Below, one piece after another: positions 1-62,752 of a stretch of DNA of 62,752 bases. The translations under genes and the position numbers were made by a program. The stretch is from Comamonadaceae bacterium (GTDB lineage: Bacteria > Pseudomonadota > Gammaproteobacteria > Burkholderiales > Burkholderiaceae_C), in the NCBI GenBank assembly GCA_947447985.1, contig CANFLX010000014.1, positions 1-62,752 on the forward strand. The letters run 5' to 3'. The notes below the pieces were generated by a model. That model saw only the letters and a list, made by a program, of their open reading frames with translations, searched no databases and was not told where the DNA came from. Numbering within the stretch: position 1 is the first letter of the stretch; each line of letters opens with the position of its first letter.

Positions 1-222
1 GACGCCCTGGTGCGCGGCCAGCGCATTGAGATCCGGGGTTTTGGCAGCTTTTCTGTCAACCACCGTCCGCCCCGCATGGGCCGCAATCCGCGCAGCGGCG
101 AGAGCGTGGCCATCCCTGAGCGGCGCGTGCCGCACTTCAAGCCCGGCAAAGCCTTGCGCGAAGCCGTGGATGCCCAGACTGCCCAATTGCAAGACGTGCA
201 AGGCGTGCAAAGCCTGCGTTAA
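1..222 (+). CDS. ihfB: Integration host factor subunit beta (5' end missing)
   Basis: Only the last ~73 residues are visible, in frame from base 1 to the TAA at 220-222; the start lies before the window. IHF is a small basic heterodimer that binds and sharply bends DNA in the nucleoid, assisting transcription, replication and recombination. The HU/IHF signature RGFGSF is followed by the DNA-binding arm with [11 protein letters not shown], whose proline intercalates in known structures, and by the C-terminal helix PGKALREAV. The partner subunit IHF-alpha is encoded at 57728-58078. Downstream are lapA and lapB, a usual Burkholderiales arrangement. The family assignment is secure; beta is preferred over alpha because of this context. 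Confidence 0.93.
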
Positions 223-266
223 CCTGTGCGCTGACCGATAGAATCCGTCCGCCCCCTAGGAACGCC

Positions 267-566
267 ATGAAAACTCTTGTTTGGCTCGCCCAGTACCTGC
301 TGAAGGCGGCCATTTTTTTCACCCTGTTCGCCTTTGCCCTGAACAACCAAAGCGACGTCACCGTGCGTTTCTTTTTTGGCTACCAATGGACCGCGCCCTT
401 GGTGTTGGTGGTGCTGATTACCTTTGCCGCCGGCCTCTTGCTCGGCATCTTGGGCATGGTGCCGCGTTGGTGGCGCCAGCGCCGCGCCGCGTCGCGCGCC
501 CGCCACGGTCTGCCGCCTGCCGCTGTGGCGGATAGCTCGAACGCCTCAATCCCCCATGGACTTTGA
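267..566 (+). CDS. lapA: LapA-family inner-membrane protein (DUF1049)
   Basis: A 99-residue protein with two hydrophobic segments at about residues 9-25 and 42-64, separated by a short loop with NNQSDVTVRFFFGYQW, the LapA/DUF1049 pattern. It ends in a basic cytoplasmic tail (RWWRQRRAASRAR). In enterobacteria LapA works with LapB in controlling lipopolysaccharide synthesis and turnover of LpxC. The gene starts 44 bases after ihfB and overlaps the start of lapB by 11 bases, so the two are probably translationally coupled. No separate promoter is evident. Family and context agree; the detailed function in this organism is inferred. Confidence 0.9.
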   Translation: MKTLVWLAQYLLKAAIFFTLFAFALNNQSDVTVRFFFGYQWTAPLVLVVLITFAAGLLLGILGMVPRWWRQRRAASRARHGLPPAAVADSSNASIPHGL

Positions 567-1713
567 TCCGACCCTGATCCTGATGGGCCTGCCCGTGGCC
601 TTTGTGCTGGGCTGGCTGGCCTCGCGGCTGGACGTGCGTCAGCTACGCCTGGAAAACCGGCAAGCACCCAAAGCCTATTTCCGGGGTCTGAATTTTTTGC
701 TCAACGAGCAGCAAGACCAGGCCATCGACGCCTTCATCGAGGCCGTCCAGAACGACCCCGACACCTCGGAATTGCATTTCGCACTGGGCAATCTGTTTCG
801 CCGCCGCGGCGAATACCAGCGCGCCGTGCGCGTGCACCAGCATTTGCTCTCGCGGGGCGACATCAGCGCCGATGACCGCCACCGGGCACAGCATGGCCTG
901 GCCCTGGACTACCTGAAAGCCGGCCTGCTGGACCGGGCCGAAGCGGCCTTGCTGCAACTGGAAGGCACGCGTTTTGAAGCCGAAGCCCGTCTGGCGCTGC
1001 TGGCCAACTACGAGCGCTCACGCGACTGGCTGCAAGCCGCGGAAGTCGCTCACAAACTCGAGCTGTCCGACCAAGGCAGTTTTGCCGGACGCAGGGCCCA
1101 TTACCTGTGCGAACAGGCTGCCAGTCTGGCCGCCAACAGCGACCGCGCTCAGGCCCAGCAGGTACTGAGTCAGGCAATCACGCTGGCGCCCCACATGGCG
1201 CGGCCCCGCTTGGATTTGGCCCAGTTGCAGTTTCTGGAGGGTGAAAGCCCACGGGCCTTGGGCACCCTGATAGAGGCCATGGACGCCGCGCCCGCCGCAG
1301 TCGCTTTGATGGCGCAAGCGCTTCGTGTCTATGCCCAGGCCTGTGGCACGCCCGATGCCGCGCTTGTGCCCCTGAAGGCGGCTTATGCCCACAGCCCCTC
1401 GCTGGATGTGCTGGATGCGATCGTGGCGTTGGAGCGCGGGCGTGCCAGCTCCGAAGCCACGGCGCGCGACTGGTATGTGCACCACCTCGAGAAACAACCC
1501 TCCCTGGTGGCAGCCGCCCAATGGATCGCCGGTGAAAAACTCGAGCATGAACAATTCCATCCCCAAGTGCAGCGCGCACTCGACCACGCGGTCAAACCGC
1601 TCAAACGCTACCGCTGCGCCGCCTGCGGCTTTGAAGCCCAGCAGCACTTTTGGCACTGCCCGGGCTGCCAGGCCTGGGACAGCTACCCCCCGCGCCGCGT
1701 GGAAGAGTTGTGA
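556..1713 (+). CDS. lapB: LPS assembly protein LapB (TPR protein with rubredoxin-like zinc ribbon)
   Basis: A 385-residue protein starting at ATG 556 (MDFDPTLILMGLPV); the open frame extends further upstream, but this start gives the N-terminal membrane anchor (about residues 5-22) typical of the family. The middle consists of tetratricopeptide repeats, including FRGLNFLLNEQQDQAIDAF and ELHFALGNLFRRRGEYQRA. The C terminus is a rubredoxin-type metal knuckle with CAAC and CPGC pairs. LapB (YciM) tethers FtsH and regulates degradation of LpxC, balancing LPS against phospholipid. The gene overlaps lapA, and its TGA shares a base with the next start (TGATG). All family hallmarks are present. Confidence 0.93.
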   Translation: MDFDPTLILMGLPVAFVLGWLASRLDVRQLRLENRQAPKAYFRGLNFLLNEQQDQAIDAFIEAVQNDPDTSELHFALGNLFRRRGEYQRAVRVHQHLLSRGDISADDRHRAQHGLALDYLKAGLLDRAEAALLQLEGTRFEAEARLALLANYERSRDWLQAAEVAHKLELSDQGSFAGRRAHYLCEQAASLAANSDRAQAQQVLSQAITLAPHMARPRLDLAQLQFLEGESPRALGTLIEAMDAAPAAVALMAQALRVYAQACGTPDAALVPLKAAYAHSPSLDVLDAIVALERGRASSEATARDWYVHHLEKQPSLVAAAQWIAGEKLEHEQFHPQVQRALDHAVKPLKRYRCAACGFEAQQHFWHCPGCQAWDSYPPRRVEEL

Positions 1714-2687
1714 TGCCCACCCCTGATTTGATGAACACGATGACCCACCCCACCCCTGCCCTCATCACCCCCCAAGCGCTTGCCGCCTCCCGCGTTTTGG
1801 TTGTCGGCGACGTGATGCTGGACCGCTACTGGTACGGTGCCGTCGACCGCATCTCTCCCGAAGCCCCCGTTCCTGTGGTGCGCGTGACGCGCGAGGAAGA
1901 ACGTGGTGGCGGTGCCGCCAACGTGGCGGGCAATATTGCCGCACTGGGCGCGCAAGCCGCATTGCTGGCCGTGGTGGGCGACGATGAAGCCAGCCAGCAC
2001 CTCGAAGCACTGCTGGCAAAAACCGGCATTCAAACCCACTTCGGGCGCGACGCTGAACTCAAGACCACCGTCAAGCTGCGTGTGATTGGACGCCAGCAAC
2101 AGTTGCTGCGCCTGGACTTCGAAAACACCCCCAAAAACCGGGTACTGGCCGACCAAACGGCGCGCTTTTCGGCCCTGCTCCAGAGCCAGGACGCAGTCAT
2201 TTTTTCGGACTACGGCAAAGGCAGCCTGGCGCAAGTTGGCGACATGATTGCCAAAGCCCGTGCGGCGGGCAAGCCGATCTTGATCGACCCCAAGGGCAGC
2301 GACTACGCACGCTATGCCAACGCGACCGTCATCACCCCCAACCGCTCGGAAATGCAGGAAGTGGTCGGCCCCTGGAGCAGCGAAGAAGAACTGCGCACCA
2401 AAGCCCATGCCCTGCGCGAGCGCCTGCAATTGGACGCCGTGTTGGTCACCCGCAGCGAAGAAGGCATGACCTTGTTTGACGCAGCGGGCGAGTTGCATGT
2501 GAGCGCCCAGGCGCGCGAGGTGTTTGATGTGACGGGCGCAGGCGACACGGTGATTGCCACCATGGCCTCGCTCTTGGGCGCGGGTTTAAGCCTGCGCCAG
2601 GCCCTGCCCTGGGCCAACCGGGCCGGTGGCATCGTGGTCGGAAAATTTGGCACCGCCACGGTGTCTTACCAGGAGTTGTTTGCATGA
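1713..2687 (+). CDS. rfaE1: D-glycero-beta-D-manno-heptose-7-phosphate kinase
   Basis: A 324-residue PfkB/ribokinase-family sugar kinase that phosphorylates D-glycero-D-manno-heptose 7-phosphate at C1, in the ADP-heptose pathway for the LPS inner core. Visible motifs are [13 protein letters not shown] near the N terminus, [15 protein letters not shown] (PfkB signature 1) and the catalytic DVTGAGDT (signature 2). Only the kinase domain is present; the nucleotidyltransferase half of the fused E. coli HldE is absent, as is common in betaproteobacteria. The start at 1713 overlaps the lapB stop; ATGs at 1731 and 1740 are alternatives. It overlaps rfaD by four bases. Confidence 0.93.
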
Positions 2688-3691
2688 CGCGCATCGTGGT
2701 CACCGGCGCCGCCGGCTTTATTGGCAGCCGCATCATTGCCGGGCTCAATGCCCGCGGCATCGAGGACATCATTGCCGTGGACGAACTCACCCAGGGCGAC
2801 AAGTTCCGCAACCTGGTGGATTTGAAAATCGCCGACTACGTGGACGCCGATACCTTTTACAAAGCCTTTGCGGCCCGCCAATACGGCCATGTAGAGGCGG
2901 TGTTTCATGAAGGCGCTTGCAGCGACACCATGGAGCAAAACGGCAAGTACATGATGCAGAACAACTTCGAGACCTCGAAGCAACTCTTCGTGGCCGCGCA
3001 GACGCAAGGAACCCGCTTGCTCTATGCATCGTCGGCCGCCACCTATGGCGGCTCCAGCACCTTCAAAGAAGACCCCGCCTTTGAAGCGCCGCTCAACGTC
3101 TATGGCTACTCCAAACTGCTGTTTGACCAGGTGATGCGCCGCGAGTTGGGCCCGCAGTTGCAAAACGCAAAAACGCAAGTCGTGGGCTTTCGTTACTTCA
3201 ACGTGTACGGCCCGCACGAGCAGCACAAAGGCCGCATGGCCAGCGTGGCCTTCCACCAGTTCCACCAGTTCAAAGCCGAAGGCCGCGTCAAGCTTTTTGG
3301 CGAATACGGCGGCTACGCAGCCGGTGCGCAAATGCGCGACTTTGTGTTCGTCAAGGACGTGGTCGATGTCAACCTTTGGTACTACGACCACCCTGAGACA
3401 AGCGGCATCTTCAACCTTGGAACCGGCCGCGCGCAAGCGTTCAATGATGTCGCCAGCGCCGTGGTCAACACCTTGCGCGCAGCGGACGGACACGCGCCCT
3501 TGTCTTTGGACACCCTGGCGGCCATGGGCCTGGTGGAATACATCGCCTTCCCTGACGCGCTGCGTGGCAAATACCAGTGCTACACGCAGGCGGACCTCAC
3601 GGCACTGCGCGCCAGCGGTTGCGACCACGCTTTTGCCGATGTCGCCACCGGCGTGGGCCAGTATGTGCAGTGGATGGCTGCGCAGCCCTGA
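2684..3691 (+). CDS. rfaD: ADP-L-glycero-D-manno-heptose 6-epimerase
   Basis: A 335-residue extended short-chain dehydrogenase that epimerises ADP-D-glycero-D-manno-heptose to the L-glycero form used in LPS core. The N terminus carries the nucleotide-binding motif GAAGFIGS, followed by the active-site YGYSK (Tyr-x-x-x-Lys) and the HldD-typical [19 protein letters not shown] segment. Length matches HldD enzymes. It overlaps the kinase gene by four bases (ATGA), so kinase and epimerase are likely made together. In many Burkholderiales cysM follows this gene; here a ComEA-like gene and crcB follow, and cysM sits at 24183-25085. Confidence 0.95.
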
Positions 3692-3717
3692 AACACCCTG
3701 TTGAATGGAGCGTTGTG

Positions 3718-4029
3718 ATGCCTTCAATGACCGCTGTGCGCAAGTTTGGAATGGCGCTGCTTCTCTCGGCCGTCACCGGCCTGAGCCTGGCCGCGGTCGA
3801 GGCCAATGACGCCGACGAGGCGGAACTCGACAGTGTCAAAGGCCTGGGGCCTGCGAGCACCGCGCGCATTTTGAAAGCGCGTGAGCAGGGTCCGTTCAAA
3901 GACTGGGCGGATTTTCTGAAACGGGTCAAAGGATTCAAAGCCAAAGCCGCAGAGCAGCTGTCGCAAGGCGGCCTCACGGTCAACGGCCAGCCTTTTGACG
4001 CAGCCAACACCACCAAGGCCAAGCCATGA
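3718..4029 (+). CDS. ComEA-like helix-hairpin-helix DNA-binding protein
   Basis: A 103-residue secreted or membrane-tethered protein. Residues about 9-26 form a signal or anchor (FGMALLLSAVTGLSLAAV), followed directly by a helix-hairpin-helix domain whose hairpin reads VKGLGPASTARILKAR. This is the small ComEA type, which binds double-stranded DNA in the periplasm during natural transformation; whether this organism is transformable cannot be seen here. ATG 3718 is chosen because the signal peptide begins there; the frame is open further upstream inside rfaD. It overlaps crcB by four bases. Confidence 0.83.
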   Translation: MPSMTAVRKFGMALLLSAVTGLSLAAVEANDADEAELDSVKGLGPASTARILKAREQGPFKDWADFLKRVKGFKAKAAEQLSQGGLTVNGQPFDAANTTKAKP

Positions 4030-4424
4030 TGTCCGTCTTCGCCATTTGTTTCGGTGCCTGCCTGGGCGCACTTGCCCGCTGGCAGCTAGGCCTGTGGCTC
4101 AACCCCATGGTAGTGCCTGGCGCGAGCATGCCTTTGGGGACCTTGGCGGCCAACTGGATCGGCGGCTATCTGGTGGGCCTGGCGGTGGGTGTGTTCCAGG
4201 CCATGCCGGAGTTAGATCCCACGTGGCGCCTGTTGCTGATCACCGGTTTCCTGGGCGCACTCACGACGTTTTCGAGCTTTTCAGCAGAAGTCGTGGCCAT
4301 GCTGGGCACGCAAAAATACCTGCTGGCCTTGAGCACGGCTGCCCTGCACTTGTTCGGCTCTCTGCTGCTCACGGTAGCGGGCCTGCGCACCGTGGCGTTT
4401 TTTCTGGCGCCGCAAGCGCTCTAG
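4026..4424 (+). CDS. crcB: Fluoride channel CrcB/Fluc
   Basis: A 132-residue, four-helix membrane protein of the CrcB/Fluc family, dual-topology dimers that export fluoride. The family signature GTLAANWIGGYLVG in the second helix and GFLGALTTFSSFSAE in the third (the TTFSS track lines the fluoride pore) are intact. No fluoride riboswitch is visible; instead the gene overlaps the ComEA-like gene by four bases and must be read as the end of the LPS operon or from an internal promoter. Its stop overlaps the stop of the convergent patatin-like gene by four bases. Confidence 0.93.
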   Translation: MMSVFAICFGACLGALARWQLGLWLNPMVVPGASMPLGTLAANWIGGYLVGLAVGVFQAMPELDPTWRLLLITGFLGALTTFSSFSAEVVAMLGTQKYLLALSTAALHLFGSLLLTVAGLRTVAFFLAPQAL

Positions 4425-5503
4425 AGCGCCAGGACCTGCGACATATCGGGCCGCTCCAGCCAAGCGGCAAATTCATCGGCCAATTGCTGCGCAGCGCCCG
4501 TCGCGCCCTGCCAGGCGGCTACGCGGCTGGACAAGTCATTGCCATAGCGCGTGAAGTCGGTGCGGTCCGGCAATTTGCCGTTGGGCAGGGTTTGCAGCCA
4601 CGCCGGGTTGGGGGCTAACAACACCATATTCGACAGCTTTGAGGTCGCGCCGTGCCTGTGTTTGAGTGCTTTGTCCAACCAACCGGGCACCACGGCCCGC
4701 TGGAAATGCGGGTACAGCACGATGGGCGCCTGGGACCGCGCGGCAGCGGGGTAGTCCAAGTGCAAGTGGTAGTCGGTAATGCCACCGTCCCAATACGCCC
4801 CTGGCGGTGCGCCCGCGATGTCGTGCACCGCCTCTAGCAAGAAGGGGATGGAGCAACTGGCTTGCAGCGCGCCCATGAAGTTGTCTTGCGTCAACGCATA
4901 TTGCAGGGTCGGATAGTCCTGATCGCCAAAGGGCAAAGCAGCGTCTTGCGCCGAAAACACCACACGGTCCAGCCACATTCCCATGGCGCGTCGCTGCACC
5001 GCATTGCTCAAAAAAGCGGCGGCATAGCCCAGCGGCGTTCGCCACGGGTGCTCGCGCGCCAGCAGCTTTTTTCCGTGCGAGGTCATGATGTGCAGGCGGT
5101 AGCGCGGGTGGCCCAACACCTCTTGGATGCGGCCACCGTAAAACAGCTGCAAATTGTCACCAAACTGTGCACTCACCTGCTTTGCTGGGACGCGTTTTTG
5201 CCCCTCGGGCAACTCGTAATGCTGGTGGATGTAGTCGTGCTCGAGCCGCTCAAAAGCGGCGACCGGCGCGTCCAGGCAGGCGGTCGCCATGCGCCAGGCG
5301 CCGATGGACGCACCCACCAAATCCACCGGCTGGCTGCTCTGGGGCAGCCACTGCCCAAACAAAAACCTGTCCAAGGGACCGAGGATCAAACCCTTGGGGC
5401 CACCGGCTGCTGCGGGGATGACCCCCACGTGCTGCGGCAACAGGCCGTGGGACGCTAGGTGCGCGCGCGCCTGCGGGCCAGCATAGATGTGAAGGGCTTG
5501 CAT
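4421..5503 (-). CDS. Patatin-like phospholipase family protein
   Basis: A 360-residue putative lipid acyl hydrolase. The oxyanion-hole glycines AAGGPKGLILG lie near residue 35, followed by the nucleophile elbow GASIG (Gly-x-Ser-x-Gly) near residue 66 and the second dyad member in WDGGITDYH near residue 240. Together they give the Ser-Asp dyad of patatins. No signal peptide is seen, so it is probably cytosolic or peripherally membrane-bound. It follows tex by 14 bases on the same strand and may be cotranscribed with it. Natural substrate is unknown. Confidence 0.85.
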   Translation of the reverse strand: MQALHIYAGPQARAHLASHGLLPQHVGVIPAAAGGPKGLILGPLDRFLFGQWLPQSSQPVDLVGASIGAWRMATACLDAPVAAFERLEHDYIHQHYELPEGQKRVPAKQVSAQFGDNLQLFYGGRIQEVLGHPRYRLHIMTSHGKKLLAREHPWRTPLGYAAAFLSNAVQRRAMGMWLDRVVFSAQDAALPFGDQDYPTLQYALTQDNFMGALQASCSIPFLLEAVHDIAGAPPGAYWDGGITDYHLHLDYPAAARSQAPIVLYPHFQRAVVPGWLDKALKHRHGATSKLSNMVLLAPNPAWLQTLPNGKLPDRTDFTRYGNDLSSRVAAWQGATGAAQQLADEFAAWLERPDMSQVLAL

Positions 5504-5517
5504 ACCTGTGCCCCGCC

Positions 5518-7932
5518 CTATTTGCGCAAGCCCTGGAGCTTGGAAAAGGCAGACGCCATGGCGCTGGGCGCCTGCGGCTCCGCGGTGCGTTGCGGCAGGC
5601 GTTGGTTGCGGTCGGCGCCCTCAAAACGGTTGCCGCGTGCGCCGCCCCGGTCGTCGGCGCGGCGCGGGGCCTCGCCCAGCTTCATGGTCAGGCCAATGCG
5701 CTTGCGCGCCACATCAACCTCGACCACCTGCACTTTGACAATGTCGCCTGTCTTGACCACCTCGCGGGCATCGCTCACAAACTTGTGCGACAACTGGCTC
5801 ACATGCACCAGACCGTCCTGGTGCACACCCAGGTCAATAAAGGCGCCAAAGGCGGCCACATTGCTCACCGTGCCTTCCAAAATCATGCCTTCCACCAGGT
5901 CTTTGATGTCGTTCACACCGTCTTGCAAGCGTGCGACCTTGAAATCGGGCCGCGGGTCGCGCCCGGGTTTTTCCAGCTCGCTCAAAATGTCTTGCACCGT
6001 GATGACACCCACTTGGTCGTTGGCAAACAGCGCGGGGCGCAGGGTGCGCAACATGTCGGCGCGCCCCATCAGTTCGGCCACGGGCTTGCCCGCTGTGGCA
6101 ATGATTTGCTCCACCACGGGATAGGTCTCGGGATGCACGCCGGTCATGTCCAGCGGGTTGTCGCCCCCGCGTATGCGCAAGAACCCGGCGCTTTGCTCAA
6201 AGGTCTTGGCACCCAAACCTGCCACTTGCAATAGCTGCTGGCGGTTGGCAAAAGCGCCATGGGTTTCGCGCCAGCGCACCACCGCCTTGGCCACCGTGCC
6301 CGACAGCCCTGAGACGCGCGACAGCAAGGGCACACTGGCCGTATTCAAATCCACGCCCACGGCGTTCACACAATCTTCCACCACGGTGGACAAGGTCCGC
6401 GCCAACTCGCTCTGGTTGACGTCGTGTTGGTACTGGCCCACGCCAATCGACTTCGGGTCGATCTTGACCAACTCCGCCAACGGGTCTTGCAGACGCCGCG
6501 CAATGCTGGCCGCGCCGCGCAGGCTCACGTCCACATCGGGCATTTCCTGGCTGGCATATTCACTGGCACTGTAGACCGAGGCACCCGCCTCGCTCACCAC
6601 CACCTTGTCCACCGCCTGAGCGCCTGTTTTGGCCAGCTGCTTGATCAGGTCCGCCGCCAGCTTGTCGGTCTCGCGGCTGGCCGTTCCGTTGCCAATGGCA
6701 ATCAGGTTGACGCCGTGGCGCACGCACAGCGCGCCCAGGGTGTGCAAAGCGCCGTCCCAGTCCTTGCGCGGTTCATGCGGAAAGACGGTGGCGGTATCGA
6801 CCAACTTGCCGGTCGCGTCTACCACAGCCACTTTCACCCCAGTGCGGATGCCAGGGTCCAAGCCCATCACCACGCGCGGCCCCGCCGGTGCGGCCAGAAG
6901 CAAATCCCGCACGTTGTCGGCAAAGACCTTGATGGCCACGCCTTCGGCATCTTCGCGCAGGCGCGCAAACAAATCGCGCTCCAAAGAAAGACTCAGCTTC
7001 ACGCGCCAGGCCCAGGCCACGCATTTGCGAATCAGGTCGTCGGCGGCACGCCCCTGGTGGCTCCAACCCAGCCGCAGCGCGATGCGCGCCTCGGCCAGGG
7101 AGACGACCGGGCCCTTGGGTTTGGCGGCAGACGCCTCCACCGCTACCAACGCCAGCGCGGCATCGGGCAGCACCAGCTTGGCATCCAGGATGTCGAGCGC
7201 GCGCCCCCGAAACACGGCCAGCGCGCGGTGCGAGGGCACGCGACCGATGGGCTCGTCGTAGGCAAAGTAGTCGCGGAACTTGGCCACATCGGGATGGTTT
7301 TCGTCTTTGCCCTCCACACGCTTGCTTTGCAGCAGGCCCTCGTTCCACAACCAGGCGCGCAGGTCTTGGACCACCGCAGGGTCTTCCGCCCAGCGCTCGC
7401 TCAGCAGGTCGCGCACGCCGTCGAGCACCGCCTGCACCGTTGAAAAATCGGCAGGTTTGTCCTCGCCTTCAGCCACGGAACGCAATGGGATCACATAGGC
7501 CAAGGCCTCTTGGGCCGGATCCAGACCTGGGTTCGCAAACAAGGCGGATGCCAATGGCTCCAAGCCGGCTTCGCGGGCCAGCTGCCCTTTGGTGCGGCGC
7601 TTGAGTTTGAACGGCAGGTAAATGTCTTCAAGCTCCTGTTTGGTGGCCGCGGCATCAATGGCCGCTTGCAGCGCGGGCGTTAACTTGCCTTGCTCATCGA
7701 TGGCTTTGGCCACCACCAAGCGGCGGTCTTGCAGTTCCCGCAGGTACGAAAGACGGGCTTCCAACTCGCGCAGTTGAATGTCGTCCAAACCCCCTGTCAC
7801 CTCTTTGCGGTAGCGGGCGATAAAGGGCACGGTCGCCCCGCTGTCCAGCAGCGCAACCGCAGACTCGACTTGGTGGGGATGGACACGGATTTCTTGCGCG
7901 ATTTGCGCGATGATTTTTTGCATGAAGGGCAC
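5518..7932 (-). CDS. tex: Tex-family RNA-binding transcription accessory protein
   Basis: An 804-residue Tex protein. In order: the helical Tex N-terminal region, a YqgF/RNase H-like domain starting GLDPGIRTG near residue 355, a helix-hairpin-helix segment (VDLNTASVPLLSRVSGLSG, near residue 520), and a C-terminal S1 RNA-binding domain (GTVSNVAAFGAFIDLG, near residue 690) followed by an Arg/Gly-rich tail. Tex binds RNA and is linked to transcription and stress tolerance; in Bordetella it was described as affecting toxin expression. The patatin-like gene follows after 14 bases. The family call is unambiguous. Confidence 0.95.
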   Translation of the reverse strand: MPFMQKIIAQIAQEIRVHPHQVESAVALLDSGATVPFIARYRKEVTGGLDDIQLRELEARLSYLRELQDRRLVVAKAIDEQGKLTPALQAAIDAAATKQELEDIYLPFKLKRRTKGQLAREAGLEPLASALFANPGLDPAQEALAYVIPLRSVAEGEDKPADFSTVQAVLDGVRDLLSERWAEDPAVVQDLRAWLWNEGLLQSKRVEGKDENHPDVAKFRDYFAYDEPIGRVPSHRALAVFRGRALDILDAKLVLPDAALALVAVEASAAKPKGPVVSLAEARIALRLGWSHQGRAADDLIRKCVAWAWRVKLSLSLERDLFARLREDAEGVAIKVFADNVRDLLLAAPAGPRVVMGLDPGIRTGVKVAVVDATGKLVDTATVFPHEPRKDWDGALHTLGALCVRHGVNLIAIGNGTASRETDKLAADLIKQLAKTGAQAVDKVVVSEAGASVYSASEYASQEMPDVDVSLRGAASIARRLQDPLAELVKIDPKSIGVGQYQHDVNQSELARTLSTVVEDCVNAVGVDLNTASVPLLSRVSGLSGTVAKAVVRWRETHGAFANRQQLLQVAGLGAKTFEQSAGFLRIRGGDNPLDMTGVHPETYPVVEQIIATAGKPVAELMGRADMLRTLRPALFANDQVGVITVQDILSELEKPGRDPRPDFKVARLQDGVNDIKDLVEGMILEGTVSNVAAFGAFIDLGVHQDGLVHVSQLSHKFVSDAREVVKTGDIVKVQVVEVDVARKRIGLTMKLGEAPRRADDRGGARGNRFEGADRNQRLPQRTAEPQAPSAMASAFSKLQGLRK

Positions 7933-8113
7933 GGGGGAAACACAAGACTCCTGCGCAGTTTACCGCCCGGCCCGGCATGGAACGGCAGCGGGTGCGGCAC
8001 TTCCAGGCATGGTGGCGCGCCGTACAGACCCCGAACGCCGAAAGACACAAGATGCCTAGGCAGACGGTGGAAACGCCCCCGCTGCAAGCCTTTATCAACT
8101 CAGAAAGCACACC

Positions 8114-8377
8114 ATGACATTGACAACCACCAAATCCCCCGCACCTGCTGCCCATCAAACCCTGCAGCAACACCACCAACAGGCGGGTGAGCACCTGCAG
8201 CAAGCCGCTGCGAGCCATCTGGCCGCTGCCAAGTCCCATGGCGCGGGCGATACCAAAGCGGCAACCCAGCAAGCGCAAATCGCCTCCGACCACACCGCGC
8301 ATGCCCAACAGCATGTGTCCCAAGCAGAGAAGCTGACCGCCCCTGGCACCGTCGCGCAAACCCCTAAAGCGCATTAA
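8114..8377 (+). CDS. Small His/Gln/Ala-rich hypothetical protein
   Basis: An 87-residue open frame with no family I recognise. It is rich in Ala, Gln and His (HHQQAGEHLQQAAASHLAAAKSH), almost free of aromatic residues, and lacks a signal peptide or membrane segment; the middle looks like an amphipathic helix or coiled coil with scattered His that could bind metal. Start ATG 8114 follows AGAAAG at -11. The base use is coding-like, and it stands alone between divergent tex and tRNA-Leu. Stress-induced or DNA-associated functions have been seen for proteins of similar composition, but nothing here proves one. Confidence 0.6.
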   Translation: MTLTTTKSPAPAAHQTLQQHHQQAGEHLQQAAASHLAAAKSHGAGDTKAATQQAQIASDHTAHAQQHVSQAEKLTAPGTVAQTPKAH

Positions 8378-8452
8378 GGTCTTTTTACCGGCTCGACCGC
8401 ACATGAGGGAAGCGCCCTCACCTTGTGTCATAATGCGAGTCCACCGATTACT

Positions 8453-8537
8453 GCCCGGGTGGTGAAATTGGTAGACTCAGGGGACTCAAAATCCCCCGCC
8501 GCAAGGCGTGCCGGTTCGAGTCCGGCCCCGGGCACCA
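8453..8537 (+). tRNA. tRNA-Leu (anticodon CAA)
   Basis: An 85-base class II tRNA. The acceptor arm GCCCGGG pairs with CCCGGGC, followed by discriminator A and an encoded CCA. The anticodon stem GGGGA/TCCCC holds a loop reading CTCAAAA, so the anticodon is CAA (codon UUG). The long variable arm (GCCGCAAGGC) and the T arm CCGG-TTCGAGT-CCGG are as expected for leucine tRNA. A TATAAT-like CATAAT lies 18 bases upstream (8429-8434). Confidence 0.97.
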
Positions 8538-8542
8538 CTGAC

Positions 8543-8576
8543 AAAGCCGCACTGTTGAAAAACAGGGCGGCTTTTT
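8543..8576 (+). terminator. Rho-independent terminator of tRNA-Leu
   Basis: AAAGCCGC-A-CTGTT pairs with AACAG-GGCGGCTTT around a GAAA tetraloop, followed by a run of T. It begins five bases after the tRNA CCA end, as expected for a solitary tRNA transcript. Confidence 0.85.
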
Positions 8577-8645
8577 CTTTGTCAAAGCGCCCATGCGCAT
8601 TTGCTTACACTTGGCTCTGTACTGACCATCCAACGCCTGACAGCC

Positions 8646-9158
8646 ATGAACACTTCCTCCGCCCACGCTGAAACCGCAGTCCAGTCCGCCATGGGCTTTG
8701 AGTGGTCCGAAAAGCTCTTGACCGGCGATGCGCGCATGGACCACACGCACCAGGAGTTTGCCGACCAACTCGCAGTGCTTCTGGCCACCCCACCGGCTGA
8801 GCAACTGCCCTTGTACGAGGCCTTTGTCGCCCATACCGTGGCGCATTTCGCACAGGAAGATCGCTGGATGCTGGCCACCGGCTTCACCGAGAGCAACTGC
8901 CACAGCGACCAGCACGCCATGGTGCTGGAAACCATGCAAGCCGTGGTCAAGCATTACCAGCTCGGCGAGACGGACATCATCAACCGCATGGGCGAAGCCC
9001 TGGGTGAGTGGTTTGGCCAGCACGCGCAAAGCATGGACGCGGGTTTGGCGCAGCACTTGCAGTCGGTGGGCTTTGACAGCGCCACCGAAACCCTGGCCGA
9101 CCCCGCGGCGATTCGCAACGTCACCGTGTCGGGTTGCGGCAGCGTCAGCTGCAGCTAA
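8646..9158 (+). CDS. Bacteriohemerythrin (hemerythrin domain protein)
   Basis: A 170-residue hemerythrin-like protein, a four-helix bundle that binds a di-iron centre and O2. The metal-ligand pattern is visible: DHTHQEF (His, and Glu four residues later), HTVAHFAQED (helix 2/3 His-x-x-x-Glu ligands) and HSDQHAMV (His-x-x-x-His type). ATG 8646 is chosen because homologous sequence (GFEWSEKLLTGDARMD) begins soon after; the upstream in-frame stretch looks like leader. The last residues contain CGSVSCS, an unusual Cys pair. It stands alone between tRNA-Leu and lldD. Oxygen sensing, storage or iron handling are possible roles. Confidence 0.88.
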   Translation: MNTSSAHAETAVQSAMGFEWSEKLLTGDARMDHTHQEFADQLAVLLATPPAEQLPLYEAFVAHTVAHFAQEDRWMLATGFTESNCHSDQHAMVLETMQAVVKHYQLGETDIINRMGEALGEWFGQHAQSMDAGLAQHLQSVGFDSATETLADPAAIRNVTVSGCGSVSCS

Positions 9159-9260
9159 GACGGCCCAAGAATTTTCAAGCGGCATCCTGCGGGTTTCACG
9201 CGCGGTCTGGGGCGCGGCCGCTAGGATCAGCCCACTCTTATTTCTCAGCGAGACCGCACC

Positions 9261-10412
9261 ATGCCCGTGATTACCAATATCGAAGACCTGCGCGTTTTGG
9301 CCGAAAAACGCGTGCCCCGCATGTTTTACGACTACGCCGACTCGGGCAGCTGGACCGAGGGCACCTACCGCGCCAATGAGCGCGACTTCCAGAAGATCAA
9401 GCTGCGCCAGCGCGTGGCAGTGAACATGGAAAACCGCAGCACCGCCACCACCATGGCGGGCACCCCAGTCAAGATGCCCGTGGCCATTGCGCCCGTGGGG
9501 CTGACCGGTATGCAACATGCCGACGGCGAGATCAAGGCCGCCAAGGCGGCCGAGAAATTTGGTATTCCTTTCATCCTCTCGACCATGAGCATTTGCTCGA
9601 TCGAAGACGTGGCGGCCAACACCACTGCCCCTTTCTGGTTTCAGCTCTACATGATGCGCGACCGCCAGGCCATGGTGGACATGATTGAGCGCACCCGCAA
9701 AGCAGGCTGCAGCGCGCTGGTGCTGACCCTGGACTTGCAGGTGATCGGCCAGCGCCACAAAGACCTCAAGAATGGTCTGACCGCGCCGCCCAGCCCCACG
9801 ATTGCCAACATCATCAACCTCATGACCAAACCGCGCTGGTGCTTGGGCATGGCCGGCACGCGCCGCCACACCTTTGGCAATCTGGTGGGGCATGTCAAAG
9901 GCGTGAGCAATATGCGCTCGCTGTCCTCCTGGACCAACGAGCAGTTTGACCCGCGCCTGTCCTGGGCCGACGTGGCCTGGGTCAAAGAGCAATGGGGCGG
10001 CAAGCTCATCCTCAAAGGCATTCAGGACGTCGAAGACGCCAAACTAGCGGTGCAAAGCGGCGCCGACGCGATTGTGGTGAGCAACCACGGCGGACGCCAA
10101 CTCGATGGCGCGCAGTCGAGCATCGAGGCCCTGCCCGCCATCGTGGAGGCAGTGGGCTCGCAGATTGAGGTGTGGATGGACGGCGGCATTCGCTCGGGGC
10201 AGGACGTACTCAAGGCCTGGGCCCTGGGCGCGCGTGGCACCTTGATCGGCCGCGCCATGGTCTACGGCCTGGGCGCCATGGGCGAAGCCGGTGTGACCAA
10301 GGCGCTGGAGATCATCCACAAAGAGCTCGACATCACCATGGCCTTTTGCGGCCGCACCGACATTCAGACGGTGGACAAAAGCATTTTGCTGCCGGGTACC
10401 TTCCCGGTCTAA
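9261..10412 (+). CDS. lldD: FMN-dependent L-lactate dehydrogenase (alpha-hydroxy-acid oxidase family)
   Basis: A 383-residue FMN enzyme that oxidises L-2-hydroxy acids, most likely L-lactate to pyruvate with electrons passing to the quinone pool. The family signature with catalytic His and substrate Arg is complete (VSNHGGRQLDGA near residue 275), as are the N-terminal FYDYADSGSWTE segment and the phosphate-binding DGGIRSGQDVLKA and GRAMVYGLGAMG motifs. Length fits LldD. No lactate permease or LldR regulator lies beside it, so another 2-hydroxy acid substrate is possible. dinB starts 22 bases downstream and may be cotranscribed. Confidence 0.9.
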   Translation: MPVITNIEDLRVLAEKRVPRMFYDYADSGSWTEGTYRANERDFQKIKLRQRVAVNMENRSTATTMAGTPVKMPVAIAPVGLTGMQHADGEIKAAKAAEKFGIPFILSTMSICSIEDVAANTTAPFWFQLYMMRDRQAMVDMIERTRKAGCSALVLTLDLQVIGQRHKDLKNGLTAPPSPTIANIINLMTKPRWCLGMAGTRRHTFGNLVGHVKGVSNMRSLSSWTNEQFDPRLSWADVAWVKEQWGGKLILKGIQDVEDAKLAVQSGADAIVVSNHGGRQLDGAQSSIEALPAIVEAVGSQIEVWMDGGIRSGQDVLKAWALGARGTLIGRAMVYGLGAMGEAGVTKALEIIHKELDITMAFCGRTDIQTVDKSILLPGTFPV

Positions 10413-10433
10413 GCCCCACGCGGAGCAGCCCGC

Positions 10434-11681
10434 TTGCAAGAGGAGCCCATTCGCCGCATCGCGCATCTGGACATGGATGCGTTTTACGCGTCGGTGGAGC
10501 TGCTGCGCTACCCGCAGCTCAAGGGCCTGCCGGTCGTGATCGGGGGTGGCCGCCGCCGCGAGGACGATTTGCTGGGCCGCCTTGCCCTGGCCTACCCGGA
10601 CCAGACCTGGACCCAGGACGACCTGGCGGCCATTCCCTTGGACTTCTTTCCCCGGCTCGCGGGCTATACCGGGCGGGGGGTGATCACCACCGCTACCTAT
10701 GCGGCACGCCAGTTTGGTGTGGGCTCGGCCATGGGGCTGATGAAGGCCGCCAAACTCTGCCCGCAAGCGATTCTGCTGCCAGTGGACTTTGCGCAGTACC
10801 GCCACTATTCGCAGCGCTTCAAATCGATCATCCTCGACATCGCGCCCGTGATGGAAAACCGGGGCGTGGACGAGGTCTACATCGACTTCACCGAGGTGCC
10901 CGGCGGCCAGCGCGAAGGCGGACGGGTGCTGGCCCGCCTGATTCAAAAAGCCATCTTTGACGACACCGGGCTCACCTGCTCGGTGGGCGTCGCACCCAAC
11001 AAGCTGCTGGCCAAAATGGCCAGCGAGTTCAACAAACCCAATGGGATCTCGGTCGTCCTGGAAGACGACTTGCAACCCCTGATCTGGCCGCTGGCCTGCC
11101 GCAAGATCAACGGCATTGGCCCCAAGTCGGACGAAAAACTGCAAAGCCACGGCATCCGCACCATTGGTGATCTGGCCGCACGCGATGCCGATTGGCTGGT
11201 GGCAAACTTTGGCAACAAAACCGGCGCCTGGTTGCACCATGCTGCGTGGGGCCGCGACCACCGCCCCGTGGTCACCAGCAGCGAACCAGTGAGCATGAGC
11301 CGCGAGACCACCTTTGAGCGCGACCTGCACGCCGTGCGCGACAAGGCCGAGTTGGGCGCCGTGTTCACCCGCTTGTGCGAGCAGGTGGCGCACGACCTGC
11401 AGCGCCAGGGCTATGTGGGCAAGACCATAGGCATCAAGCTGCGCTTTGACGACTTTTCCATCGTCACCCGTGACTACACCCTGCCCCACCACATTGACTC
11501 CGCAGAGGGCATACGCGCCGCAGCCGGCCAATGCCTCAAGCGCGCGCCACTGGCCAAGCGCCTGCGTCTCTTGGGTGTCAGGGTCGGCTCGCTGATCTCG
11601 GCGCAAGACGCTAAGCTACTTCCATCCCCTTTGGAGACCCAAGCCCATGACAGCAATGCACTGCTTTTCCCTGACGATTGA
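10434..11681 (+). CDS. dinB: DNA polymerase IV (Y family)
   Basis: A 415-residue translesion polymerase. Catalytic motif I HLDMDAFYASVE is near residue 11 and the second acidic motif is VDEVYIDF; the little-finger region (SMSRETTFERDL) follows a helix-hairpin-helix (KINGIGPKSDEKL). I choose TTG 10434, which has GGAG eight bases upstream; no in-frame ATG precedes the catalytic domain. Compared with E. coli DinB there are ~40 extra residues between the first strand and the nucleotide-binding RGVITTATYAARQFGV segment (residues 40-78). The last ~20 residues overlap the next gene by 35 bases, suggesting a lost ancestral stop. Confidence 0.9.
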   Translation: MQEEPIRRIAHLDMDAFYASVELLRYPQLKGLPVVIGGGRRREDDLLGRLALAYPDQTWTQDDLAAIPLDFFPRLAGYTGRGVITTATYAARQFGVGSAMGLMKAAKLCPQAILLPVDFAQYRHYSQRFKSIILDIAPVMENRGVDEVYIDFTEVPGGQREGGRVLARLIQKAIFDDTGLTCSVGVAPNKLLAKMASEFNKPNGISVVLEDDLQPLIWPLACRKINGIGPKSDEKLQSHGIRTIGDLAARDADWLVANFGNKTGAWLHHAAWGRDHRPVVTSSEPVSMSRETTFERDLHAVRDKAELGAVFTRLCEQVAHDLQRQGYVGKTIGIKLRFDDFSIVTRDYTLPHHIDSAEGIRAAAGQCLKRAPLAKRLRLLGVRVGSLISAQDAKLLPSPLETQAHDSNALLFPDD

Positions 11682-12489
11682 CAACCATATTGCGCACCTG
11701 GTGCTCAAGCAGCCCGAGGCGCTCAACACCATGGGCCCGGTGTTCTGGCGCGAGCTCGACACCGTATTGACCGACCTGCACCAGGGCAACACCGCACGCG
11801 TCCTGGTGATCAGCAGCACAGGCAAGCATTTCAGCGCCGGCATGGCGCTGGACACGTTTGCGGGCGCGATTCAAATGAACGACCAAAGCCCCGAAGGGCG
11901 CGCGGCCATGTTCGACTCGCTGACCGACATGCAGTCCACCTTCACCAAGCTCGAAAAAATGCGTATTCCCGTGATCGCCGCGATCCAGGGCGGCTGCATT
12001 GGCGGCGCGGTGGACATGGTCACGGCCTGCTGCATTCGCTACGCCTCGGCCGAGGCCTTCTTCTGCATCCAGGAGATCAACATCGGCATGGTCGCCGATG
12101 TCGGCACGCTGCAACGCCTGCCCAAGCTGATTCCCATGGCCGTGGTCAAAGAGTTGGCCTACACCGGTCGGCGCTTGAGTGCCGAGCATGCGGCCTCCTA
12201 TGGGCTGGTCAACGCCGTGCTGCCCACGGCGGAGGAAGCATTGGCCGCTGCCATGCAATGCGCAAAAGAAATCGCCAGCAAGCCACCGATCGCCATCTGG
12301 GGCACCAAGCAGGCCGTGCATTACGCGCGTGACCATACGGTGGACGAATCGCTCACGCAAATGGGTTGGCTGCAAGCGGCCATTTGGAGCAACCGCCATG
12401 TGGCAGAAGCCGTGACGGCCATGAAGACCAAGCGCGCGGGCGACTTCCCTGCCCTGGCACCGCTCAAGTCCTTTACCGAATTGGGCTAA
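11647..12489 (+). CDS. Crotonase-family protein, dienoyl-CoA isomerase-like
   Basis: A 280-residue enoyl-CoA hydratase/isomerase. The oxyanion-hole segments are HFSAGMAL and GGCIGGAVDMV. The catalytic region reads QEINIGMVADVGTLQRLPK, carrying Glu and Asp eight residues apart, the spacing of the two acid residues in mammalian delta(3,5)-delta(2,4)-dienoyl-CoA isomerase (ECH1), which shares the ADVGTLQRLPK stretch. The substrate is therefore more likely a dienoyl-CoA from unsaturated fatty-acid breakdown than a simple enoyl-CoA. ATG 11647 has GGAG ten bases upstream and lies inside the end of dinB. Its stop overlaps the convergent oxygenase by four bases. Confidence 0.87.
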   Translation: MTAMHCFSLTIDNHIAHLVLKQPEALNTMGPVFWRELDTVLTDLHQGNTARVLVISSTGKHFSAGMALDTFAGAIQMNDQSPEGRAAMFDSLTDMQSTFTKLEKMRIPVIAAIQGGCIGGAVDMVTACCIRYASAEAFFCIQEINIGMVADVGTLQRLPKLIPMAVVKELAYTGRRLSAEHAASYGLVNAVLPTAEEALAAAMQCAKEIASKPPIAIWGTKQAVHYARDHTVDESLTQMGWLQAAIWSNRHVAEAVTAMKTKRAGDFPALAPLKSFTELG

Positions 12490-13469
12490 TCCGTGTAATT
12501 GCCCAGATCGATGGCGCTGTCTGACAGCGCCACGTCGGGCCAATTGGAATACCAAATATCGTGGCTGGCCGCGCCAGACTGCAGGGCAGCGCGCTCAAAA
12601 CCCGGCACCGGCGCCAGCATGGGCGCCACCACCACATCGTGCCGGGGCACCGAAAAATACGGAAACGACTGGCGCTGGCGCGCACTGCGGTTGGTCACGC
12701 GGTGCGGGGTCGAAACCAGGTGGCCGCCCGTGAGCAGCTCCAGCATGTCGCCCACATTGAGCACATAGTCCTGCGCCTCGCAGACCGCTTCGATCCACTG
12801 GCCGTCGGCGGTGCGCACTTCTAAGCCCCCCACGGGGTCGTAGGCCAGCAGCGTCAAAAAGTTGAAGTCCTTGTGCGGGTGTATGCCCCAGCTGTCGTCG
12901 TGCGGTGTGCCCGGCGGGTAGTTCAAGAGCGTCATATTGCTCAGCGGCTTGTCCAGCATGCCCAGCACCACGCCACTGTCCAGCCCCAAGGCCTGGCACA
13001 GCGCCAGCAGCACCGCGTTGTTCACCCGCGTCATCTCAGCCCAGTAGTCCAGCACGGCGCCGCGCACGTCAAAGTCCACCGGCGGCCAGCGGTTGGGGCC
13101 GTAGAGCGCAGACTGCGCACATACCGGGTCAGCGGCGCTGAATTCGCCGTGCAGCTTCCAGGCCTCGTACTGGTCGGCGCGGGCACCGCCTTTGTTGGGC
13201 GTGAAATAGCCCAGCGGCACGTAGCCCCGGTAATTGGTTTTTTGCACCCGATAGTCGCTGTACTGACTGCGCGGCGCGTCAAACACGGCCTTCACCGCCT
13301 GGCGCATGCGCTCCAGCGTTTGGGCAGGTACACCGCTGCCGCGCAGTACGGCAAAACCGGTGTCGCGCAAGGCGTGGTGCAAGGCCTGCGCGCATTCGGC
13401 CTGGGCCTGCGCGCTGGCTTGCGGGTCAAAGAGGCAGCTGATGTCGATGGTGGCGAGTGTTGCTTTCAT
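12486..13469 (-). CDS. Isopenicillin N synthase-like 2-oxoglutarate/Fe(II) oxygenase
   Basis: A 327-residue non-heme iron oxygenase. The N-terminal DIOX_N-type region (DISCLFDPQA to GYVPLGYF) is followed by the double-stranded beta-helix core with iron ligands HKD (in GIHPHKDFN) and the distal His in LVSTPHRVTN, and by the 2OG-binding Arg-x-Ser in RQRQSFPYF. This matches plant/bacterial 2-ODDs and IPNS-like proteins. No biosynthetic cluster surrounds it, and the substrate is unknown. It stops four bases into the crotonase gene and lies upstream-adjacent to queF's 3' end (27-base gap) on the same strand. Confidence 0.87.
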   Translation of the reverse strand: MKATLATIDISCLFDPQASAQAQAECAQALHHALRDTGFAVLRGSGVPAQTLERMRQAVKAVFDAPRSQYSDYRVQKTNYRGYVPLGYFTPNKGGARADQYEAWKLHGEFSAADPVCAQSALYGPNRWPPVDFDVRGAVLDYWAEMTRVNNAVLLALCQALGLDSGVVLGMLDKPLSNMTLLNYPPGTPHDDSWGIHPHKDFNFLTLLAYDPVGGLEVRTADGQWIEAVCEAQDYVLNVGDMLELLTGGHLVSTPHRVTNRSARQRQSFPYFSVPRHDVVVAPMLAPVPGFERAALQSGAASHDIWYSNWPDVALSDSAIDLGNYTD

Positions 13470-13496
13470 GGCGCTGCCTTTCAGTCGAAATACCGC

Positions 13497-14354
13497 CTAC
13501 TGGCGTGCGTTGCGGGTGTTGGCCGGCATGGCCTGCGGGTGGCTGGTGCGAAAGGGGTTGATGTCCAGGCCGCCCCGGCGGGTGTAGCGGGCATAAACCG
13601 TGAGCTTGAGCGGTTTGCAGCGCGTCCAGATGTCCATGAACATGCGCTCCACGCACTGCTCATGAAACTCGTTGTGGTTGCGAAAACTCACGATGTACTG
13701 CAACAAACCCTCTTGGGCGATCTGCGCACCGGTGTAGCTGATTTGCACGCTACCCCAGTCGGGCTGGCCGGTCACCAGGCAGTTGCTCTTGAGCAGATTG
13801 CTCACCAGCACCTCTGAGACCGGGCCTTCGTTTTCTGCGGCTGGCAAGGTGTGCAGAAGGTCGGGCGCAGGCGTGTAGCGGCTGCACTCCACGTCCAAGC
13901 GGTCGAGGTTCAGGCCGTCGAGCTCGTACACCGGCTCGCGGTCAAACAGCTCGGCGCCCAGCAGCCGCAAGCCCACGGTTCCGGGCGTTGCCGCGCCGCG
14001 CCACAGGGCTTCGGACAGATCGGCGCGCAATCGCGCTTGCACCTCGGCGGCGTCGGCAAAACGGGTGTTGTTGAAGCTGTTGAGGTAGAGCTTGAAAGAC
14101 TTGCTCTCCACAATGTTCGGCGTCTCGCAGGGCACGGTGAAGTGGGCAATCGCCACCTGCGGCTTGCCGCGGGGGTTGAGCCAGCTCAGCTCAAAGGCCG
14201 TCCACAGGTCGGCCCCGAAAAAGGGCGTGGCGCCCTCGAGCCCGATCTCGGCGCGTTTGGGCGCACGGGGAATCGGGAACAACAAAGACGCGTCGTACTG
14301 GTCGATGTAGGCCGAGGCCTTGCCCAGCGGAGAGTGTTCGGGGGCCTGGTTCAT
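13497..14354 (-). CDS. queF: NADPH-dependent 7-cyano-7-deazaguanine reductase
   Basis: A 285-residue bimodular QueF, reducing preQ0 to preQ1 in queuosine tRNA modification. The first T-fold half has the QueF motif [17 protein letters not shown]; the second half carries the catalytic Cys in [14 protein letters not shown] and the substrate Glu region [11 protein letters not shown]. Length matches the E. coli enzyme. ATG 14354 ([12 protein letters not shown]) is chosen because family similarity begins there; the frame continues upstream into yaaA. It overlaps yaaA by four bases, so the two are likely cotranscribed. Confidence 0.94.
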
Positions 14355-15136
14355 GCGCTCGCTCCTGGGGTATCCCGGCGAAACACCAGGCGATCGGGTG
14401 TGGACTCGGCGGCGCACCAGACGTAGCCGTCGGCGTCAAAGTCGCGCAACTGCTCGGGCGTGGTCAAGCGGTGCTCGATGGCAAAGCGCGCCATCATGCC
14501 GCGCGCCCGCTTGGCCGAGAAGCTGATGATCTTGTACTGCCCATCGCGCAACTCCTGGAACACGCATTCCACCACCCGCGCCTTGAGGGCACTGAGTTGC
14601 ACCGATTTGAAATACTCCTGCGAGGCCAGATTCACCACCACCTTGGGCTGTTGACCGCGCAGGCGCTTGTTGAGGTAGTCGCTGATCTGCGGGCCCCAGT
14701 AGGCGTACAAATTGCCGCCTTGCGCGGTGGGTAGGGCTGTGCCCATCTCCAGGCGGTAGGGCTGCATCAAATCGAGCGGGCGCAGCACGCCGTAAAGGCC
14801 ACTCAAGATGCACACATGCGCTTGCGCCCAAGTCAGGGCATCGGCGTCCAGGCTGCGGGCTTGCAGGCCGTCGTACACATCACCGTCAAACGCGAGCAGC
14901 GCCTGGCGTGCATTTTTGGGCGTGGCGCGGCTGGACCAGGCTTGGTAGCGCGCCACGTTCAGTGACGACAACGCGTCGCTCAGGTCCATCAACTGGGCAA
15001 TGTCCTGCGGCGAATAGCCCCGCAGCACATCAATCAAAGCCTTGGATTGCTTGACGAACAGCGGAGGGGTGTACGGCTGGTCGGCCAGCGGTGTGTCGTA
15101 GTCCAGTGACTTGGCGGGCGAAAGAAGGAAAAGCAT
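14351..15136 (-). CDS. yaaA: Peroxide stress protein YaaA (UPF0246)
   Basis: A 261-residue YaaA/DUF328 protein beginning [16 protein letters not shown], the near-invariant N terminus of the family, with the central [22 protein letters not shown] segment and C-terminal [10 protein letters not shown]. YaaA lowers intracellular free iron during hydrogen peroxide stress in E. coli and binds DNA. It is first in a two-gene minus-strand unit with queF and is divergent from the response regulator at 15335; the ~200-base gap must hold both promoters. Confidence 0.94.
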
Positions 15137-15334
15137 GGCGGGATTATCCCGAATCCCGTGCGGCGATCAGACCACGCCTCCCCACGGGCAGTTCGTCGCT
15201 TCGCAGATCAGGCGCTCGCAGAAGCACCAAATTCAATAGTTTTAGGTCGATAATGGTTTTTTTGAATAATCTGCGAACCTCCTCGCGAGAGCACCTGTGC
15301 GCGCACCGAAAGCGTCCAAAAGACGAGAACTGCA

Positions 15335-16012
15335 ATGAAAATTTTGTTGGTTGAAGACGGGCCGGGAATCGCCGAGTTCGTGATCCACGGCTTGACCGCA
15401 CAAGGGTACGAAGTTGAGCACGTGCTCGACGGAGAGCAAGGGCTCAAAAAAGCGCGCGAGCCGGCGTTTGAACTCATTATTCTGGATGGAATGCTGCCGG
15501 GTCTGGACGGCCTTGACGTGCTGAAGCAGTTGCGCCTGGACGGCGTGAAAACGCCCGTGATCATGCTCAGCGCCCGAACGGACCTTCCCAACCGACTTCT
15601 GGGATTTGAATCGGGTGCCGACGACTACCTTCCCAAGCCCTTTTTTATTGAAGAGTTGGTGGCGCGCATCAAGGTGCTGATGGGCCGACGCACGCCCGCC
15701 AGCGCACAGGTGTTGCAGGTGGGCGAACTCAGTTTGAATCTGGTCAGCCGCAGGGTGTTCTGGCAGGAAGTAAGTGCCAGTCTCAGCCCGCGGGAGTTCA
15801 GTTTGCTGGAATATTTGATGCAGTCGCCAGGGCAGATTTTTTCACGCAAAAAGATACTGGCCCATGTCTGGCAAATTGATTTTGATCCCGAAACCAATGT
15901 GGTGGATGTTTGTATTCAGCGTCTTAAGCGAAAGCTCAGCCGCACCACCAACGAGAGTGCGCTGCCGATTGAATCGGTCAGGGGTGTTGGCTACCGCATC
16001 CGGGCCGATTGA
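15335..16012 (+). CDS. OmpR/PhoB-family response regulator (QseB/TctD-like)
   Basis: A 225-residue DNA-binding regulator. The receiver domain (1-120) has the acidic pocket VEDG at 6-9, phospho-acceptor Asp51 in LIILDGMLPG and Lys101 in YLPKPF; a linker leads to a winged-helix domain with SLSPREFSLLEYLM and VDVCIQRLKRKL, ending in the standard RGVGYRI. It is directly followed by the cognate-looking kinase at 16018. Base composition of the pair is noticeably more AT-rich than neighbours, suggesting acquisition by transfer. Repeated TTACA/TGTAA palindromes at 17475-17547 are candidate targets. Signal and regulon are unknown. Confidence 0.9.
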   Translation: MKILLVEDGPGIAEFVIHGLTAQGYEVEHVLDGEQGLKKAREPAFELIILDGMLPGLDGLDVLKQLRLDGVKTPVIMLSARTDLPNRLLGFESGADDYLPKPFFIEELVARIKVLMGRRTPASAQVLQVGELSLNLVSRRVFWQEVSASLSPREFSLLEYLMQSPGQIFSRKKILAHVWQIDFDPETNVVDVCIQRLKRKLSRTTNESALPIESVRGVGYRIRAD

Positions 16013-16017
16013 CCAGC

Positions 16018-17463
16018 ATGCGAAGCTCCCTTCGGTTTCAAATTATCTTTCGCCTATTGTTGGCGATGTTCATCGTCATTTTTGCGAACCGGTACTTGGC
16101 GAAATTTTTGGTGGCGGGTGAAATCTACTCCACCACGGGCCGAGAAATGAAGCTAGGGGTGCAGTCGTGCTCACGATTCCTGAACCCCCTGAACGCCCTG
16201 AACGCCCTGAACGCACGAACTGATTTTTTAGAGTGCTATGAGGTCCTGAACAAGAACAGTTTGACCTCGCACATGGCTGACACCATGGTGATTTGCGGTC
16301 CCGACGGGCATGGCTTATTTCCGGCCGATGACGATGTGTGTTCAGGGACCAGCCGTGGAACGACCACGTGGTTTGACGACAACCCAACGCCACATTGGAT
16401 GAGTGCGTTCACGCCCACATTTGTGATGCGAGCTTGGTTGAGGTCCTACTATTCCGGGTTCGAATGGATGGGGGTCAAGGAACAGTCTGCCAACGGGCAT
16501 CCCGCAATGTTGGTACGGACCCGAGAAATAGAAGGATTTTTGGATGCCATCTGGCAAATCAGAGACAACCATTTGATCTATGTTCTGCCCACCATTTTTT
16601 TGCTCATTGGTTTCGTGGGATTTTGGTTGATCAGAGCTGTCTTAGAACCCGTCAAGCACCTTGAGAGCTCGTTTCAATCACTCACGCCCGAATCCTTGGC
16701 CGCAGGCAAAGAAGTCCGGGCGCAATACCGCGAATTTGAAACCATCATTGGGCTGTACAAAGACATGTGCGTGCGCCTTGATGAGAGTTTTCATCGGGTC
16801 AAGAGCTTTACCAGCCATGCCTCCCATGAGTTGAAAACACCGCTCACCATTTTGCGAGGCACTGCGGAAAGGCTGATCACAGAATTGCCGACGGGCAGCG
16901 ATGTACAAATTATGGCCGGCAGCGTCGCTGGTGAGGTCGAGCGTCTGATTTCTATCAGTGACCAACTGTTACTGCTATCGCGCGCAGACGCCAATGCACT
17001 GGTGCTGCAACGCCAGGATTTTCACCTGAGCGATTTTTTGGATGAACTGGCCGATGATGCTGTGGTGTTCGAGAAAAGTCTGACCATCCACAAGAACATT
17101 GCGCCTGGGGTGGTCTGGCACTGCGATTCAGTATTGGCCAAACAACTGATTCACAATCTCTACACCAACGCCGTTAAATACAACGTGCCCCGTGGGCGTA
17201 TCGAATTCAAACTCCGCCGGCACCAGGACAGTTTTGAATTACGCATCATCAATTCCAGTGCCGGGGTTTCGCGCGAACTCTCTGAACGCGCTTTTGATCG
17301 CTTTTACCGCGGAGACGCATCGCGCGCCCGGTCCGTGGACGGCCTGGGTCTGGGTCTGAGCATTTGCCTTGAAATTGCCAAGGCCCACCACGGAAAATTA
17401 ACCTTTGCGTGGGACGACGCGAGCCGTGTCACCCTCACACTCAGGGCTCCAACGCATTTTTGA
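16018..17463 (+). CDS. Sensor histidine kinase with cysteine-bearing periplasmic loop
   Basis: A 481-residue membrane kinase. TM1 spans about residues 8-28 and TM2 about 188-208, enclosing a ~160-residue periplasmic loop with four cysteines (QSCS, LECY, VICG, DVCS), possibly two disulfides. Then come a short HAMP-like linker, the HisKA box SHASHELKTPLT with phospho-His270, the N box NLYTNAVKYN and the G box DGLGLGLSI. ATG 16018 is chosen; a TTG at 16009 that overlaps the regulator stop is an alternative. The loop contains three consecutive Leu-Asn-Ala units from a 9-base tandem repeat near 16190-16212. The sensed ligand is unknown. Confidence 0.9.
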   Translation: MRSSLRFQIIFRLLLAMFIVIFANRYLAKFLVAGEIYSTTGREMKLGVQSCSRFLNPLNALNALNARTDFLECYEVLNKNSLTSHMADTMVICGPDGHGLFPADDDVCSGTSRGTTTWFDDNPTPHWMSAFTPTFVMRAWLRSYYSGFEWMGVKEQSANGHPAMLVRTREIEGFLDAIWQIRDNHLIYVLPTIFLLIGFVGFWLIRAVLEPVKHLESSFQSLTPESLAAGKEVRAQYREFETIIGLYKDMCVRLDESFHRVKSFTSHASHELKTPLTILRGTAERLITELPTGSDVQIMAGSVAGEVERLISISDQLLLLSRADANALVLQRQDFHLSDFLDELADDAVVFEKSLTIHKNIAPGVVWHCDSVLAKQLIHNLYTNAVKYNVPRGRIEFKLRRHQDSFELRIINSSAGVSRELSERAFDRFYRGDASRARSVDGLGLGLSICLEIAKAHHGKLTFAWDDASRVTLTLRAPTHF

Positions 17464-17474
17464 CGGATTTTTTG

Positions 17475-17547
17475 ATTACAAACTTGTAATTTATTTGGCC
17501 AAATGGATTACAAAACAGTGAGACTATTTCGAATTACACAGATGTAA
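17475..17547. promoter_or_regulatory. Cluster of TTACA/TGTAA palindromes (candidate operators)
   Basis: The AT-rich gap between kinase and TerB-like gene holds a perfect 7-2-7 palindrome ATTACAAACTTGTAAT (17475-17490), a 10-base palindrome TTTGGCCAAA (17494-17503), a further ATTACAAA half-site at 17507, 32 bases after the first, and a 5-4-5 palindrome TTACA-CAGA-TGTAA (17534-17547). The last ends 34 bases before the TerB-like start. Repeated half-sites fit binding of a dimeric regulator such as the adjacent OmpR-type protein; this link is inference. Confidence 0.55.
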
Positions 17548-17581
17548 CAAAAAATTTGAAAACGGGCGGTATCGTGCCTGC

Positions 17582-19417
17582 ATGAGCACCACCCTGCACG
17601 ATGAAGACACGCACCATTTGGTGCGCGACCGTACTGCATTAACGGCACAGCAGAAGCTGGAGGCGATCGCCCTGACGCCTCCGATGGTGCAGGCTGCGGC
17701 GCTGATGTACATCATGCTCGCCAATGGTGAAGTGGCTGCAGTGCCCGGCGGGCCTGGTTCTCCATCGCGGCCCAAGATGTCCCCACTGCTCCAAACTGTG
17801 CGGGATTACGTCGACGGCATTCCCTTCGAGCGCTTCTTGCAAGACGGCCCCCCCATCCTGAGTGTCAAAGAGCGCCTGGGCGTATTGGTCAACACCTATG
17901 ACGCGATGCTGTTGGGCGGAGAACCCCATGAGGCCGAGCGTGCACGCTTTGACAAGCTGACGGTGGCTTTCGGGATCAAACCAGAGGCACTCGAGACCTT
18001 CCGCCAAGCCCTTTTTGTAAAAAATAACCGGGCGGCATTGGGCAAGTTTGACAGCAAGAATCTTGACGTTAACGCCCCTAGCCCCCACGTCGGGCTCGCG
18101 GCGGCATTGGTACACGCCATGATGTCTCCGGATGGCTCGATTCACCCAGAGGACGTCAGCCGGCTGGAAAACGTGATTGGTGAGTACGATGGGCTGGTTC
18201 AATTCGCTCTGAACGAAGCGGCGTCAGTCAAGCCGGAACGCTTGTTCGAGACCATGTCCAAGGTCATGACGTCGGACCAAAAGCTCTTTGTCCTGACCAA
18301 TGTCCTGGACACCATGCTCAAAGATGGCGAGGTCGAGGCGCCCGAGCGCAAGTCAATCTTTCAGAGCATGCGTTCGGTACTCGGATTTACCGAAAATGCG
18401 ATCAAACCCTTTGTTGCGGCAATCAAGGTTAAATGCGCCAAGTCGGCAGCGTCGCACGACAGGTTTGGCGGCTCCATCATGCGCGGCATACGTGCCAATT
18501 TTGAGAAAAAGCCGATCGGCTTCGCCAAACAACAGGCAGAAGAAGCGGCAGCGCTTGCCGCTGTCAATATGCAAAAGGTCAACCGGGTTGCAATTCCGGA
18601 CCAAGAGCCTGCCCAAGTGGGGGCCGATGGCGTCGTGGTCAGCGCGTCGGCTCAGGGGCCGATACTCGACGGAGCCTCGCAAGACAAGCGCCAGGGCCAC
18701 ACGAAACCAGGCCTCTCCCCCGCCCACGCCCGCACATCGGCTGCCAGCCGCGCCTCCAAGCGCAATGGCTCAGAGCCCAACATGCAGCAGATTGAGGCCC
18801 AGGCCAAACTGACGACTGCACGCCAACAGCTGGATAGCACGCGGGCTATGAATGCAGAAATTCTGGCGCTGCTGGACCAAGCGCAGACACCTGGGACAAA
18901 ACCGGGATCGCGCAAAGCATTGAAAAAACCCGCGAGCCGGCCCGCGAGAGCGCCCGCAGCCATCGCCTCGCTGGGATCGATGGGAGTCCAGGCCGCCAGC
19001 GGCTTTCGCTCTGCTGTAGCTGCTCTACAAGCCACCCAGCGCAGCGGCGATGCAGCGCGGCAGAATCAGAACGACCCACAGCGCACGGTCAGGCCCGCGG
19101 TGCCAGGAAAATCCAACGAAGCCCTGTTGGGCGCGGATTTTTCTGACAACGGCTTTTTGTCGCACTTCGCGCTGCCTGCCGCCTTGGTGCTTTGCCTGAT
19201 GATGATGCCCGGCACCGGGTCGGTGTGGGGTGGTTTGGCGGAACGTGTGTTGATGCAAGCACCCTGCTGGGTGGGCGCGTCCCTGTCAGAGCACCTGCAC
19301 ACGCCAGCAGCAGGCGCCAGCTGCAGGTATTCACCCCGCTTTCGAGCGGCGAATGAGCATGACACCAAACGCTCTGTTTGGGCCCGCCCCGCTGAGGAAA
19401 GTATCAGCGCCCTTTAA
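17582..19417 (+). CDS. Large protein with two TerB-like domains and C-terminal membrane segment
   Basis: A 611-residue protein of unnamed family. Residues ~35-150 and ~170-290 each look like an all-helical TerB-like unit: four similar acidic turns occur at LMYIMLANGEV (41-51), YDAMLLGGEPHEAER (106-120), HAMMSPDGSIHPEDV (178-192) and LDTMLKDGEVEAPER (242-256), the type of loop that binds metal in TerB. A long low-complexity, Ala/Ser/Lys-rich stretch (~300-515, partly coiled-coil) follows, then a hydrophobic segment at ~525-545 and a short tail. No signal peptide is seen. None of the usual ter genes are nearby. It follows the two-component pair by 118 bases behind repeated palindromes. Confidence 0.8.
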   Translation: MSTTLHDEDTHHLVRDRTALTAQQKLEAIALTPPMVQAAALMYIMLANGEVAAVPGGPGSPSRPKMSPLLQTVRDYVDGIPFERFLQDGPPILSVKERLGVLVNTYDAMLLGGEPHEAERARFDKLTVAFGIKPEALETFRQALFVKNNRAALGKFDSKNLDVNAPSPHVGLAAALVHAMMSPDGSIHPEDVSRLENVIGEYDGLVQFALNEAASVKPERLFETMSKVMTSDQKLFVLTNVLDTMLKDGEVEAPERKSIFQSMRSVLGFTENAIKPFVAAIKVKCAKSAASHDRFGGSIMRGIRANFEKKPIGFAKQQAEEAAALAAVNMQKVNRVAIPDQEPAQVGADGVVVSASAQGPILDGASQDKRQGHTKPGLSPAHARTSAASRASKRNGSEPNMQQIEAQAKLTTARQQLDSTRAMNAEILALLDQAQTPGTKPGSRKALKKPASRPARAPAAIASLGSMGVQAASGFRSAVAALQATQRSGDAARQNQNDPQRTVRPAVPGKSNEALLGADFSDNGFLSHFALPAALVLCLMMMPGTGSVWGGLAERVLMQAPCWVGASLSEHLHTPAAGASCRYSPRFRAANEHDTKRSVWARPAEESISAL

Positions 19418-19450
19418 GCCGCCGGGTGTCCAATGCCAGGCGTTGGATAT

Positions 19451-19729
19451 TCACTCCGAGCGAACAAAAGCTCCCGTTGCGCGCCGCACCAGTGGCAACA
19501 CCAGCAACAGCGTAGGGAAGGCTACGACCCACGACAGCCCCCAGGAGCCCAACCACAAGGGAAAAAACCCAGCCTCAAAGCCCGCGCCCCGCAAGGTGCT
19601 GATCAAGGACACCACACAGGTCATCAGGAAGGACAGAAAAAAGGGCATGACCACCGTGGCATAGCGGGCGGGCAGTTTGGAAAAGCCCAGCGGGCTGCGG
19701 GGAATGGGGTCCGATGTAGGGTCGCTCAT
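19451..19729 (-). CDS. DUF2798 small membrane protein
   Basis: A 92-residue protein with two predicted helices, at about residues 25-43 (TVVMPFFLSFLMTCVVSLIS) and 55-78, with the pattern FLMTxVVSxIST...W...SWxxAFP...PLVRR of the DUF2798 family. A polar N-terminal ~20 residues precede the first helix. Function is unknown for the family. It is convergent with the TerB-like gene (33-base gap) and divergent from valS, sharing the 120-base gap 19730-19849 as promoter region. Confidence 0.8.
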   Translation of the reverse strand: MSDPTSDPIPRSPLGFSKLPARYATVVMPFFLSFLMTCVVSLISTLRGAGFEAGFFPLWLGSWGLSWVVAFPTLLLVLPLVRRATGAFVRSE

Positions 19730-19849
19730 AGGCCCATGTTACTGGTATCTCCGCAGCAGCCTCTCTCACAAAACCGCACTCGTTAAAATCGCCTTTTTGC
19801 CCCAATCCCCCGGTCGCCTTCCGGCAGCCACCACGAGCCCCCACATTCC

Positions 19850-22800
19850 ATGAGCAACGCCCCCGCGCAGCCCGTAGACCAAGCCGGTCTGAACGCCCTC
19901 TCCAAATCCTTCGAACCCGCCGCTCTGGAAGCCCACTGGGGCCCCGAGTGGGAAAAGCGCGGCTACGGCACCGCCGGATTCCGCGGAACCGGCGCGCCCC
20001 AAGCAGGCCAGGCCGCGTTCTCTATTCAGCTGCCACCCCCCAATGTGACCGGCACGCTGCACATGGGCCACGCATTCAACCAGACCATCATGGACAGCCT
20101 GACGCGCTACCACCGCATGGCAGGCGCCAATACCGCCTGGATTCCAGGCACCGACCACGCGGGCATTGCGACCCAAATCGTGGTGGAGCGCCAGCTGCAA
20201 GCCCAGGGCATCAGCCGCCACGACATGGGCCCCACACCCGCCGAGGCGCGCAAGAATTTTGTGAGCAAGGTCTGGGAGTGGAAAGAGCAGTCGGGCAGCA
20301 CCATCACCAACCAGATGCGCCGCATGGGCGACAGCGTGGACTGGAGCCGCGAATACTTCACCATGGACCCCAAGCTGTCCAAAACCGTGACCGAGACCTT
20401 TGTGCGTCTGTACGAGCAAGGCCTGATTTACCGCGGCAAGCGCCTGGTCAACTGGGACCCGGTGCTGCAAAGCGCGGTGAGCGACCTCGAAGTAGAAAGC
20501 ACCGAGTCCGAAGGCAAGATGCATTACATCTTGTACCCCTTCTCTGACGGCCCACAGCTCATTGACGGTGTGATGAGCAAAGGCATGACGATTGCCACCA
20601 CCCGGCCCGAGACCATGATGGCCGACGGCGCCCTGGCCGTGCACCCCGAGGACGAGCGCTACCTGCCTCTATTGGGCAAGATGGTGGACCTGCCCTTGTG
20701 CAACCGCAAGATTCCCATCATCGCCGACGACTTTGTGGACCGTGCCTTTGGCTCGGGCTGCGTGAAGATCACCGGCGCCCACGACTTCAACGACTACGCC
20801 TGCGCCCAGCGCCACGGCCTGCCGCTGATCACCATCTTCACGCTGGACGCCAAGGTCAACCACAACGGCCCGGTGCACTACCAGGGCATGGATCGCTTTG
20901 AAGCACGCAAGGCCCTGCTGGCCGACCTGGAAAAAGAAGGCCTGCTGCTCGAGATCAAACCCCACAAGCTGATGCTGCCCATCTGCGCGCGCACCGGCCA
21001 GGTGGTGGAGCCCATGCTTACCGACCAGTGGTTTGTGGCCATGAATAAAGCCCCCACGCTCCCCGCTGCGCGTGGTTCGCTGCCCCCCGAGGGGGCCGTC
21101 CCCGGCTTGGGGCGGCCCAGCGCCGGGGAGTCTGACACGCGGTCTATCGCCCAAAAGGCTATTGACGCCGTGCAAAGCGGCGAAGTGACGTTTGTGCCCG
21201 AAAACTGGGTCAACACCTACAACCAGTGGATGAACAACATCCAGGACTGGTGCATCAGCCGCCAACTGTGGTGGGGCCACCAGATTCCCGCCTGGTACGA
21301 CGAAGACGGCCGCGTCTATGTGGCCCGCACCGAGGCCGAGGCGCAAGCCCAAGCCCCCGGCAAAACGCTGCGCCGCGACGAAGACGTGCTCGACACCTGG
21401 TACTCCAGCGCCCTGGTGCCCTTCAGCACCATGGGCTGGCCTGAAAAGACGCAGGACTACGACCTGTACCTCCCCAGCAGCGTGCTGGTGACCGGCTACG
21501 ACATCATCTTCTTCTGGGTCGCCCGGATGATCATGATGACCACGCACTTCACCGGCCGCGTGCCCTTCAAGCACGTCTACATCCACGGCCTGGTGCGCGA
21601 CGCGCAGGGCAAGAAGATGAGCAAGTCCGAAGGCAATGTGCTGGACCCCGTGGACTTGATCGACGGTATTGCGCTCGAGCCTCTGCTGGACAAACGCAGC
21701 CAGGGCCTGCGCAAGCCCGAGACCGCGCCCCAGGTGCGCAAAAACACGCATAAAGAGTTTCCGGACGGCATTCCCGCCTATGGCGCCGACGCGCTGCGCT
21801 TTACCTTTGCCGCGCTGGCCAGCCTGGGGCGCAGCATCAACTTTGACTCCAAGCGCTGCGAGGGCTACCGCAACTTCTGCAACAAGCTCTGGAACGCGAC
21901 CCGCTTTGTGCTGATGAACTGCGAAGGCTACGACTGTGGCCTGCGCGAACACACCAAGGCCGAGTGCGCCGCCCCCGGCACCGACGCCACGGGCGCTGCC
22001 ACCGCCGCAGGCCCCATGCACGGCTACCTGGAATTCAGCCAGGCCGACCGTTGGATTGCATCGCTGCTGCAGCGCGTGGAAGCAGAAGTGGCCAAAGGCT
22101 TTGCCGAATACCGCTTGGACAACGTGGCCAACACGGTGTACGACTTTGTCTGGAACGAATTCTGCGACTGGTACCTGGAAATCGCCAAGGTGCAAATCAA
22201 CACCGGCACCGAGGCGCAACAACGCGCCACCCGCCGCACCCTGATACGCACCTTGGAAACGCTGCTGCGCCTGGCGCACCCGCTGATCCCCTTCATCACC
22301 GAAGAACTCTGGCAAAAAGTGGCACCTGTGGCCGGACGCAGCGGCCCCTCGGTGGCGATCGCCGCCTACCCCGTGAGCCAGCCCGAGCGCATTGACCCCG
22401 TGGCCGAAGCCCATGTGGCGCGGCTCAAACTGCTGGTGGACGCCTGCCGCAATCTGCGCGGCGAGATGAAAGTGCCGCCCTCCACCCGCCTGCCCCTGTA
22501 CGTGCTGGCCGCCAATGACGCCGACAGTGCGTTTTGGACCAGCAGCGCCCCCGTGCTGCAAGCCCTGGCCAAACTGGTGGAAGTCAAGCTCTTTGCCGAC
22601 GAAGCATCGTGGCAAGCCGCCGCACAGGCCGCGCCGGTGGCCGTGGTCGGCGACGCACGCATGTGCCTGTTCATGGAAGTGGACGTTGCTGCCGAGAAGC
22701 TGCGCTTGGGCAAAGAAATTGCCCGCCTGGAAGGCGAGATTGCCAAGGCCACCGCCAAGCTGAGCAACGAAGCATTTGTGGCCAAAGCACCCCCCGAAGT

Positions 22801-22882
22801 GATTGCCCAGTCGCACCAGCGCGTGGCGGAGTTTGGCGACACCTTGTCCAAGGTGCGGGAGCAGTTGCAGCGTTTGGGCTGA
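19850..22882 (+). CDS. valS: Valine--tRNA ligase
   Basis: A 1010-residue class I aminoacyl-tRNA synthetase that charges tRNA-Val. The HIGH-type motif is LHMGH in [15 protein letters not shown] and the KMSKS loop is KKMSKSEGN; the editing domain ([12 protein letters not shown]) and the C-terminal coiled coil that ends valyl enzymes are present. It is about 60 residues longer than E. coli ValS: about 31 of these (residues ~401-431) come from a palindromic element inserted in frame between VAMNK and SIAQKAI, just before the conserved [14 protein letters not shown] segment. More extra residues lie around 700-725. No T-box or other leader is seen. Confidence 0.96.
21050..21133 (+). repeat. Palindromic GC-rich element inserted in frame in valS
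   Basis: About 84 bases with two adjacent hairpins: GCCCCC-CGA-GGGGGC at 21082-21096 and CCG-CCCC/GGGG-CGG (one bulged T) at 21097-21115, flanked by CCCACGCTCCCCGCTGCG and GCGCCGGGG. I recall elements of this composition in intergenic gaps of Comamonadaceae genomes. Here it encodes residues ~401-428 of ValS (Pro/Gly-rich), with no frameshift. The exact borders are estimated from where synthetase similarity resumes. Confidence 0.7.
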
Positions 22883-22933
22883 GCGGCTTGATCGGGGCGG
22901 TTCGCCGCGTGCTGGTTCTGAGCGTTTTCGAGG

Positions 22934-23287
22934 TCAAGCAGCCTTCAAGTGCATGTCAATGTGCAATGACGCGTAGGGGCACAGCACGCCACTGCTTTGC
23001 GTGCGCTCCAACAAGCCCAGTTCTGCCAGGATCACTACGTCTTCATGCACGCGTTTGACATCACGCCCAACCAGCCGAGCCAGTTCACGCACGGACAATT
23101 CACCTTTGCCCTGGGCAGTGCGAACAAGTTCCCAGCGCTTTTCTGTGAGCTGGCCAAAGAAATGCCCCGGACTCTCAAAGTTCAGTACTTCCCCTTGGTA
23201 GGTGTCCGCTTTGGCTGTTTTTCCCATGGCACGCAATGCGCCCTTCCAGTCAGGCTGCAAAGTGATGGTCAGATAGCGCTCAGTCAT
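22934..23287 (-). CDS. TumA-like antitoxin / HVO_A0114-family HTH protein (solitary)
   Basis: A 117-residue protein matching the HVO_A0114 family of putative DNA-binding proteins: N-terminal LTITLQPDW, then NFESPGHFF, LTEKRWELV, the winged helix LSVRELARLVGRDVKRVHEDV and the C-terminal LCPYASLHIDM. Members usually act as the antitoxin (TumA) beside a DUF6516 toxin (TumE), neutralising it and repressing the pair. Here the gene upstream on this strand is the TusA-like protein and no toxin frame is present, so it is solitary or a remnant. ATG 23287 is chosen; seven upstream codons are also open. Confidence 0.8.
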   Translation of the reverse strand: MTERYLTITLQPDWKGALRAMGKTAKADTYQGEVLNFESPGHFFGQLTEKRWELVRTAQGKGELSVRELARLVGRDVKRVHEDVVILAELGLLERTQSSGVLCPYASLHIDMHLKAA

Positions 23288-23335
23288 GGTGTTCTCCAGG
23301 CACGCCAACAGGATGCAGGAAACCGGCTTGCTGCC

Positions 23336-23587
23336 TTATCTCCTGCGCATCACGTGCACAAACTCGGCGCCCGCCTCCAGTGCCAGAGTTTGCTGGTCGA
23401 GCAAGGTGTTGCCCGTTTGCTTGGCAAAGGCCTGAAAGTCGCGCAGTGAGCCTGCGTCGGTCGCCACCACCTTGAGCACCTGGCCGCTGGTCATGTCGGT
23501 CAGCGCGCGCTTGGCTTTGAGGATGGGCAAGGGGCAGTTCAGGCCGCGGGTGTCGATTTCTTTGTCTACGGTATAGGTGTCGGTCAT
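23336..23587 (-). CDS. TusA-family sulfurtransferase
   Basis: An 83-residue protein of the TusA/SirA fold. The signature Cys-Pro-x-Pro lies in GLNCPLPILKAKRAL, with Cys near residue 18 as the persulfide carrier, followed by the typical SGQVLKVVATD and DFQAFAKQTGN. Such proteins relay sulfur in tRNA thiolation, molybdenum cofactor or general sulfur trafficking. It stands 28 bases downstream of the Nudix gene on the same strand, with cysM before that, so a cysteine/sulfur theme is possible. True TusA for tRNA cannot be told from paralogues here. Confidence 0.87.
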   Translation of the reverse strand: MTDTYTVDKEIDTRGLNCPLPILKAKRALTDMTSGQVLKVVATDAGSLRDFQAFAKQTGNTLLDQQTLALEAGAEFVHVMRRR

Positions 23588-23615
23588 GTGGGTCCGTCGT
23601 TCAGGCCTTGGCGGC

Positions 23616-24167
23616 TCAGGTGGCTTGCGGCGCGGGGGCGTCGCGGCGCGGCCAGTCGATAAATTGGGGGGTGTGGCCGCGCGATCTCAGCCAATCCGCC
23701 AGCGCATAGCCCGTGCCCGCAGGCCAGCATTTCAGGTCTTGCGGGGCATACATGCGGTAGTCCACCAGCTCGGGTGACAAGCGCACCTCGCCATGGCAGA
23801 CCGCGTGGTAGGCGATGATGATTTGGTTCATGCGCTGAAAGTCATAAACGCCCACCAGCGAGAGTGCGTCGGTCACCAGGTTGGTTTCTTCAGCAATCTC
23901 GCGGGCAATGCCTTCTTGCGGCGTTTCACCCGCTTCCATAAAGCCGGTAATCAACGCGTACATCTTGCCCGGCCAGGCCGCGTTGCGCGCCAGCAGAATT
24001 TGCCCGTCCACTTCCACAATGCCTGCCAAAACCGGCGTGGGGTTGTTCCAGTGGGTGAAGTCGCAGGCGGTGCAGCGCAGGCGCACTTTGTCGCCGCCGT
24101 CCTCCTGCTGGCTGATGAGCGCCAAAGGCGTGGCGCAGTGCGGGCAAAACTTGAAGGCGTGGCTCAT
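23616..24167 (-). CDS. Nudix hydrolase with N-terminal zinc ribbon
   Basis: A 183-residue protein. Residues 8-36 hold a zinc ribbon with CPHC and CTAC pairs; then a Nudix domain with the complete box GFMEAGETPQEGIAREIAEE (Gly-x5-Glu-x7-Arg-Glu-x2-Glu-Glu). The arrangement resembles the NudC/NADH pyrophosphatase group, but the protein is shorter and lacks NudC's N-terminal domain and SQPWPFPxS motif, so substrates may be other nucleoside diphosphate derivatives. It begins 15 bases after cysM on the same strand and is probably cotranscribed with cysM and the TusA-like gene. Confidence 0.88.
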   Translation of the reverse strand: MSHAFKFCPHCATPLALISQQEDGGDKVRLRCTACDFTHWNNPTPVLAGIVEVDGQILLARNAAWPGKMYALITGFMEAGETPQEGIAREIAEETNLVTDALSLVGVYDFQRMNQIIIAYHAVCHGEVRLSPELVDYRMYAPQDLKCWPAGTGYALADWLRSRGHTPQFIDWPRRDAPAPQAT

Positions 24168-24182
24168 AGGTAAATTGGGTAT

Positions 24183-25085
24183 TCAGGCAGGAAAGACGCC
24201 GGTGGACAAATAGCGGTCGCCCCGGTCGCAGACGATAAAAACGATGGTGGCGTCTTGCACTTCGCTGGCAATTTGCTGCGCCACCACGCAAGCGCCTGCG
24301 GCCGAAATGCCGGCAAAGATGCCCTCCTCGCGCGCCATGCGGCGGCACATGTCTTCGGCGTCCGTCTGGCTCACGTAGCGCAACTCGTCCACATTGGCGG
24401 GGTCGTAAATCTTGGGCAAATAAGCCTCGGCCCACTTGCGAATGCCGGGGATGCGCGAGCCCTCAGACGGCTGCGCGCCGATGATGCGAATGGCGGGGTT
24501 CTTTTCTTTGAGGTAGCGCGCCACGCCGGTGATGGTGCCGGTGGTGCCCATGGCGCTCACAAAGTGGGTAATGCGGCCCTGGGTGTCGGCCCAAATCTCG
24601 GGGCCCGTGGTCTCAAAGTGGATGCGCGGGTTGTCACCATTGGCAAACTGGTCGAGCACCCTGCCCTTGCCTTCGGCCTGCATTTTTTCGGCCAGGTCGC
24701 GGGCGTATTCCATGCCGCCGCTTTTGGGCGTGAGGATGAGCTCGGCGCCAAAGGCCTTCATGGTCTGCGCCCGCTCAATCGACAGGTCCTCCGGCATGAT
24801 GAGCACCATGCGGTAGCCCTTGATGGCCGCAGCCATGGCCAACGCAATGCCGGTGTTGCCCGACGTGGCCTCAATCAGCGTGTCGCCGGGCGCAATGTCG
24901 CCGCGCTCCTGTGCGCGCCGGATCATGGACAGCGCCGGGCGGTCTTTCACCGAACCGGCGGGGTTGTTGCCTTCGAGCTTGCCTAAAACAATATTGCTGC
25001 GCGCCGCGTTGTCGGCCGCGCCAATGCGCTGCAGCGCAACGAGGGGGGTTTTGCCAATGGCGTCTTCAAGTGTGGGGTACTGCAT
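24183..25085 (-). CDS. cysM: Cysteine synthase B (O-acetylserine sulfhydrylase B)
   Basis: A 300-residue PLP enzyme that makes cysteine from O-acetylserine and sulfide or thiosulfate. The PLP lysine lies in GNNPAGSVKDRPAL (near residue 44), followed by the substrate loop TSGNTGIALAMAAA and the phosphate-binding GTTGTITGVAR. The NNPAGSVKDR form and IIGAQPSEGSRIPGIRKW point to CysM rather than CysK. In related genomes this gene often follows rfaD; here it lies ~20 kb away. Nudix and TusA-like genes follow closely. Confidence 0.94.
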   Translation of the reverse strand: MQYPTLEDAIGKTPLVALQRIGAADNAARSNIVLGKLEGNNPAGSVKDRPALSMIRRAQERGDIAPGDTLIEATSGNTGIALAMAAAIKGYRMVLIMPEDLSIERAQTMKAFGAELILTPKSGGMEYARDLAEKMQAEGKGRVLDQFANGDNPRIHFETTGPEIWADTQGRITHFVSAMGTTGTITGVARYLKEKNPAIRIIGAQPSEGSRIPGIRKWAEAYLPKIYDPANVDELRYVSQTDAEDMCRRMAREEGIFAGISAAGACVVAQQIASEVQDATIVFIVCDRGDRYLSTGVFPA

Positions 25086-25161
25086 GGGCTGAACTGTGCC
25101 ATAACTCGGATGGGCCCCTGTGGGGCGTGAGCGAGGCCGGGTTCCAGGGTTTGGGGGCTTG

Positions 25162-25626
25162 TCAGTGGCTGTGCTTGGGCTTGACGGTGACCTGCCCGAC
25201 CATGCCGGCCTCGTAATGACCCGGCTCGAAACAAGCCATGCCCCAGGTGCCCGCCGATTTGAAAGTCCAGTTTAAGACCGCGGCCTGGCCAGGCTCCACG
25301 GAGACGGCGTTGTCCATGTGATGGTGGTGGCCTTTGGGGGCGTCGCGCATGGACTTGGCGTGTTCAGCCAGCTCTTTTTTCTTGCCTATCACTAACTCAT
25401 GGCGCACTTTGCCGGAATTAGTTACAACCAAGCGCAATGATTCGCCCTCGGTGGCCTCCCACTGTTCAGGGTCAAACCGAAGCGTGTCGTCCATGTTGAT
25501 TGCCACCGTGCGCACCACAGTGCCAGCATTGGCCACATGCGCTGGTGCAAGGCCCATTGCGCTTGCAATCAAGCCGATGCCCGCATATTTACGGAGTGTG
25601 GAAAGGTGCTGGAGTTGAAAGTTCAT
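25162..25626 (-). CDS. Periplasmic cupredoxin-family copper protein
   Basis: A 154-residue secreted protein: a signal peptide ends near residue 34 (ending AHVANAG), followed by a cupredoxin beta-barrel. The copper ligands look like His in KVRHELVIG, Cys and His in MACFEPGHYEAGM, with a Met four residues on, as in type 1 copper sites. A His-rich loop (KGHHHHMDN) and the C-terminal HSH could bind additional copper. It may act in copper tolerance or electron transfer. A remnant metal P-type ATPase lies 1.8 kb away, suggesting this stretch once held a metal-handling set. Confidence 0.87.
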   Translation of the reverse strand: MNFQLQHLSTLRKYAGIGLIASAMGLAPAHVANAGTVVRTVAINMDDTLRFDPEQWEATEGESLRLVVTNSGKVRHELVIGKKKELAEHAKSMRDAPKGHHHHMDNAVSVEPGQAAVLNWTFKSAGTWGMACFEPGHYEAGMVGQVTVKPKHSH

Positions 25627-25731
25627 GGTGCCTGTTATGGAGTGGGGGAATCCAAATTCCCCATACCACGATGGTAGCTTGGGCGCAGGCGACCCGAAAT
25701 ACAGCGGGGCAATAGCCCCCGGAGGGCGGGC

Positions 25732-26028
25732 TTACTTCTTCATCTTCTCTTCCACCTCTTTGGCGCCCTTTGCATAGAGCCCCGCCTCATCGGGTGAAAG
25801 CGCCTGCAAGAGACGCAGGAGCTCACCGGCATGGACGCGCTCCTCGTCGGCTATCTCTGTGAGCACCTGGATGGCCAGCGCGTTGTCGGTCGATTCGGCC
25901 AACTGCATGTACATCTGGGTGGCCTCGTATTCGCTGGCGATAGAGAACCGAACCGCTCTGATGAGCTCTTCGGGGTTGATCTTTTTGTCTTGCGCAAGAC
26001 CGGAGAAAGGGGATCCAAACGTTGGCAT
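25732..26028 (-). CDS. Short ferritin-like (half-ferritin) protein
   Basis: A 98-residue protein, essentially two helices bearing one half of a ferritin iron site: SIASEYEATQMYMQLAES (Glu and Tyr ligands) and LTEIADEERVHAGELLRLL (Glu-Glu-x-x-His). Such half-size proteins, including encapsulated ferritins, dimerise to complete a four-helix di-iron site. No encapsulin shell gene is present in the window. Start ATG 26028 (MPTFGSPFSGL) is chosen because similarity begins there, although 16 more codons are open upstream. Rubrerythrin-like peroxide protection or iron oxidation are plausible. Confidence 0.78.
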   Translation of the reverse strand: MPTFGSPFSGLAQDKKINPEELIRAVRFSIASEYEATQMYMQLAESTDNALAIQVLTEIADEERVHAGELLRLLQALSPDEAGLYAKGAKEVEEKMKK

Positions 26029-26044
26029 GTGTTGGGCCCCGCGC

Positions 26045-26206
26045 TTACCTGCGGCCGCGATAGCCGAATAGCACATAAGAAATGACCACGGCCAGCAGTA
26101 TCAAGCCGATGGGCCCCAAGCCCCAACCGGTGCCCAGGCCCCAGTACATACCGCCACCACCGCCAAACAAGAGCAAGAGCACGATGACAACGAGAAGTAA
26201 GTCCAT
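26045..26206 (-). CDS. Tiny membrane protein, DUF3309-like
   Basis: A 53-residue protein starting at ATG 26206: a strongly hydrophobic N-terminal helix (LLVVIVLLLLFG), a Gly/Trp-rich middle (GGGGGMYWGLGTGWGLGPIG) and a second hydrophobic stretch ending in YRGRR. This matches the layout of DUF3309 proteins, tiny membrane peptides often found in stress-gene stretches. It lies 16 bases upstream of the ferritin-like gene on the same strand and may share its transcript. The upstream region 26207-26364 shows nothing else. Confidence 0.65.
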   Translation of the reverse strand: MDLLLVVIVLLLLFGGGGGMYWGLGTGWGLGPIGLILLAVVISYVLFGYRGRR

Positions 26207-26364
26207 GATGGGATTCCTAAAAATAGTGAAATTCCCGGGGGCTTGGGTCTTACCGGCGGGAGGTTGATGCGTAACGGCTGTCACGCAGGTGCACCGTAAT
26301 TCACTGCACGGCTTGCGTCCGTTCGCCAGCAGACCCCCGGACATGTTGCACCAGACCGACTGGT

Positions 26365-26772
26365 TCAGCCCGCCAGCAGCTGCACCGCCATCCAAATACA
26401 CAGCCCCAGCTGCACGCCCCAAAAGCTGGCGCGCACCAGCACTTGCAGCTGGTTCACACCCCACAGGTGCGCGAGAGACTGGCCCACGCGGGCGTACAAC
26501 ACCCAAGGGGCCAGCGTGGCGATGGTGGCTGTCTTGTCCATGGCGGCGGCGGCCAGCACGATCACGGCAAACACGGGCAAGTTTTCCAGGCAGTTGGCGT
26601 GTGCGTCTTCCACGCGCTTGATGAACGGTGCGTCATCAACTGGCTTGTTGCCGCGCGGCCAATGGTTGATGGGCGCGCCTTGGAGGAACCGCAGCCCCCG
26701 GTAAGCGAACACCAGCACGATCAGCGCGAGGGTCCAGAGGGCAAAGCCGACGAGGGATTGGATGGGGGTCAT
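26365..26772 (-). CDS. MAPEG-family membrane protein
   Basis: A 135-residue protein with four hydrophobic helices, starting MTPIQSLVGFALWTLAL. Family marks are RGLRFLQGAPINHW in the first loop, RVEDAHANCLENLPVFAVIVL (the conserved Glu-Asn-x-Pro of MAPEG) and ARVGQSLAHLWGVNQL. MAPEG proteins are trimeric glutathione-dependent or eicosanoid-type membrane enzymes; bacterial roles are mostly unknown. It is separate from its neighbours, with the truncated Crp gene 78 bases upstream on the same strand. Confidence 0.87.
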   Translation of the reverse strand: MTPIQSLVGFALWTLALIVLVFAYRGLRFLQGAPINHWPRGNKPVDDAPFIKRVEDAHANCLENLPVFAVIVLAAAAMDKTATIATLAPWVLYARVGQSLAHLWGVNQLQVLVRASFWGVQLGLCIWMAVQLLAG

Positions 26773-26850
26773 GGGGGGCTCCTTTTCTGTGGAAAGGCAC
26801 TTTACCCCAGGCCATCAGGATGGAAGAGCCACACCCAGCAACCACTCCCC

Positions 26851-27440
26851 TCACCCCTGCCGATAAAACACATCCCCCTGCAGCCGGGCCAGCTCTTTTT
26901 TCACCACGCCATAGCATTCGCAGGCATGGCGCTCCAAGCCGGCGCGGTTGAGCACGGCAATGTGGCCGCGGCGGTAGCGGATGTAGCCTGCGGTTTGCAA
27001 CTGCCCTGCGCTCTCGGTCACGCTTTCGCGGCGCACGCGCAGCATGCTGGCCACCAGCTCTTGGGTCATCACCAGTTCGCGGTCGGGCAGGCGGTCCATG
27101 GTTAACAGCAGCCAGCGGCACAGCTGCTGCTCCACCGAGTGGCGGCGGTTGCAGGCAGCGGTTTGCGCCATTTGCGTCATCAGCGCCTGGGTGTAGCGCA
27201 GCAGCACAGCCTGAAACAAGCCCGCGCGGCTGAACTCCAGCTTGAGCCGCCCGCGCTCCATGCGGTAGCCGTGGCCCGCGGTTTGCACCACTGCCGAGCT
27301 GGACGTGGTGTTGCCGCCCATGAAGATTGAAACGCCCACCATGCCTTCGTTGCCCACGCCTGCGGTCTCGGCCGAGGCGCCAGACTCTGTCACGTAGTGC
27401 AGCGACGCAATGGCCGTGGTGGGAAAGTAGGCATAGCGCT
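26851..27440 (-). pseudogene. Crp/Fnr-family regulator, 5'-truncated
   Basis: The intact C-terminal ~196 residues of a Crp/Fnr regulator. Family similarity starts abruptly at RYAYFPTTAI (27438) and runs through VGNEGMVGVSIFMGG (beta-roll), the long dimer helix with TQALMTQMAQTAACNRRHSVEQQL, and the HTH TQELVASMLRVRRESVTES. Roughly the first 45 residues, the start codon and the promoter are missing, replaced by sequence of a P-type ATPase on the other strand. An in-frame GTG at 27393 could allow a 180-residue product without the first half of the sensor domain, but that is unproven. See the finding on the junction. Confidence 0.8.
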
Positions 27441-27938
27441 GGGGTGAAGCACATTGTGATGTTATCGGGCGACCGCGAAGCCGTGGCCAGGCGGGTGGCA
27501 GACCAGGTCGGCATCGACACCGTGTACTCGGAAGTGCTGCCCCAAGACAAGGCCGAAATTGTCCGGTCGCTGCGGCTGCAATACGGGCCGTTTGCCATGG
27601 TGGGTGACGGCGTCAACGACTCACCTGCCTTGGCGCAGGCCGATGTGGGCATCTCCCTGGTCGATGGTGCAGACATTGCCCGTGCGGCAGCGGACATTGT
27701 GCTGATGGAAGAGGGTTTGCACCTGCTGCTTCCTGCCATGGACATCTGCCGCGACGGCCTGGCCTTGGTACAGCAAAACTTTCGGCTGATTGCAGGTGCC
27801 AACACCTTGGCGCTGGCGCTGGCGTTGCCCGCGGGCCTGATGTCGCCCATGGCCTGTACCTTGATCAGCAATGGCTCAGGCTTGCTGGCCACCCTTAACG
27901 CCATGCGCCCCTTGCTGGCGTCAAAACGCAAGGTTTAG
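27435..27938 (+). pseudogene. Heavy-metal P1B-type ATPase, C-terminal fragment
   Basis: About 167 residues from the end of a metal-transporting P-type ATPase: VKHIVMLSGDRE, the hinge GDGVNDSPALAQADVGISL with the metal-site aspartates, and the last two membrane helices. The metal-binding domain, the CPx-type membrane motif, the TGE actuator and the DKTGT phosphorylation site, about 600 residues, are gone. Similarity begins exactly where the Crp/Fnr similarity on the other strand ends. The open frame runs back to an ATG at 27327, but its first ~36 codons are antisense to the Crp gene. It cannot pump ions. Confidence 0.85.
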
Positions 27939-27952
27939 GCAAGCTTGAGCGG

Positions 27953-27983
27953 CCCAGGGCCCAGCGGTATGCCGGGCCCTGGG
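27953..27983. terminator. Strong hairpin between convergent genes
   Basis: CCCAGGGCCC (27953-27962) and GGGCCCTGGG (27974-27983) form a perfect 10-base-pair GC-rich stem around an 11-base loop, between the ATPase fragment and the convergent coiled-coil gene. There is no T run, so it may be a bidirectional mRNA 3'-end structure rather than a classical intrinsic terminator. Confidence 0.55.
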
Positions 27984-27990
27984 GCAGTCT

Positions 27991-28275
27991 CTACACCTGG
28001 GATTTGAAGTAGCTGAAGGCGTGGACAAAGGCGTTGCGCACTTTTTCCATTTCAGCGGCGGCCTTCTCCCAGCCCTCCTCCGTGCTGTTGCTGATTTCTT
28101 CCAGCTTGGCCAGGGCATGTTTGGACTGGACGCGCAGTTTGTCCATCTCGCTGTGGTAGGTGGCACGCGCATCGGCCCGGGCCTCTTGGGCCCGGGCTTC
28201 GATTTGCGTGAGCGAGTCATTCAACTCGTCAAGCTGCAGCTTGACCTTTTCAATGTATTCAGTGCGCCTGTGCAT
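27991..28275 (-). CDS. Small coiled-coil stress protein, sll1863-like
   Basis: A 94-residue, highly charged, almost wholly helical protein starting MHRRTEYIEKVKLQLDELN. Heptad spacing through ARAQEARADARATYHSEMDKL and HALAKLEEISNSTEEGW predicts a coiled coil; the pattern R-x-EYIEK...L...W and the tail VRNAFVHAFSYF match the sll1863 family of stress-responsive proteins. No signal peptide or membrane helix. It is followed upstream on the strand by the OmpA-like lipoprotein gene (43-base gap). The family's biochemical role is unknown. Confidence 0.78.
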   Translation of the reverse strand: MHRRTEYIEKVKLQLDELNDSLTQIEARAQEARADARATYHSEMDKLRVQSKHALAKLEEISNSTEEGWEKAAAEMEKVRNAFVHAFSYFKSQV

Positions 28276-28318
28276 GAAAAACTCCTTGGTGGGTGAAAGA
28301 TAGAGAGTCGCGCACTCT

Positions 28319-29311
28319 TTAGCGCGGGGTGATAACGCCCTGGTCGTCGGACAAAACGATCTCGACGCGACGATTGAGCTGCCGGTTGGCTGCGGTGTCG
28401 TTGGCAGCCACCGCCAGCTCTTCGCCATAACCCCGCACGGCAATGCGGTCCGCAGCCACGCCCAAATCCACCAGTGCACTGCGCACGGCATTGGCACGGC
28501 GCTCGGACAAGGCCTGGTTGTGCGAGGCACTGCCGGTGCTGTCCGTGAAGCCTTCAACCAAGACCTTGCGCTGGGGCACGTCTTGCAACAGGGTGGCGAG
28601 CTTTTGCGCACTGCGAATGCCGTCAGCGCTCAGGCGTGACAAATCGGTGCCAAACAATACATCGTTGAGCGTGATCACAATGCCGTGTTCGGTCTTTTTG
28701 GCGGACAGCGCAGCCAGTGCCGCTTCGAGCTTGGCGCTGCGCGCCTGGGCCGCTTGGGCCAACTTTTGCGCCTCGGCGGATTCCATTTGCGCGTTCTGCG
28801 TGCCCTGTTTGGCTTCAGCGGCTTCGGCCTTGGCCGCTTGGGCGCCTTGCTTGGCCTCTTTTGCTTCGTTCAAAGCGATCTGTGTGTTGCGTTTGGCCTC
28901 GCTGGCGTCATTGCGCGCGGCGGTAGCGTTGCGTTTGGACTGGTCTGCCTCGGCGGTGCGTTGGTTCAGTAGCAACTGGTCACGTTGCACGCCGCTCTGC
29001 GCAATTTGCGCTTCTGCCAGCTTTTGCTTCATGACTTCGCGGCTGAGGCTGATTTTTTGCTGCGCAAGGTAGGCCAAGTGGTCAACATGGTCCTGGGTTT
29101 GGTAATTCGCAGCCGCGTCGTTGGCCAGCGCCAAGGCGTCTCCTGCCTGCTTGGTCTCCAGCGGTGCATAGCTGGCCGCCAGCGGGTTTTCTTGAACCGC
29201 CCGGTAGTCTGCGCGCGCCATGTCCAACTTGCTGGTCGTGGGGGTGGAGGTGCAAGCTGCGCTCAAGAGCGCAGAGGCCAACACGGACAGGGGGAGGGAA
29301 AATTTTTTCAT
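28319..29311 (-). CDS. OmpA-family lipoprotein with DUF4398 and coiled-coil region
   Basis: A 330-residue outer-envelope protein. A lipoprotein signal with lipobox LLSAAC puts the acyl-Cys near residue 20; a DUF4398-like helical region (DMARADYRAVQENPLAASYAP) follows; residues ~110-205 form an Ala/Glu/Lys-rich coiled coil built of AKEAKQGAQAAKAEAAEAKQ-like repeats; the C-terminal OmpA domain (~215-325) has the peptidoglycan-binding FTDSTGSASHNQALSERRANAV. It probably links the outer membrane to the cell wall. The next gene downstream of its start encodes a smaller DUF4398 lipoprotein, a likely operon partner. Confidence 0.9.
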   Translation of the reverse strand: MKKFSLPLSVLASALLSAACTSTPTTSKLDMARADYRAVQENPLAASYAPLETKQAGDALALANDAAANYQTQDHVDHLAYLAQQKISLSREVMKQKLAEAQIAQSGVQRDQLLLNQRTAEADQSKRNATAARNDASEAKRNTQIALNEAKEAKQGAQAAKAEAAEAKQGTQNAQMESAEAQKLAQAAQARSAKLEAALAALSAKKTEHGIVITLNDVLFGTDLSRLSADGIRSAQKLATLLQDVPQRKVLVEGFTDSTGSASHNQALSERRANAVRSALVDLGVAADRIAVRGYGEELAVAANDTAANRQLNRRVEIVLSDDQGVITPR

Positions 29312-29338
29312 AGTGCTTCCTGAGAAGAAATGGTGGGC

Positions 29339-29716
29339 TTAGGGTGTGTTGCGCTTGATTTCGTTGCGCAGCATCTCGATGTCCTGGTCCAAGGCGTTGG
29401 CAGCCGCTTGGGCTTTGGTGGAGTTTGCTTTGGCTTGGGCTAATTTGGCGTCTGCACGCGAGGCGTCTGCCAGGCGAATGGCGAGTTCGTAATCGCTGAC
29501 GGACAAGGCCTGCTTGGCCTGGGCCAGCTTGCTGCGGGCAGCGTTCATCTCAAGGGGTGCAAATTCAGAGCCACCGGCCGACACGGCGCTTTCGACGGCG
29601 GCGTTGCTGACCGCGACGTCGCTGGTCACGGGTGTCTGAAGGCTGCTACAAGCCGACAGCAGGCCGAGGGCCACGACACCCACAAGAGGGACAAGTTTTT
29701 TCGAAACAATGCGCAT
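29339..29716 (-). CDS. DUF4398 lipoprotein
   Basis: A 125-residue lipoprotein: lipobox GLLSAC gives acyl-Cys near residue 23, followed by one DUF4398 domain with FAPLEMNAARSKLAQAKQAL and YELAIRLADASRADAKLAQAKA. Predominantly helical, probably periplasm-facing and anchored to the outer membrane. It is 27 bases upstream of the OmpA/DUF4398 gene on the same strand; the shared domain suggests an ancient duplication and that the two proteins work together in the envelope. No function is established for the domain. Confidence 0.87.
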   Translation of the reverse strand: MRIVSKKLVPLVGVVALGLLSACSSLQTPVTSDVAVSNAAVESAVSAGGSEFAPLEMNAARSKLAQAKQALSVSDYELAIRLADASRADAKLAQAKANSTKAQAAANALDQDIEMLRNEIKRNTP

Positions 29717-29802
29717 AAGGTTCTCCAGAGATCAAAGCGCTCAGGGCGAATTACCCTGGGCCTGTCCCGGTTGTAGAACCTATGGCGGGGGGCGTCCGTT
29801 CG

Positions 29803-30375
29803 TTATGACACGGAGCTCGGATGAAATGCCGACAGATGGTCGGCCAGGTGCATGGCATGCGCGCGCTCAAAAGCAGCTTTGCTGAGTGCGCCGTAGGCAA
29901 AGTGCGGTTGCAATGCGCCTGTCCAGGCCTGAAAGTGTGCCGTCGCGCTTTCCAGTCGGCGCAAGGCCTGGGCGGCATCGCTGGCAGGGTCCAGCGCAGG
30001 CGCACCCGGAATCGGTTCCACCAGGCTGTGGCTCATGCGGCCGCGCCACTCAAAGACGGCGAAAGCCGCTGCGCCCAGCGTGCGCTGAAAGATGACAGAC
30101 TTGCCCTGCGGATAGCCCGTCATCGAGTATTCAATGCTTTGGGCGGCATGCACCAGGGTTTGCGCCCAAGTCCACGCGGTCTGTGATTTGAGGGACCGTC
30201 CTTTGGACAAGGACCGCACTTCTTCCATGGCCTGCTCCAAGGTGCTGAACGCCAACGGGCGGACGGATTCAGCAGCATGGACCAGAACAGAGCCCGTGGA
30301 CGCCAGCGCCGCCAGACCGGTGGCAGCAAGGACAAACCGTCTGTCGGGATTGTGTTTTTGAGGGGCGGTGGACAT
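29803..30375 (-). CDS. DUF1569 protein with Tat-like signal
   Basis: A 190-residue protein. The N terminus has a twin-arginine-like signal (PDRRFVLAATGLAALAST) with probable cleavage near residue 35. The mature part carries DUF1569 marks: LSFTLEQA-like start, AQTLVHAAQSIEYSMTGYPQGK (His and Ser in the usual place), FEWRGRMSHSLVEPIPGAP and a C-terminal HAMHLADHLSAF. The family belongs to the DinB/YfiT-like four-helix fold, often metal-binding through His residues. Function unknown. It follows the SMP-30-like gene by 46 bases on the same strand. Confidence 0.78.
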   Translation of the reverse strand: MSTAPQKHNPDRRFVLAATGLAALASTGSVLVHAAESVRPLAFSTLEQAMEEVRSLSKGRSLKSQTAWTWAQTLVHAAQSIEYSMTGYPQGKSVIFQRTLGAAAFAVFEWRGRMSHSLVEPIPGAPALDPASDAAQALRRLESATAHFQAWTGALQPHFAYGALSKAAFERAHAMHLADHLSAFHPSSVS

Positions 30376-30421
30376 CTTCAGGGTCTCCTACAACAAAAAC
30401 ACAGTGTATCCAAATAAATAA

Positions 30422-31528
30422 CTATTTCGTCAAAGGCAACCACCCCAGGCCATGGGCATGCAGGCTTTGGACATACAGGCGGTCTTTGGTCTCGGTGATG
30501 GCGGTGGTTTCGGGGTAAGCACCCGTCGGATCTTGCAGATCGGCCACGATCTTGCCGTCCTCAGTAAAAGCGATCACATGGCCGTAGGATTTGGGGATGG
30601 GCCACAGCGCGCGCGGCAGGCGCATGGTCACCGAGCGCAGGAAGGGTTTGTCCATCAAATTGTCCGCCACAGGGTTGCGCGGCTTGGCAAAGCCCAGCCA
30701 GATCTTGCCGTCCAGCCCACGCATCAGGTTGTCGGGGTAGCCGGGCAGGTTGTCCAAAAATACCATCGCCTGGGGGCTGGGCTGTTTGACGTCAATGTCA
30801 TTGGCGGCCGCTTCGATCTTCCAGACGCGGTAGCGCCCGGTCTCATTCACAAAGAGGTGCTTGCCGTCTTGGCTGATGGCCACGCCGTTGGCAAAGCTCA
30901 GACCTTTGGCCACCACGCGCGTGGCTTTGGTGGCAGGGTCGTATTCTAGGATCCGGCCCGTGGCGGCTTGTTCCAGAATGTCCAGCACGCTGGCCTCAAA
31001 GGTGCCGCCCCAGTCTTTGGGTGCAAAGCGCATGGACGCGTCGCTCAGGTACATCTTGCCGTTTTGCGCCACGACCACGCCGTCCGCATAGCGAATCGGG
31101 TCGCCGTTGACCGCATCCGCGAGCACCGTGACCTTGCGGTCAGGGGCAATCGAGAGCAGGCCCTTGTTGGCGTCAGCAGCAATGAAGTTGCCCGCCTTGT
31201 CAAAGTCAAAGCCCAGCACCCGACCACCCGTGTTGACGAAGACCTCTTGGTCCGTTCCATCCGCATTCATCCGCAGAATATTGCCGCTGGCCACCGTGGT
31301 GTACAGCTTGGCGTCGGGGCCAAAGGCAATGTGCTCGGGTCCGATCTCGCCTTTCAGGTCGATGATCTGCAGTTGGGACAGCTTGGTATTGACCGCGTGT
31401 ACGCCCGTATAGCCAGGCTGCACGGGCTTGGGAATAGCCACCGGTGTGATGGGGATGGGCCACAGCACAAAGTAAGCCGCCAAGGCGAGCACCGCGACAC
31501 CGAGCACCTGAAACACCTTTTTCATCAT
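30422..31528 (-). CDS. SMP-30/gluconolactonase/strictosidine-synthase-like beta-propeller
   Basis: A 368-residue protein with an N-terminal membrane anchor or uncleaved signal (residues ~5-25: VFQVLGVAVLALAAYFVLWP) and a six-bladed propeller. Blades are marked by GPEHIAFGPDAKLYTT, RVLGFDFDKAGNFIAAD, FANGVAISQDGKHLFVNETGRYRVW and GYPDNLMRGLDGKIWLGF, the last two typical of the strictosidine-synthase-like branch (adipocyte plasma membrane-associated protein-type). Probably a periplasmic lactonase or esterase; the substrate is unknown. MMKK at the start gives two adjacent possible ATGs (31528, 31525). Confidence 0.87.
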   Translation of the reverse strand: MMKKVFQVLGVAVLALAAYFVLWPIPITPVAIPKPVQPGYTGVHAVNTKLSQLQIIDLKGEIGPEHIAFGPDAKLYTTVASGNILRMNADGTDQEVFVNTGGRVLGFDFDKAGNFIAADANKGLLSIAPDRKVTVLADAVNGDPIRYADGVVVAQNGKMYLSDASMRFAPKDWGGTFEASVLDILEQAATGRILEYDPATKATRVVAKGLSFANGVAISQDGKHLFVNETGRYRVWKIEAAANDIDVKQPSPQAMVFLDNLPGYPDNLMRGLDGKIWLGFAKPRNPVADNLMDKPFLRSVTMRLPRALWPIPKSYGHVIAFTEDGKIVADLQDPTGAYPETTAITETKDRLYVQSLHAHGLGWLPLTK

Positions 31529-31602
31529 TCGTCTCCATGGTTGTTGTACCTTGGACGATCTGAGAACGGCACTGAGCAGCGCCTCCCCAGCGCCGCCCAG
31601 AA

Positions 31603-31619
31603 GCTGCTGAATCAGCAGC
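31603..31619. other. 17-base palindrome after lpdA
   Basis: GCTGCTGA-A-TCAGCAGC is a perfect palindrome 11 bases beyond the lpdA stop codon. In RNA it can fold as a 6-pair stem with loop GAATC. It may end or protect the aceE-aceF-lpdA transcript; no T run follows, so intrinsic termination is uncertain. Confidence 0.4.
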
Positions 31620-31630
31620 GATTAAAGCAC

Positions 31631-33478
31631 TTACTTGCGCGCCGGCGGCAAATCCGTGCAAGACCCATGCGCCACTTCCGCCGCCATGCCGATGCTCTCG
31701 CCCAGCGTCGGATGCGGATGAATGGTCTTGCCGATGTCCACCGCATCTGCGCCCATCTCGATGGCCAGTGCAATCTCGCCAATCATGTCGCCCGCGTGGG
31801 TGCCGACCATACCGCCGCCCAAGATCTTGCCGTGGCCGTGGGCTTCGGGGCTGTCGTCAAACAGCAGCTTGGTCACGCCTTCGTCGCGGCCGTTGGCAAT
31901 GGCGCGGCCTGATGCGGTCCAGGGGAACAGGCCTTTTTTGACCTTGATGCCTTGGGCTTTGGCCTGGTCTTCGGTCAAGCCGACCCAGGCCACTTCGGGG
32001 TCGGTGTAGGCCACGCTCGGGATGACGCGGGCATTGAAAGCGGCGGATGCCAGCTCTTTGTTGCTTTGCAGTTCACCGGCAATCACTTCAGCAGCCACAT
32101 GCGCTTCGTGCACCGCTTTGTGCGCGAGCATGGGCTGGCCCACGATGTCGCCAATCGCAAAGATGTGCGGCACATTGGTGCGCATCTGAATGTCGACGTT
32201 GATGAAGCCACGGTCGGTCACCGCCACACCCGCTTTTTCAGCCGCAATTTTTTTGCCGTTGGGCGTGCGGCCCACGGCTTGCAGCACCAGGTCGTAGACC
32301 TGGGGCGCGGGGGCGGTGCCGCCCTCTTCGGCTGGCGCAAACGTGACCTCAATGCCTTCGGGCAAAGCGCGCGCGCCCACCGTCTTGGTTTTGAGCATGA
32401 TGTTGTCAAAGCGCGGCGCGTTCATCTTTTGCCAGATCTTGACCAAGTCGCGGTCCGCGCCTTGCATCAGGCCGTCCATCATTTCCACCACGTCCAGGCG
32501 CGCGCCCAGCGTGCTGTAGACCGTGCCCATCTCCAGGCCGATGATGCCGCCGCCCAAGATCAGCATGCGTTTGGGCACTTCTTTGAGTTCCAGCGCGCCG
32601 GTCGAATCCACCACGCGCGGGTCTTTGGGCATAAAGGGCAAGTGCACGGCCTGGCTGCCAGCGGCGATGATGCAGTTCTTGAACGCCACCACCTTTTTGG
32701 TGCCGGTTTTTTCTTGGCCGTCGCCCGAGGTTTCTTCTACTTCCACGTGGTTGGCACCCACAAACGTGCCGTAGCCGCGCACCGTCGTGACCTTGCGCAT
32801 CTTGGCCATGGCGGCCAGTCCACCGGTGAGCTTGCCAATGACTTTTTCTTTGTGGGCGCGCAGCTTGTCGATGTTCACCACCGGCTTACCAAACTCCACG
32901 CCCAGGTCGCCCAAATGCGCCACTTCGTCCATCACCGCCGCCACATGGAGCAGCGCTTTGGAGGGGATGCAGCCCACGTTCAAACACACGCCGCCCAAAG
33001 TGGCGTAGCGCTCAACGATCACGACTTTCAGGCCCAAATCCGCTGCGCGAAACGCTGCGGAATAGCCGCCGGGGCCTGCGCCCAGCACGAGCAAGTCGCA
33101 CTCCATGTCGGCACTGCCACCAAAGGAAGAAGCTGTGGGAGCGGGAGCCGCCGCGACCGGGACCGCAGGTGCGGCAGGTGCGGCAACAGGCGAAGCCGCC
33201 GACGCTGGGGCCGCGCTAGGGGCCGCAGGCGCCGCAGTGCCCTCACCTTCGAGCACCAGCACCAGCGAACCTTCTTTGACCTTGTCGCCGAGCTGGACTT
33301 TGAGTTCTTTGACCACACCCGCATGCGAGGACGGAATCTCCATGGACGCTTTGTCGGACTCAACGGTGATCAGCGACTGCTCCGCCTTGATGGTGTCGCC
33401 CGGCTTGACCATCAGCTCAATGACGGTGACATCGGAGAAGTCGCCAATGTCGGGGACTTTGATTTCGATAGTAGACAT
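31631..33478 (-). CDS. lpdA: Dihydrolipoyl dehydrogenase (E3) with N-terminal lipoyl domain
   Basis: A 615-residue flavoprotein that reoxidises lipoyl groups of the pyruvate dehydrogenase complex with NAD+. Residues 1-80 form a lipoyl domain with lipoyl-lysine 43 in [10 protein letters not shown], followed by an Ala/Pro-rich linker (~80-122). The E3 core begins at ~125: FAD motif [11 protein letters not shown], redox disulfide Cys165-Cys170 in [12 protein letters not shown] motif [10 protein letters not shown], and the C-terminal catalytic HPHPTLGE. The lipoyl fusion is common in betaproteobacterial pdh-linked E3. It is last in the aceE-aceF-lpdA cluster; the 118-base gap before it contains a tandem hairpin repeat. 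Confidence 0.96.
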
Positions 33479-33493
33479 AAGTTCCTTATTCAG

Positions 33494-33603
33494 TTGGGGT
33501 CAGAGCACATTTGCTGCGCAAAGTGGTCTGACCCGCAATGTCACAGCGCTTGGGGTCAGAGCACGTTTGCTGCGCAAAGTGGTCTGACCCGCAAGGTCAC
33601 AGC
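33494..33603. repeat. Tandem pair of 54-base hairpin repeats
   Basis: Two near-identical copies (33494-33547 and 33550-33603, differing at two bases) each fold as GGGTCAGA...TCTGACCC with inner pairing of CAC-TTTGC to GCAAA-GTG around TGC. They fill almost the whole gap between lpdA and aceF, and copy two overlaps the aceF 3' end so that the last Leu codon and the TGA stop (33597-33599) lie inside the repeat. Only two copies without spacers, so not a CRISPR array. Confidence 0.85.
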
Positions 33604-34955
33604 AATACGCGTCGGAAGTCGGCCAGGATTTGGCTGAGGTAGACGTTGAAGCGTGCGGCGGCGGCGCCGTCGATAACGCGGTGGTCCCAGGTCAAGGACA
33701 GCGGCAGCATCAGGCGGGGCTGGAAGGCTTTGCCGTCCCAGACTGGCTCGGTGGTGGAGCGGCAGACGCCCAAGATGGCGACTTCGGGCGCGTTGATGAT
33801 GGGGGTGAAGTAGCGTCCGCCGATACCGCCCAGGCTGGAAATGGTGAAGGTCGCGCCCGACATCTCGGCGGGGCTGAGCTTGCCGTCACGGGCTTTTTTG
33901 GCCAACTCGGACATTTCCTGGCTGATTTGCAGCACGCCTTTTTTGTCGGCGTCTTTGATCACCGGCACCATCAAACCATTGGGTGTGTCGGCCGCAAAGC
34001 CGATGTGCCAGTAATTCTTATAGACCAGCGCGTCACCATCGAGGCTGCTGTTGAACTCGGGGTATTTCTTGAGCGCAGCCACACAGGCTTTGATCAAGAA
34101 CGCCAGCATCGTCACTTTGACGCCGCTCTTCTCGTTTTCTTTGTTGGTCGAGACGCGGAAGGCTTCGAGGTCGGTGATGTCGGCGTCGTCGTGGTTGGTC
34201 ACGGCCGGAATCAATATCGCATTGCGCAGCAGATTGGCGCCGCTGATCTTTTTGATACGCGACATTTCTTTGCGCTCGATCGGGCCGAACTTGGCAAAGT
34301 CCACCTTGGGCCAGGGGATCAGGCCCAAGTCAGACCCACCGCCGCCCGCAGGCGCTTTGGCCGCCTGGGCTTTGGTTTGCGCGCTGCCTGCCATCACTGC
34401 TTTGGTGAAGGCTTGCACATCGTCTTGCGTGATGCGGCCCTTGGGCCCTTGGCCTTTGACTTCTTCCAAGGGCACGCCAAGTTCACGCGCAAACTTGCGC
34501 ACCGAGGGCGATGCATGCGGCATGGCCAGCACCGAGGCGCCAGGCGCATGGGCAGGCACCGGAGCTGCAGCAGCGGCGGCTGCAACCGGGGCCGCTACTG
34601 CTGCAGCGGATGCCGCTGCGGGTGCCGCTGGTGGTTCGGCCACGGGAGCGGGGGCTGCGGCCACCGGCGCTGGAGCAGTCGCAGGCGCAGCAGTTGCCGC
34701 AGGTGCAGCGGCGTCCCCTGCCACTTCCAACATCAGCACCAACGATCCTTGCTTGACCTTGTCGCCCAACGCGACCTTGATCTCTTTGACCACACCGGCC
34801 GCGGATGACGGAATCTCCATGGACGCCTTGTCGGATTCCACGGTAATCAGGCTTTGCTCTGCGCGCACCGTGTCGCCCACTTTGACCATGAGTTCGATCA
34901 CGGTCACTTCGTCAAAGTCGCCAATATCCGGAACCTGGATTTCTATCGTTGCCAT
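33597..34955 (-). CDS. aceF: Pyruvate dehydrogenase E2, dihydrolipoyllysine acetyltransferase
   Basis: A 452-residue core component that transfers acetyl groups from lipoamide to CoA. One lipoyl domain (1-78, lipoyl-Lys43 in [10 protein letters not shown]) is followed by a long Ala/Pro/Val linker (~80-150), a peripheral subunit-binding domain (SVRKFARELGVPLEEVKG...GRITQDDV, split by the linker) and the catalytic domain, with active-site His in LTWDHRVIDGA. One lipoyl domain rather than the three of E. coli. It starts 18 bases after aceE. The final residues VLL and the stop are encoded by a dispersed-type hairpin repeat. Confidence 0.96.
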   Translation of the reverse strand: MATIEIQVPDIGDFDEVTVIELMVKVGDTVRAEQSLITVESDKASMEIPSSAAGVVKEIKVALGDKVKQGSLVLMLEVAGDAAAPAATAAPATAPAPVAAAPAPVAEPPAAPAAASAAAVAAPVAAAAAAAPVPAHAPGASVLAMPHASPSVRKFARELGVPLEEVKGQGPKGRITQDDVQAFTKAVMAGSAQTKAQAAKAPAGGGGSDLGLIPWPKVDFAKFGPIERKEMSRIKKISGANLLRNAILIPAVTNHDDADITDLEAFRVSTNKENEKSGVKVTMLAFLIKACVAALKKYPEFNSSLDGDALVYKNYWHIGFAADTPNGLMVPVIKDADKKGVLQISQEMSELAKKARDGKLSPAEMSGATFTISSLGGIGGRYFTPIINAPEVAILGVCRSTTEPVWDGKAFQPRLMLPLSLTWDHRVIDGAAAARFNVYLSQILADFRRVLL

Positions 34956-34973
34956 TCTTGTGTCTCCCAGGGC

Positions 34974-37691
34974 TTATGCGTACAGCGGGTTGATCTTGTC
35001 GGCTTTGATGCCGTACTTGGCAATCGCCTCGGCCACTTTGGCGGCGGGCAGATGGCCGTCTTCGCTGAGTGCTTTGAGCGCTGCGACCACGATGTAGTGG
35101 CGGTTCACTTCGAAATGCTCGCGCAGCTTGCTGCGGAAGTCCGAGCGGCCGAAGCCGTCGGTGCCCAGCACTTTGTAGGTGCGACCTTTTGGGATGAAGG
35201 GGCGAATCTGCTCGGCATAGGCCTTCATGTAGTCCGTTGATGCCACCACCGGGCCGGAATGCGCCGCGAGCTGTTGCGACACAAAGGAAACACGGGGTGT
35301 CTCCAGCGGGTGCAGCAGGTTGAAGCGCTCGGCGTCCTGACCGTCGCGGGTGAGCTCGTTGAAGCTGGGGCAGCTCCACACATCGGCCTGAATGCCCCAG
35401 TCGGTGGCAAGCAGGGTTTGTGCCGCAATCGACTCGCGCAGGATGGTGCCCGAGCCCAGCAGTTGCACCCGCTTGTCTCCGGCAGCACCGGGCTTGCACA
35501 GGTACATGCCCTTGATGATTTGCTCTTCGGTGCCCGCGGTCAGACCGGGCATGGCGTAGTTTTCGTTCAGCAGGGTCAGGTAATAGAAGACGTTGTCTTG
35601 CTTCTCGACCATGCGCTTCAAGCCGTGGTGCAAGATGACACCGACTTCATGGGCAAATGTGGGGTCGTAACTCACGCAGTTGGGAATCGTGCCGGCCATG
35701 ATGTGGCTGTGGCCGTCTTCGTGCTGCAGGCCTTCGCCATTGAGCGTGGTGCGTCCCGACGTACCGCCCAGCAGGAAGCCACGTGCTTGCATATCGCCCG
35801 CTGCCCAGGCCAAGTCGCCAATGCGCTGGAAGCCGAACATCGAGTAGTACACATAGAAGGGCAACATGATGCGGTTGCTGGTGCTGTAGCTGGTGGCCGC
35901 AGCAATCCAGCTGCTCATGCCGCCGGCTTCGTTGATGCCCTCTTGCAGGATTTGGCCTTGCTTGTCTTCGCGGTAGTACATGACCTGGTCCTTGTCGACA
36001 GGTGTGTACTGCTGGCCTGCAGGGTTGTAAATGCCGATCTGGCGGAACAGACCTTCCATGCCGAAGGTGCGCGCCTCGTCCACCAGAATCGGCACCACGC
36101 GCGGGCCCAGGGCCTGGTCACGCAGCAGCGTGGTCAAAAAGCGCACATAGGCCTGGGTGGTCGAGATTTCACGCCCTTCAGGCGTGGCTTCCATCACTGA
36201 TTTGAAGGTGTCCAGCGAGGGCACGGTGAACTGTTCGTCCGACTTGGTGCGGCGGTGTGGCAGGTAGCCGCCCAGCGCTTTGCGGCGTTCGTGCAGGTAC
36301 TGCATCTCGGGCGTGTCGTCCGCAGGCTTGTAAAAAGGGATGTCGGCGATCTGGCTGTCGGGAATGGGAATGTTGAAGCGATCGCGGAAGGCCTTGACGT
36401 CCTCATCCGTGAGCTTTTTGGTCTGGTGGACGTTGTTCTTGCCTTCGCCGCTTTTGCCCATGCCAAAGCCCTTGACGGTCTTGATCAAGAGCACCGTGGG
36501 TTGGCCTTTGTGGTTGACTGCGGCGTGGTAAGCGGCATAGACCTTTTTCGAGTCATGGCCACCGCGGCGCAACTCGAAAATCTCTTCGTCGCTCATGTGC
36601 GCGACCATGGCCGCAGTGCGGGGGTCTTTGCCGAAGAAATGCTTGCGCACGTAGGCGCCGTCATTGGCCTTCATGGCCTGGTAGTCGCCGTCCAGGGTGT
36701 CCATCATCAGCTTGCGCAGGGCGCCGTCTTTGTCACGCGCCAGCAGCGGATCCCAGCTGCTGCCCCACAGCAGTTTGATGACGTTCCAACCCGCACCCCG
36801 GAACTCGCCTTCGAGCTCTTGAATGATCTTGCCGTTGCCACGCACAGGGCCGTCCAAGCGTTGGAGGTTGCAGTTGATGACAAAAATCAGGTTGTCCAGC
36901 CCCTCGCGGGCCGCCAGGCCGATAGCCCCCAGCGACTCCACTTCGTCCATTTCGCCGTCGCCGCAGAACACCCACACCTTGCGGTTTTCGGTATTGGCAA
37001 TGCCACGGGCGTGCAAGTACTTCAAGAAGCGCGCCTGGTAAATCGCCATCAAGGGGCCCAGGCCCATGGACACGGTGGGGAACTGCCAGAACTCAGGCAT
37101 CAGCTTGGGGTGCGGGTAGCTGGACAGGCCTTTGCCGTCCACTTCCTGGCGGAAGTTGAGCAGTTGCTCTTCGGTCAAGCGGCCTTCTAGATAGGCCCTG
37201 GCATAGACACCGGGGGAAACATGCCCTTGTATATAGAGGCAGTCGCCACCGTGGTTTGCGCTCTCGGCGTGCCAGAAGTGGTTGAAGCCGGCACCAAACA
37301 GACTGGCCAGGGACGCGAAAGAGCCAATGTGGCCGCCCAAGTCGCCGCCGTCCACCGGATGGTGGCGGTTGGCCTTGACCACCATGGCCATGGCGTTCCA
37401 GCGCATGTAGGCGCGCAGGCGCTCTTCAATCTCTAAATTGCCCGGCGCGTGTTCCTGCTGCTCGGTTTCAATCGTGTTGACATAGCCCGTGGTGGCAGAA
37501 AACGGCATGTCGATGCTCTTCTGGCGGGCATGCTCCAACAGCTGCTCCAGCAGAAAGTGGGCGCGCTCCGGGCCCTCGGCTTCGATCACGGCGGACAGTG
37601 CGTCCATCCACTCGCGGGTCTCAAGCGCATCGATGTCGCTACCCACCTGAAACGGTGGCGTGGGGCTGGTGTTGGAAGCAGGGTTCGTCAT
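34974..37691 (-). CDS. aceE: Pyruvate dehydrogenase E1 (homodimeric)
   Basis: A 905-residue thiamine-diphosphate enzyme that decarboxylates pyruvate and acetylates lipoyl groups of E2. The N terminus (ETREWMDALSAVI) and HPVDGGDLGGHIGSFAS are typical of the single-chain AceE; the ThDP/Mg site reads GDGEMDEVESLGAI...FVINCN, and RTTLNGEGLQHEDGHSH and the C-terminal VLGTDGFGRSD are intact. Length is close to E. coli AceE (887). It is first in aceE-aceF-lpdA and divergent from a kinase/regulator pair, across a 158-base gap with a long palindrome at 37753-37793. Confidence 0.97.
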   Translation of the reverse strand: MTNPASNTSPTPPFQVGSDIDALETREWMDALSAVIEAEGPERAHFLLEQLLEHARQKSIDMPFSATTGYVNTIETEQQEHAPGNLEIEERLRAYMRWNAMAMVVKANRHHPVDGGDLGGHIGSFASLASLFGAGFNHFWHAESANHGGDCLYIQGHVSPGVYARAYLEGRLTEEQLLNFRQEVDGKGLSSYPHPKLMPEFWQFPTVSMGLGPLMAIYQARFLKYLHARGIANTENRKVWVFCGDGEMDEVESLGAIGLAAREGLDNLIFVINCNLQRLDGPVRGNGKIIQELEGEFRGAGWNVIKLLWGSSWDPLLARDKDGALRKLMMDTLDGDYQAMKANDGAYVRKHFFGKDPRTAAMVAHMSDEEIFELRRGGHDSKKVYAAYHAAVNHKGQPTVLLIKTVKGFGMGKSGEGKNNVHQTKKLTDEDVKAFRDRFNIPIPDSQIADIPFYKPADDTPEMQYLHERRKALGGYLPHRRTKSDEQFTVPSLDTFKSVMEATPEGREISTTQAYVRFLTTLLRDQALGPRVVPILVDEARTFGMEGLFRQIGIYNPAGQQYTPVDKDQVMYYREDKQGQILQEGINEAGGMSSWIAAATSYSTSNRIMLPFYVYYSMFGFQRIGDLAWAAGDMQARGFLLGGTSGRTTLNGEGLQHEDGHSHIMAGTIPNCVSYDPTFAHEVGVILHHGLKRMVEKQDNVFYYLTLLNENYAMPGLTAGTEEQIIKGMYLCKPGAAGDKRVQLLGSGTILRESIAAQTLLATDWGIQADVWSCPSFNELTRDGQDAERFNLLHPLETPRVSFVSQQLAAHSGPVVASTDYMKAYAEQIRPFIPKGRTYKVLGTDGFGRSDFRSKLREHFEVNRHYIVVAALKALSEDGHLPAAKVAEAIAKYGIKADKINPLYA

Positions 37692-37752
37692 GTCTGTCCT
37701 CGTGGTTTTGTGTTTAACGGCTCACTGTAGCGAGTTTCGCACAACTTGGCGA

Positions 37753-37793
37753 AAATTTCAAATAATGCTTTTTCATCTCATTATGTGAAATTT
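37753..37793. promoter_or_regulatory. Long palindrome between aceE and sensor kinase (candidate operator)
   Basis: AAATTTCAAATAATG (37753-37767) is mirrored by CATTATGTGAAATTT (37779-37793) with 14 of 15 pairs and an 11-base centre. It lies midway in the divergent gap, 61 bases from the aceE start and 56 from the kinase start, in an AT-rich pocket of a GC-rich genome. Position and symmetry suggest a regulator binding site acting on one or both promoters. Which protein binds is unknown. Confidence 0.6.
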
Positions 37794-37849
37794 AGGAAAA
37801 CGAAACTCCGATACACGGGCCTGAAAAGCCGCCCGCCTACACTTGCACC

Positions 37850-40339
37850 ATGCCACTTGGATCATTCATTGCCCTGCCTCAACATCTGGAGATACCCGCG
37901 GTTAAACGCGCCCGGCGCTGGTGGCACCACCTTGCGCCCCACCGCCAGGACTGGGTCGCGATGCTGGCACCCTTGGCGGCGGTCGCACTTTTCATGGCGG
38001 CCATCGTGGCGGCGCTTGGCTATTTGCAACTTGAAGAGATGGACCGTGAGCAGCAGGCGGTGCAGCGCGACGTGGAATACACCCACCAGCGCCTACGCCT
38101 GCGCCTGCTGGAGCGCCAGGAGCAACTCGCGCGCATTGGCCGTGAAATCTCGAACCACGAAATCAACGCCGAAGGCTTTCGCGGTCGCGTAGCGGCCCTG
38201 CTCAACCAGTACCCCGAACTCCAGGGCGCCGCATGGTTGGATGACAAAAAGCGCGTGCAAAGCAGCACAGGGTCCACCGCCGCGTGGCTGTTTCACAGTC
38301 GGCCGAATGGCGCAGTCACGCTGCAGGTGGAGGGCGATACGGGGTTCAAGCGGGCGCGAGAACTCCAACAAATCGTCTATTTGCAACGCAGCAAAATCGG
38401 TGAGAACGCGCCGCTGCTGCAGATTTTTGTTCCGCTGATGAGCGAACGCCGGTTTGCTGGCGTTCTGCTGGCCGAGTTCTCGCTGGACAGTCTGTACCAG
38501 TACGGTATACCGAGTGAGATTTCGTCGCGTTACGCCGTCTCTCTCTTGGACGCCAAGGGTGCGGTGCTCGCGGGTGTGGCTTTGCCGATCAAAGAGAGCG
38601 CCGTCCAAATGCCCTGGAGGCGCAAAGCCAACACCTACGCCATGCCGATCTCCCCCGTCGGGGTGGACCTCACCATCCGTGCCCAGGCCTACCGGGCATC
38701 CATGGGCCTGATTGGCAGTGGCTTGTTCTGGCTGGTCAGCGCCCTGGCGCTCATGACCACCTGGATGCTGGTGGCCAACTGGCGCCACAGCCGCAAGCGG
38801 CTGCAAGCCCAAAAGGCCTTGTTGTCAGAAACCAACTTCCGCCGCGCCATGGAAAACTCCATGCTGACCGGTATGCGCGCTATGGACCTCCAGGGTCGCA
38901 TTACCTATGTCAATGCCGCCTTTTGCATGATGACAGGCTGGAGTGAGTCCGAACTGGTTGGGCGCACCGCCCCCTTTCCCTACTGGCCCGAGAGCGACCA
39001 CGAACAACTCACCGCATTGCTGGACCAGGAGCTTGCTGGCAAGACAACCCAAGGCGGCATTCAAGTGCGGGTGAAGCGCCGCGATGGCGTGCTGTTTGAC
39101 GCGCGGCTGTACGTCGCACCCTTGATCGATGCCCTGGGCGCGCAGACCGGTTGGGTCACTTCCATGACCGACATTACCGAACCCAACCGGGTGCGCGAGC
39201 AACTCTCGGCTTCCCACCTGCGGTTCACCACGGTGCTTGAAGCCCTGGACGCCTCCATCTCCGTGGCACCCCTGGGCAGCGACGAACTGGTGTTTGCCAA
39301 CAAGCTGTACCGACAGTGGTTTGGAACGCAGGCCGGGGGCCATTTGCAATTGGTCGCAGAAGCCGGCATGCCGCAAGCAAAAACCCCGCAGGAAACCGAG
39401 GACGACGTGGATGCGTTCGCCGGATTCCCCTTGAGTTCGCTGGCCGACAGCGACGTCGGGAGCGCTGAGTTGTTTGTCAGCACCTTGGGCAAATGGCTGG
39501 AGGTACGCACCCGCTACCTGAGCTGGGTGGACGGGCGACTGGCGCAAATGGTGATCGCCACCGACATCACCAGCCGCCGGCTGGCCGAGGAACAAGCGGC
39601 AACGCAGGCTGAAAAGGCCCAATCCGCCAGTCGCATGATCACCATGGGAGAGATGGCCTCGAGCGTGGCGCACGAACTTAACCAGCCGCTCACGGCCATC
39701 AACAATTACTGCAACGGCATGGTTTCGCGGATCAAAGAGCAGCAAATTACAGAAGAAGAACTGCTGGGTGCGCTCGACAAAACCGCCAAACAGGCCCAGC
39801 GCGCCGGAAAAATCATTCAGCGCATCCGCAGTTTCGTCAAACGCAGTGAACCCAATCGCACGCACTCGGACGTTGAAACCATGGTCACCGAGGCGCTGGA
39901 GCTGGCCGAACTCGAATTGCGCCGCTTCAGCGTGCGCTTGGTCAGCCACGTCGCAAGCGACTTACCCGATGTGATGGTGGACCGCATTTTGATTGAACAG
40001 GTGCTGGTCAATCTGCTTCGCAATGCAGCGGAGTCGATTGACGCAGCGCAGCGGCCGGCCCCCGAGCGCAATGTCGAATTACAGGTGGCAAGCACCACAT
40101 TTGAGGGGCGCAAAGGCGTGGAATTTGCCGTTCAAGACAGCGGCAAAGGCATTGCACCCGAGGTCATGGCGCGTCTGTACGAGGCGTTTTATTCGACCAA
40201 AGCCGACGGTATGGGCATTGGCCTGAGCCTGTGCCGCTCCATCGTCGAGTCGCACCGGGGGCGGATGACGGCCCAGAACCTCTACAATGGTTCGGAGGTT
40301 TCGGGGTGCAAGTTTCTGTTTTGGCTGCCTCTGGAATGA
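37850..40339 (+). CDS. PAS-domain sensor histidine kinase (FixL/DctB-type transmitter)
   Basis: An 829-residue membrane kinase. TM1 lies near residues 40-62 and TM2 near 284-308, enclosing a ~220-residue extracytoplasmic sensor region (CHASE/dCache-like in position, LQVEGDTGFKRARELQ...FAGVLLAEFSLD). Two PAS segments follow (~325-440, MRAMDLQGRITYVNAAFC; ~455-570), then the HisKA box SSVAHELNQPLTAINNY with phospho-His608, NLLRNAAESI and the ATP-lid GMGIGLSLCRSIVESHRG. The transmitter type is that of DctB/FixL. The FixJ-type regulator follows after 58 bases, and aceE is divergent, suggesting control of pyruvate or related carbon use. Confidence 0.92.
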   Translation: MPLGSFIALPQHLEIPAVKRARRWWHHLAPHRQDWVAMLAPLAAVALFMAAIVAALGYLQLEEMDREQQAVQRDVEYTHQRLRLRLLERQEQLARIGREISNHEINAEGFRGRVAALLNQYPELQGAAWLDDKKRVQSSTGSTAAWLFHSRPNGAVTLQVEGDTGFKRARELQQIVYLQRSKIGENAPLLQIFVPLMSERRFAGVLLAEFSLDSLYQYGIPSEISSRYAVSLLDAKGAVLAGVALPIKESAVQMPWRRKANTYAMPISPVGVDLTIRAQAYRASMGLIGSGLFWLVSALALMTTWMLVANWRHSRKRLQAQKALLSETNFRRAMENSMLTGMRAMDLQGRITYVNAAFCMMTGWSESELVGRTAPFPYWPESDHEQLTALLDQELAGKTTQGGIQVRVKRRDGVLFDARLYVAPLIDALGAQTGWVTSMTDITEPNRVREQLSASHLRFTTVLEALDASISVAPLGSDELVFANKLYRQWFGTQAGGHLQLVAEAGMPQAKTPQETEDDVDAFAGFPLSSLADSDVGSAELFVSTLGKWLEVRTRYLSWVDGRLAQMVIATDITSRRLAEEQAATQAEKAQSASRMITMGEMASSVAHELNQPLTAINNYCNGMVSRIKEQQITEEELLGALDKTAKQAQRAGKIIQRIRSFVKRSEPNRTHSDVETMVTEALELAELELRRFSVRLVSHVASDLPDVMVDRILIEQVLVNLLRNAAESIDAAQRPAPERNVELQVASTTFEGRKGVEFAVQDSGKGIAPEVMARLYEAFYSTKADGMGIGLSLCRSIVESHRGRMTAQNLYNGSEVSGCKFLFWLPLE

Positions 40340-40397
40340 GTGGGTCCGCCTGAAAATGGCGGAGTCAACAGAATAACGACTTGAGTTGGAAGTATTC

Positions 40398-41024
40398 ATG
40401 AGCTTGATCCCCAAAAAAGGCACGGTCTATGTCGTGGACGACGACGAAGCGGTTCGCGATTCCCTGCAGTGGTTGCTCGAGGGCAAAGGCTACAGGGTCC
40501 GCTGCTTTGACTCGGCTGAGTCTTTCTTAAGCCGCTACGACGCCCGCGAAGTGGCCTGCCTGATCGTCGACATCCGCATGGGCGGCATGACGGGTCTGGA
40601 ACTCCAATCCCGTTTGATCGAAGTGCGCTCGCCCCTGCCCATTGTGTTCATCACCGGCCACGGCGACGTGCCCATGGCCGTGGACACCATGAAAAAAGGC
40701 GCGATGGACTTCATCCAGAAGCCTTTCAACGAAGCCGAACTGGTGCCGCTGGTCGAAAAAATGCTGGAGCAAGCCAAAGAGTCCTTCGCCGGATCACAGC
40801 TCGCCGCCAGCCGCGAAACGCTGTTGTCCAAGCTCACGCTGCGTGAATCGCAGGTGCTGGAGCGCATTGTTGCCGGACGCCTGAACAAGCAAATCGCCGA
40901 CGACCTCGGGATCAGCATCAAGACCGTGGAAGCCCACCGCGCCAACATCATGGAAAAACTCAGCGCCAACACCGTGGCCGACTTGCTCAAGATCGCCCTC
41001 GGTCAGCCGACGTCTAAATCCTGA
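40398..41024 (+). CDS. FixJ/NarL-family response regulator
   Basis: A 208-residue regulator. The receiver domain has VDDDEAVRD, phospho-acceptor Asp58 in CLIVDIRMGGMTG and Lys near 109 in FIQKPFNEAEL; the C-terminal LuxR-type HTH reads LRESQVLERIVAGRLNKQIADDLGISIKTVEAHRANIM. ATG 40398 has GGAAG upstream; a TTG at 40386 is less likely. It is the evident partner of the preceding kinase. The nearest divergent genes are the pdh cluster, and downstream lies folD, so a role in central-carbon control is inferred from position only. Confidence 0.92.
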   Translation: MSLIPKKGTVYVVDDDEAVRDSLQWLLEGKGYRVRCFDSAESFLSRYDAREVACLIVDIRMGGMTGLELQSRLIEVRSPLPIVFITGHGDVPMAVDTMKKGAMDFIQKPFNEAELVPLVEKMLEQAKESFAGSQLAASRETLLSKLTLRESQVLERIVAGRLNKQIADDLGISIKTVEAHRANIMEKLSANTVADLLKIALGQPTSKS

Positions 41025-41083
41025 GTCTTTGTATTTCATAACAACAGCGCACCATTGGCGCTGTATCCCTCGACCTATCGACC

Positions 41084-41953
41084 ATGCCCACAAGCTCCAC
41101 TGCAAACCAGGCCCTCAACATTGACGGCGTCGCCCTGTCCGCCCAGCTGCGGGAGGACGTCACACGCCGCACTTTGGCGCTCAAGGCGCGTGGCATTACG
41201 CCAGGCTTGGCGGTGGTTCTGGTGGGTGACAACCCGGCCTCCCAGGTCTATGTGCGCAACAAGGTCAAAGCCTGCGCCGACTCCGGCCTGCACTCTGTGT
41301 TGGAGCGCTACGACGCCGACATGACCGAGGCGGCGCTGTTGGCGCGCATTGACGCGCTGAACCAAGACCCCAGCATCCACGGCATCCTGGTGCAGCTCCC
41401 GGTGCCCGCCCATATCGATGCCAACAAAGTGATCGAGGCGATTTCGCCCTCCAAAGACGTCGACGGTTTTCACATCGCCAGCGCAGGTGCCCTGATGGTC
41501 GGCCAGCCCGGCTTTTTGCCCTGCACACCGTACGGCTGCATGAAGATGCTGGAATCCATTGGCTACGACCTGCGTGGCAAACACGCGGTGGTCATCGGTC
41601 GCAGCAACATCGTGGGCAAGCCCATGGCCATGATGCTGCTGCAAAAGAATGCCACCGTCACCATTTGCCACAGCGGCACCAAAGACCTCAAAGCCATCAC
41701 CCAGCAGGCCGATGTGATCGTCGCAGCCGTGGGCAAGCGCAATGTGCTGACGGCCGACATGGTCAAACCCGGTGCGGTGGTGATTGACGTGGGCATGAAC
41801 CGCAACGACGAAGGCAAGCTCTGCGGCGACGTGGATTTTGAAGGCGTGCGCAAGGTGGCCAGTTACATCACCCCCGTGCCCGGCGGTGTCGGCCCCATGA
41901 CCATCACCATGTTGCTGGTCAACACGCTGGAATCGGCAGAACGCAGCGCATGA
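41084..41953 (+). CDS. folD: Bifunctional methylenetetrahydrofolate dehydrogenase / cyclohydrolase
   Basis: A 289-residue one-carbon enzyme that interconverts methylene-, methenyl- and 10-formyl-tetrahydrofolate with NADP+. Family marks are [17 protein letters not shown] (with the catalytic Tyr and Lys), [22 protein letters not shown], the dinucleotide site [16 protein letters not shown] and [15 protein letters not shown]. Length matches FolD. It starts 59 bases after the response regulator and overlaps prlC by four bases. Secure assignment. Confidence 0.96.
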
Positions 41954-44016
41954 GCAATCCCCTGCTTGGTGCGTCGACGATGCCCCTGTTTGACCAGATT
42001 CAGCCGGAGCATGTGGCCCCGGCCATCGAGCAGCTGCTGGCGCAGGCGCAAACCGCGCTGGACACGGTGACGGCCCCCGACTTTCCCGCCGAATGGTCCG
42101 CCATGGCCACAACGCTGGATGTCGCCAACGAAAAACTCAGCATCGCCTGGGGTGCGGTGAGCCACCTCAACAGTGTGGCCGACAGCCCCGAACTGCGCGC
42201 GGCCTACAACACGGCCCTGCCCCTGGTGACCGAGTTTTGGACCCGCCTGGGTGCCGACGAACGCCTGTACGCCAAGTACAAGGCCATGGATCCTGCCAGT
42301 CTGAACGCGGAGCAGCGCCAAGCGCACACCAACGCGATGCGCAATTTCGTGCTGGGCGGCGCAGAACTGCACGGCGCAGCGCGCGAACGCTTTGCGCAGA
42401 TCCAGGAGCGCTCAGCCGAACTCAGCCAGAAATTCAGCGAAAACACGCTGGACGCTACCGACGCCTACGCCTACTTCGCCACGGCCGAAGAGTTGGCCGG
42501 CGTGCCCGCCGACGTGGTCCAAGCGGCCCGCACTGCCGCAGTGGTGGACGGCAAAGAAGGCTACAAGCTGACCCTGAAAATGCCCTGCTACCTGCCGGTG
42601 ATGCAGTTCGCCACCAGCAGCGCCCTGCGCGCCACGCTGTACCGCGCGTATGTCACGCGCGCCTCGCTGGAGTCGGCGCCCGAGGCCCAAAAGTTCGACA
42701 ACGCCCCGGTGATGCAGGAGATCTTGGCCCTGCGCCAGGAAGAAGCCAAGCTTCTGGGCTTTGCCAACTTCGGCGAACTCTCCATCGCCCCCAAAATGGC
42801 CGAATCGCCTGAGGTGGTGATTTCCTTCCTGCGCGATTTGGCACGCCGCGCCCGGCCCTATGCCGAGCGGGATGTGGCTGAGCTGCGCGCTTTTGCCGCC
42901 GAACAGCTGAGCCTGAACGACCCGCAAGCCTGGGACTGGCCTTTTATTGGCGAAAAGCTCAAGGAGGCCCGTTACGCCTTCAGCGAGCAAGAGGTCAAGC
43001 AATACTTCACCCTGCCCAAGGTACTTGCGGGACTCTTCAAGATCGTGGAAAGCCTGTTCGATGTGCGCATCTCGCTTGACAGCGCCCCTGTTTGGAACGA
43101 GAGCGTTCAGTTTTACCGGGTTGAGCGGCAAACCCCTGCTGGCACCAAGCTCATCGGCCAGTTCTACCTGGACCCGAGTGCGCGCAGCGGCAAGCGCGGC
43201 GGCGCCTGGATGGACGATGTGCGCACCCGCTGGTTGCGGCCTGACACTGGCCTGCTGCAAACACCGATTGCCCACCTGGTGTGCAACTTTGCCGAAGGTG
43301 GCATGAGCGACGGTGTGGAAAAACCACCGCTGCTCTCACACGACGACGTCACCACCCTCTTCCACGAGTTCGGCCACGGCCTGCACCACCTGCTCACGCA
43401 AGTGAATGAGCGTGACGTCGCAGGCATCAGCGGCGTGGAATGGGACGCCGTAGAGCTACCCAGCCAGTTCATGGAAAACTTTTGCTGGGAATGGAATGTG
43501 ATCGCCCACATGACTGCCCACGTAGACACCGGCGAGCCGCTGCCCCGCGCCCTGTTTGACAAGATGCTGGCCGCGCGCAACTTCCAAAGCGGTATGCAGA
43601 CACTGCGCCAAATCGAGTTTTCTTTGTTTGACATGCTGCTGCACACCCAGCACGCACCGCACGACGACGCTTTGGTCTTGTTGCAACAAGTGCGCGACGA
43701 AGTCGCTGTGCTGCCCAGCCCGGCGTTCAGCCGCAGCATCAACACCTTCAGCCACATCTTTGCCGGTGGCTACGCCGCAGGCTATTACAGCTACAAATGG
43801 GCCGAAGTGCTCAGCGCTGACGCCTATGCCGCGTTTGAAGAATCGGCTCTAGAGACCGGCGACCCCAGCCCTGCCACGGGCAAGAAGTATTTGCAAAACA
43901 TCCTGGAAGCGGGCGGCAGCCGTCCTGCCATGGAGTCTTTCAAAGCCTTTCGCGGCCGCGAACCGACCTTGGACGCACTGCTGCGGCACCAGGGGATGGC
44001 CCAGGCACAGCACTGA
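41950..44016 (+). CDS. prlC: Oligopeptidase A (M3 metallopeptidase)
   Basis: A 688-residue cytosolic zinc peptidase that degrades short peptides, including cleaved signal peptides. The zinc motif [11 protein letters not shown] (His-Glu-x-x-His) lies near residue 475, and the third ligand Glu is expected in the following NFCWEW segment; the C-terminal substrate-binding [15 protein letters not shown] is present. It overlaps folD by four bases, so the pair is probably translated together. Length fits PrlC (E. coli 680). Confidence 0.94.
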
Positions 44017-44026
44017 CCAGGGGTCT

Positions 44027-44047
44027 GCGCGAGACGCGCGCTCGCGC
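44027..44047. terminator. Hairpin between convergent prlC and HNH gene
   Basis: GCGCGAG (44027-44033) pairs with CTCGCGC (44041-44047) around a 7-base loop, in the 31-base gap between two convergent stop codons. No T run; it may serve both strands. Confidence 0.4.
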
Positions 44048-44605
44048 CTAAGCCAGCAGTCTCGAAGACCGTGGCACGTGCGACATCAAAAACTCCATCT
44101 GGTCCGCCAGGATGCGGCGGTTGCGCAGGATGAAGTCTTCCCACAGGCTGGGCACATAGGGTGCGTACAGCAGCGGCATGTGGGCTTGCTCGGGGGTGCG
44201 GCTGCTCTTGCGGTGGTTGCAGGGGCGGCAGGCGGTGACCACGTTCATCCAGGTGTCCACACCCTGCTGCGCAAACGGCACGATGTGCTCGCGCGTGAGG
44301 TCTGACTCATGAAAATGCCCACCGCAATAGGCGCAGACATTGCGATCCCGCGCAAACAGCTTCCCGTTGGTCAGGCCGGGACGCAGATTGAAGGGATTGA
44401 TGTTGGGCACGCCGCGCGTGCCGATGATGCTGTTGACCCGGATTACCGATTGCTGGCCGGTGATGGCGTTGTGGCCGCCGCGAAAGACGGCGATCTCGGC
44501 GCCGGACTCCCAGCGCACCTCGCCTGCGGCATAGTTGACCACCGCCTGTTCAAGAGAAATCCAGGACTGGGGAAGCCCCTGCGCCGACAACTTCAAGACT
44601 TTCAC
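44048..44605 (-). CDS. HNH endonuclease-family protein
   Basis: A 185-residue protein. The HNH core (~residues 95-145) has two zinc-knuckle pairs, CAYCGG and CRPCNHRK, with the catalytic His/Asn in LTREHIVPFAQQGVDTWMNVV. I choose GTG 44605 (KVLKLSAQG) because GGAGG lies eight bases upstream; another GTG at 44641 extends 12 residues but has no such signal. Proteins of this layout (N-terminal LKLSAQGLPQSWISLEQAV domain) are widespread in proteobacteria as single chromosomal genes, not phage-linked; their targets are unknown. Divergent from ribF. Confidence 0.87.
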   Translation of the reverse strand: MKVLKLSAQGLPQSWISLEQAVVNYAAGEVRWESGAEIAVFRGGHNAITGQQSVIRVNSIIGTRGVPNINPFNLRPGLTNGKLFARDRNVCAYCGGHFHESDLTREHIVPFAQQGVDTWMNVVTACRPCNHRKSSRTPEQAHMPLLYAPYVPSLWEDFILRNRRILADQMEFLMSHVPRSSRLLA

Positions 44606-44739
44606 AAACAACGCCTCCAGATACGGTTGATCAACCACCACGGAACGCCAAATGCGGCAGGTCTGCGCGCGCTGTGAGCGCCGCCAGAGCCTGCGTCACA
44701 ATATACCCTCATTCAGTGACAGACAGCACCCACTACTCC

Positions 44740-45714
44740 ATGCAGGTTTTTCGCGGTTTCAAGCACCCAGGACTGGCTCCCGCCTGCGCCCTGACCATCG
44801 GCAACTTTGACGGCGTCCACCGGGGCCACCAGGCCATGCTGGCGCTCCTTCGCAGCGAGGCCCAGCAGCGCGGCGTGCCCAGCTGCGTCATGACCTTCGA
44901 GCCCCACCCACGCGACTACTTTGCCCGCCTGGCGCGCCAGCCCGATCTGGCCCCCAGCCGTGTAGGCACTTTCCGCGACAAGATTGCCGATCTGGCCCAC
45001 TGTGGCGTGGACCAGGTGGTGGTGCTGCCCTTCAACGCGCGCCTGGCGTCGCTCAGTCCGCAAGGCTTTGTGAAAGAGGTGCTGGTAGACGGGGTGGGCG
45101 CCAACTACGTGTTGGTGGGTGACGACTTCCGCTTCGGGGCCAAACGCGCGGGCGACTACGCCCTGCTGGACGCCGCAGGCACCGCCCACGGTTTTGACGT
45201 GGCGCGCATGAACAGCTACGAGGTGCACGGCCTGCGCGTCTCCAGCTCTGCGGTGCGCGAGGCCTTGGGCGATGGCCGCCTGGACGATGCGGCGCGCTTG
45301 CTCGGCCGCCCTTACCGCGTGTCGGGCCACATCGTGCACGGGCGCAAGCTGGGGCGCAGCCTGGGCTTTCGCACCCTCAATTTGCGTTTTGCACATTGGA
45401 AACCCGCCACCAGCGGTATTTTTGTGGTGCTGGTGCACGGCCTGACCGACAAACCACTGGCGGGTGTGGCCAATTTTGGCGTGCGCCCCTCGCTGGACGC
45501 CAACGATGTCAACGGCGGCCGCGTACTCCTGGAAACCTATTGCCTGGACTGGCCCGCGTCGCTGGGCAGCGAGGGGGGCTACGGTAAAATCGTCAGCGTG
45601 GAACTGCTTCATAAACTGCACGACGAACGCAAATACGACGGCCTGGACGCCCTGACCCAAGGGATACAGCGCGACTGCGACGACGCGCGCGCCTGGCTGA
45701 GCGCCCGAATTTGA
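44740..45714 (+). CDS. ribF: Bifunctional riboflavin kinase / FAD synthetase
   Basis: A 324-residue enzyme that makes FMN and FAD from riboflavin. The N-terminal FAD synthetase half has TIGNFDGVHRGHQAML (nucleotidyltransferase HxGH) and FEPHPRDYF; the C-terminal kinase half has GRKLGRSLGFRTLNL and GVANFGVRPS. ATG 44740 (MQVFRGFKHPG) is preferred because the family's conserved start is here; GTG 44674 and 44716 are also open. Upstream of ileS and lspA, the order ribF-ileS-lspA is a classic conserved cluster. No FMN riboswitch is seen. Confidence 0.94.
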   Translation: MQVFRGFKHPGLAPACALTIGNFDGVHRGHQAMLALLRSEAQQRGVPSCVMTFEPHPRDYFARLARQPDLAPSRVGTFRDKIADLAHCGVDQVVVLPFNARLASLSPQGFVKEVLVDGVGANYVLVGDDFRFGAKRAGDYALLDAAGTAHGFDVARMNSYEVHGLRVSSSAVREALGDGRLDDAARLLGRPYRVSGHIVHGRKLGRSLGFRTLNLRFAHWKPATSGIFVVLVHGLTDKPLAGVANFGVRPSLDANDVNGGRVLLETYCLDWPASLGSEGGYGKIVSVELLHKLHDERKYDGLDALTQGIQRDCDDARAWLSARI

Positions 45715-45826
45715 CCGGGCACCCCAGCGCACCTTGCCCCGCGCACCTCGACGGGCCTGCCCCCAAGGCACTGCCATCGTCCCCGCCGTTCCCTTTTGCC
45801 ACCCGGCACCGACTTAGAGATTTCCT

Positions 45827-48709
45827 ATGACCGACACCGTTGACTACCGCAGCACCCTGAACCTGCCCGATACACCCTTTCCCATGCGCGGCGACCTGCC
45901 CAAGCGCGAGCCGGGCTGGGTCCAAGCCTGGAACGAGGCCGGCCTGTACAAGCGCTTGCGCGCGTCCCGCATCGGTGCGCCGCTGTTTGTTTTGCACGAC
46001 GGCCCACCCTATGCCAATGGCCAACTCCACATTGGCCACGCCTTGAACAAAGTGCTCAAGGACATGATTGTCAAGTCCAAGCAGCTCGCAGGCTTTGACG
46101 CCCAGTACATCCCCGGCTGGGACTGCCACGGTTTGCCGATTGAAAACGCGATTGAAAAGCTGCACGGCCGCAAACTCAGCCGCGACGACATGCAGGCCAA
46201 GAGCCGCGCCTTTGCCACCGCCCAGATTGACCAGCAGCGCGAAGACTTCAAGCGCCTGGGCGTGCTGGGCGACTGGGAGCGCCCCTACCGCACCATGGAC
46301 TTTGCCAACGAGGCGGGCGAGATCCGCGCTTTCAAGCGCGTGATTGAGCGCGGCTTTGTCTACCGGGGGCTCAAGCCCGTTTACTGGTGCTTTGACTGCG
46401 GCTCCAGCCTGGCCGAGTTTGAAATTGAATATGCCGACAAAAAGAGCGACACGCTGGACGTGGCCTTCGAGTCGGCAGACAAAGCGGCATTGGCTGCGGC
46501 CTTTGGCCTGAGCGCCCTGCCCTCGGCCACCCAATCCGCCTTTGCCGTGATTTGGACCACGACCGCTTGGACCATTCCCGCCAACCAGGCGCTCAATGCC
46601 AACCCCGCCATCACCTACGCCCTGGTGGACACACCGCGCGGCTACTTGGTATTGGCCGCGTCGTTGGTGGACAAATGCCTGGAACGCTATGGCCAGACTG
46701 GTACCGTGGTGGCAACGGCTTTGGGCGAAAAGCTCGGCGGCCTGAACTTCAAACATCCCTTGCACGACGTGCACGAAGGTTACCGCCGCCTCTCGCCCGT
46801 GTACCTGGCCGACTACGTGAGCGAAGGCGATGGCACGGGCATGGTGCACTCGTCTCCCGCCTATGGCGTGGACGACTTCAATAGCTGTGTGGCGCATGGC
46901 CTGAAGTACGACGACATCTTGAACCCGGTGCAGGGCAATGGCAGCTATGCCGAGGACCTGCCCTTGTTTGGCGGCATGAACATCTGGAAAGCCTGCCCCC
47001 GCATCATTGAAGTGCTGGGCCAGAGCGACCGCCTGATGGCCACCCACGCGATCACCCACAGCTACCCGCACTGCTGGCGCCACAAGACGCCGGTGATCTA
47101 CCGCGCAGCCGCCCAGTGGTTTGTGCGCATGGACGAAGGCCCGGGCGTCTTCACCAAAGACAAAGCACCCAAAACGCTGCGCCAGCTGGCCTTGGATGCG
47201 ATTGGGGAAACGCGTTTCTACCCCGAGAACGGCAAAACCCGCCTGCGCGACATGATTGCCAACCGCCCCGACTGGTGCATTTCGCGCCAGCGCAGCTGGG
47301 GCGTGCCCGTGCCGTTTTTCTTGCACAAAGACAGTGGTGAATTGCACCCCCGCACCATGGCCATCCTGGACCAGGCGGCCGACATCGTGCAGCACGGCGG
47401 CATTGAGGCCTGGAGCCGCGCCACGGTCGAGGACATCTTGTGCCAACCGGGTGACGAGCCTCAGGCGTACACCAAGAGCACCGACATTTTGGAAGTCTGG
47501 TTTGACAGCGGCTCCACCTTTGAGCACGTGCTGCGTGGCAGCCACAAAGACGCCTACGACCGCGCGCCTCACCACGAGCAAGGGCCGGAGACCGACCTCT
47601 ACCTTGAAGGCCACGACCAGCACCGCGGCTGGTTCCACAGCTCCTTGCTGCTGGGCTGTGCCCTGTATGACCGCGCGCCCTACAAAGGTCTGCTGACCCA
47701 CGGTTTTGCCACCGACGGCCAAGGCCGCAAGATGAGCAAAAGCCTGGGCAACACCGTAGCGCCGCAAGAGGTCACCGAAAAAATGGGCGCCGAAATCGTG
47801 CGCCTGTGGGTGGCTTCCACCGACTATTCGGGCGACCTGAACATCGACGCCAAAATTCTGGCGCGGGTGGTGGACACCTACCGCCGGGTGCGCAACACCC
47901 TGAAGTTCTTGCTCGCCAATGTGAGCGACTTTGACCCCACCAAAGACAGCGTGGCAGCAGCCGACATGCTGGAGATCGACCGCTACGCGCTTGCCCGCAC
48001 GGCGCAATTGCAAGCCGACATCCTGGCGCACTTTGCCGATTATGAGTTCCACCCCGTGGTGTCCAAGCTGCAAATTTTTTGCTCCGAAGACCTGGGCGCG
48101 TTTTACCTGGACGTGCTCAAAGACCGGCTCTACACCACCGCGCCCCAGTCGGCGGCACGCCGCTCGGCGCAAACGGCGCTGTGGCACATCACCCAGGCCA
48201 TGTTGCATTGGATGGCGCCCTTCTTGAGCTTTACTGCCGAAGAAGCCTGGGCGACGCTGGGTGCCGAGGGCAAAACGCCCGCCGCGACCCGCGAATCCAT
48301 CTTTATGGACACCTATGTGTCGCTGCCTGCCGCTGACGACGCGCTCTTGGCCAAGTGGGCACGCGTGCGTGAGATTCGCGAAGCGGTGAACAAAGAGATC
48401 GAAGTCTTGCGCGCCGCGGGCCAGGTGGGCGCGTCGCTGCAAGCCGAAGTGCGCTTGACACTGGCGCCTGAGGACTTGGCGCTGCTGCAAAGCCTGGGTG
48501 CCGATGTGAAGTTTGTGTTTATCACCTCCAAGCTCACCTTGGCACAGGGCGACGCCCTGGCGATTGAGGCCACGGCCACCACCGCGACCAAGTGCGAGCG
48601 CTGCTGGCACTACACCGTGGACGTGGGCAGCGATGCGGCGCATCCTGGCATCTGCGGTCGCTGCGTGTCCAACCTCTACGGCACCGGCGAAAGCCGGAGC
48701 GTCGCCTAG
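45827..48709 (+). CDS. ileS: Isoleucine--tRNA ligase
   Basis: A 960-residue class I synthetase. HIGH motif is [13 protein letters not shown]; the editing domain shows [14 protein letters not shown] and [22 protein letters not shown] is [10 protein letters not shown]; the C terminus has a zinc finger with CERC...CGRC near residue 920-945, as in the bacterial type I enzyme. Length matches E. coli IleS (938). The 112-base gap after ribF (45715-45826) is C-rich and shows no structure or T-box. Its TAG shares the last base with lspA's GTG start (TAGTG). Confidence 0.97.
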
Positions 48710-49206
48710 TGGCGCGGCGTGGCACAGGCACCGGCCCAGGGCTGCCGCACTGGCTGGCCCTGGCCCTGCTGATCGTGATTGCGGACCAGTTCACCAAAGT
48801 GCTGGTGCTGGGCAGTTTTGCACTTGGTGAAGGCCGGGTTGTTACCGATTTTTTCAATCTGGTGCGGGTGCACAACGCGGGTGCCGCGTTTTCCTTTCTG
48901 GCTGGCGCCTCGGGTTGGCAGCGCTGGTTTTTTACCGGCCTGGGGCTGGTGGCTGCGGCGGTGATTGTGTGGATGCTCAGGCAGCACGCGGGACAGCGTC
49001 TGTTTGGCTTTGCCATGGCCTGCATTTTGGGCGGCGCGATTGGCAATGTGATTGACCGCCTGTTGTATGGCTACGTCGTGGACTTTCTGGACTTCCACTG
49101 GGCGGGCATGCACTTTCCCGCCTTCAACGTGGCCGACAGCGCCATCACCGTGGGCGCCATCGGCCTGCTGCTCGACGAGCTGTTGCGGGTGCGTCGCGCC
49201 CGCTAG
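48709..49206 (+). CDS. lspA: Lipoprotein signal peptidase II
   Basis: A 165-residue inner-membrane aspartyl protease that removes the signal peptide of prolipoproteins after lipidation. Four membrane helices; catalytic aspartates are in [15 protein letters not shown] and [14 protein letters not shown] 48709 has GGAG nine bases upstream and overlaps the ileS stop by one base. Its substrates here include the lipoproteins at 28319-29716. It ends four bases from the convergent Bug receptor gene. Confidence 0.95.
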
Positions 49207-49210
49207 GGCA

Positions 49211-50215
49211 TCAATCCACCGTTGCGCCGGAGTCCTTGACGAGCTTGCCCAGGCGCACGTTCTCTTTCTTGATCAGGTCGGCGAACTGCGCGGCGGTGCC
49301 GCCCACCACCGGCGATCCAATGGTTTCCCATTTCTTTTGGAAATCGGGTTGTTGAAAAATCGTGTTGAGCGTGCTGTTGAGCTTGTCCACAATCGGCTGC
49401 GGTGTGCCAGAGCGCACTGCAATGCCATGCCAGGCCGTCATTTCAAAGCCAGGCACCCCTGCTTCCGCCATCGTGGGTACGTTGGGCAAGGTGGGGCTGC
49501 GCTTGGCCGAGGTGACCGCCAGGGGCGTGAGCTTGCCGCCTTGGATGTGGGGCAGAGAGCTGGCAATGATGTCAAACATCACGCCCACCTGGCCACCCAG
49601 CACGTCGTTGAGCGCGGGCCCTGCGCCACGGTAGGGGATGTGGGCCAGGTTGGTATCCAGCTGGGTGTTAAAGAGCTCGCCCGCCAAGTGCTGGGGTGTG
49701 CCGTTGCCGGCCGAAGCAAAGCTCAGACTTGTCTTTTGCACTTTGAGCAGGTTCACCAACTCTTTGACGGTTTTGACACCCACTTTGGGGTTCACTTCCA
49801 GCACCAGCGGAAACGATGAAATTTGCATCACCGGCGCCAAGTCGGTCTGCGGATTAAAAGGCATGGATTTGTACAGGGTGGGGTTCACCGCCATGGGCCC
49901 GCTGGCGGCTAGCAAGATGGTGTAACCGTCGGCAGGCGCCTGTTTGGCTACCTCGGCACTGCCGGTGTTGCCCCCTGCCCCACTCTTGTTGTCCACGATC
50001 ACGGTCACGCCCAGGCGGGTTTGAAGCTCGGTCTGCAGCAAGCGGGCCATCAGGTCGGTCGGACCGCCCGGTGGGTAGGGCACCACAAAACGGATATTTT
50101 TGCTGGGGTAGGCATCCTCCGCGCTCGCCTGCAAAGGCACAGCCCATGCCAAACCGGCACAAAGCAAGGCGCTGAACACGCCGCGGCGGCGGCGATAAGT
50201 CATTGAATTTTTCAT
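49211..50215 (-). CDS. Bug/TctC-family tripartite tricarboxylate transporter receptor
   Basis: A 334-residue periplasmic solute receptor: signal peptide ends near residue 32 (VPLQASAEDAYPS), followed by the TctC/Bug fold with VRFVVPYPPGGPTDLMARL-like start, VDNKSGAGGNTGSAEVAKQAPADGYT and HGIAVRSGTPQPIVDKLNS. Such receptors bind carboxylates or related small acids and are very abundant in Burkholderiales, usually without their membrane partners. It follows the BKACE gene by 58 bases on the same strand; the two may handle uptake and breakdown of one acid. The ligand is unknown. Confidence 0.92.
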   Translation of the reverse strand: MKNSMTYRRRRGVFSALLCAGLAWAVPLQASAEDAYPSKNIRFVVPYPPGGPTDLMARLLQTELQTRLGVTVIVDNKSGAGGNTGSAEVAKQAPADGYTILLAASGPMAVNPTLYKSMPFNPQTDLAPVMQISSFPLVLEVNPKVGVKTVKELVNLLKVQKTSLSFASAGNGTPQHLAGELFNTQLDTNLAHIPYRGAGPALNDVLGGQVGVMFDIIASSLPHIQGGKLTPLAVTSAKRSPTLPNVPTMAEAGVPGFEMTAWHGIAVRSGTPQPIVDKLNSTLNTIFQQPDFQKKWETIGSPVVGGTAAQFADLIKKENVRLGKLVKDSGATVD

Positions 50216-50273
50216 GGTGTCTCCTGCTGTTTATGGTTTGAAAAAGGGAAGCTGCTGCTTTGCAGCAGTTGGC

Positions 50274-51086
50274 TCATCTGCCAAATTGGGCGCGCACCTC
50301 ATGGGCGCTGGCCAGGGCTCGCCCAAGGCTCTGCGCAGCCTGTGCAGCCTGAGCGACCAGGGCCGCATTGTCCGGGGCCACCGTGCCGTCTTTGAGCTGC
50401 AGGTTGTTCTCAAATCCTACCCGCACATGGCCACCCAGGGCGGCCGCGGCAGTGACACAGGCGTGCTCGGTAGCACCGAAAGCACACACCGCCCAAGGCT
50501 CGGGACCGGTGTGGGCGTGCACAAAGGGCACCACATCCAGCGGGTTGGATTGTTGCCCCGCCGTATAGCGCCCCAGCACAAACAGCAAAAACCAAGGCGC
50601 ATCGGGCACCACGCCCCGCCCACGCAAGGTGCGCCAGCGCTGCAGGTCCACCGTGTCGTAGGCGATGACCTGGGTCATCACTTTTTCACGCGCGAGCCAG
50701 CCAAAAAAATCGGCCAACCCGGCGTCACCAATCTCGGGCTGATCAAGCTCGCGCAACCCGACCGACACGGCCTCCGGGCGCAGCGCTTGCACCATGGCAA
50801 TTTGTGCGGGTGCCTGGTAGACCTTGGCTGCCTCGCTGGTCACCTGCAAAACGAGTTCTTGGCCCACCGCTTTTTTCACCGCAGCCAACGCGATGCGGTA
50901 GCCCTCGACATCCAGACTGTGACGCCCTTGGGCATCACGGATGTGCAAATGCAACATGGACGCGCCCGCATCCAGACAGGCTTTGGCGGTGGTGGCCATG
51001 TGCTCAGGCGTCAAAGGCACTTGCGCATGGTCGGTGTGTTGCTTGTACGCGCCGTTGGGTGCCGAGGTGATGATGAGGGGTTCCAT
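50274..51086 (-). CDS. BKACE-family beta-keto acid cleavage enzyme (DUF849)
   Basis: A 270-residue TIM-barrel zinc enzyme. Zinc ligands are His-x-His in SMLHLHIRDAQGRHSLD, with Arg/Glu substrate residues in VSVGLRELDQ and the C-terminal VRVGFENNLQLKDGT (usual form VRVGLEDNL). The family cleaves beta-keto acids with acetyl-CoA, as in 3-keto-5-aminohexanoate cleavage in lysine fermentation; here the substrate is unknown. ATG 51086 is chosen; an upstream TTG at 51119 would overlap the glycosyltransferase gene. It is followed by a Bug receptor. Confidence 0.9.
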   Translation of the reverse strand: MEPLIITSAPNGAYKQHTDHAQVPLTPEHMATTAKACLDAGASMLHLHIRDAQGRHSLDVEGYRIALAAVKKAVGQELVLQVTSEAAKVYQAPAQIAMVQALRPEAVSVGLRELDQPEIGDAGLADFFGWLAREKVMTQVIAYDTVDLQRWRTLRGRGVVPDAPWFLLFVLGRYTAGQQSNPLDVVPFVHAHTGPEPWAVCAFGATEHACVTAAAALGGHVRVGFENNLQLKDGTVAPDNAALVAQAAQAAQSLGRALASAHEVRAQFGR

Positions 51087-51115
51087 GGGTTCCGATTTGT
51101 TGGTGGTGGCAGGTA

Positions 51116-52795
51116 TCAAGGTTGCGGGGTGAGCTTAAGCACGCGCATGCGATCCAAGGGCTCTGCGCCTTTGGCCAGTTTGAGCTGCCGTGGCAAGGTG
51201 CCGGTCTTGTGGTCAACCCAGTCAGCCTGGGCCAGTGTCTCGGTTTGCACAGGCAAACCATCCAGCTCCGATAGCTGCGCTTCTTTGATCACCAGCAAGT
51301 ACGGTGTGCCGATGCGAGGCAATTGGCTCGTATTTTGAACACCTTCACTGGGCGCGCCGCGGTAGATACCCAGCTCCCAGGCGACGATCGGGTCCAACTG
51401 GTACACATAGACTGGCGTGCTGCGGTCCTGCGCCAGCAGCTGGTTCACGTTGTAAGCCACGGCGAAACGCAGATAGGCGCTGAGCGTCATGCACTCCAAG
51501 AACAGGTACAGCATGCAGACCGCCATCACGGGGTAAATCAGTGCAGTGAAGCGGCGCAAGTGCTCTCGCTGCACCACCGCGTAAACCGCCAGCGCAATAG
51601 CCATGGCCGCCATCCAACCCAGCAACCAGAGATGGGCCACGTACACCGCCATCGAAAAGGTCAATGCCAGAGTAAAAACGATGACGCCGACCTGCGCAAT
51701 GAAAAATGGCATGCTGGTGCGCTGCAAGTACTGAACCATGAACTGCGCACACAGAATCACGGCGAAGGGAAACAGGATGACCGTGTAGTAGTCCAGCTGA
51801 AACGCGGTGGCGCTGAACAGCGCAAAGGTCACAAAAAACGAGCCGCACAAAAAGATGAACTTGGAGCGTTCGTCCACTGTCTGCCCCGACAAAGCCCGCA
51901 AGCCAGCGACAAGCGCAGCGACAAACGTGGCCACCCAGGGCAAGAAGGCCCAGATGAACACATGCACAAAGTACAGCGGCGTGCCCTCTTGGTTCTTGAT
52001 CGGGCCCGAATTGAAAAACCGCCCGAACTGGCTGTCCCACACGAAGAAGCGGATGCCCGATACGCCAGTCTTGCCAAACACCACCTTCTCGGGGTGCGCG
52101 TCAAACTGCAGGTACAAAGACCAGACCTCGGGGAAAGTGAACAGCAGCGACAAGGCCAATGCCAGCCACCATTTGCCACTGACAAAGTTGCGCCACTGGC
52201 CTTTGTAAAGCCACACACAAGACAAGCCACTGCCAATGGTGATCAGGGTAAAAATGCCCTTGGTCATCACCGAGATGGCGCTAAACATTGCGCCCAGCAG
52301 CAGGTATTTGGCCTTGGCCTGCGCGTCAAAGCGCAGCCAGTAGTAGCAGGCGGCGGTGATGCTGCCCGTTAAAAAAGCCTCGGCCTTGATGGCACTCGAC
52401 GTGTACATCAGGTGGTAGGTGGACACCACCATCAACAAGGCCACCAATGCGACGTCCCGGCCATACAAAAGCCGCGCAATGCGGTAGGTGTAGTAGCTTG
52501 CCAGCAGGTGAAACAGGAATCCTGTCAGGATGTAGTTGAAGGTGCTGACGCCGCCGATTTTGAAAAACAGCGCCGTCACCCAAAACGGAAAGTGCGGCTT
52601 GTCCAGCCAGTCCAGGTGGTCCAGCACCAGGTCGCCCCAATTGCCCGTAAGGGCGATGTGCTGCGACAGTGCTGCGTACAGCACCGAGTCGCCCTCGTTG
52701 ATGATGGGCGTAAAAAGCGAGGCCGCATTGACCAGCAGGCTAATGACGATCGCCCACCGGATGTGGCGGGCGAGCTGAGGGTCGAATCGCGTCAT
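51116..52795 (-). CDS. GT39/ArnT-like membrane glycosyltransferase
   Basis: A 559-residue multi-spanning protein with about 11-12 hydrophobic helices. The first loop has INEGDSVLYAALSQHIALTGNW, the ArnT/PMT pattern with an acidic pair, followed by LDWLDKPHFPFWVTALFFKIGG; such enzymes use polyprenyl-linked sugars to glycosylate lipid A or other envelope molecules. A C-terminal soluble domain (~430-559) is shorter than in E. coli ArnT. The stop touches the upstream TTG of the BKACE gene, yet their functions do not match, so the arrangement may be accidental. The acceptor is unknown. Confidence 0.88.
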   Translation of the reverse strand: MTRFDPQLARHIRWAIVISLLVNAASLFTPIINEGDSVLYAALSQHIALTGNWGDLVLDHLDWLDKPHFPFWVTALFFKIGGVSTFNYILTGFLFHLLASYYTYRIARLLYGRDVALVALLMVVSTYHLMYTSSAIKAEAFLTGSITAACYYWLRFDAQAKAKYLLLGAMFSAISVMTKGIFTLITIGSGLSCVWLYKGQWRNFVSGKWWLALALSLLFTFPEVWSLYLQFDAHPEKVVFGKTGVSGIRFFVWDSQFGRFFNSGPIKNQEGTPLYFVHVFIWAFLPWVATFVAALVAGLRALSGQTVDERSKFIFLCGSFFVTFALFSATAFQLDYYTVILFPFAVILCAQFMVQYLQRTSMPFFIAQVGVIVFTLALTFSMAVYVAHLWLLGWMAAMAIALAVYAVVQREHLRRFTALIYPVMAVCMLYLFLECMTLSAYLRFAVAYNVNQLLAQDRSTPVYVYQLDPIVAWELGIYRGAPSEGVQNTSQLPRIGTPYLLVIKEAQLSELDGLPVQTETLAQADWVDHKTGTLPRQLKLAKGAEPLDRMRVLKLTPQP

Positions 52796-52820
52796 GGGGA
52801 CGCCTTCGCCGAGGCGTGCC

Positions 52821-53816
52821 TCACAGCGTCAGGATGGTGCAACCGGTGGTCTTGCGTGCTTCCAGGTCGCGGTGGGCCTGCTGCACTTCTTCCAGCGGGT
52901 AGCGTTGGTCAATGTGAATATGCACCTTGCCACTGGTCACGGCCTCGAACAGGTCATCGGCGATTTCTTGCGTGCTTTCGCGGGTGGCGATGTGGGTGAA
53001 CAGGGTTTGGCGGGTGAGATAAATCGACCCCTTGGGGCCCAAGATGCCGGGTGCCACAGGCGCCACGGGGCCGGAGGCATTGCCAAAGCTGGCCATCAGG
53101 CCAAAGGGCGAGAGGCAGTCCAAGGACTTGTCGAAAGTGTCTTTGCCCACCGAGTCGTAGACCACTTTGACGCCTTTGCCGCCGGTGATCTCTTTGACCC
53201 GCGCCACAAAGTCCTCGGTGGCGTAGTTGATGGCCACGGCAGCGCCATTTTTCAGGGCCAGCGCGCACTTGGCGTCCGAGCCTGCGGTGCCAATGAGCTT
53301 TAAGCCCAGGGCCTTGGCCCACTGGCAAGCAATCAGACCCACGCCACCAGCGGCGGCGTGAAACAGGACGTAGTCACCGGCCTGCAGACCGCCCTGGGGC
53401 AAGGTGCGCTTGAGCAGGTACTGCGCCGTCATGCCCTTGAGCATCATGGCAGCGCCCGTCTCAAAACTGATGGCGTCGGGCAGCTTGCACACGCATTTGG
53501 CGGGCATGACGCGGCGTTCGCAGTAAGCGCCGGGAGGCTGGCTGGCATAGGCCGCGCGGTCGCCGACCTGCAGATGGGTGACACCCGCGCCCACGGCTTC
53601 AATCACACCTGCGGCTTCCATGCCCAGTTGCACTGGCAAGCTCATGGGATACAGGCCGCTGCGCTGGTACACGTCGATGTAGTTCAGGCCGACGGCGTGG
53701 TGACGAATGCGCACCTCGCCGGGGCCAGGTTCACCCACCGCAATGTGCACCAGGCGCATTTGCTCGGGGCCGCCGTGCTGGTCGATTTGAATGGAACGCG
53801 AAAGGTTGGAAGTCAT
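52821..53816 (-). CDS. NAD(P)H:quinone oxidoreductase (zinc-independent MDR family)
   Basis: A 331-residue medium-chain reductase resembling E. coli QorA. The quinone-reductase signature NYIDVYQRSGLYP lies near residue 47, the NADPH motif HAAAGGVGLIACQWAKALG near 155, and the C-terminal YPLEEVQQAHRDLEARKTTG is typical; no zinc-binding cysteine cluster is present. It reduces quinones or unsaturated ketones using NADPH. Likely cotranscribed with SDR upstream or with the glycosyltransferase 25 bases downstream; no specific pathway can be assigned. Confidence 0.92.
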   Translation of the reverse strand: MTSNLSRSIQIDQHGGPEQMRLVHIAVGEPGPGEVRIRHHAVGLNYIDVYQRSGLYPMSLPVQLGMEAAGVIEAVGAGVTHLQVGDRAAYASQPPGAYCERRVMPAKCVCKLPDAISFETGAAMMLKGMTAQYLLKRTLPQGGLQAGDYVLFHAAAGGVGLIACQWAKALGLKLIGTAGSDAKCALALKNGAAVAINYATEDFVARVKEITGGKGVKVVYDSVGKDTFDKSLDCLSPFGLMASFGNASGPVAPVAPGILGPKGSIYLTRQTLFTHIATRESTQEIADDLFEAVTSGKVHIHIDQRYPLEEVQQAHRDLEARKTTGCTILTL

Positions 53817-53903
53817 GGCAAAAAGCTCCGAACAAAGTTACGAGGGAAAGGGTTGTGAATTTGGCAGTTTGAATGATTATGAGGGGCGCTTGCCCCGCGC
53901 CGC

Positions 53904-54698
53904 CTAGAAGGTACCAGCAAATGCGCCGCCATCCACCAGCAGATTTTGCCCTGTGATGTAGCCCGCCTTGGGGCTGCACAAAAAGGCGCACAAGGCACCA
54001 AATTCTTGCGGCGAGCCAAAGCGTTGCGCCGGAATGCCCTTGCGCCGCTGCGCGGCCACGGCCTCCACACTTTGGCCGGATTTGCTTGCGGCCGCTGCAA
54101 AGTTGCTGTTCAAACGGTCGGTGTCAAAGGCTCCGGGCAAGAGGTTGTTGATAGTCACGCCTTGCGCCGCAATACCGCTGCGCGCCAGGCCCGCCACGAA
54201 GCCGGTCAGGCCGCTGCGCGCGCCGTTGGACAAACCCAGCGTGTCAATGGGCGCTTTCACCGCGCTGGACGTGATGTTGATGATGCGGCCAAAACCCCGT
54301 GCCGCCATGCCATCCACCGTGGCTTTGATCAACTCGATCGGGGTGAGCATGTTGGCATCGACCGCGCGCATCCACTCCTCGCGGCCCCAGTCCCGAAAAT
54401 TACCGACCGGCGGGCCACCGGCGTTGGTCACCACAATGTCAAAGTCCGCCCGCAGGGCCCATACGGCCGCTCGACCGGCCTCGGTCGTGATGTCCTGCGC
54501 GCAGGTCTGGACCTGCGCGGCCTGGCCTGGTGCGAGCGTGGAGCGGATGGCTGCAGCCCCCTCTTCCAGCACCTCGGCGCGGCGCGCCACCATGAGCACA
54601 TTCACACCCTCTTGGGCCAGCGCCTGCGCGCAACCCCAGCCCAGGCCCCGGCTCGCGCCGCACACCAAAGCCCACTTGCCCCTCAGTTCCAAATCCAT
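53904..54698 (-). CDS. SDR-family oxidoreductase
   Basis: A 264-residue classical short-chain dehydrogenase. Cofactor motif GASRGLGWGCAQALA is near residue 14 and the NNAG equivalent is VTNAGGPPVG. The catalytic segment is INITSSAVKAPIDTLGLSNGARSGL: the serine is present, but the usual Tyr-x-x-x-Lys reads Ser-Asn-Gly-Ala-Arg, so the tyrosine and lysine appear replaced, as in some 'atypical' SDRs of this VTNAGGPP type. It begins three bases after the EamA-like gene, probably one transcript. Confidence 0.9.
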   Translation of the reverse strand: MDLELRGKWALVCGASRGLGWGCAQALAQEGVNVLMVARRAEVLEEGAAAIRSTLAPGQAAQVQTCAQDITTEAGRAAVWALRADFDIVVTNAGGPPVGNFRDWGREEWMRAVDANMLTPIELIKATVDGMAARGFGRIINITSSAVKAPIDTLGLSNGARSGLTGFVAGLARSGIAAQGVTINNLLPGAFDTDRLNSNFAAAASKSGQSVEAVAAQRRKGIPAQRFGSPQEFGALCAFLCSPKAGYITGQNLLVDGGAFAGTF

Positions 54699-54701
54699 GG
54701 T

Positions 54702-55709
54702 TTACCCCTTGTTCCCATCCATTGTCGGGGCCTTGCTGCGTGTGCAGACAAAGACACCCCCCATTACCAATACCGTGCCCCCCAACACCCAGGGGGTGAG
54801 CGGCTCGCCCAAAAATATCGCGGCCATGGCCAGCGTGGACATGGGCCCCACCATGCCGACCTGTGCCGCAAGCCCTGCGCCCAGGCGTTCAATGCCCATC
54901 ATGACCAGCACCACCGGCACCACGGTGCAAGCGGTGGCGTTGATCAGCGAGAGCCACCAGACCGGCGCGCCCAGCTCCAGCAGCACCGACACCGGGCGCA
55001 AGAGCGCGAATTGCCCGATACAAAAAACGCAGGCCACGCAACTGGCCAAGCCCACCAGGCGCAGCGAGCCAAGCCGCCGCACCATCTCGCCGCTGTAGGA
55101 CAAATACAGGGCATAGCTCACGGCGCTGCCGAACACGAGGCCTGCGCCCAGCCAGACATCGTCCCCGGTCAGGCGCACTTCATGGCCAAACACCAGCACC
55201 ACGCCGCCATAGCTGATGGCCAGTCCTGCCCACTGGAATCGGCTGATCGCGCGCCGGTACAGCACGGCGCCCAACATTAGAACCAGTGTGGGGTTGAGGT
55301 ACAGAACCAAGCGCTCAAACGAGGCGCTGATATAGGCCAAACCCGCGAAATCCAGAAAACTGGCCAGGTAATAGCCGGTGAAGCCCAGCCAGAGCACACC
55401 CAATGAATCCTTGCGGGTGAGAGACACCGCCACTGCGCCTGCCCGCCCCCGACTGGCCCACCAGGCCATCGCCACAAAAAACGGCAGGGCCAGAAGCATG
55501 CGCAGCATGAGCAGGGTCATGGCGTCCACGCCCTGGCGGTAGGCCAACTTCACGATGATGGCTTTGCCGCTGAAGCAAATGGCGCCCATGAGCGCCATCA
55601 GCAGACCGCCAGCCATAGAAGGCAGCGGCAAGCTTTGTACGGCAGGGGCGGATGCGGTTTGCAAAGTGGAGCTCAGCGTCTTATCGGCGTTGGCGCCAAA
55701 CTGGGACAA
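54702..55709 (-). CDS. EamA/DMT-superfamily transporter
   Basis: A 335-residue inner-membrane protein with ten predicted helices in two EamA repeats: the first starts GGLLMALMGAICFSGKAIIVK and includes FFVAMAWW and YLASFLDFAGLAYISASFERLVLYLNP; the second includes WLGAGLVFGSAVSYALYLSYSGEMV and LGEPLTPWVLGGTVLVMGGVFV. Members export metabolites such as amino acids or take up other small molecules; no substrate can be inferred. Start at 55709 gives a ~28-residue polar N-terminal tail; later ATGs are possible. Three bases from the SDR gene. Confidence 0.9.
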   Translation of the reverse strand: MSQFGANADKTLSSTLQTASAPAVQSLPLPSMAGGLLMALMGAICFSGKAIIVKLAYRQGVDAMTLLMLRMLLALPFFVAMAWWASRGRAGAVAVSLTRKDSLGVLWLGFTGYYLASFLDFAGLAYISASFERLVLYLNPTLVLMLGAVLYRRAISRFQWAGLAISYGGVVLVFGHEVRLTGDDVWLGAGLVFGSAVSYALYLSYSGEMVRRLGSLRLVGLASCVACVFCIGQFALLRPVSVLLELGAPVWWLSLINATACTVVPVVLVMMGIERLGAGLAAQVGMVGPMSTLAMAAIFLGEPLTPWVLGGTVLVMGGVFVCTRSKAPTMDGNKG

Positions 55710-55770
55710 AGATCGTCATTGTCGCCGCATGCGAAAGGACACGCCCAAGGCATGTAACAATATTCCGACC

Positions 55771-56100
55771 ATGCGACCCAACCAATTATTGATAGCCACA
55801 GCCAAAACAGTACTCGGCCTGCTGGTTATGGCAGCCGGAGCCATTTCCACGGCGTCAACGCCTCCTCCCGCGCCCGCACCCAAGCCCGCACCGGTGCCGC
55901 CCAAGCCGTTTCGAATCATCGACACCGTTTGCGACGTGGCAGAAAGCGAAATTTCGGCCAAAGGCCAGTTTGTCTGCCAATACGTGTGCCGTGACCCCGA
56001 CCACACCAAGGTAGCAGTCGTCTACAGCAGCTCAGGCACCGGGCAATGCCGCACGCCCATCGAACGCAAGATCAAGCAGTACATCAAAGACAAGCCTTGA
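55771..56100 (+). CDS. Small secreted proline-rich protein with cysteines
   Basis: A 109-residue protein: signal or anchor at about residues 5-27 (LLIATAKTVLGLLVMAAG), a Pro/Ala hinge (TPPPAPAPKPAPVPPKP) and a small C-terminal domain containing TVCDVAESE, FVCQYVCRDPD and GQCRTP, that is four cysteines which may form two disulfides. No family recognised. ATG 55771 is chosen because the signal begins there; an earlier ATG at 55729 is open. It is divergent from the EamA-like gene and convergent with the following membrane protein. Probably periplasmic. Confidence 0.72.
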   Translation: MRPNQLLIATAKTVLGLLVMAAGAISTASTPPPAPAPKPAPVPPKPFRIIDTVCDVAESEISAKGQFVCQYVCRDPDHTKVAVVYSSSGTGQCRTPIERKIKQYIKDKP

Positions 56101-56112
56101 TGGCTTGCGGGA

Positions 56113-56505
56113 CTAGACGGTGAATCCTGCGTTCTGGATACCCAAGGTGCTTTGGGCCAGCGCATAGTTGGCGTCCATGGGGTCCAAATGCCAGCCGGCC
56201 GTGAGCATGCGCTGCATGTACTGGCGGTTGAAAATAAACGGGAAGATCAGCTGCGAGATACCCGCCGAAACCAGCGTGATCACCAGGTGCAGCACCGCGA
56301 TACCGAGCTCCCCGCGGATCAAGGGCACAAACCAGCCAAAGAGCAGGTAGGTCCAGCTGTAGCCGATGTAGCCTGTCTTGGCCAGACCCGATTCACGGTG
56401 GATGATGCGCACCGGCTTTTGCAAACCCAGCAAGAGCACGCCCAACACAATCGGGCTGACCACAATGGCAAAAATCAACCAATGCAAAAAAGAAAAACTA
56501 CCCAT
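56113..56505 (-). CDS. Small multi-span membrane protein (DUF2628-like)
   Basis: A 130-residue protein with three hydrophobic segments (about 5-27, 48-62 and 68-95). The stretch YIGYSWTYLLFGWFVPLIRGE, followed by helix 3 and FNRQYMQRMLTAGW, resembles the core of DUF2628/HrgC-like proteins, which place a Tyr/Phe-rich loop and a C-terminal soluble tail like this. Function unknown. Twelve bases separate its stop from that of the convergent secreted protein. The upstream gap 56506-56687 shows nothing supported. Confidence 0.7.
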   Translation of the reverse strand: MGSFSFLHWLIFAIVVSPIVLGVLLLGLQKPVRIIHRESGLAKTGYIGYSWTYLLFGWFVPLIRGELGIAVLHLVITLVSAGISQLIFPFIFNRQYMQRMLTAGWHLDPMDANYALAQSTLGIQNAGFTV

Positions 56506-56687
56506 GTCTGTCTCCGGATAAGCGTGAGTTTTCAGTATAGGCGCGGGGATTGGCAGAAACCTGGCATCGCATCAAGCTCCGTGTGGCTGCCGTATCTGGC
56601 GGGTAAAGCCCTGTAAAGGGGTCAACGGGTGCTCGCGCAGGGCGTTGAAGGTGCATGGCAGTTTCGCCATTTTCTGGAAAGCACACC

Positions 56688-57011
56688 ATGTTGAAAACTT
56701 CGCTGATTACCGCTCTGTTGGCGTTCTCTGGCCTCGTGGCACAAGCCCAAACCCCTGCCGCACCCGCAGCACCCGCGAAAACACCTGCAAGCGCCGCTTC
56801 ACCTGCCAAGGCCGCATCGGCCGCTGCGCCCGCCGCAATGAAGGTGAAGCCTGCCGCCAGTGCGCCTGCCGCCAGCCCCGAAGTAAAAAAATCCGATTCC
56901 GGCATCTGCCATGACAAGACCAGCAAAGCCTACAAATCGACCAAGAAATTTACCGAATTCAAAACCATGGACGATTGCCTGAAAAGCGGCGGACGCGCCC
57001 CCAAAAAATAA
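56688..57011 (+). CDS. Small secreted Ala/Pro-rich protein with C-terminal Cys motif
   Basis: A 107-residue protein: signal peptide (MLKTSLITALLAFSGLVAQA, cleavage near residue 20), a long Ala/Pro/Lys/Ser-rich low-complexity stretch (~21-72), and a conserved-looking tail GICHDKTSKAYKST...FTEFKTMDDCLKSGGRAPK with two cysteines. Similar tails (ICHD...Y...F..F.....C...GGR.P) occur at the ends of other small exported proteins and of some nuclease-like proteins in Burkholderiales. ATG 56688 is chosen over ATG 56655. It ends just before a strong terminator and is convergent with tRNA-Pro. Confidence 0.72.
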   Translation: MLKTSLITALLAFSGLVAQAQTPAAPAAPAKTPASAASPAKAASAAAPAAMKVKPAASAPAASPEVKKSDSGICHDKTSKAYKSTKKFTEFKTMDDCLKSGGRAPKK

Positions 57012-57031
57012 AGTCTTGAGGCGCCCATGAA

Positions 57032-57065
57032 AAAGGCCTCTCGGTAGTGATACCGAGAGGCCTTT
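57032..57065. terminator. Bidirectional intrinsic terminator
   Basis: AAAGGCCTCTCGGTA (57032-57046) pairs perfectly with TACCGAGAGGCCTTT (57051-57065) around GTGA: a 15-pair stem with A/T ends on both sides. It serves the secreted-protein gene on the plus strand and the tRNA-Pro transcript, which ends at 57077, on the minus strand. Confidence 0.92.
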
Positions 57066-57076
57066 GTCTTTATTTG

Positions 57077-57153
57077 TGGTCGGTGTGAAAGGATTCGAAC
57101 CTTCGACCCCTTGCACCCCATGCAAGTGCGCTACCAGGCTGCGCCACACACCG
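57077..57153 (-). tRNA. tRNA-Pro (anticodon GGG)
   Basis: A 77-base tRNA on the minus strand. The acceptor stem CGGTGTG pairs with CACACCG, discriminator A and encoded CCA follow. The anticodon stem CTTGC/GCAAG holds loop ATGGGGT, so the anticodon is GGG (codons CCC/CCU). D arm GCGC-AGCCTGGTA-GCGC and T arm with GGTTCGAATCC are typical of proline tRNA. It is the last element of the infC-to-merR block, followed at once by the terminator. Confidence 0.97.
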
Positions 57154-57188
57154 ATCAAGCCTCAGATTATAGCCCGTGAAAAGGGGCT

Positions 57189-57641
57189 TTAAGCGTCAGC
57201 GTCTAACAAGGTTCGAATCGCGAGCAATTCCTGCCGGAACGCTTCCAGGGCATGGCTCTGTGCGGCCGTGCTCGCCGTGAGCGCATGCTTTCCCCCTGTG
57301 CCATCGGCGCCCTCACCCATTGCGTCCAGGCCGTCCACGCCCTCAAGCAGGAGTTCGCCGTTGCGTTTTTTGTCGCGCTCACCGTCCATGAGCTCCTGCA
57401 TCTTGTTGCGCGCCCCGCTGATGGTGAAACCCTGGTCGTACAACAAATCGCGAATGCGGCGAATCATCAGCACCTCGTGGTGCTGGTAGTAGCGCCGATT
57501 CCCGCGCCGCTTCATCGGGCGCAGCTGCGTGAATTCCTGCTCCCAATAGCGAAGCACATGCGGCTTGACGCCACACAAATCGCCCACTTCACCAATCGTG
57601 AAATAGCGTTTTGCAGGAATAGACGGGAGCAAATTCTCCAT
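57189..57641 (-). CDS. MerR-family transcriptional regulator
   Basis: A 150-residue regulator. The N-terminal winged helix has YFTIGEVGDLCGVKPHVLRYWEQEF and the wing RRGNRRYYQHHEV, then IRRIRDLLYDQGFTISGARNKM. The C-terminal half (~90-150) is a low-complexity and helical tail without the metal-binding cysteines of MerR, so any inducer is unknown. ATG 57641 is preferred over the TTG at 57650. A MerR gene just after ihfA is a widely conserved arrangement in Proteobacteria. tRNA-Pro follows. Confidence 0.92.
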   Translation of the reverse strand: MENLLPSIPAKRYFTIGEVGDLCGVKPHVLRYWEQEFTQLRPMKRRGNRRYYQHHEVLMIRRIRDLLYDQGFTISGARNKMQELMDGERDKKRNGELLLEGVDGLDAMGEGADGTGGKHALTASTAAQSHALEAFRQELLAIRTLLDADA

Positions 57642-57727
57642 TGAAATCAAGGCAGTAGAGGAAAAACCGCAGAGGTTACTCTAAGTTCACACGTGGTGCA
57701 ATGCGCACAATACCCGAGCGCCCAAAG

Positions 57728-58078
57728 TCAGGGCTTCGGCTTGGCGACGGCTTTGGAGCTTTCGCCGTCGTCCTGGATTTGGTCTTTGAGTTTGTGGCTG
57801 GCATGGAAGGTGACAACCCGTCGCGCTTCAATGGCAATGGCCTCCCCGGTGCGTGGATTGCGTCCAGGTCGGGGGGCTTTGGTGCGGATTTGGAAGTTTC
57901 CAAAGCCTGAAATTTTGACGTCGGTGCCCGCCACCAACTGGGCCGTCACCTGGTCAAAAAAGGCGTCCACCATGTCTTTGGACTCGCGCTTGTTCAAGCC
58001 GAGCTGTTCAAACAACAAATCGGCGAGCTGCGCCTTGGTGACGGCAGCGGTTTCCAGGCTGTCTACAGAGAGCTCCAT
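57728..58078 (-). CDS. ihfA: Integration host factor subunit alpha
   Basis: A 116-residue HU/IHF protein. It has the alpha-type N terminus (TKAQLADLLFEQLGLNKRESKDMVDAFF), the beta-arm KISGFGNFQIRTKAPRPGRNPRTGEAIAI and VVTFHASHKLKDQI. N- and C-terminal extensions (about eight and 12 residues) exceed E. coli IhfA (99). With IHF-beta (base 1-222) it forms the DNA-bending heterodimer. Position after pheT is the classic pheST-ihfA arrangement, and IHF binds near such operons in E. coli. Confidence 0.96.
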   Translation of the reverse strand: MELSVDSLETAAVTKAQLADLLFEQLGLNKRESKDMVDAFFDQVTAQLVAGTDVKISGFGNFQIRTKAPRPGRNPRTGEAIAIEARRVVTFHASHKLKDQIQDDGESSKAVAKPKP

Positions 58079-58112
58079 GGTCTTCTTTCCTCAGGCGGTC
58101 GGTGCGGCGCGC

Positions 58113-60542
58113 TCAGGCGCGCTGACGGGCACCCAAATCGCGGTCGAGCTGATCCAGCACCGCCTTCACGGCGTGCTCAATCTGCTCTTCGGTCAAAGTG
58201 ACGTCACCGCCACTGAGCGTCAGGCGCACAGCCATGCTGCGCTGGGGCGCCGCGGCACCCTCGGAGGCCGACGCCTTGGGGCGGTACACATCGAACAGCT
58301 GGGCTTCTTGCAAGAGACCTGACGTGGGCGCGGCATGGATACAAGCCAACAGGGCTTGGTGACTGACGGTATCGGCCACCATGACCGCGATATCACGCTG
58401 CACGGGCTGCAATTTCGCCACGGAAGTAAAGGCCGGTACGCGGCTTTGCAGCACAGCGTCCAGGTCCAACTCAAAAACGACTGGCGTTTGTGCCAGTTCG
58501 TAATCCTGGCGCCAGCGCGGGTGCAGTTCACCTACGAAACCGATGGAGCGTCCGGCCAACAAAACCTCGGCACAGCGCCCGGGGTGCATGGCTGGGTGGC
58601 TGGCAGGCACAAAGTCGGCTTTCAAAGGTGCCAAAAGCGCTTCCACATCGCCTTTCACATCAAAGTAGTCCACGCCTTGCTCTTTGCGACCCCATTGAAG
58701 CGTGTCGGCAGCGCCGCAGGCCAAACCCGCCACGCGCATGGGCTGGTGAAAGCCCTGCACCGTGCTGTCGGTGTTCTGCACCGAGCTGTCGCGCAAGAAC
58801 ACGCGCCCGAGCTCAAACACGCGCACGCGCGGTGCTTTGCGGGCCTGGTTGAATTTGAGCACTTGCACCAGCGAGGCAATCAAGGACGAGCGCATGACGC
58901 TCATCTGGCTCGCGATCGGGTTGAGCAGTTTGATCGGAGTCGCATTGCCCGCCAGCTCATGCTCCCAGCGCTCTTCGACAAAGCTGAAGTTGATGGTTTC
59001 CTGGTAGCCCATGGCTGCCAGCGCGCGGCGCACCGCAAACGGGCTGCGCTGCGCCTCGGGGCGCAGCTTGGCGGTAATCGGCCCCAACGGCGGCGTATGG
59101 GGCAGAGTGTCGTAACCGACCATGCGCGCCACTTCTTCGATCAAGTCCTCTTCAATTTGCAGGTCGAAGCGGTAAGACGGCGGCACCACGGTAATCACGC
59201 CATCTGCTTGACTGGTCTCCAAACCGAGGCGCTGCAAAGCGTCCACACACTGCGGCTGTGTCAACGGCATGCCGATAATTTTGGCCGCACGGGCCACGCG
59301 CAGCGGTACGGGTGTGCGCGCTGGCATGGCAGGCTGCTGGTCGTCCACCGGCCCGCAAGTGGTATCGGGCGTGCCGCAAATCTCAAGAATCAGTTGTGTG
59401 AGGCGTTCAATGTGCTCCACGGTGGAGGCGGGGTCTACTCCGCGCTCAAAGCGGTGACCGGCATCGGTGGAGAAATTGAAGCGGCGTGAGCGCCCTGCAA
59501 TGGCTTTGGGCCACCAGAATGCGGCTTCCACGTAGACATTGCGCGTGTCGTCAGACACGGCCGTGGCGTCGCCACCCATGATGCCAGCCAGTGACTCGAC
59601 CTGCGATTCATCGGCGATCACACCGACTTCGGCGTCAAGCTGCACGGTGTTGCCGTTCAGCAACTTCAGCTGTTCGCCCGCCCTGCCCCAGCGCACATCC
59701 AAGCCGCCATGGATCTTGTCCAAATCAAAGATGTGGGAGGGGCGACCGAGCTCGAACATCACGTAGTTGGAGATGTCGACCAACGCCGTCACGCTGCGCT
59801 GTCCACAGCGCGCCAATCGGTCCACCATCCATTGCGGTGTTTTGGCTTGGGGGTTCACACCTCGCACCACGCGGCCGGAAAAGCGGCCGCACAAATCGGG
59901 CGCGCTCACGGTCACTTTCAATTGCTCTGAATTTGTCACTGGAACGACGGGGAACTCGGGCTTGCATAGCGGCGCACCGGTGAGTGCCGACAGCTCGCGT
60001 GCCACGCCATAAACGCTCAGGCAGTGCGCCAAATTGGGCGTGAGCTTGAGGGTGAACAAGGTGTCGTCCAGGTTCAGATGGGTACGGATGTCTTGGCCCA
60101 AGGGCGCGTCAGCGGCCAACTCCAACAGACCGCCGTGGTCGTCAGCAATGTGCAGCTCTTTGGCCGAGCACAGCATGCCCTGGCTCTCTACGCCCCGCAA
60201 TTGGCCCAGTTTGATCAGGAAGGGCTTGCCATCGGCACCGGGCGGCAACTCCGCACCCACCAGGGCGCAGGGCACGCGAATGCCCACGCGCGCGTTGGGT
60301 GCACCGCAAACGATGTTGAGCAGCTCCGCGCGCCCGACATCGACCTTGCACACGCGCAGGCGATCGGCATTGGGGTGTTGTTCAGCATGGCGGATCTCGC
60401 CCACTACGACATGGCTAAACGGCGGCGCCACGGCTTGGAGTTCTTCCACCTCCAAGCCGGCCATCGTCAGGGTATGGGCAAGTTGCTCGGTCGTCAGGGG
60501 CGGGTTGCAAAAAGCCCGCAGCCAGGATTCAGGGAATTGCAT
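58113..60542 (-). CDS. pheT: Phenylalanine--tRNA ligase beta subunit
   Basis: An 809-residue subunit of the (alpha-beta)2 enzyme. In order: tRNA-binding OB-fold (VGEIRHAEQHPNADRLRVCKVDVG, ~40-150), B3/4 editing domain, B5 domain, the catalytic-like core (DIQ-type) and the C-terminal ferredoxin-fold anticodon-binding domain (DIAVMVADTVSHQALLACIH). Length matches E. coli PheT (795). It begins six bases after pheS and precedes ihfA by 34 bases; one operon is likely. Confidence 0.97.
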   Translation of the reverse strand: MQFPESWLRAFCNPPLTTEQLAHTLTMAGLEVEELQAVAPPFSHVVVGEIRHAEQHPNADRLRVCKVDVGRAELLNIVCGAPNARVGIRVPCALVGAELPPGADGKPFLIKLGQLRGVESQGMLCSAKELHIADDHGGLLELAADAPLGQDIRTHLNLDDTLFTLKLTPNLAHCLSVYGVARELSALTGAPLCKPEFPVVPVTNSEQLKVTVSAPDLCGRFSGRVVRGVNPQAKTPQWMVDRLARCGQRSVTALVDISNYVMFELGRPSHIFDLDKIHGGLDVRWGRAGEQLKLLNGNTVQLDAEVGVIADESQVESLAGIMGGDATAVSDDTRNVYVEAAFWWPKAIAGRSRRFNFSTDAGHRFERGVDPASTVEHIERLTQLILEICGTPDTTCGPVDDQQPAMPARTPVPLRVARAAKIIGMPLTQPQCVDALQRLGLETSQADGVITVVPPSYRFDLQIEEDLIEEVARMVGYDTLPHTPPLGPITAKLRPEAQRSPFAVRRALAAMGYQETINFSFVEERWEHELAGNATPIKLLNPIASQMSVMRSSLIASLVQVLKFNQARKAPRVRVFELGRVFLRDSSVQNTDSTVQGFHQPMRVAGLACGAADTLQWGRKEQGVDYFDVKGDVEALLAPLKADFVPASHPAMHPGRCAEVLLAGRSIGFVGELHPRWRQDYELAQTPVVFELDLDAVLQSRVPAFTSVAKLQPVQRDIAVMVADTVSHQALLACIHAAPTSGLLQEAQLFDVYRPKASASEGAAAPQRSMAVRLTLSGGDVTLTEEQIEHAVKAVLDQLDRDLGARQRA

Positions 60543-60548
60543 AGGGTC

Positions 60549-61619
60549 TTATTGAAATTGCGAAAGAAAGCGAATGTCGCCATCAAAAAACAAACGCAGG
60601 TCGTTCACGCCGTAGCGCAACATGGTCAAGCGGTCTGGCCCCATGCCAAAGGCAAAGCCAATGAATTTTTCCGGGTCCAAGCCCATGTTGCGAATCACAT
60701 TGGGATGGACTTGACCGGAGCCCGCCACTTCCAACCAGCGTCCGGCCAGCGGGCCTGCGCTGAACTGAATATCGATTTCAGCGCTGGGCTCGGTGAAGGG
60801 GAAAAAGCTGGGGCGAAAGCGCAATACCAGGTCGTCGCTTTCAAAAAAGGTGCGGCAAAAATCGGTGAACACAAACTTCAGGTCTTTGAAGCTCACGTTC
60901 TCCCCCACCCACAGGCCTTCGCACTGGTGGAACATGGGGGAATGGGTGGCGTCACTGTCAACGCGGTAGGTGCGGCCTGGTGCGATCACCCGGATCTCGG
61001 GCATGTCACCGGCAAACAGGCTGCCTTCGGCAAGGCCTGCAGCCTGGCGGTATTTTTTGACATGCTGCACCGCATAGCGGATTTGCATGGGGCTGGTGTG
61101 GGTGCGCAGCAGCAAGGGCGCTTTTTCGGTGCCACCCTCGACGTAAAAGGTGTCGTGCATGGAGCGTGCAGGATGGTCTTCGGGCGTGTTGAGGGCCGTA
61201 AAGTTGAACCAATCGGTTTCAATTTCCGGGCCCTGGGCCACGTCAAAGCCCATGGAACCAAAGATCGCCTCAATCCGCTCGAGTGTCAGCGACACCGGGT
61301 GCAAACCACCTGCGCCGCGCTGGCGGCCTGGCAAGGTGACGTCCAAGGCTTCGGCTTGCAGCTGTAACTGCAACTCGGCATCGGCCAAGGCTTGGCGACG
61401 CGCATTGAGCGCAGCTTCGATCGATTGTTTTGCCACATTGATGGCAGCGCCACGCGACTTCTTCTCGTCCACGCTGAGCGCGGCCATGCCCTTCATTAGC
61501 TCGGTCATGCGGCCGGACTTGCCCAGGAACAAAGCCTTGGCGTTTTCCAGCTCGGCCGGCGTGAGCGCATGGGCAAAGGCAGCGGTCGCCGCTTCGACAA
61601 TCTCAACTAAGTCAGTCAT
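60549..61619 (-). CDS. pheS: Phenylalanine--tRNA ligase alpha subunit
   Basis: A 356-residue catalytic subunit of class II type. An N-terminal coiled coil (~1-90) is followed by the core with [17 protein letters not shown], motif 2 ([10 protein letters not shown]), [15 protein letters not shown] and motif 3 [17 protein letters not shown]. Length fits PheS (E. coli 327, longer here at the N terminus). Upstream, between rplT and pheS, a hairpin with a T run may act as terminator or attenuator. Confidence 0.96.
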
Positions 61620-61651
61620 GGCAGGGGGTTCATCTCAGGAATCATGGAAAA

Positions 61652-61716
61652 AGGGCTAGCGCTTTTTCAAGCTCTAGCCCTTGTCTCTGGTGCGCCATAC
61701 GCCTTGCTACAAGGCG
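61652..61716 (-). promoter_or_regulatory. Attenuator-like tandem hairpins before pheS
   Basis: On the minus strand, after rplT, CGCCTTG-TAG-CAAGGCG (61700-61716) is followed by GGGCTAG-A-GC...GC-G-CTAGCCC (61652-61682) and then TTTTT, an intrinsic-terminator form 35 bases before pheS. A short open frame (61642-61698, 18 codons) starts just after the first hairpin, whose 3' arm contains an AAGG, and runs through the terminator stem. It has one Phe only, so this is not the classic Phe leader; read-through control is inferred. Confidence 0.6.
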
Positions 61717-61730
61717 CAGGGGAACGTGAA

Positions 61731-62090
61731 TCAGGCGGCCAGCTTGGCTTTGACTTGTTCCACAATGCCCGCAAAAGCGGCCATGTCGTGCACTGCGATA
61801 TCGGACAAAACCTTGCGGTCGATCTCGATATGCGCTTTTTTCAGTCCGTTGGCGAACTGGCTGTAGGTCATACCGCATTGACGGGCTGCCGCGTTGATAC
61901 GGGCAATCCACAACTGACGGAAGACGCGCTTTTTGGTACGGCGGTCACGGTAGGCATATTGCCCAGCCTTCATGACCGCTTCTTTGGCGATACGGAAGAC
62001 GTTACCGCGGCGACCGCGGAAGCCCTTGGCAAGGGCGAGAACTTTTTTGTGGCGGGCGCGAGCCGTTACACCACGTTTGACGCGAGGCAT
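61731..62090 (-). CDS. rplT: 50S ribosomal protein L20
   Basis: A 119-residue very basic protein that binds 23S rRNA early in large-subunit assembly. Conserved segments are [33 protein letters not shown] and [21 protein letters not shown]. Length matches E. coli L20 (118). In E. coli L20 also represses translation of rpmI and its own gene by binding mRNA; a structured leader upstream of rpmI here could serve that role. Twenty-five bases after rpmI. Confidence 0.97.
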
Positions 62091-62115
62091 GTGAGTACTC
62101 CTTGTTCGTCGTTAA

Positions 62116-62319
62116 TTAAATACCACGGCCTGGCAGCATTTGTGCCATGTGACCCATATTGGTCTCATGCACTCCGGTGCTACCGCGCAGATGGCGTTTA
62201 TTTTTGGTGGTCTTCTTGGTCAAGATGTGACGTTTGAAGGCTTGACCGCGCTTGACGGTGCCACCAGGACGAACGCGAAAGCGTTTTTTCGCCGCGCTCT
62301 TGGTCTTCATTTTGGGCAT
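62116..62319 (-). CDS. rpmI: 50S ribosomal protein L35
   Basis: A 67-residue basic ribosomal protein: [20 protein letters not shown] and the conserved [20 protein letters not shown]. Length matches L35 (65). It stands between infC and rplT in the universal infC-rpmI-rplT order. The 154-base gap to infC (62320-62473) contains three successive hairpins. Confidence 0.97.
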
Positions 62320-62353
62320 TGAATGCTCCTTCTATTTTGTGCTCGTGAGGCGT

Positions 62354-62443
62354 CTGGAAACTATTTCCAGCCTTGTTGGCCCCGAGCCACTGTTCACCGG
62401 AACTCTGACATTCCGGTTATCGCGCCAGTGACCAGACTGGCGC
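62354..62443 (-). promoter_or_regulatory. Three-hairpin leader upstream of rpmI (candidate L20 operator)
   Basis: Between infC and rpmI three perfect stems follow one another: CTGGAAA-CTA-TTTCCAG (62354-62370), ACCGGAA-N8-TTCCGGT (62396-62417) and GCGCCAGT-N6-ACTGGCGC (62422-62443). Long gaps are unusual in this operon. In E. coli the same interval holds the pseudoknot by which L20 represses rpmI-rplT; a similar function here is likely by analogy. A terminator or internal promoter cannot be excluded. Confidence 0.55.
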
Positions 62444-62473
62444 AAATTCTGTTCTATCCACCCGACTGCGCGT

Positions 62474-62752
62474 TTAAGCAGCAGTCTCTTGCACAGGTTT
62501 TGGCGCTCCACCCGGCTTTTTCTTGCCCGGTGCAATCATCATGACCATTTGGCGGCCTTCCAACTTGGGAAACTGCTCCACCACGATCAAATCCGCCAAC
62601 TCTTCTCGCATACGCTGCAACAAGGCCAAACCAATTTCTTGGTGGGTGATTTCACGTCCGCGAAACCGCAGCGTGATCTTGCACTTGTCGCCATCTTCCA
62701 AAAAGCGCTTGATATTGCGCACTTTGATGTTGTAGTCCCCATCGTCGGTGCC
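62474..62752 (-). CDS. infC: Translation initiation factor IF-3 (5' end missing)
   Basis: The C-terminal 92 residues of IF-3, running off the window end; the N-terminal domain and the (often AUU) start codon are outside. Seen are the C-domain helix and strand motifs [22 protein letters not shown] and [20 protein letters not shown], with a short tail ([13 protein letters not shown]). IF-3 binds the 30S subunit and checks the initiator tRNA. It heads the infC-rpmI-rplT-pheST-ihfA cluster. Confidence 0.96.

Follow-up and report, generated by a model that had tools for sequence, protein, structure and literature searches.

Introduction

The response regulator CusR of E. coli is described as acting at a palindromic box, AAAATGACAAnnTTGTCATTTT (excerpted text of PMC11195947), and both CusR and HprR are reported to have very few targets, which adjoin their own genes (excerpts of PMC8249747). 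Among membrane proteins with a TerB-like domain the nearest described case is DjlA, which has a membrane helix at its N-terminus, a single TerB-like domain and a J domain. In a 2024 paper the TerB-like domain of DjlA is still qualified as 'of unknown function' (excerpts of PMC11709261).

Here we describe a locus of a Comamonadaceae bacterium in which an OmpR-type response regulator and a sensor kinase precede a protein with two TerB-like domains. It lies in a window of 62,752 nucleotides, the whole stretch of DNA that was analysed. While the single parts were already known, together they make up a signalling unit that is real and conserved and has a twin-TerB protein as its dedicated output; its wiring is likely that of a regulator acting on the gene next to it. 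In the literature searched, which did not extend to the chief survey on the contexts of TerB (Anantharaman 2012), we did not meet TerB in combination with a two-component system.

Organization of the locus

Three open reading frames, all on the + strand, make up the locus (15335-16012, 16009-17463 and 17582-19417). They correspond to the following genes:

15335..16012, + strand: response regulator (RR), OmpR-type, 225 aa (Pfam Response_reg 86.0 bits, Trans_reg_C 87.1 bits)
16018..17463, + strand: sensor histidine kinase (HK) of the classical type with HisKA and HATPase_c, 481 aa from the ATG at 16018
17582..19417, + strand: TB, a 611-aa twin-TerB protein predicted to be membrane-tethered (open reading frame, alignments and Pfam scores of relatives)

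Translation of HK probably starts at the ATG at 16018 rather than at the TTG at 16009, because the starts of relatives align at 16018. For both signalling proteins the best NCBIfam models are heavy-metal ones, with scores under the respective cut-offs: the heavy-metal regulator TIGR01387 for RR (208.4 bits, cut-off 279.2) and TIGR01386, a heavy-metal subfamily, for HK (188.6 bits, cut-off 292.55). Weak matches of RR and HK in PADLOC rest on their general receiver and ATPase domains. An apparent oddity in the acid pocket of RR was dismissed as ordinary.

The opposite strand upstream of RR carries two genes that, from their translations, we take to be yaaA- and queF-like, and downstream of TB lies a gene that we assume on the same grounds to be valS-like. 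The first-pass annotation had remarked that the regulator and kinase are more AT-rich than their surroundings, and this is the case: their G+C contents are 55.8% (RR) and 52.6% (HK) versus 61.4% for the window. The corresponding values are 60.3% for TB, 34.7% for the 118-bp gap preceding it, and 62.7%, 64.5% and 63.9% for the flanking yaaA, queF and valS.

Conservation of the gene order

We compared the locus with two sets of genomes, the genus to which it belongs (g1, 103 genomes, its own genome being G000) and a sister genus (g81, 84 genomes). Relatives were found in both genera and in one further family, and the order RR-HK-TB recurs in relatives. Counting sensors that score at least 150 bits against the sensor alignment A3, there are 22 in the 84 g81 genomes, 15 of them with TB directly downstream, one without (G260 C1) and six at contig ends. 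The 103 g1 genomes contain 13 such sensors, 11 with TB directly downstream and two without (G486 C7 and G469 C173); only 12 of these genomes possess the sensor at all. Altogether TB immediately follows HK in 26/29 testable copies, or in 10/13 when 16 copies used for model building are excluded, the latter being the fair figure because those 16 were picked for having TB. A lack of co-occurrence elsewhere, named earlier as grounds for giving up the unit, is not seen with either count. It had been considered that all close kinases might be paired with TB, but this was rejected: the three sensors without TB (3/29) all stand in an intact context, and among sibling systems (117-140 bits) TB adjoins none of the five examined. 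Viewed from the side of TB, 24 of 38 genes with a readable upstream region stand behind the same type of RR-HK pair.

The unit is found between yaaA and valS in six g1 loci, one of them that of the window, and this constant place implies that it is old there and not a mobile island. In the sister genus the same association is found at other chromosomal places, and in a member of another family (G708) TB and RR-HK are divergently oriented. The pairwise distances of RR, HK and TB correlate with coefficients of 0.85-0.91 over 19 loci, values that may reflect ancestry only.

A putative operator upstream of TB

The intergenic region before TB contains the following elements, the boxes being given without strand:

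17476..17489: putative operator box 1, TTACAAACTTGTAA (pattern search)
17508..17521: box 2, degenerate, with one mismatch to TTACN6GTAA (seen likewise in relative L058)
17534..17547: putative operator box 3, TTACACAGATGTAA, starting at -48 relative to the ATG of TB, where a -35 element would be expected
17570..17575, + strand: -10-like TATCGT, six bases ahead of the TB ATG

Repeated palindromes before the last gene had already been noticed. Two exact copies of TTACAN4TGTAA are indeed present in the 118-bp gap (at 17476 and 17534) and none elsewhere in the window; what had been overlooked is the third copy with one mismatch at 17508. When the gap was shuffled 20,000 times with its dinucleotides preserved, two of the shuffles held at least one TTACAN4TGTAA and none held two. 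The pattern T[TG]ACN6GT[AC]A is found in the 140 bp upstream of TB in all 24 genes that stand behind this kinase, against a shuffle expectation of 0.25, and in 2/14 of the other TB genes; this conservation ahead of TB upholds the proposal that the three genes form one sensory-response unit. At least two boxes are present in 12 of the 24 genes, and in 20/24 genes a box starts at -47 to -49.

These 24 genes are not independent, because the pattern was derived from the very loci in which it was then counted and several loci are near-identical. Three tests lie outside the derivation of the pattern, namely the listing of site pairs, the gene for a cysteine-rich protein (see below) and the arrangement in G708. 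In six fully listed genomes, each of the 11 pairs of sites 26-27 bp apart (counted by eye) is located upstream of RR, TB or the cysteine-rich gene. In G708 a pair spaced 27 bp, one member being imperfect, is situated between the divergent TB and RR-HK. Unlike RR of the sister genus, the RR gene of the window has no exact box upstream, and autoregulation is therefore not seen here. The operator search in G000 yielded eight places, two in this gap, five inside open frames and one lone intergenic site (C23:36184); for this reason no further target is claimed in this genome.

By comparison only, the box of the window fits that published for E. coli CusR, AAAATGACAAnnTTGTCATTTT (excerpts of PMC11195947). 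Conservation supports the palindromes as a putative CusR-like operator of TB. The placement of TATCGT suggests that the TB mRNA is nearly leaderless, and by eye many relatives have a similar -10-like element near the TB start codon. A box at the -35 position together with a near-leaderless mRNA would fit a regulator that activates by contacting RNA polymerase.

The TB protein

Five regions can be distinguished in TB:

17639..18046, + strand: TerB-like domain 1, about residues 20-155, with acidic turns at 48-50 and 112-119 (models m60eb5083b03f and mb83924237150; turn conservation)
18047..18451, + strand: TerB-like domain 2, about residues 156-290, with acidic turns at 184-191 and 248-255
18782..18883, + strand: conserved helix within the otherwise variable linker, residues 401-434 (alignment and model m60eb5083b03f)
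19151..19207, + strand: C-terminal hydrophobic segment, residues 524-542
19208..19414, + strand: tail beyond the membrane segment, containing Cys562 and Cys581 (C-X18-C)

Between domains 1 and 2 the identity is 28% in the window protein (E 2e-4), and in relative L054 it reaches 44% across 120 aa (E 1e-33). The four acidic turns in two domains that the first-pass annotation had described are borne out when 50 proteins are aligned, except that the window protein itself has a degenerate turn 2, with G112 in place of the D found in 39/50. The turn residues are strongly conserved (G49 in 50/50, E119 in 47/50, D184 in 47/48, E/D191 in 47/48, D/E248 in 46/48 and E/D255 in 48/48, gaps omitted). Against Pfam TerB (PF05099) the window protein reaches 18.9 bits, under the curated cut-off of 24.4, and 14/16 close homologues give weak matches (E 7.6e-5 at best). 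All five wider relatives scanned pass, with 25.2-52.9 bits, four of them showing two stretches. Judged by its sequence TB is a divergent relative of the TerB family and not a Pfam member itself; the TerB-like nature proposed earlier is backed by the Pfam scores of relatives and, more weakly, by structure comparison. A Pfam scan found no J domain in TB. A wider homologue search with profile A1 returned only the same 16 proteins again, and an ATP synthase subunit met in a sequence search of solved structures was a chance match only.

The single C-terminal membrane segment predicted before can be assigned to the hydrophobic residues 524-542. In the tail that follows, Cys562 and Cys581 are invariant in 16/16 TB proteins; the C-X18-C spacing is kept in 11/37 wider relatives, and the sister genus is without tail cysteines. 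There are also TB-like proteins that have neither a membrane segment nor a kinase (L078, L079 and L081), from which it follows that the twin-TerB pair has other uses.

The sensor domain and a putative cysteine-rich co-target

The periplasmic sensor domain of HK contains four conserved cysteines:

codons at 16168, 16234, 16294 and 16339, + strand: periplasmic sensor Cys 51, 73, 93 and 108 (sensor alignment A3)

They are kept in 16/16 aligned sensor domains. By eye, sibling kinases without TB show four cysteines as well, and these residues therefore mark the type of sensor and not the link with TB.

In the sister genus a gene for a cysteine-rich protein of ~178 aa stands behind the same operator. 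It was found in 6/30 genomes searched, with an operator pair upstream of 5/6 copies; the sixth (G551) has a stop codon within the matched stretch and adjoins a TB gene. The copy of G497 is shortened. No copy was found in a search of 15 g1 genomes that included G000. A likeness to YkgJ-like proteins was considered, but the protein has no match in Pfam or NCBIfam, and no family is therefore claimed for it. Taken together, the four sensor cysteines, a regulator and an operator that are both CusR-like, and the cysteine-rich co-target point to a signal that may be a soft metal or a thiol-reactive oxidant.

Discussion

We think it probable that the locus is a self-contained circuit for metal or thiol stress in the envelope, with the membrane-tethered twin-TerB protein as its dedicated output. 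The wiring from RR and HK to TB is well supported; the signal and the role of TB are what we infer. HK would sense a periplasmic insult through its four-cysteine domain, possibly thiol oxidation or the binding of a soft metal (copper, silver or zinc, for example), and, judging by its family, would phosphorylate the CusR/CopR-like RR. The regulator would bind the tandem palindromes and activate a promoter set directly on the TB start codon, presumably giving a leaderless start. TB would be the main output, its C-terminal segment at the inner membrane and its two TerB domains predicted to be cytoplasmic, and its acidic turns may bind divalent cations, so that TB would serve at the membrane as an inducible buffer for metal, or as a scaffold, and shield the membrane side of the cell. 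In the sister genus the same regulator would also control the cysteine-rich protein. The envelope or metal stress that had been put forward as the signal may thus be of the right kind.

A bolder version of this scheme, which we consider unlikely, is that the HK sensor with its four cysteines and the TB tail with the C-X18-C of the window's genus read the same periplasmic thiol/metal state, TB acting as a thiol switch across the membrane and thereby setting how much metal its cytoplasmic twin-TerB head carries. If so, one circuit would both sense envelope damage and report or buffer it across the membrane, which would make it a new kind of envelope response, built on TerB and independent of ter genes.

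Instead of a protective effector, TB might chiefly be a feedback partner that damps or tunes its own kinase in the membrane. The predicted membrane anchor would suit this role, as would the constant company of a sensor kinase or RR in the set A loci; in L096 the adjoining kinase is, by neighbourhood, of a different type, with a 7TMR-DISM sensor. For DjlA, a TerB protein of the membrane, an action on the Rcs phosphorelay is described (excerpts of PMC11709261), and the correlated distances of RR, HK and TB could be read in the same sense. However, shared ancestry alone would give correlated distances, the twin-TerB genes L078, L079 and L081 have no nearby kinase, and a feedback protein under control of the regulator leaves the cysteine-rich co-target unexplained. 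We regard such a role as unlikely. That TB lies on the output side of a stress circuit is also preferred over a Ter-type module for tellurite or oxyanion resistance or for phage defence, contexts from which, as the first-pass annotation had noted, TerB domains are known and which the presence of the domain might call to mind. The first-pass annotation had stated that no ter genes accompany this one, and for TerD (PF02342) this is the case: it had no match in the own genome, in a search whose control matched in 2/14 genomes, and TB has no PADLOC match at E 0.01 or better. A scan of viral contigs gave 68 pattern matches, none of which encodes a relative, and together with the fixed place from the yaaA side to the valS side in six g1 loci this argues against a mobile island. 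We hold a Ter-type module to be quite improbable. Finally, RR-HK and TB could be unconnected, adjacent merely by shared inheritance in one lineage while the signal acts on other genes. Synteny within the own genus would by itself hold such neighbours together, but the association is re-encountered elsewhere on the chromosome in the sister genus, the divergent rearrangement in another family keeps the operator, and none of the 24 TB genes behind this kinase is without it. This reading is already strongly disfavoured, and we give it hardly any credence.

At this locus a TerB protein is tied, as a conserved target, to a single signalling pair whose operator is defined, and a purpose of TerB outside tellurite resistance thereby becomes testable. 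Inducer, regulon and phenotype should therefore be findable by reporter and deletion tests, and the operator provides a named motif for seeking further members of the response in these bacteria.

With CusRS, HprRS and CopRS the system shares an OmpR-type regulator paired with a periplasmic-sensor kinase, both best matched by heavy-metal models, a palindromic operator comparable to the E. coli CusR box AAAATGACAAnnTTGTCATTTT (excerpts of PMC11195947) and, as for CusR and HprR, very few targets beside the regulator's own genes (excerpts of PMC8249747). It differs in that the target is a TerB membrane protein and not an efflux pump or a periplasmic repair enzyme, that the sensor has four conserved cysteines, and that RR and HK stay under the family cut-offs. 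TB resembles TerB of the ter operon (PF05099) in its acidic turns and may share its domain fold, and its relatives pass the Pfam cut-off; in contrast to that protein it consists of two TerB domains, a long variable linker and a C-terminal membrane anchor, in a genome without TerD. Like DjlA, TB combines a single membrane segment with TerB-like sequence, which in TB is predicted to be cytoplasmic, and a link to a phosphorelay (for DjlA, excerpts of PMC11709261). Unlike DjlA, it has its membrane segment at the C-terminus and contains two TerB domains, and no J domain was found in it.

The kinase gene of the window contains 9-bp tandem repeats (CCTGAACGC) at positions 16179–16214; in the sensor domain they insert, after Cys51 and before Cys73, residues that resemble ALNALNALNA. 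Among the aligned sensors, that of the window kinase is the only one with this insertion. In a near relative (L057:4113–5503) the kinase is broken into two open frames and would be either a pseudogene or the product of an assembly error.

A single intergenic TTACAN4TGTAA is present elsewhere in the window's own genome (G000 C23:36184; L104:2985), about 270 bp upstream of an 831-aa open frame; this lone site may be a further target or have arisen by chance. The gene of a Cys-rich protein lies, in the sister genus, under the same kind of operator as TB; at locus L096 such a gene adjoins TB. This protein of about 178 aa, with CxxCxxCC close to its N terminus (loci L097–L100 and L109–L114), has no match in Pfam or NCBIfam.

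Short single-TerB proteins of 136–145 aa occur in other genomes of the window's own genus (L070–L076), apparently outside a two-component context. The twin-TerB proteins of L078, L079 and L081 end in a CxxCx4C motif that replaces the membrane segment, and their gene neighbourhoods contain no kinase.

TB relatives of 556–1047 aa, some longer and some shorter than the window protein (L096, L089, L091, L093, L094 and L095), adjoin a two-component pair unlike that of the window, composed of a kinase of ~640 aa, which in L096, the locus scanned for domains, has a 7TMR-DISM sensor, and a regulator only about 27–32% similar to the window regulator. TerB proteins thus partner two unlike sensor systems.
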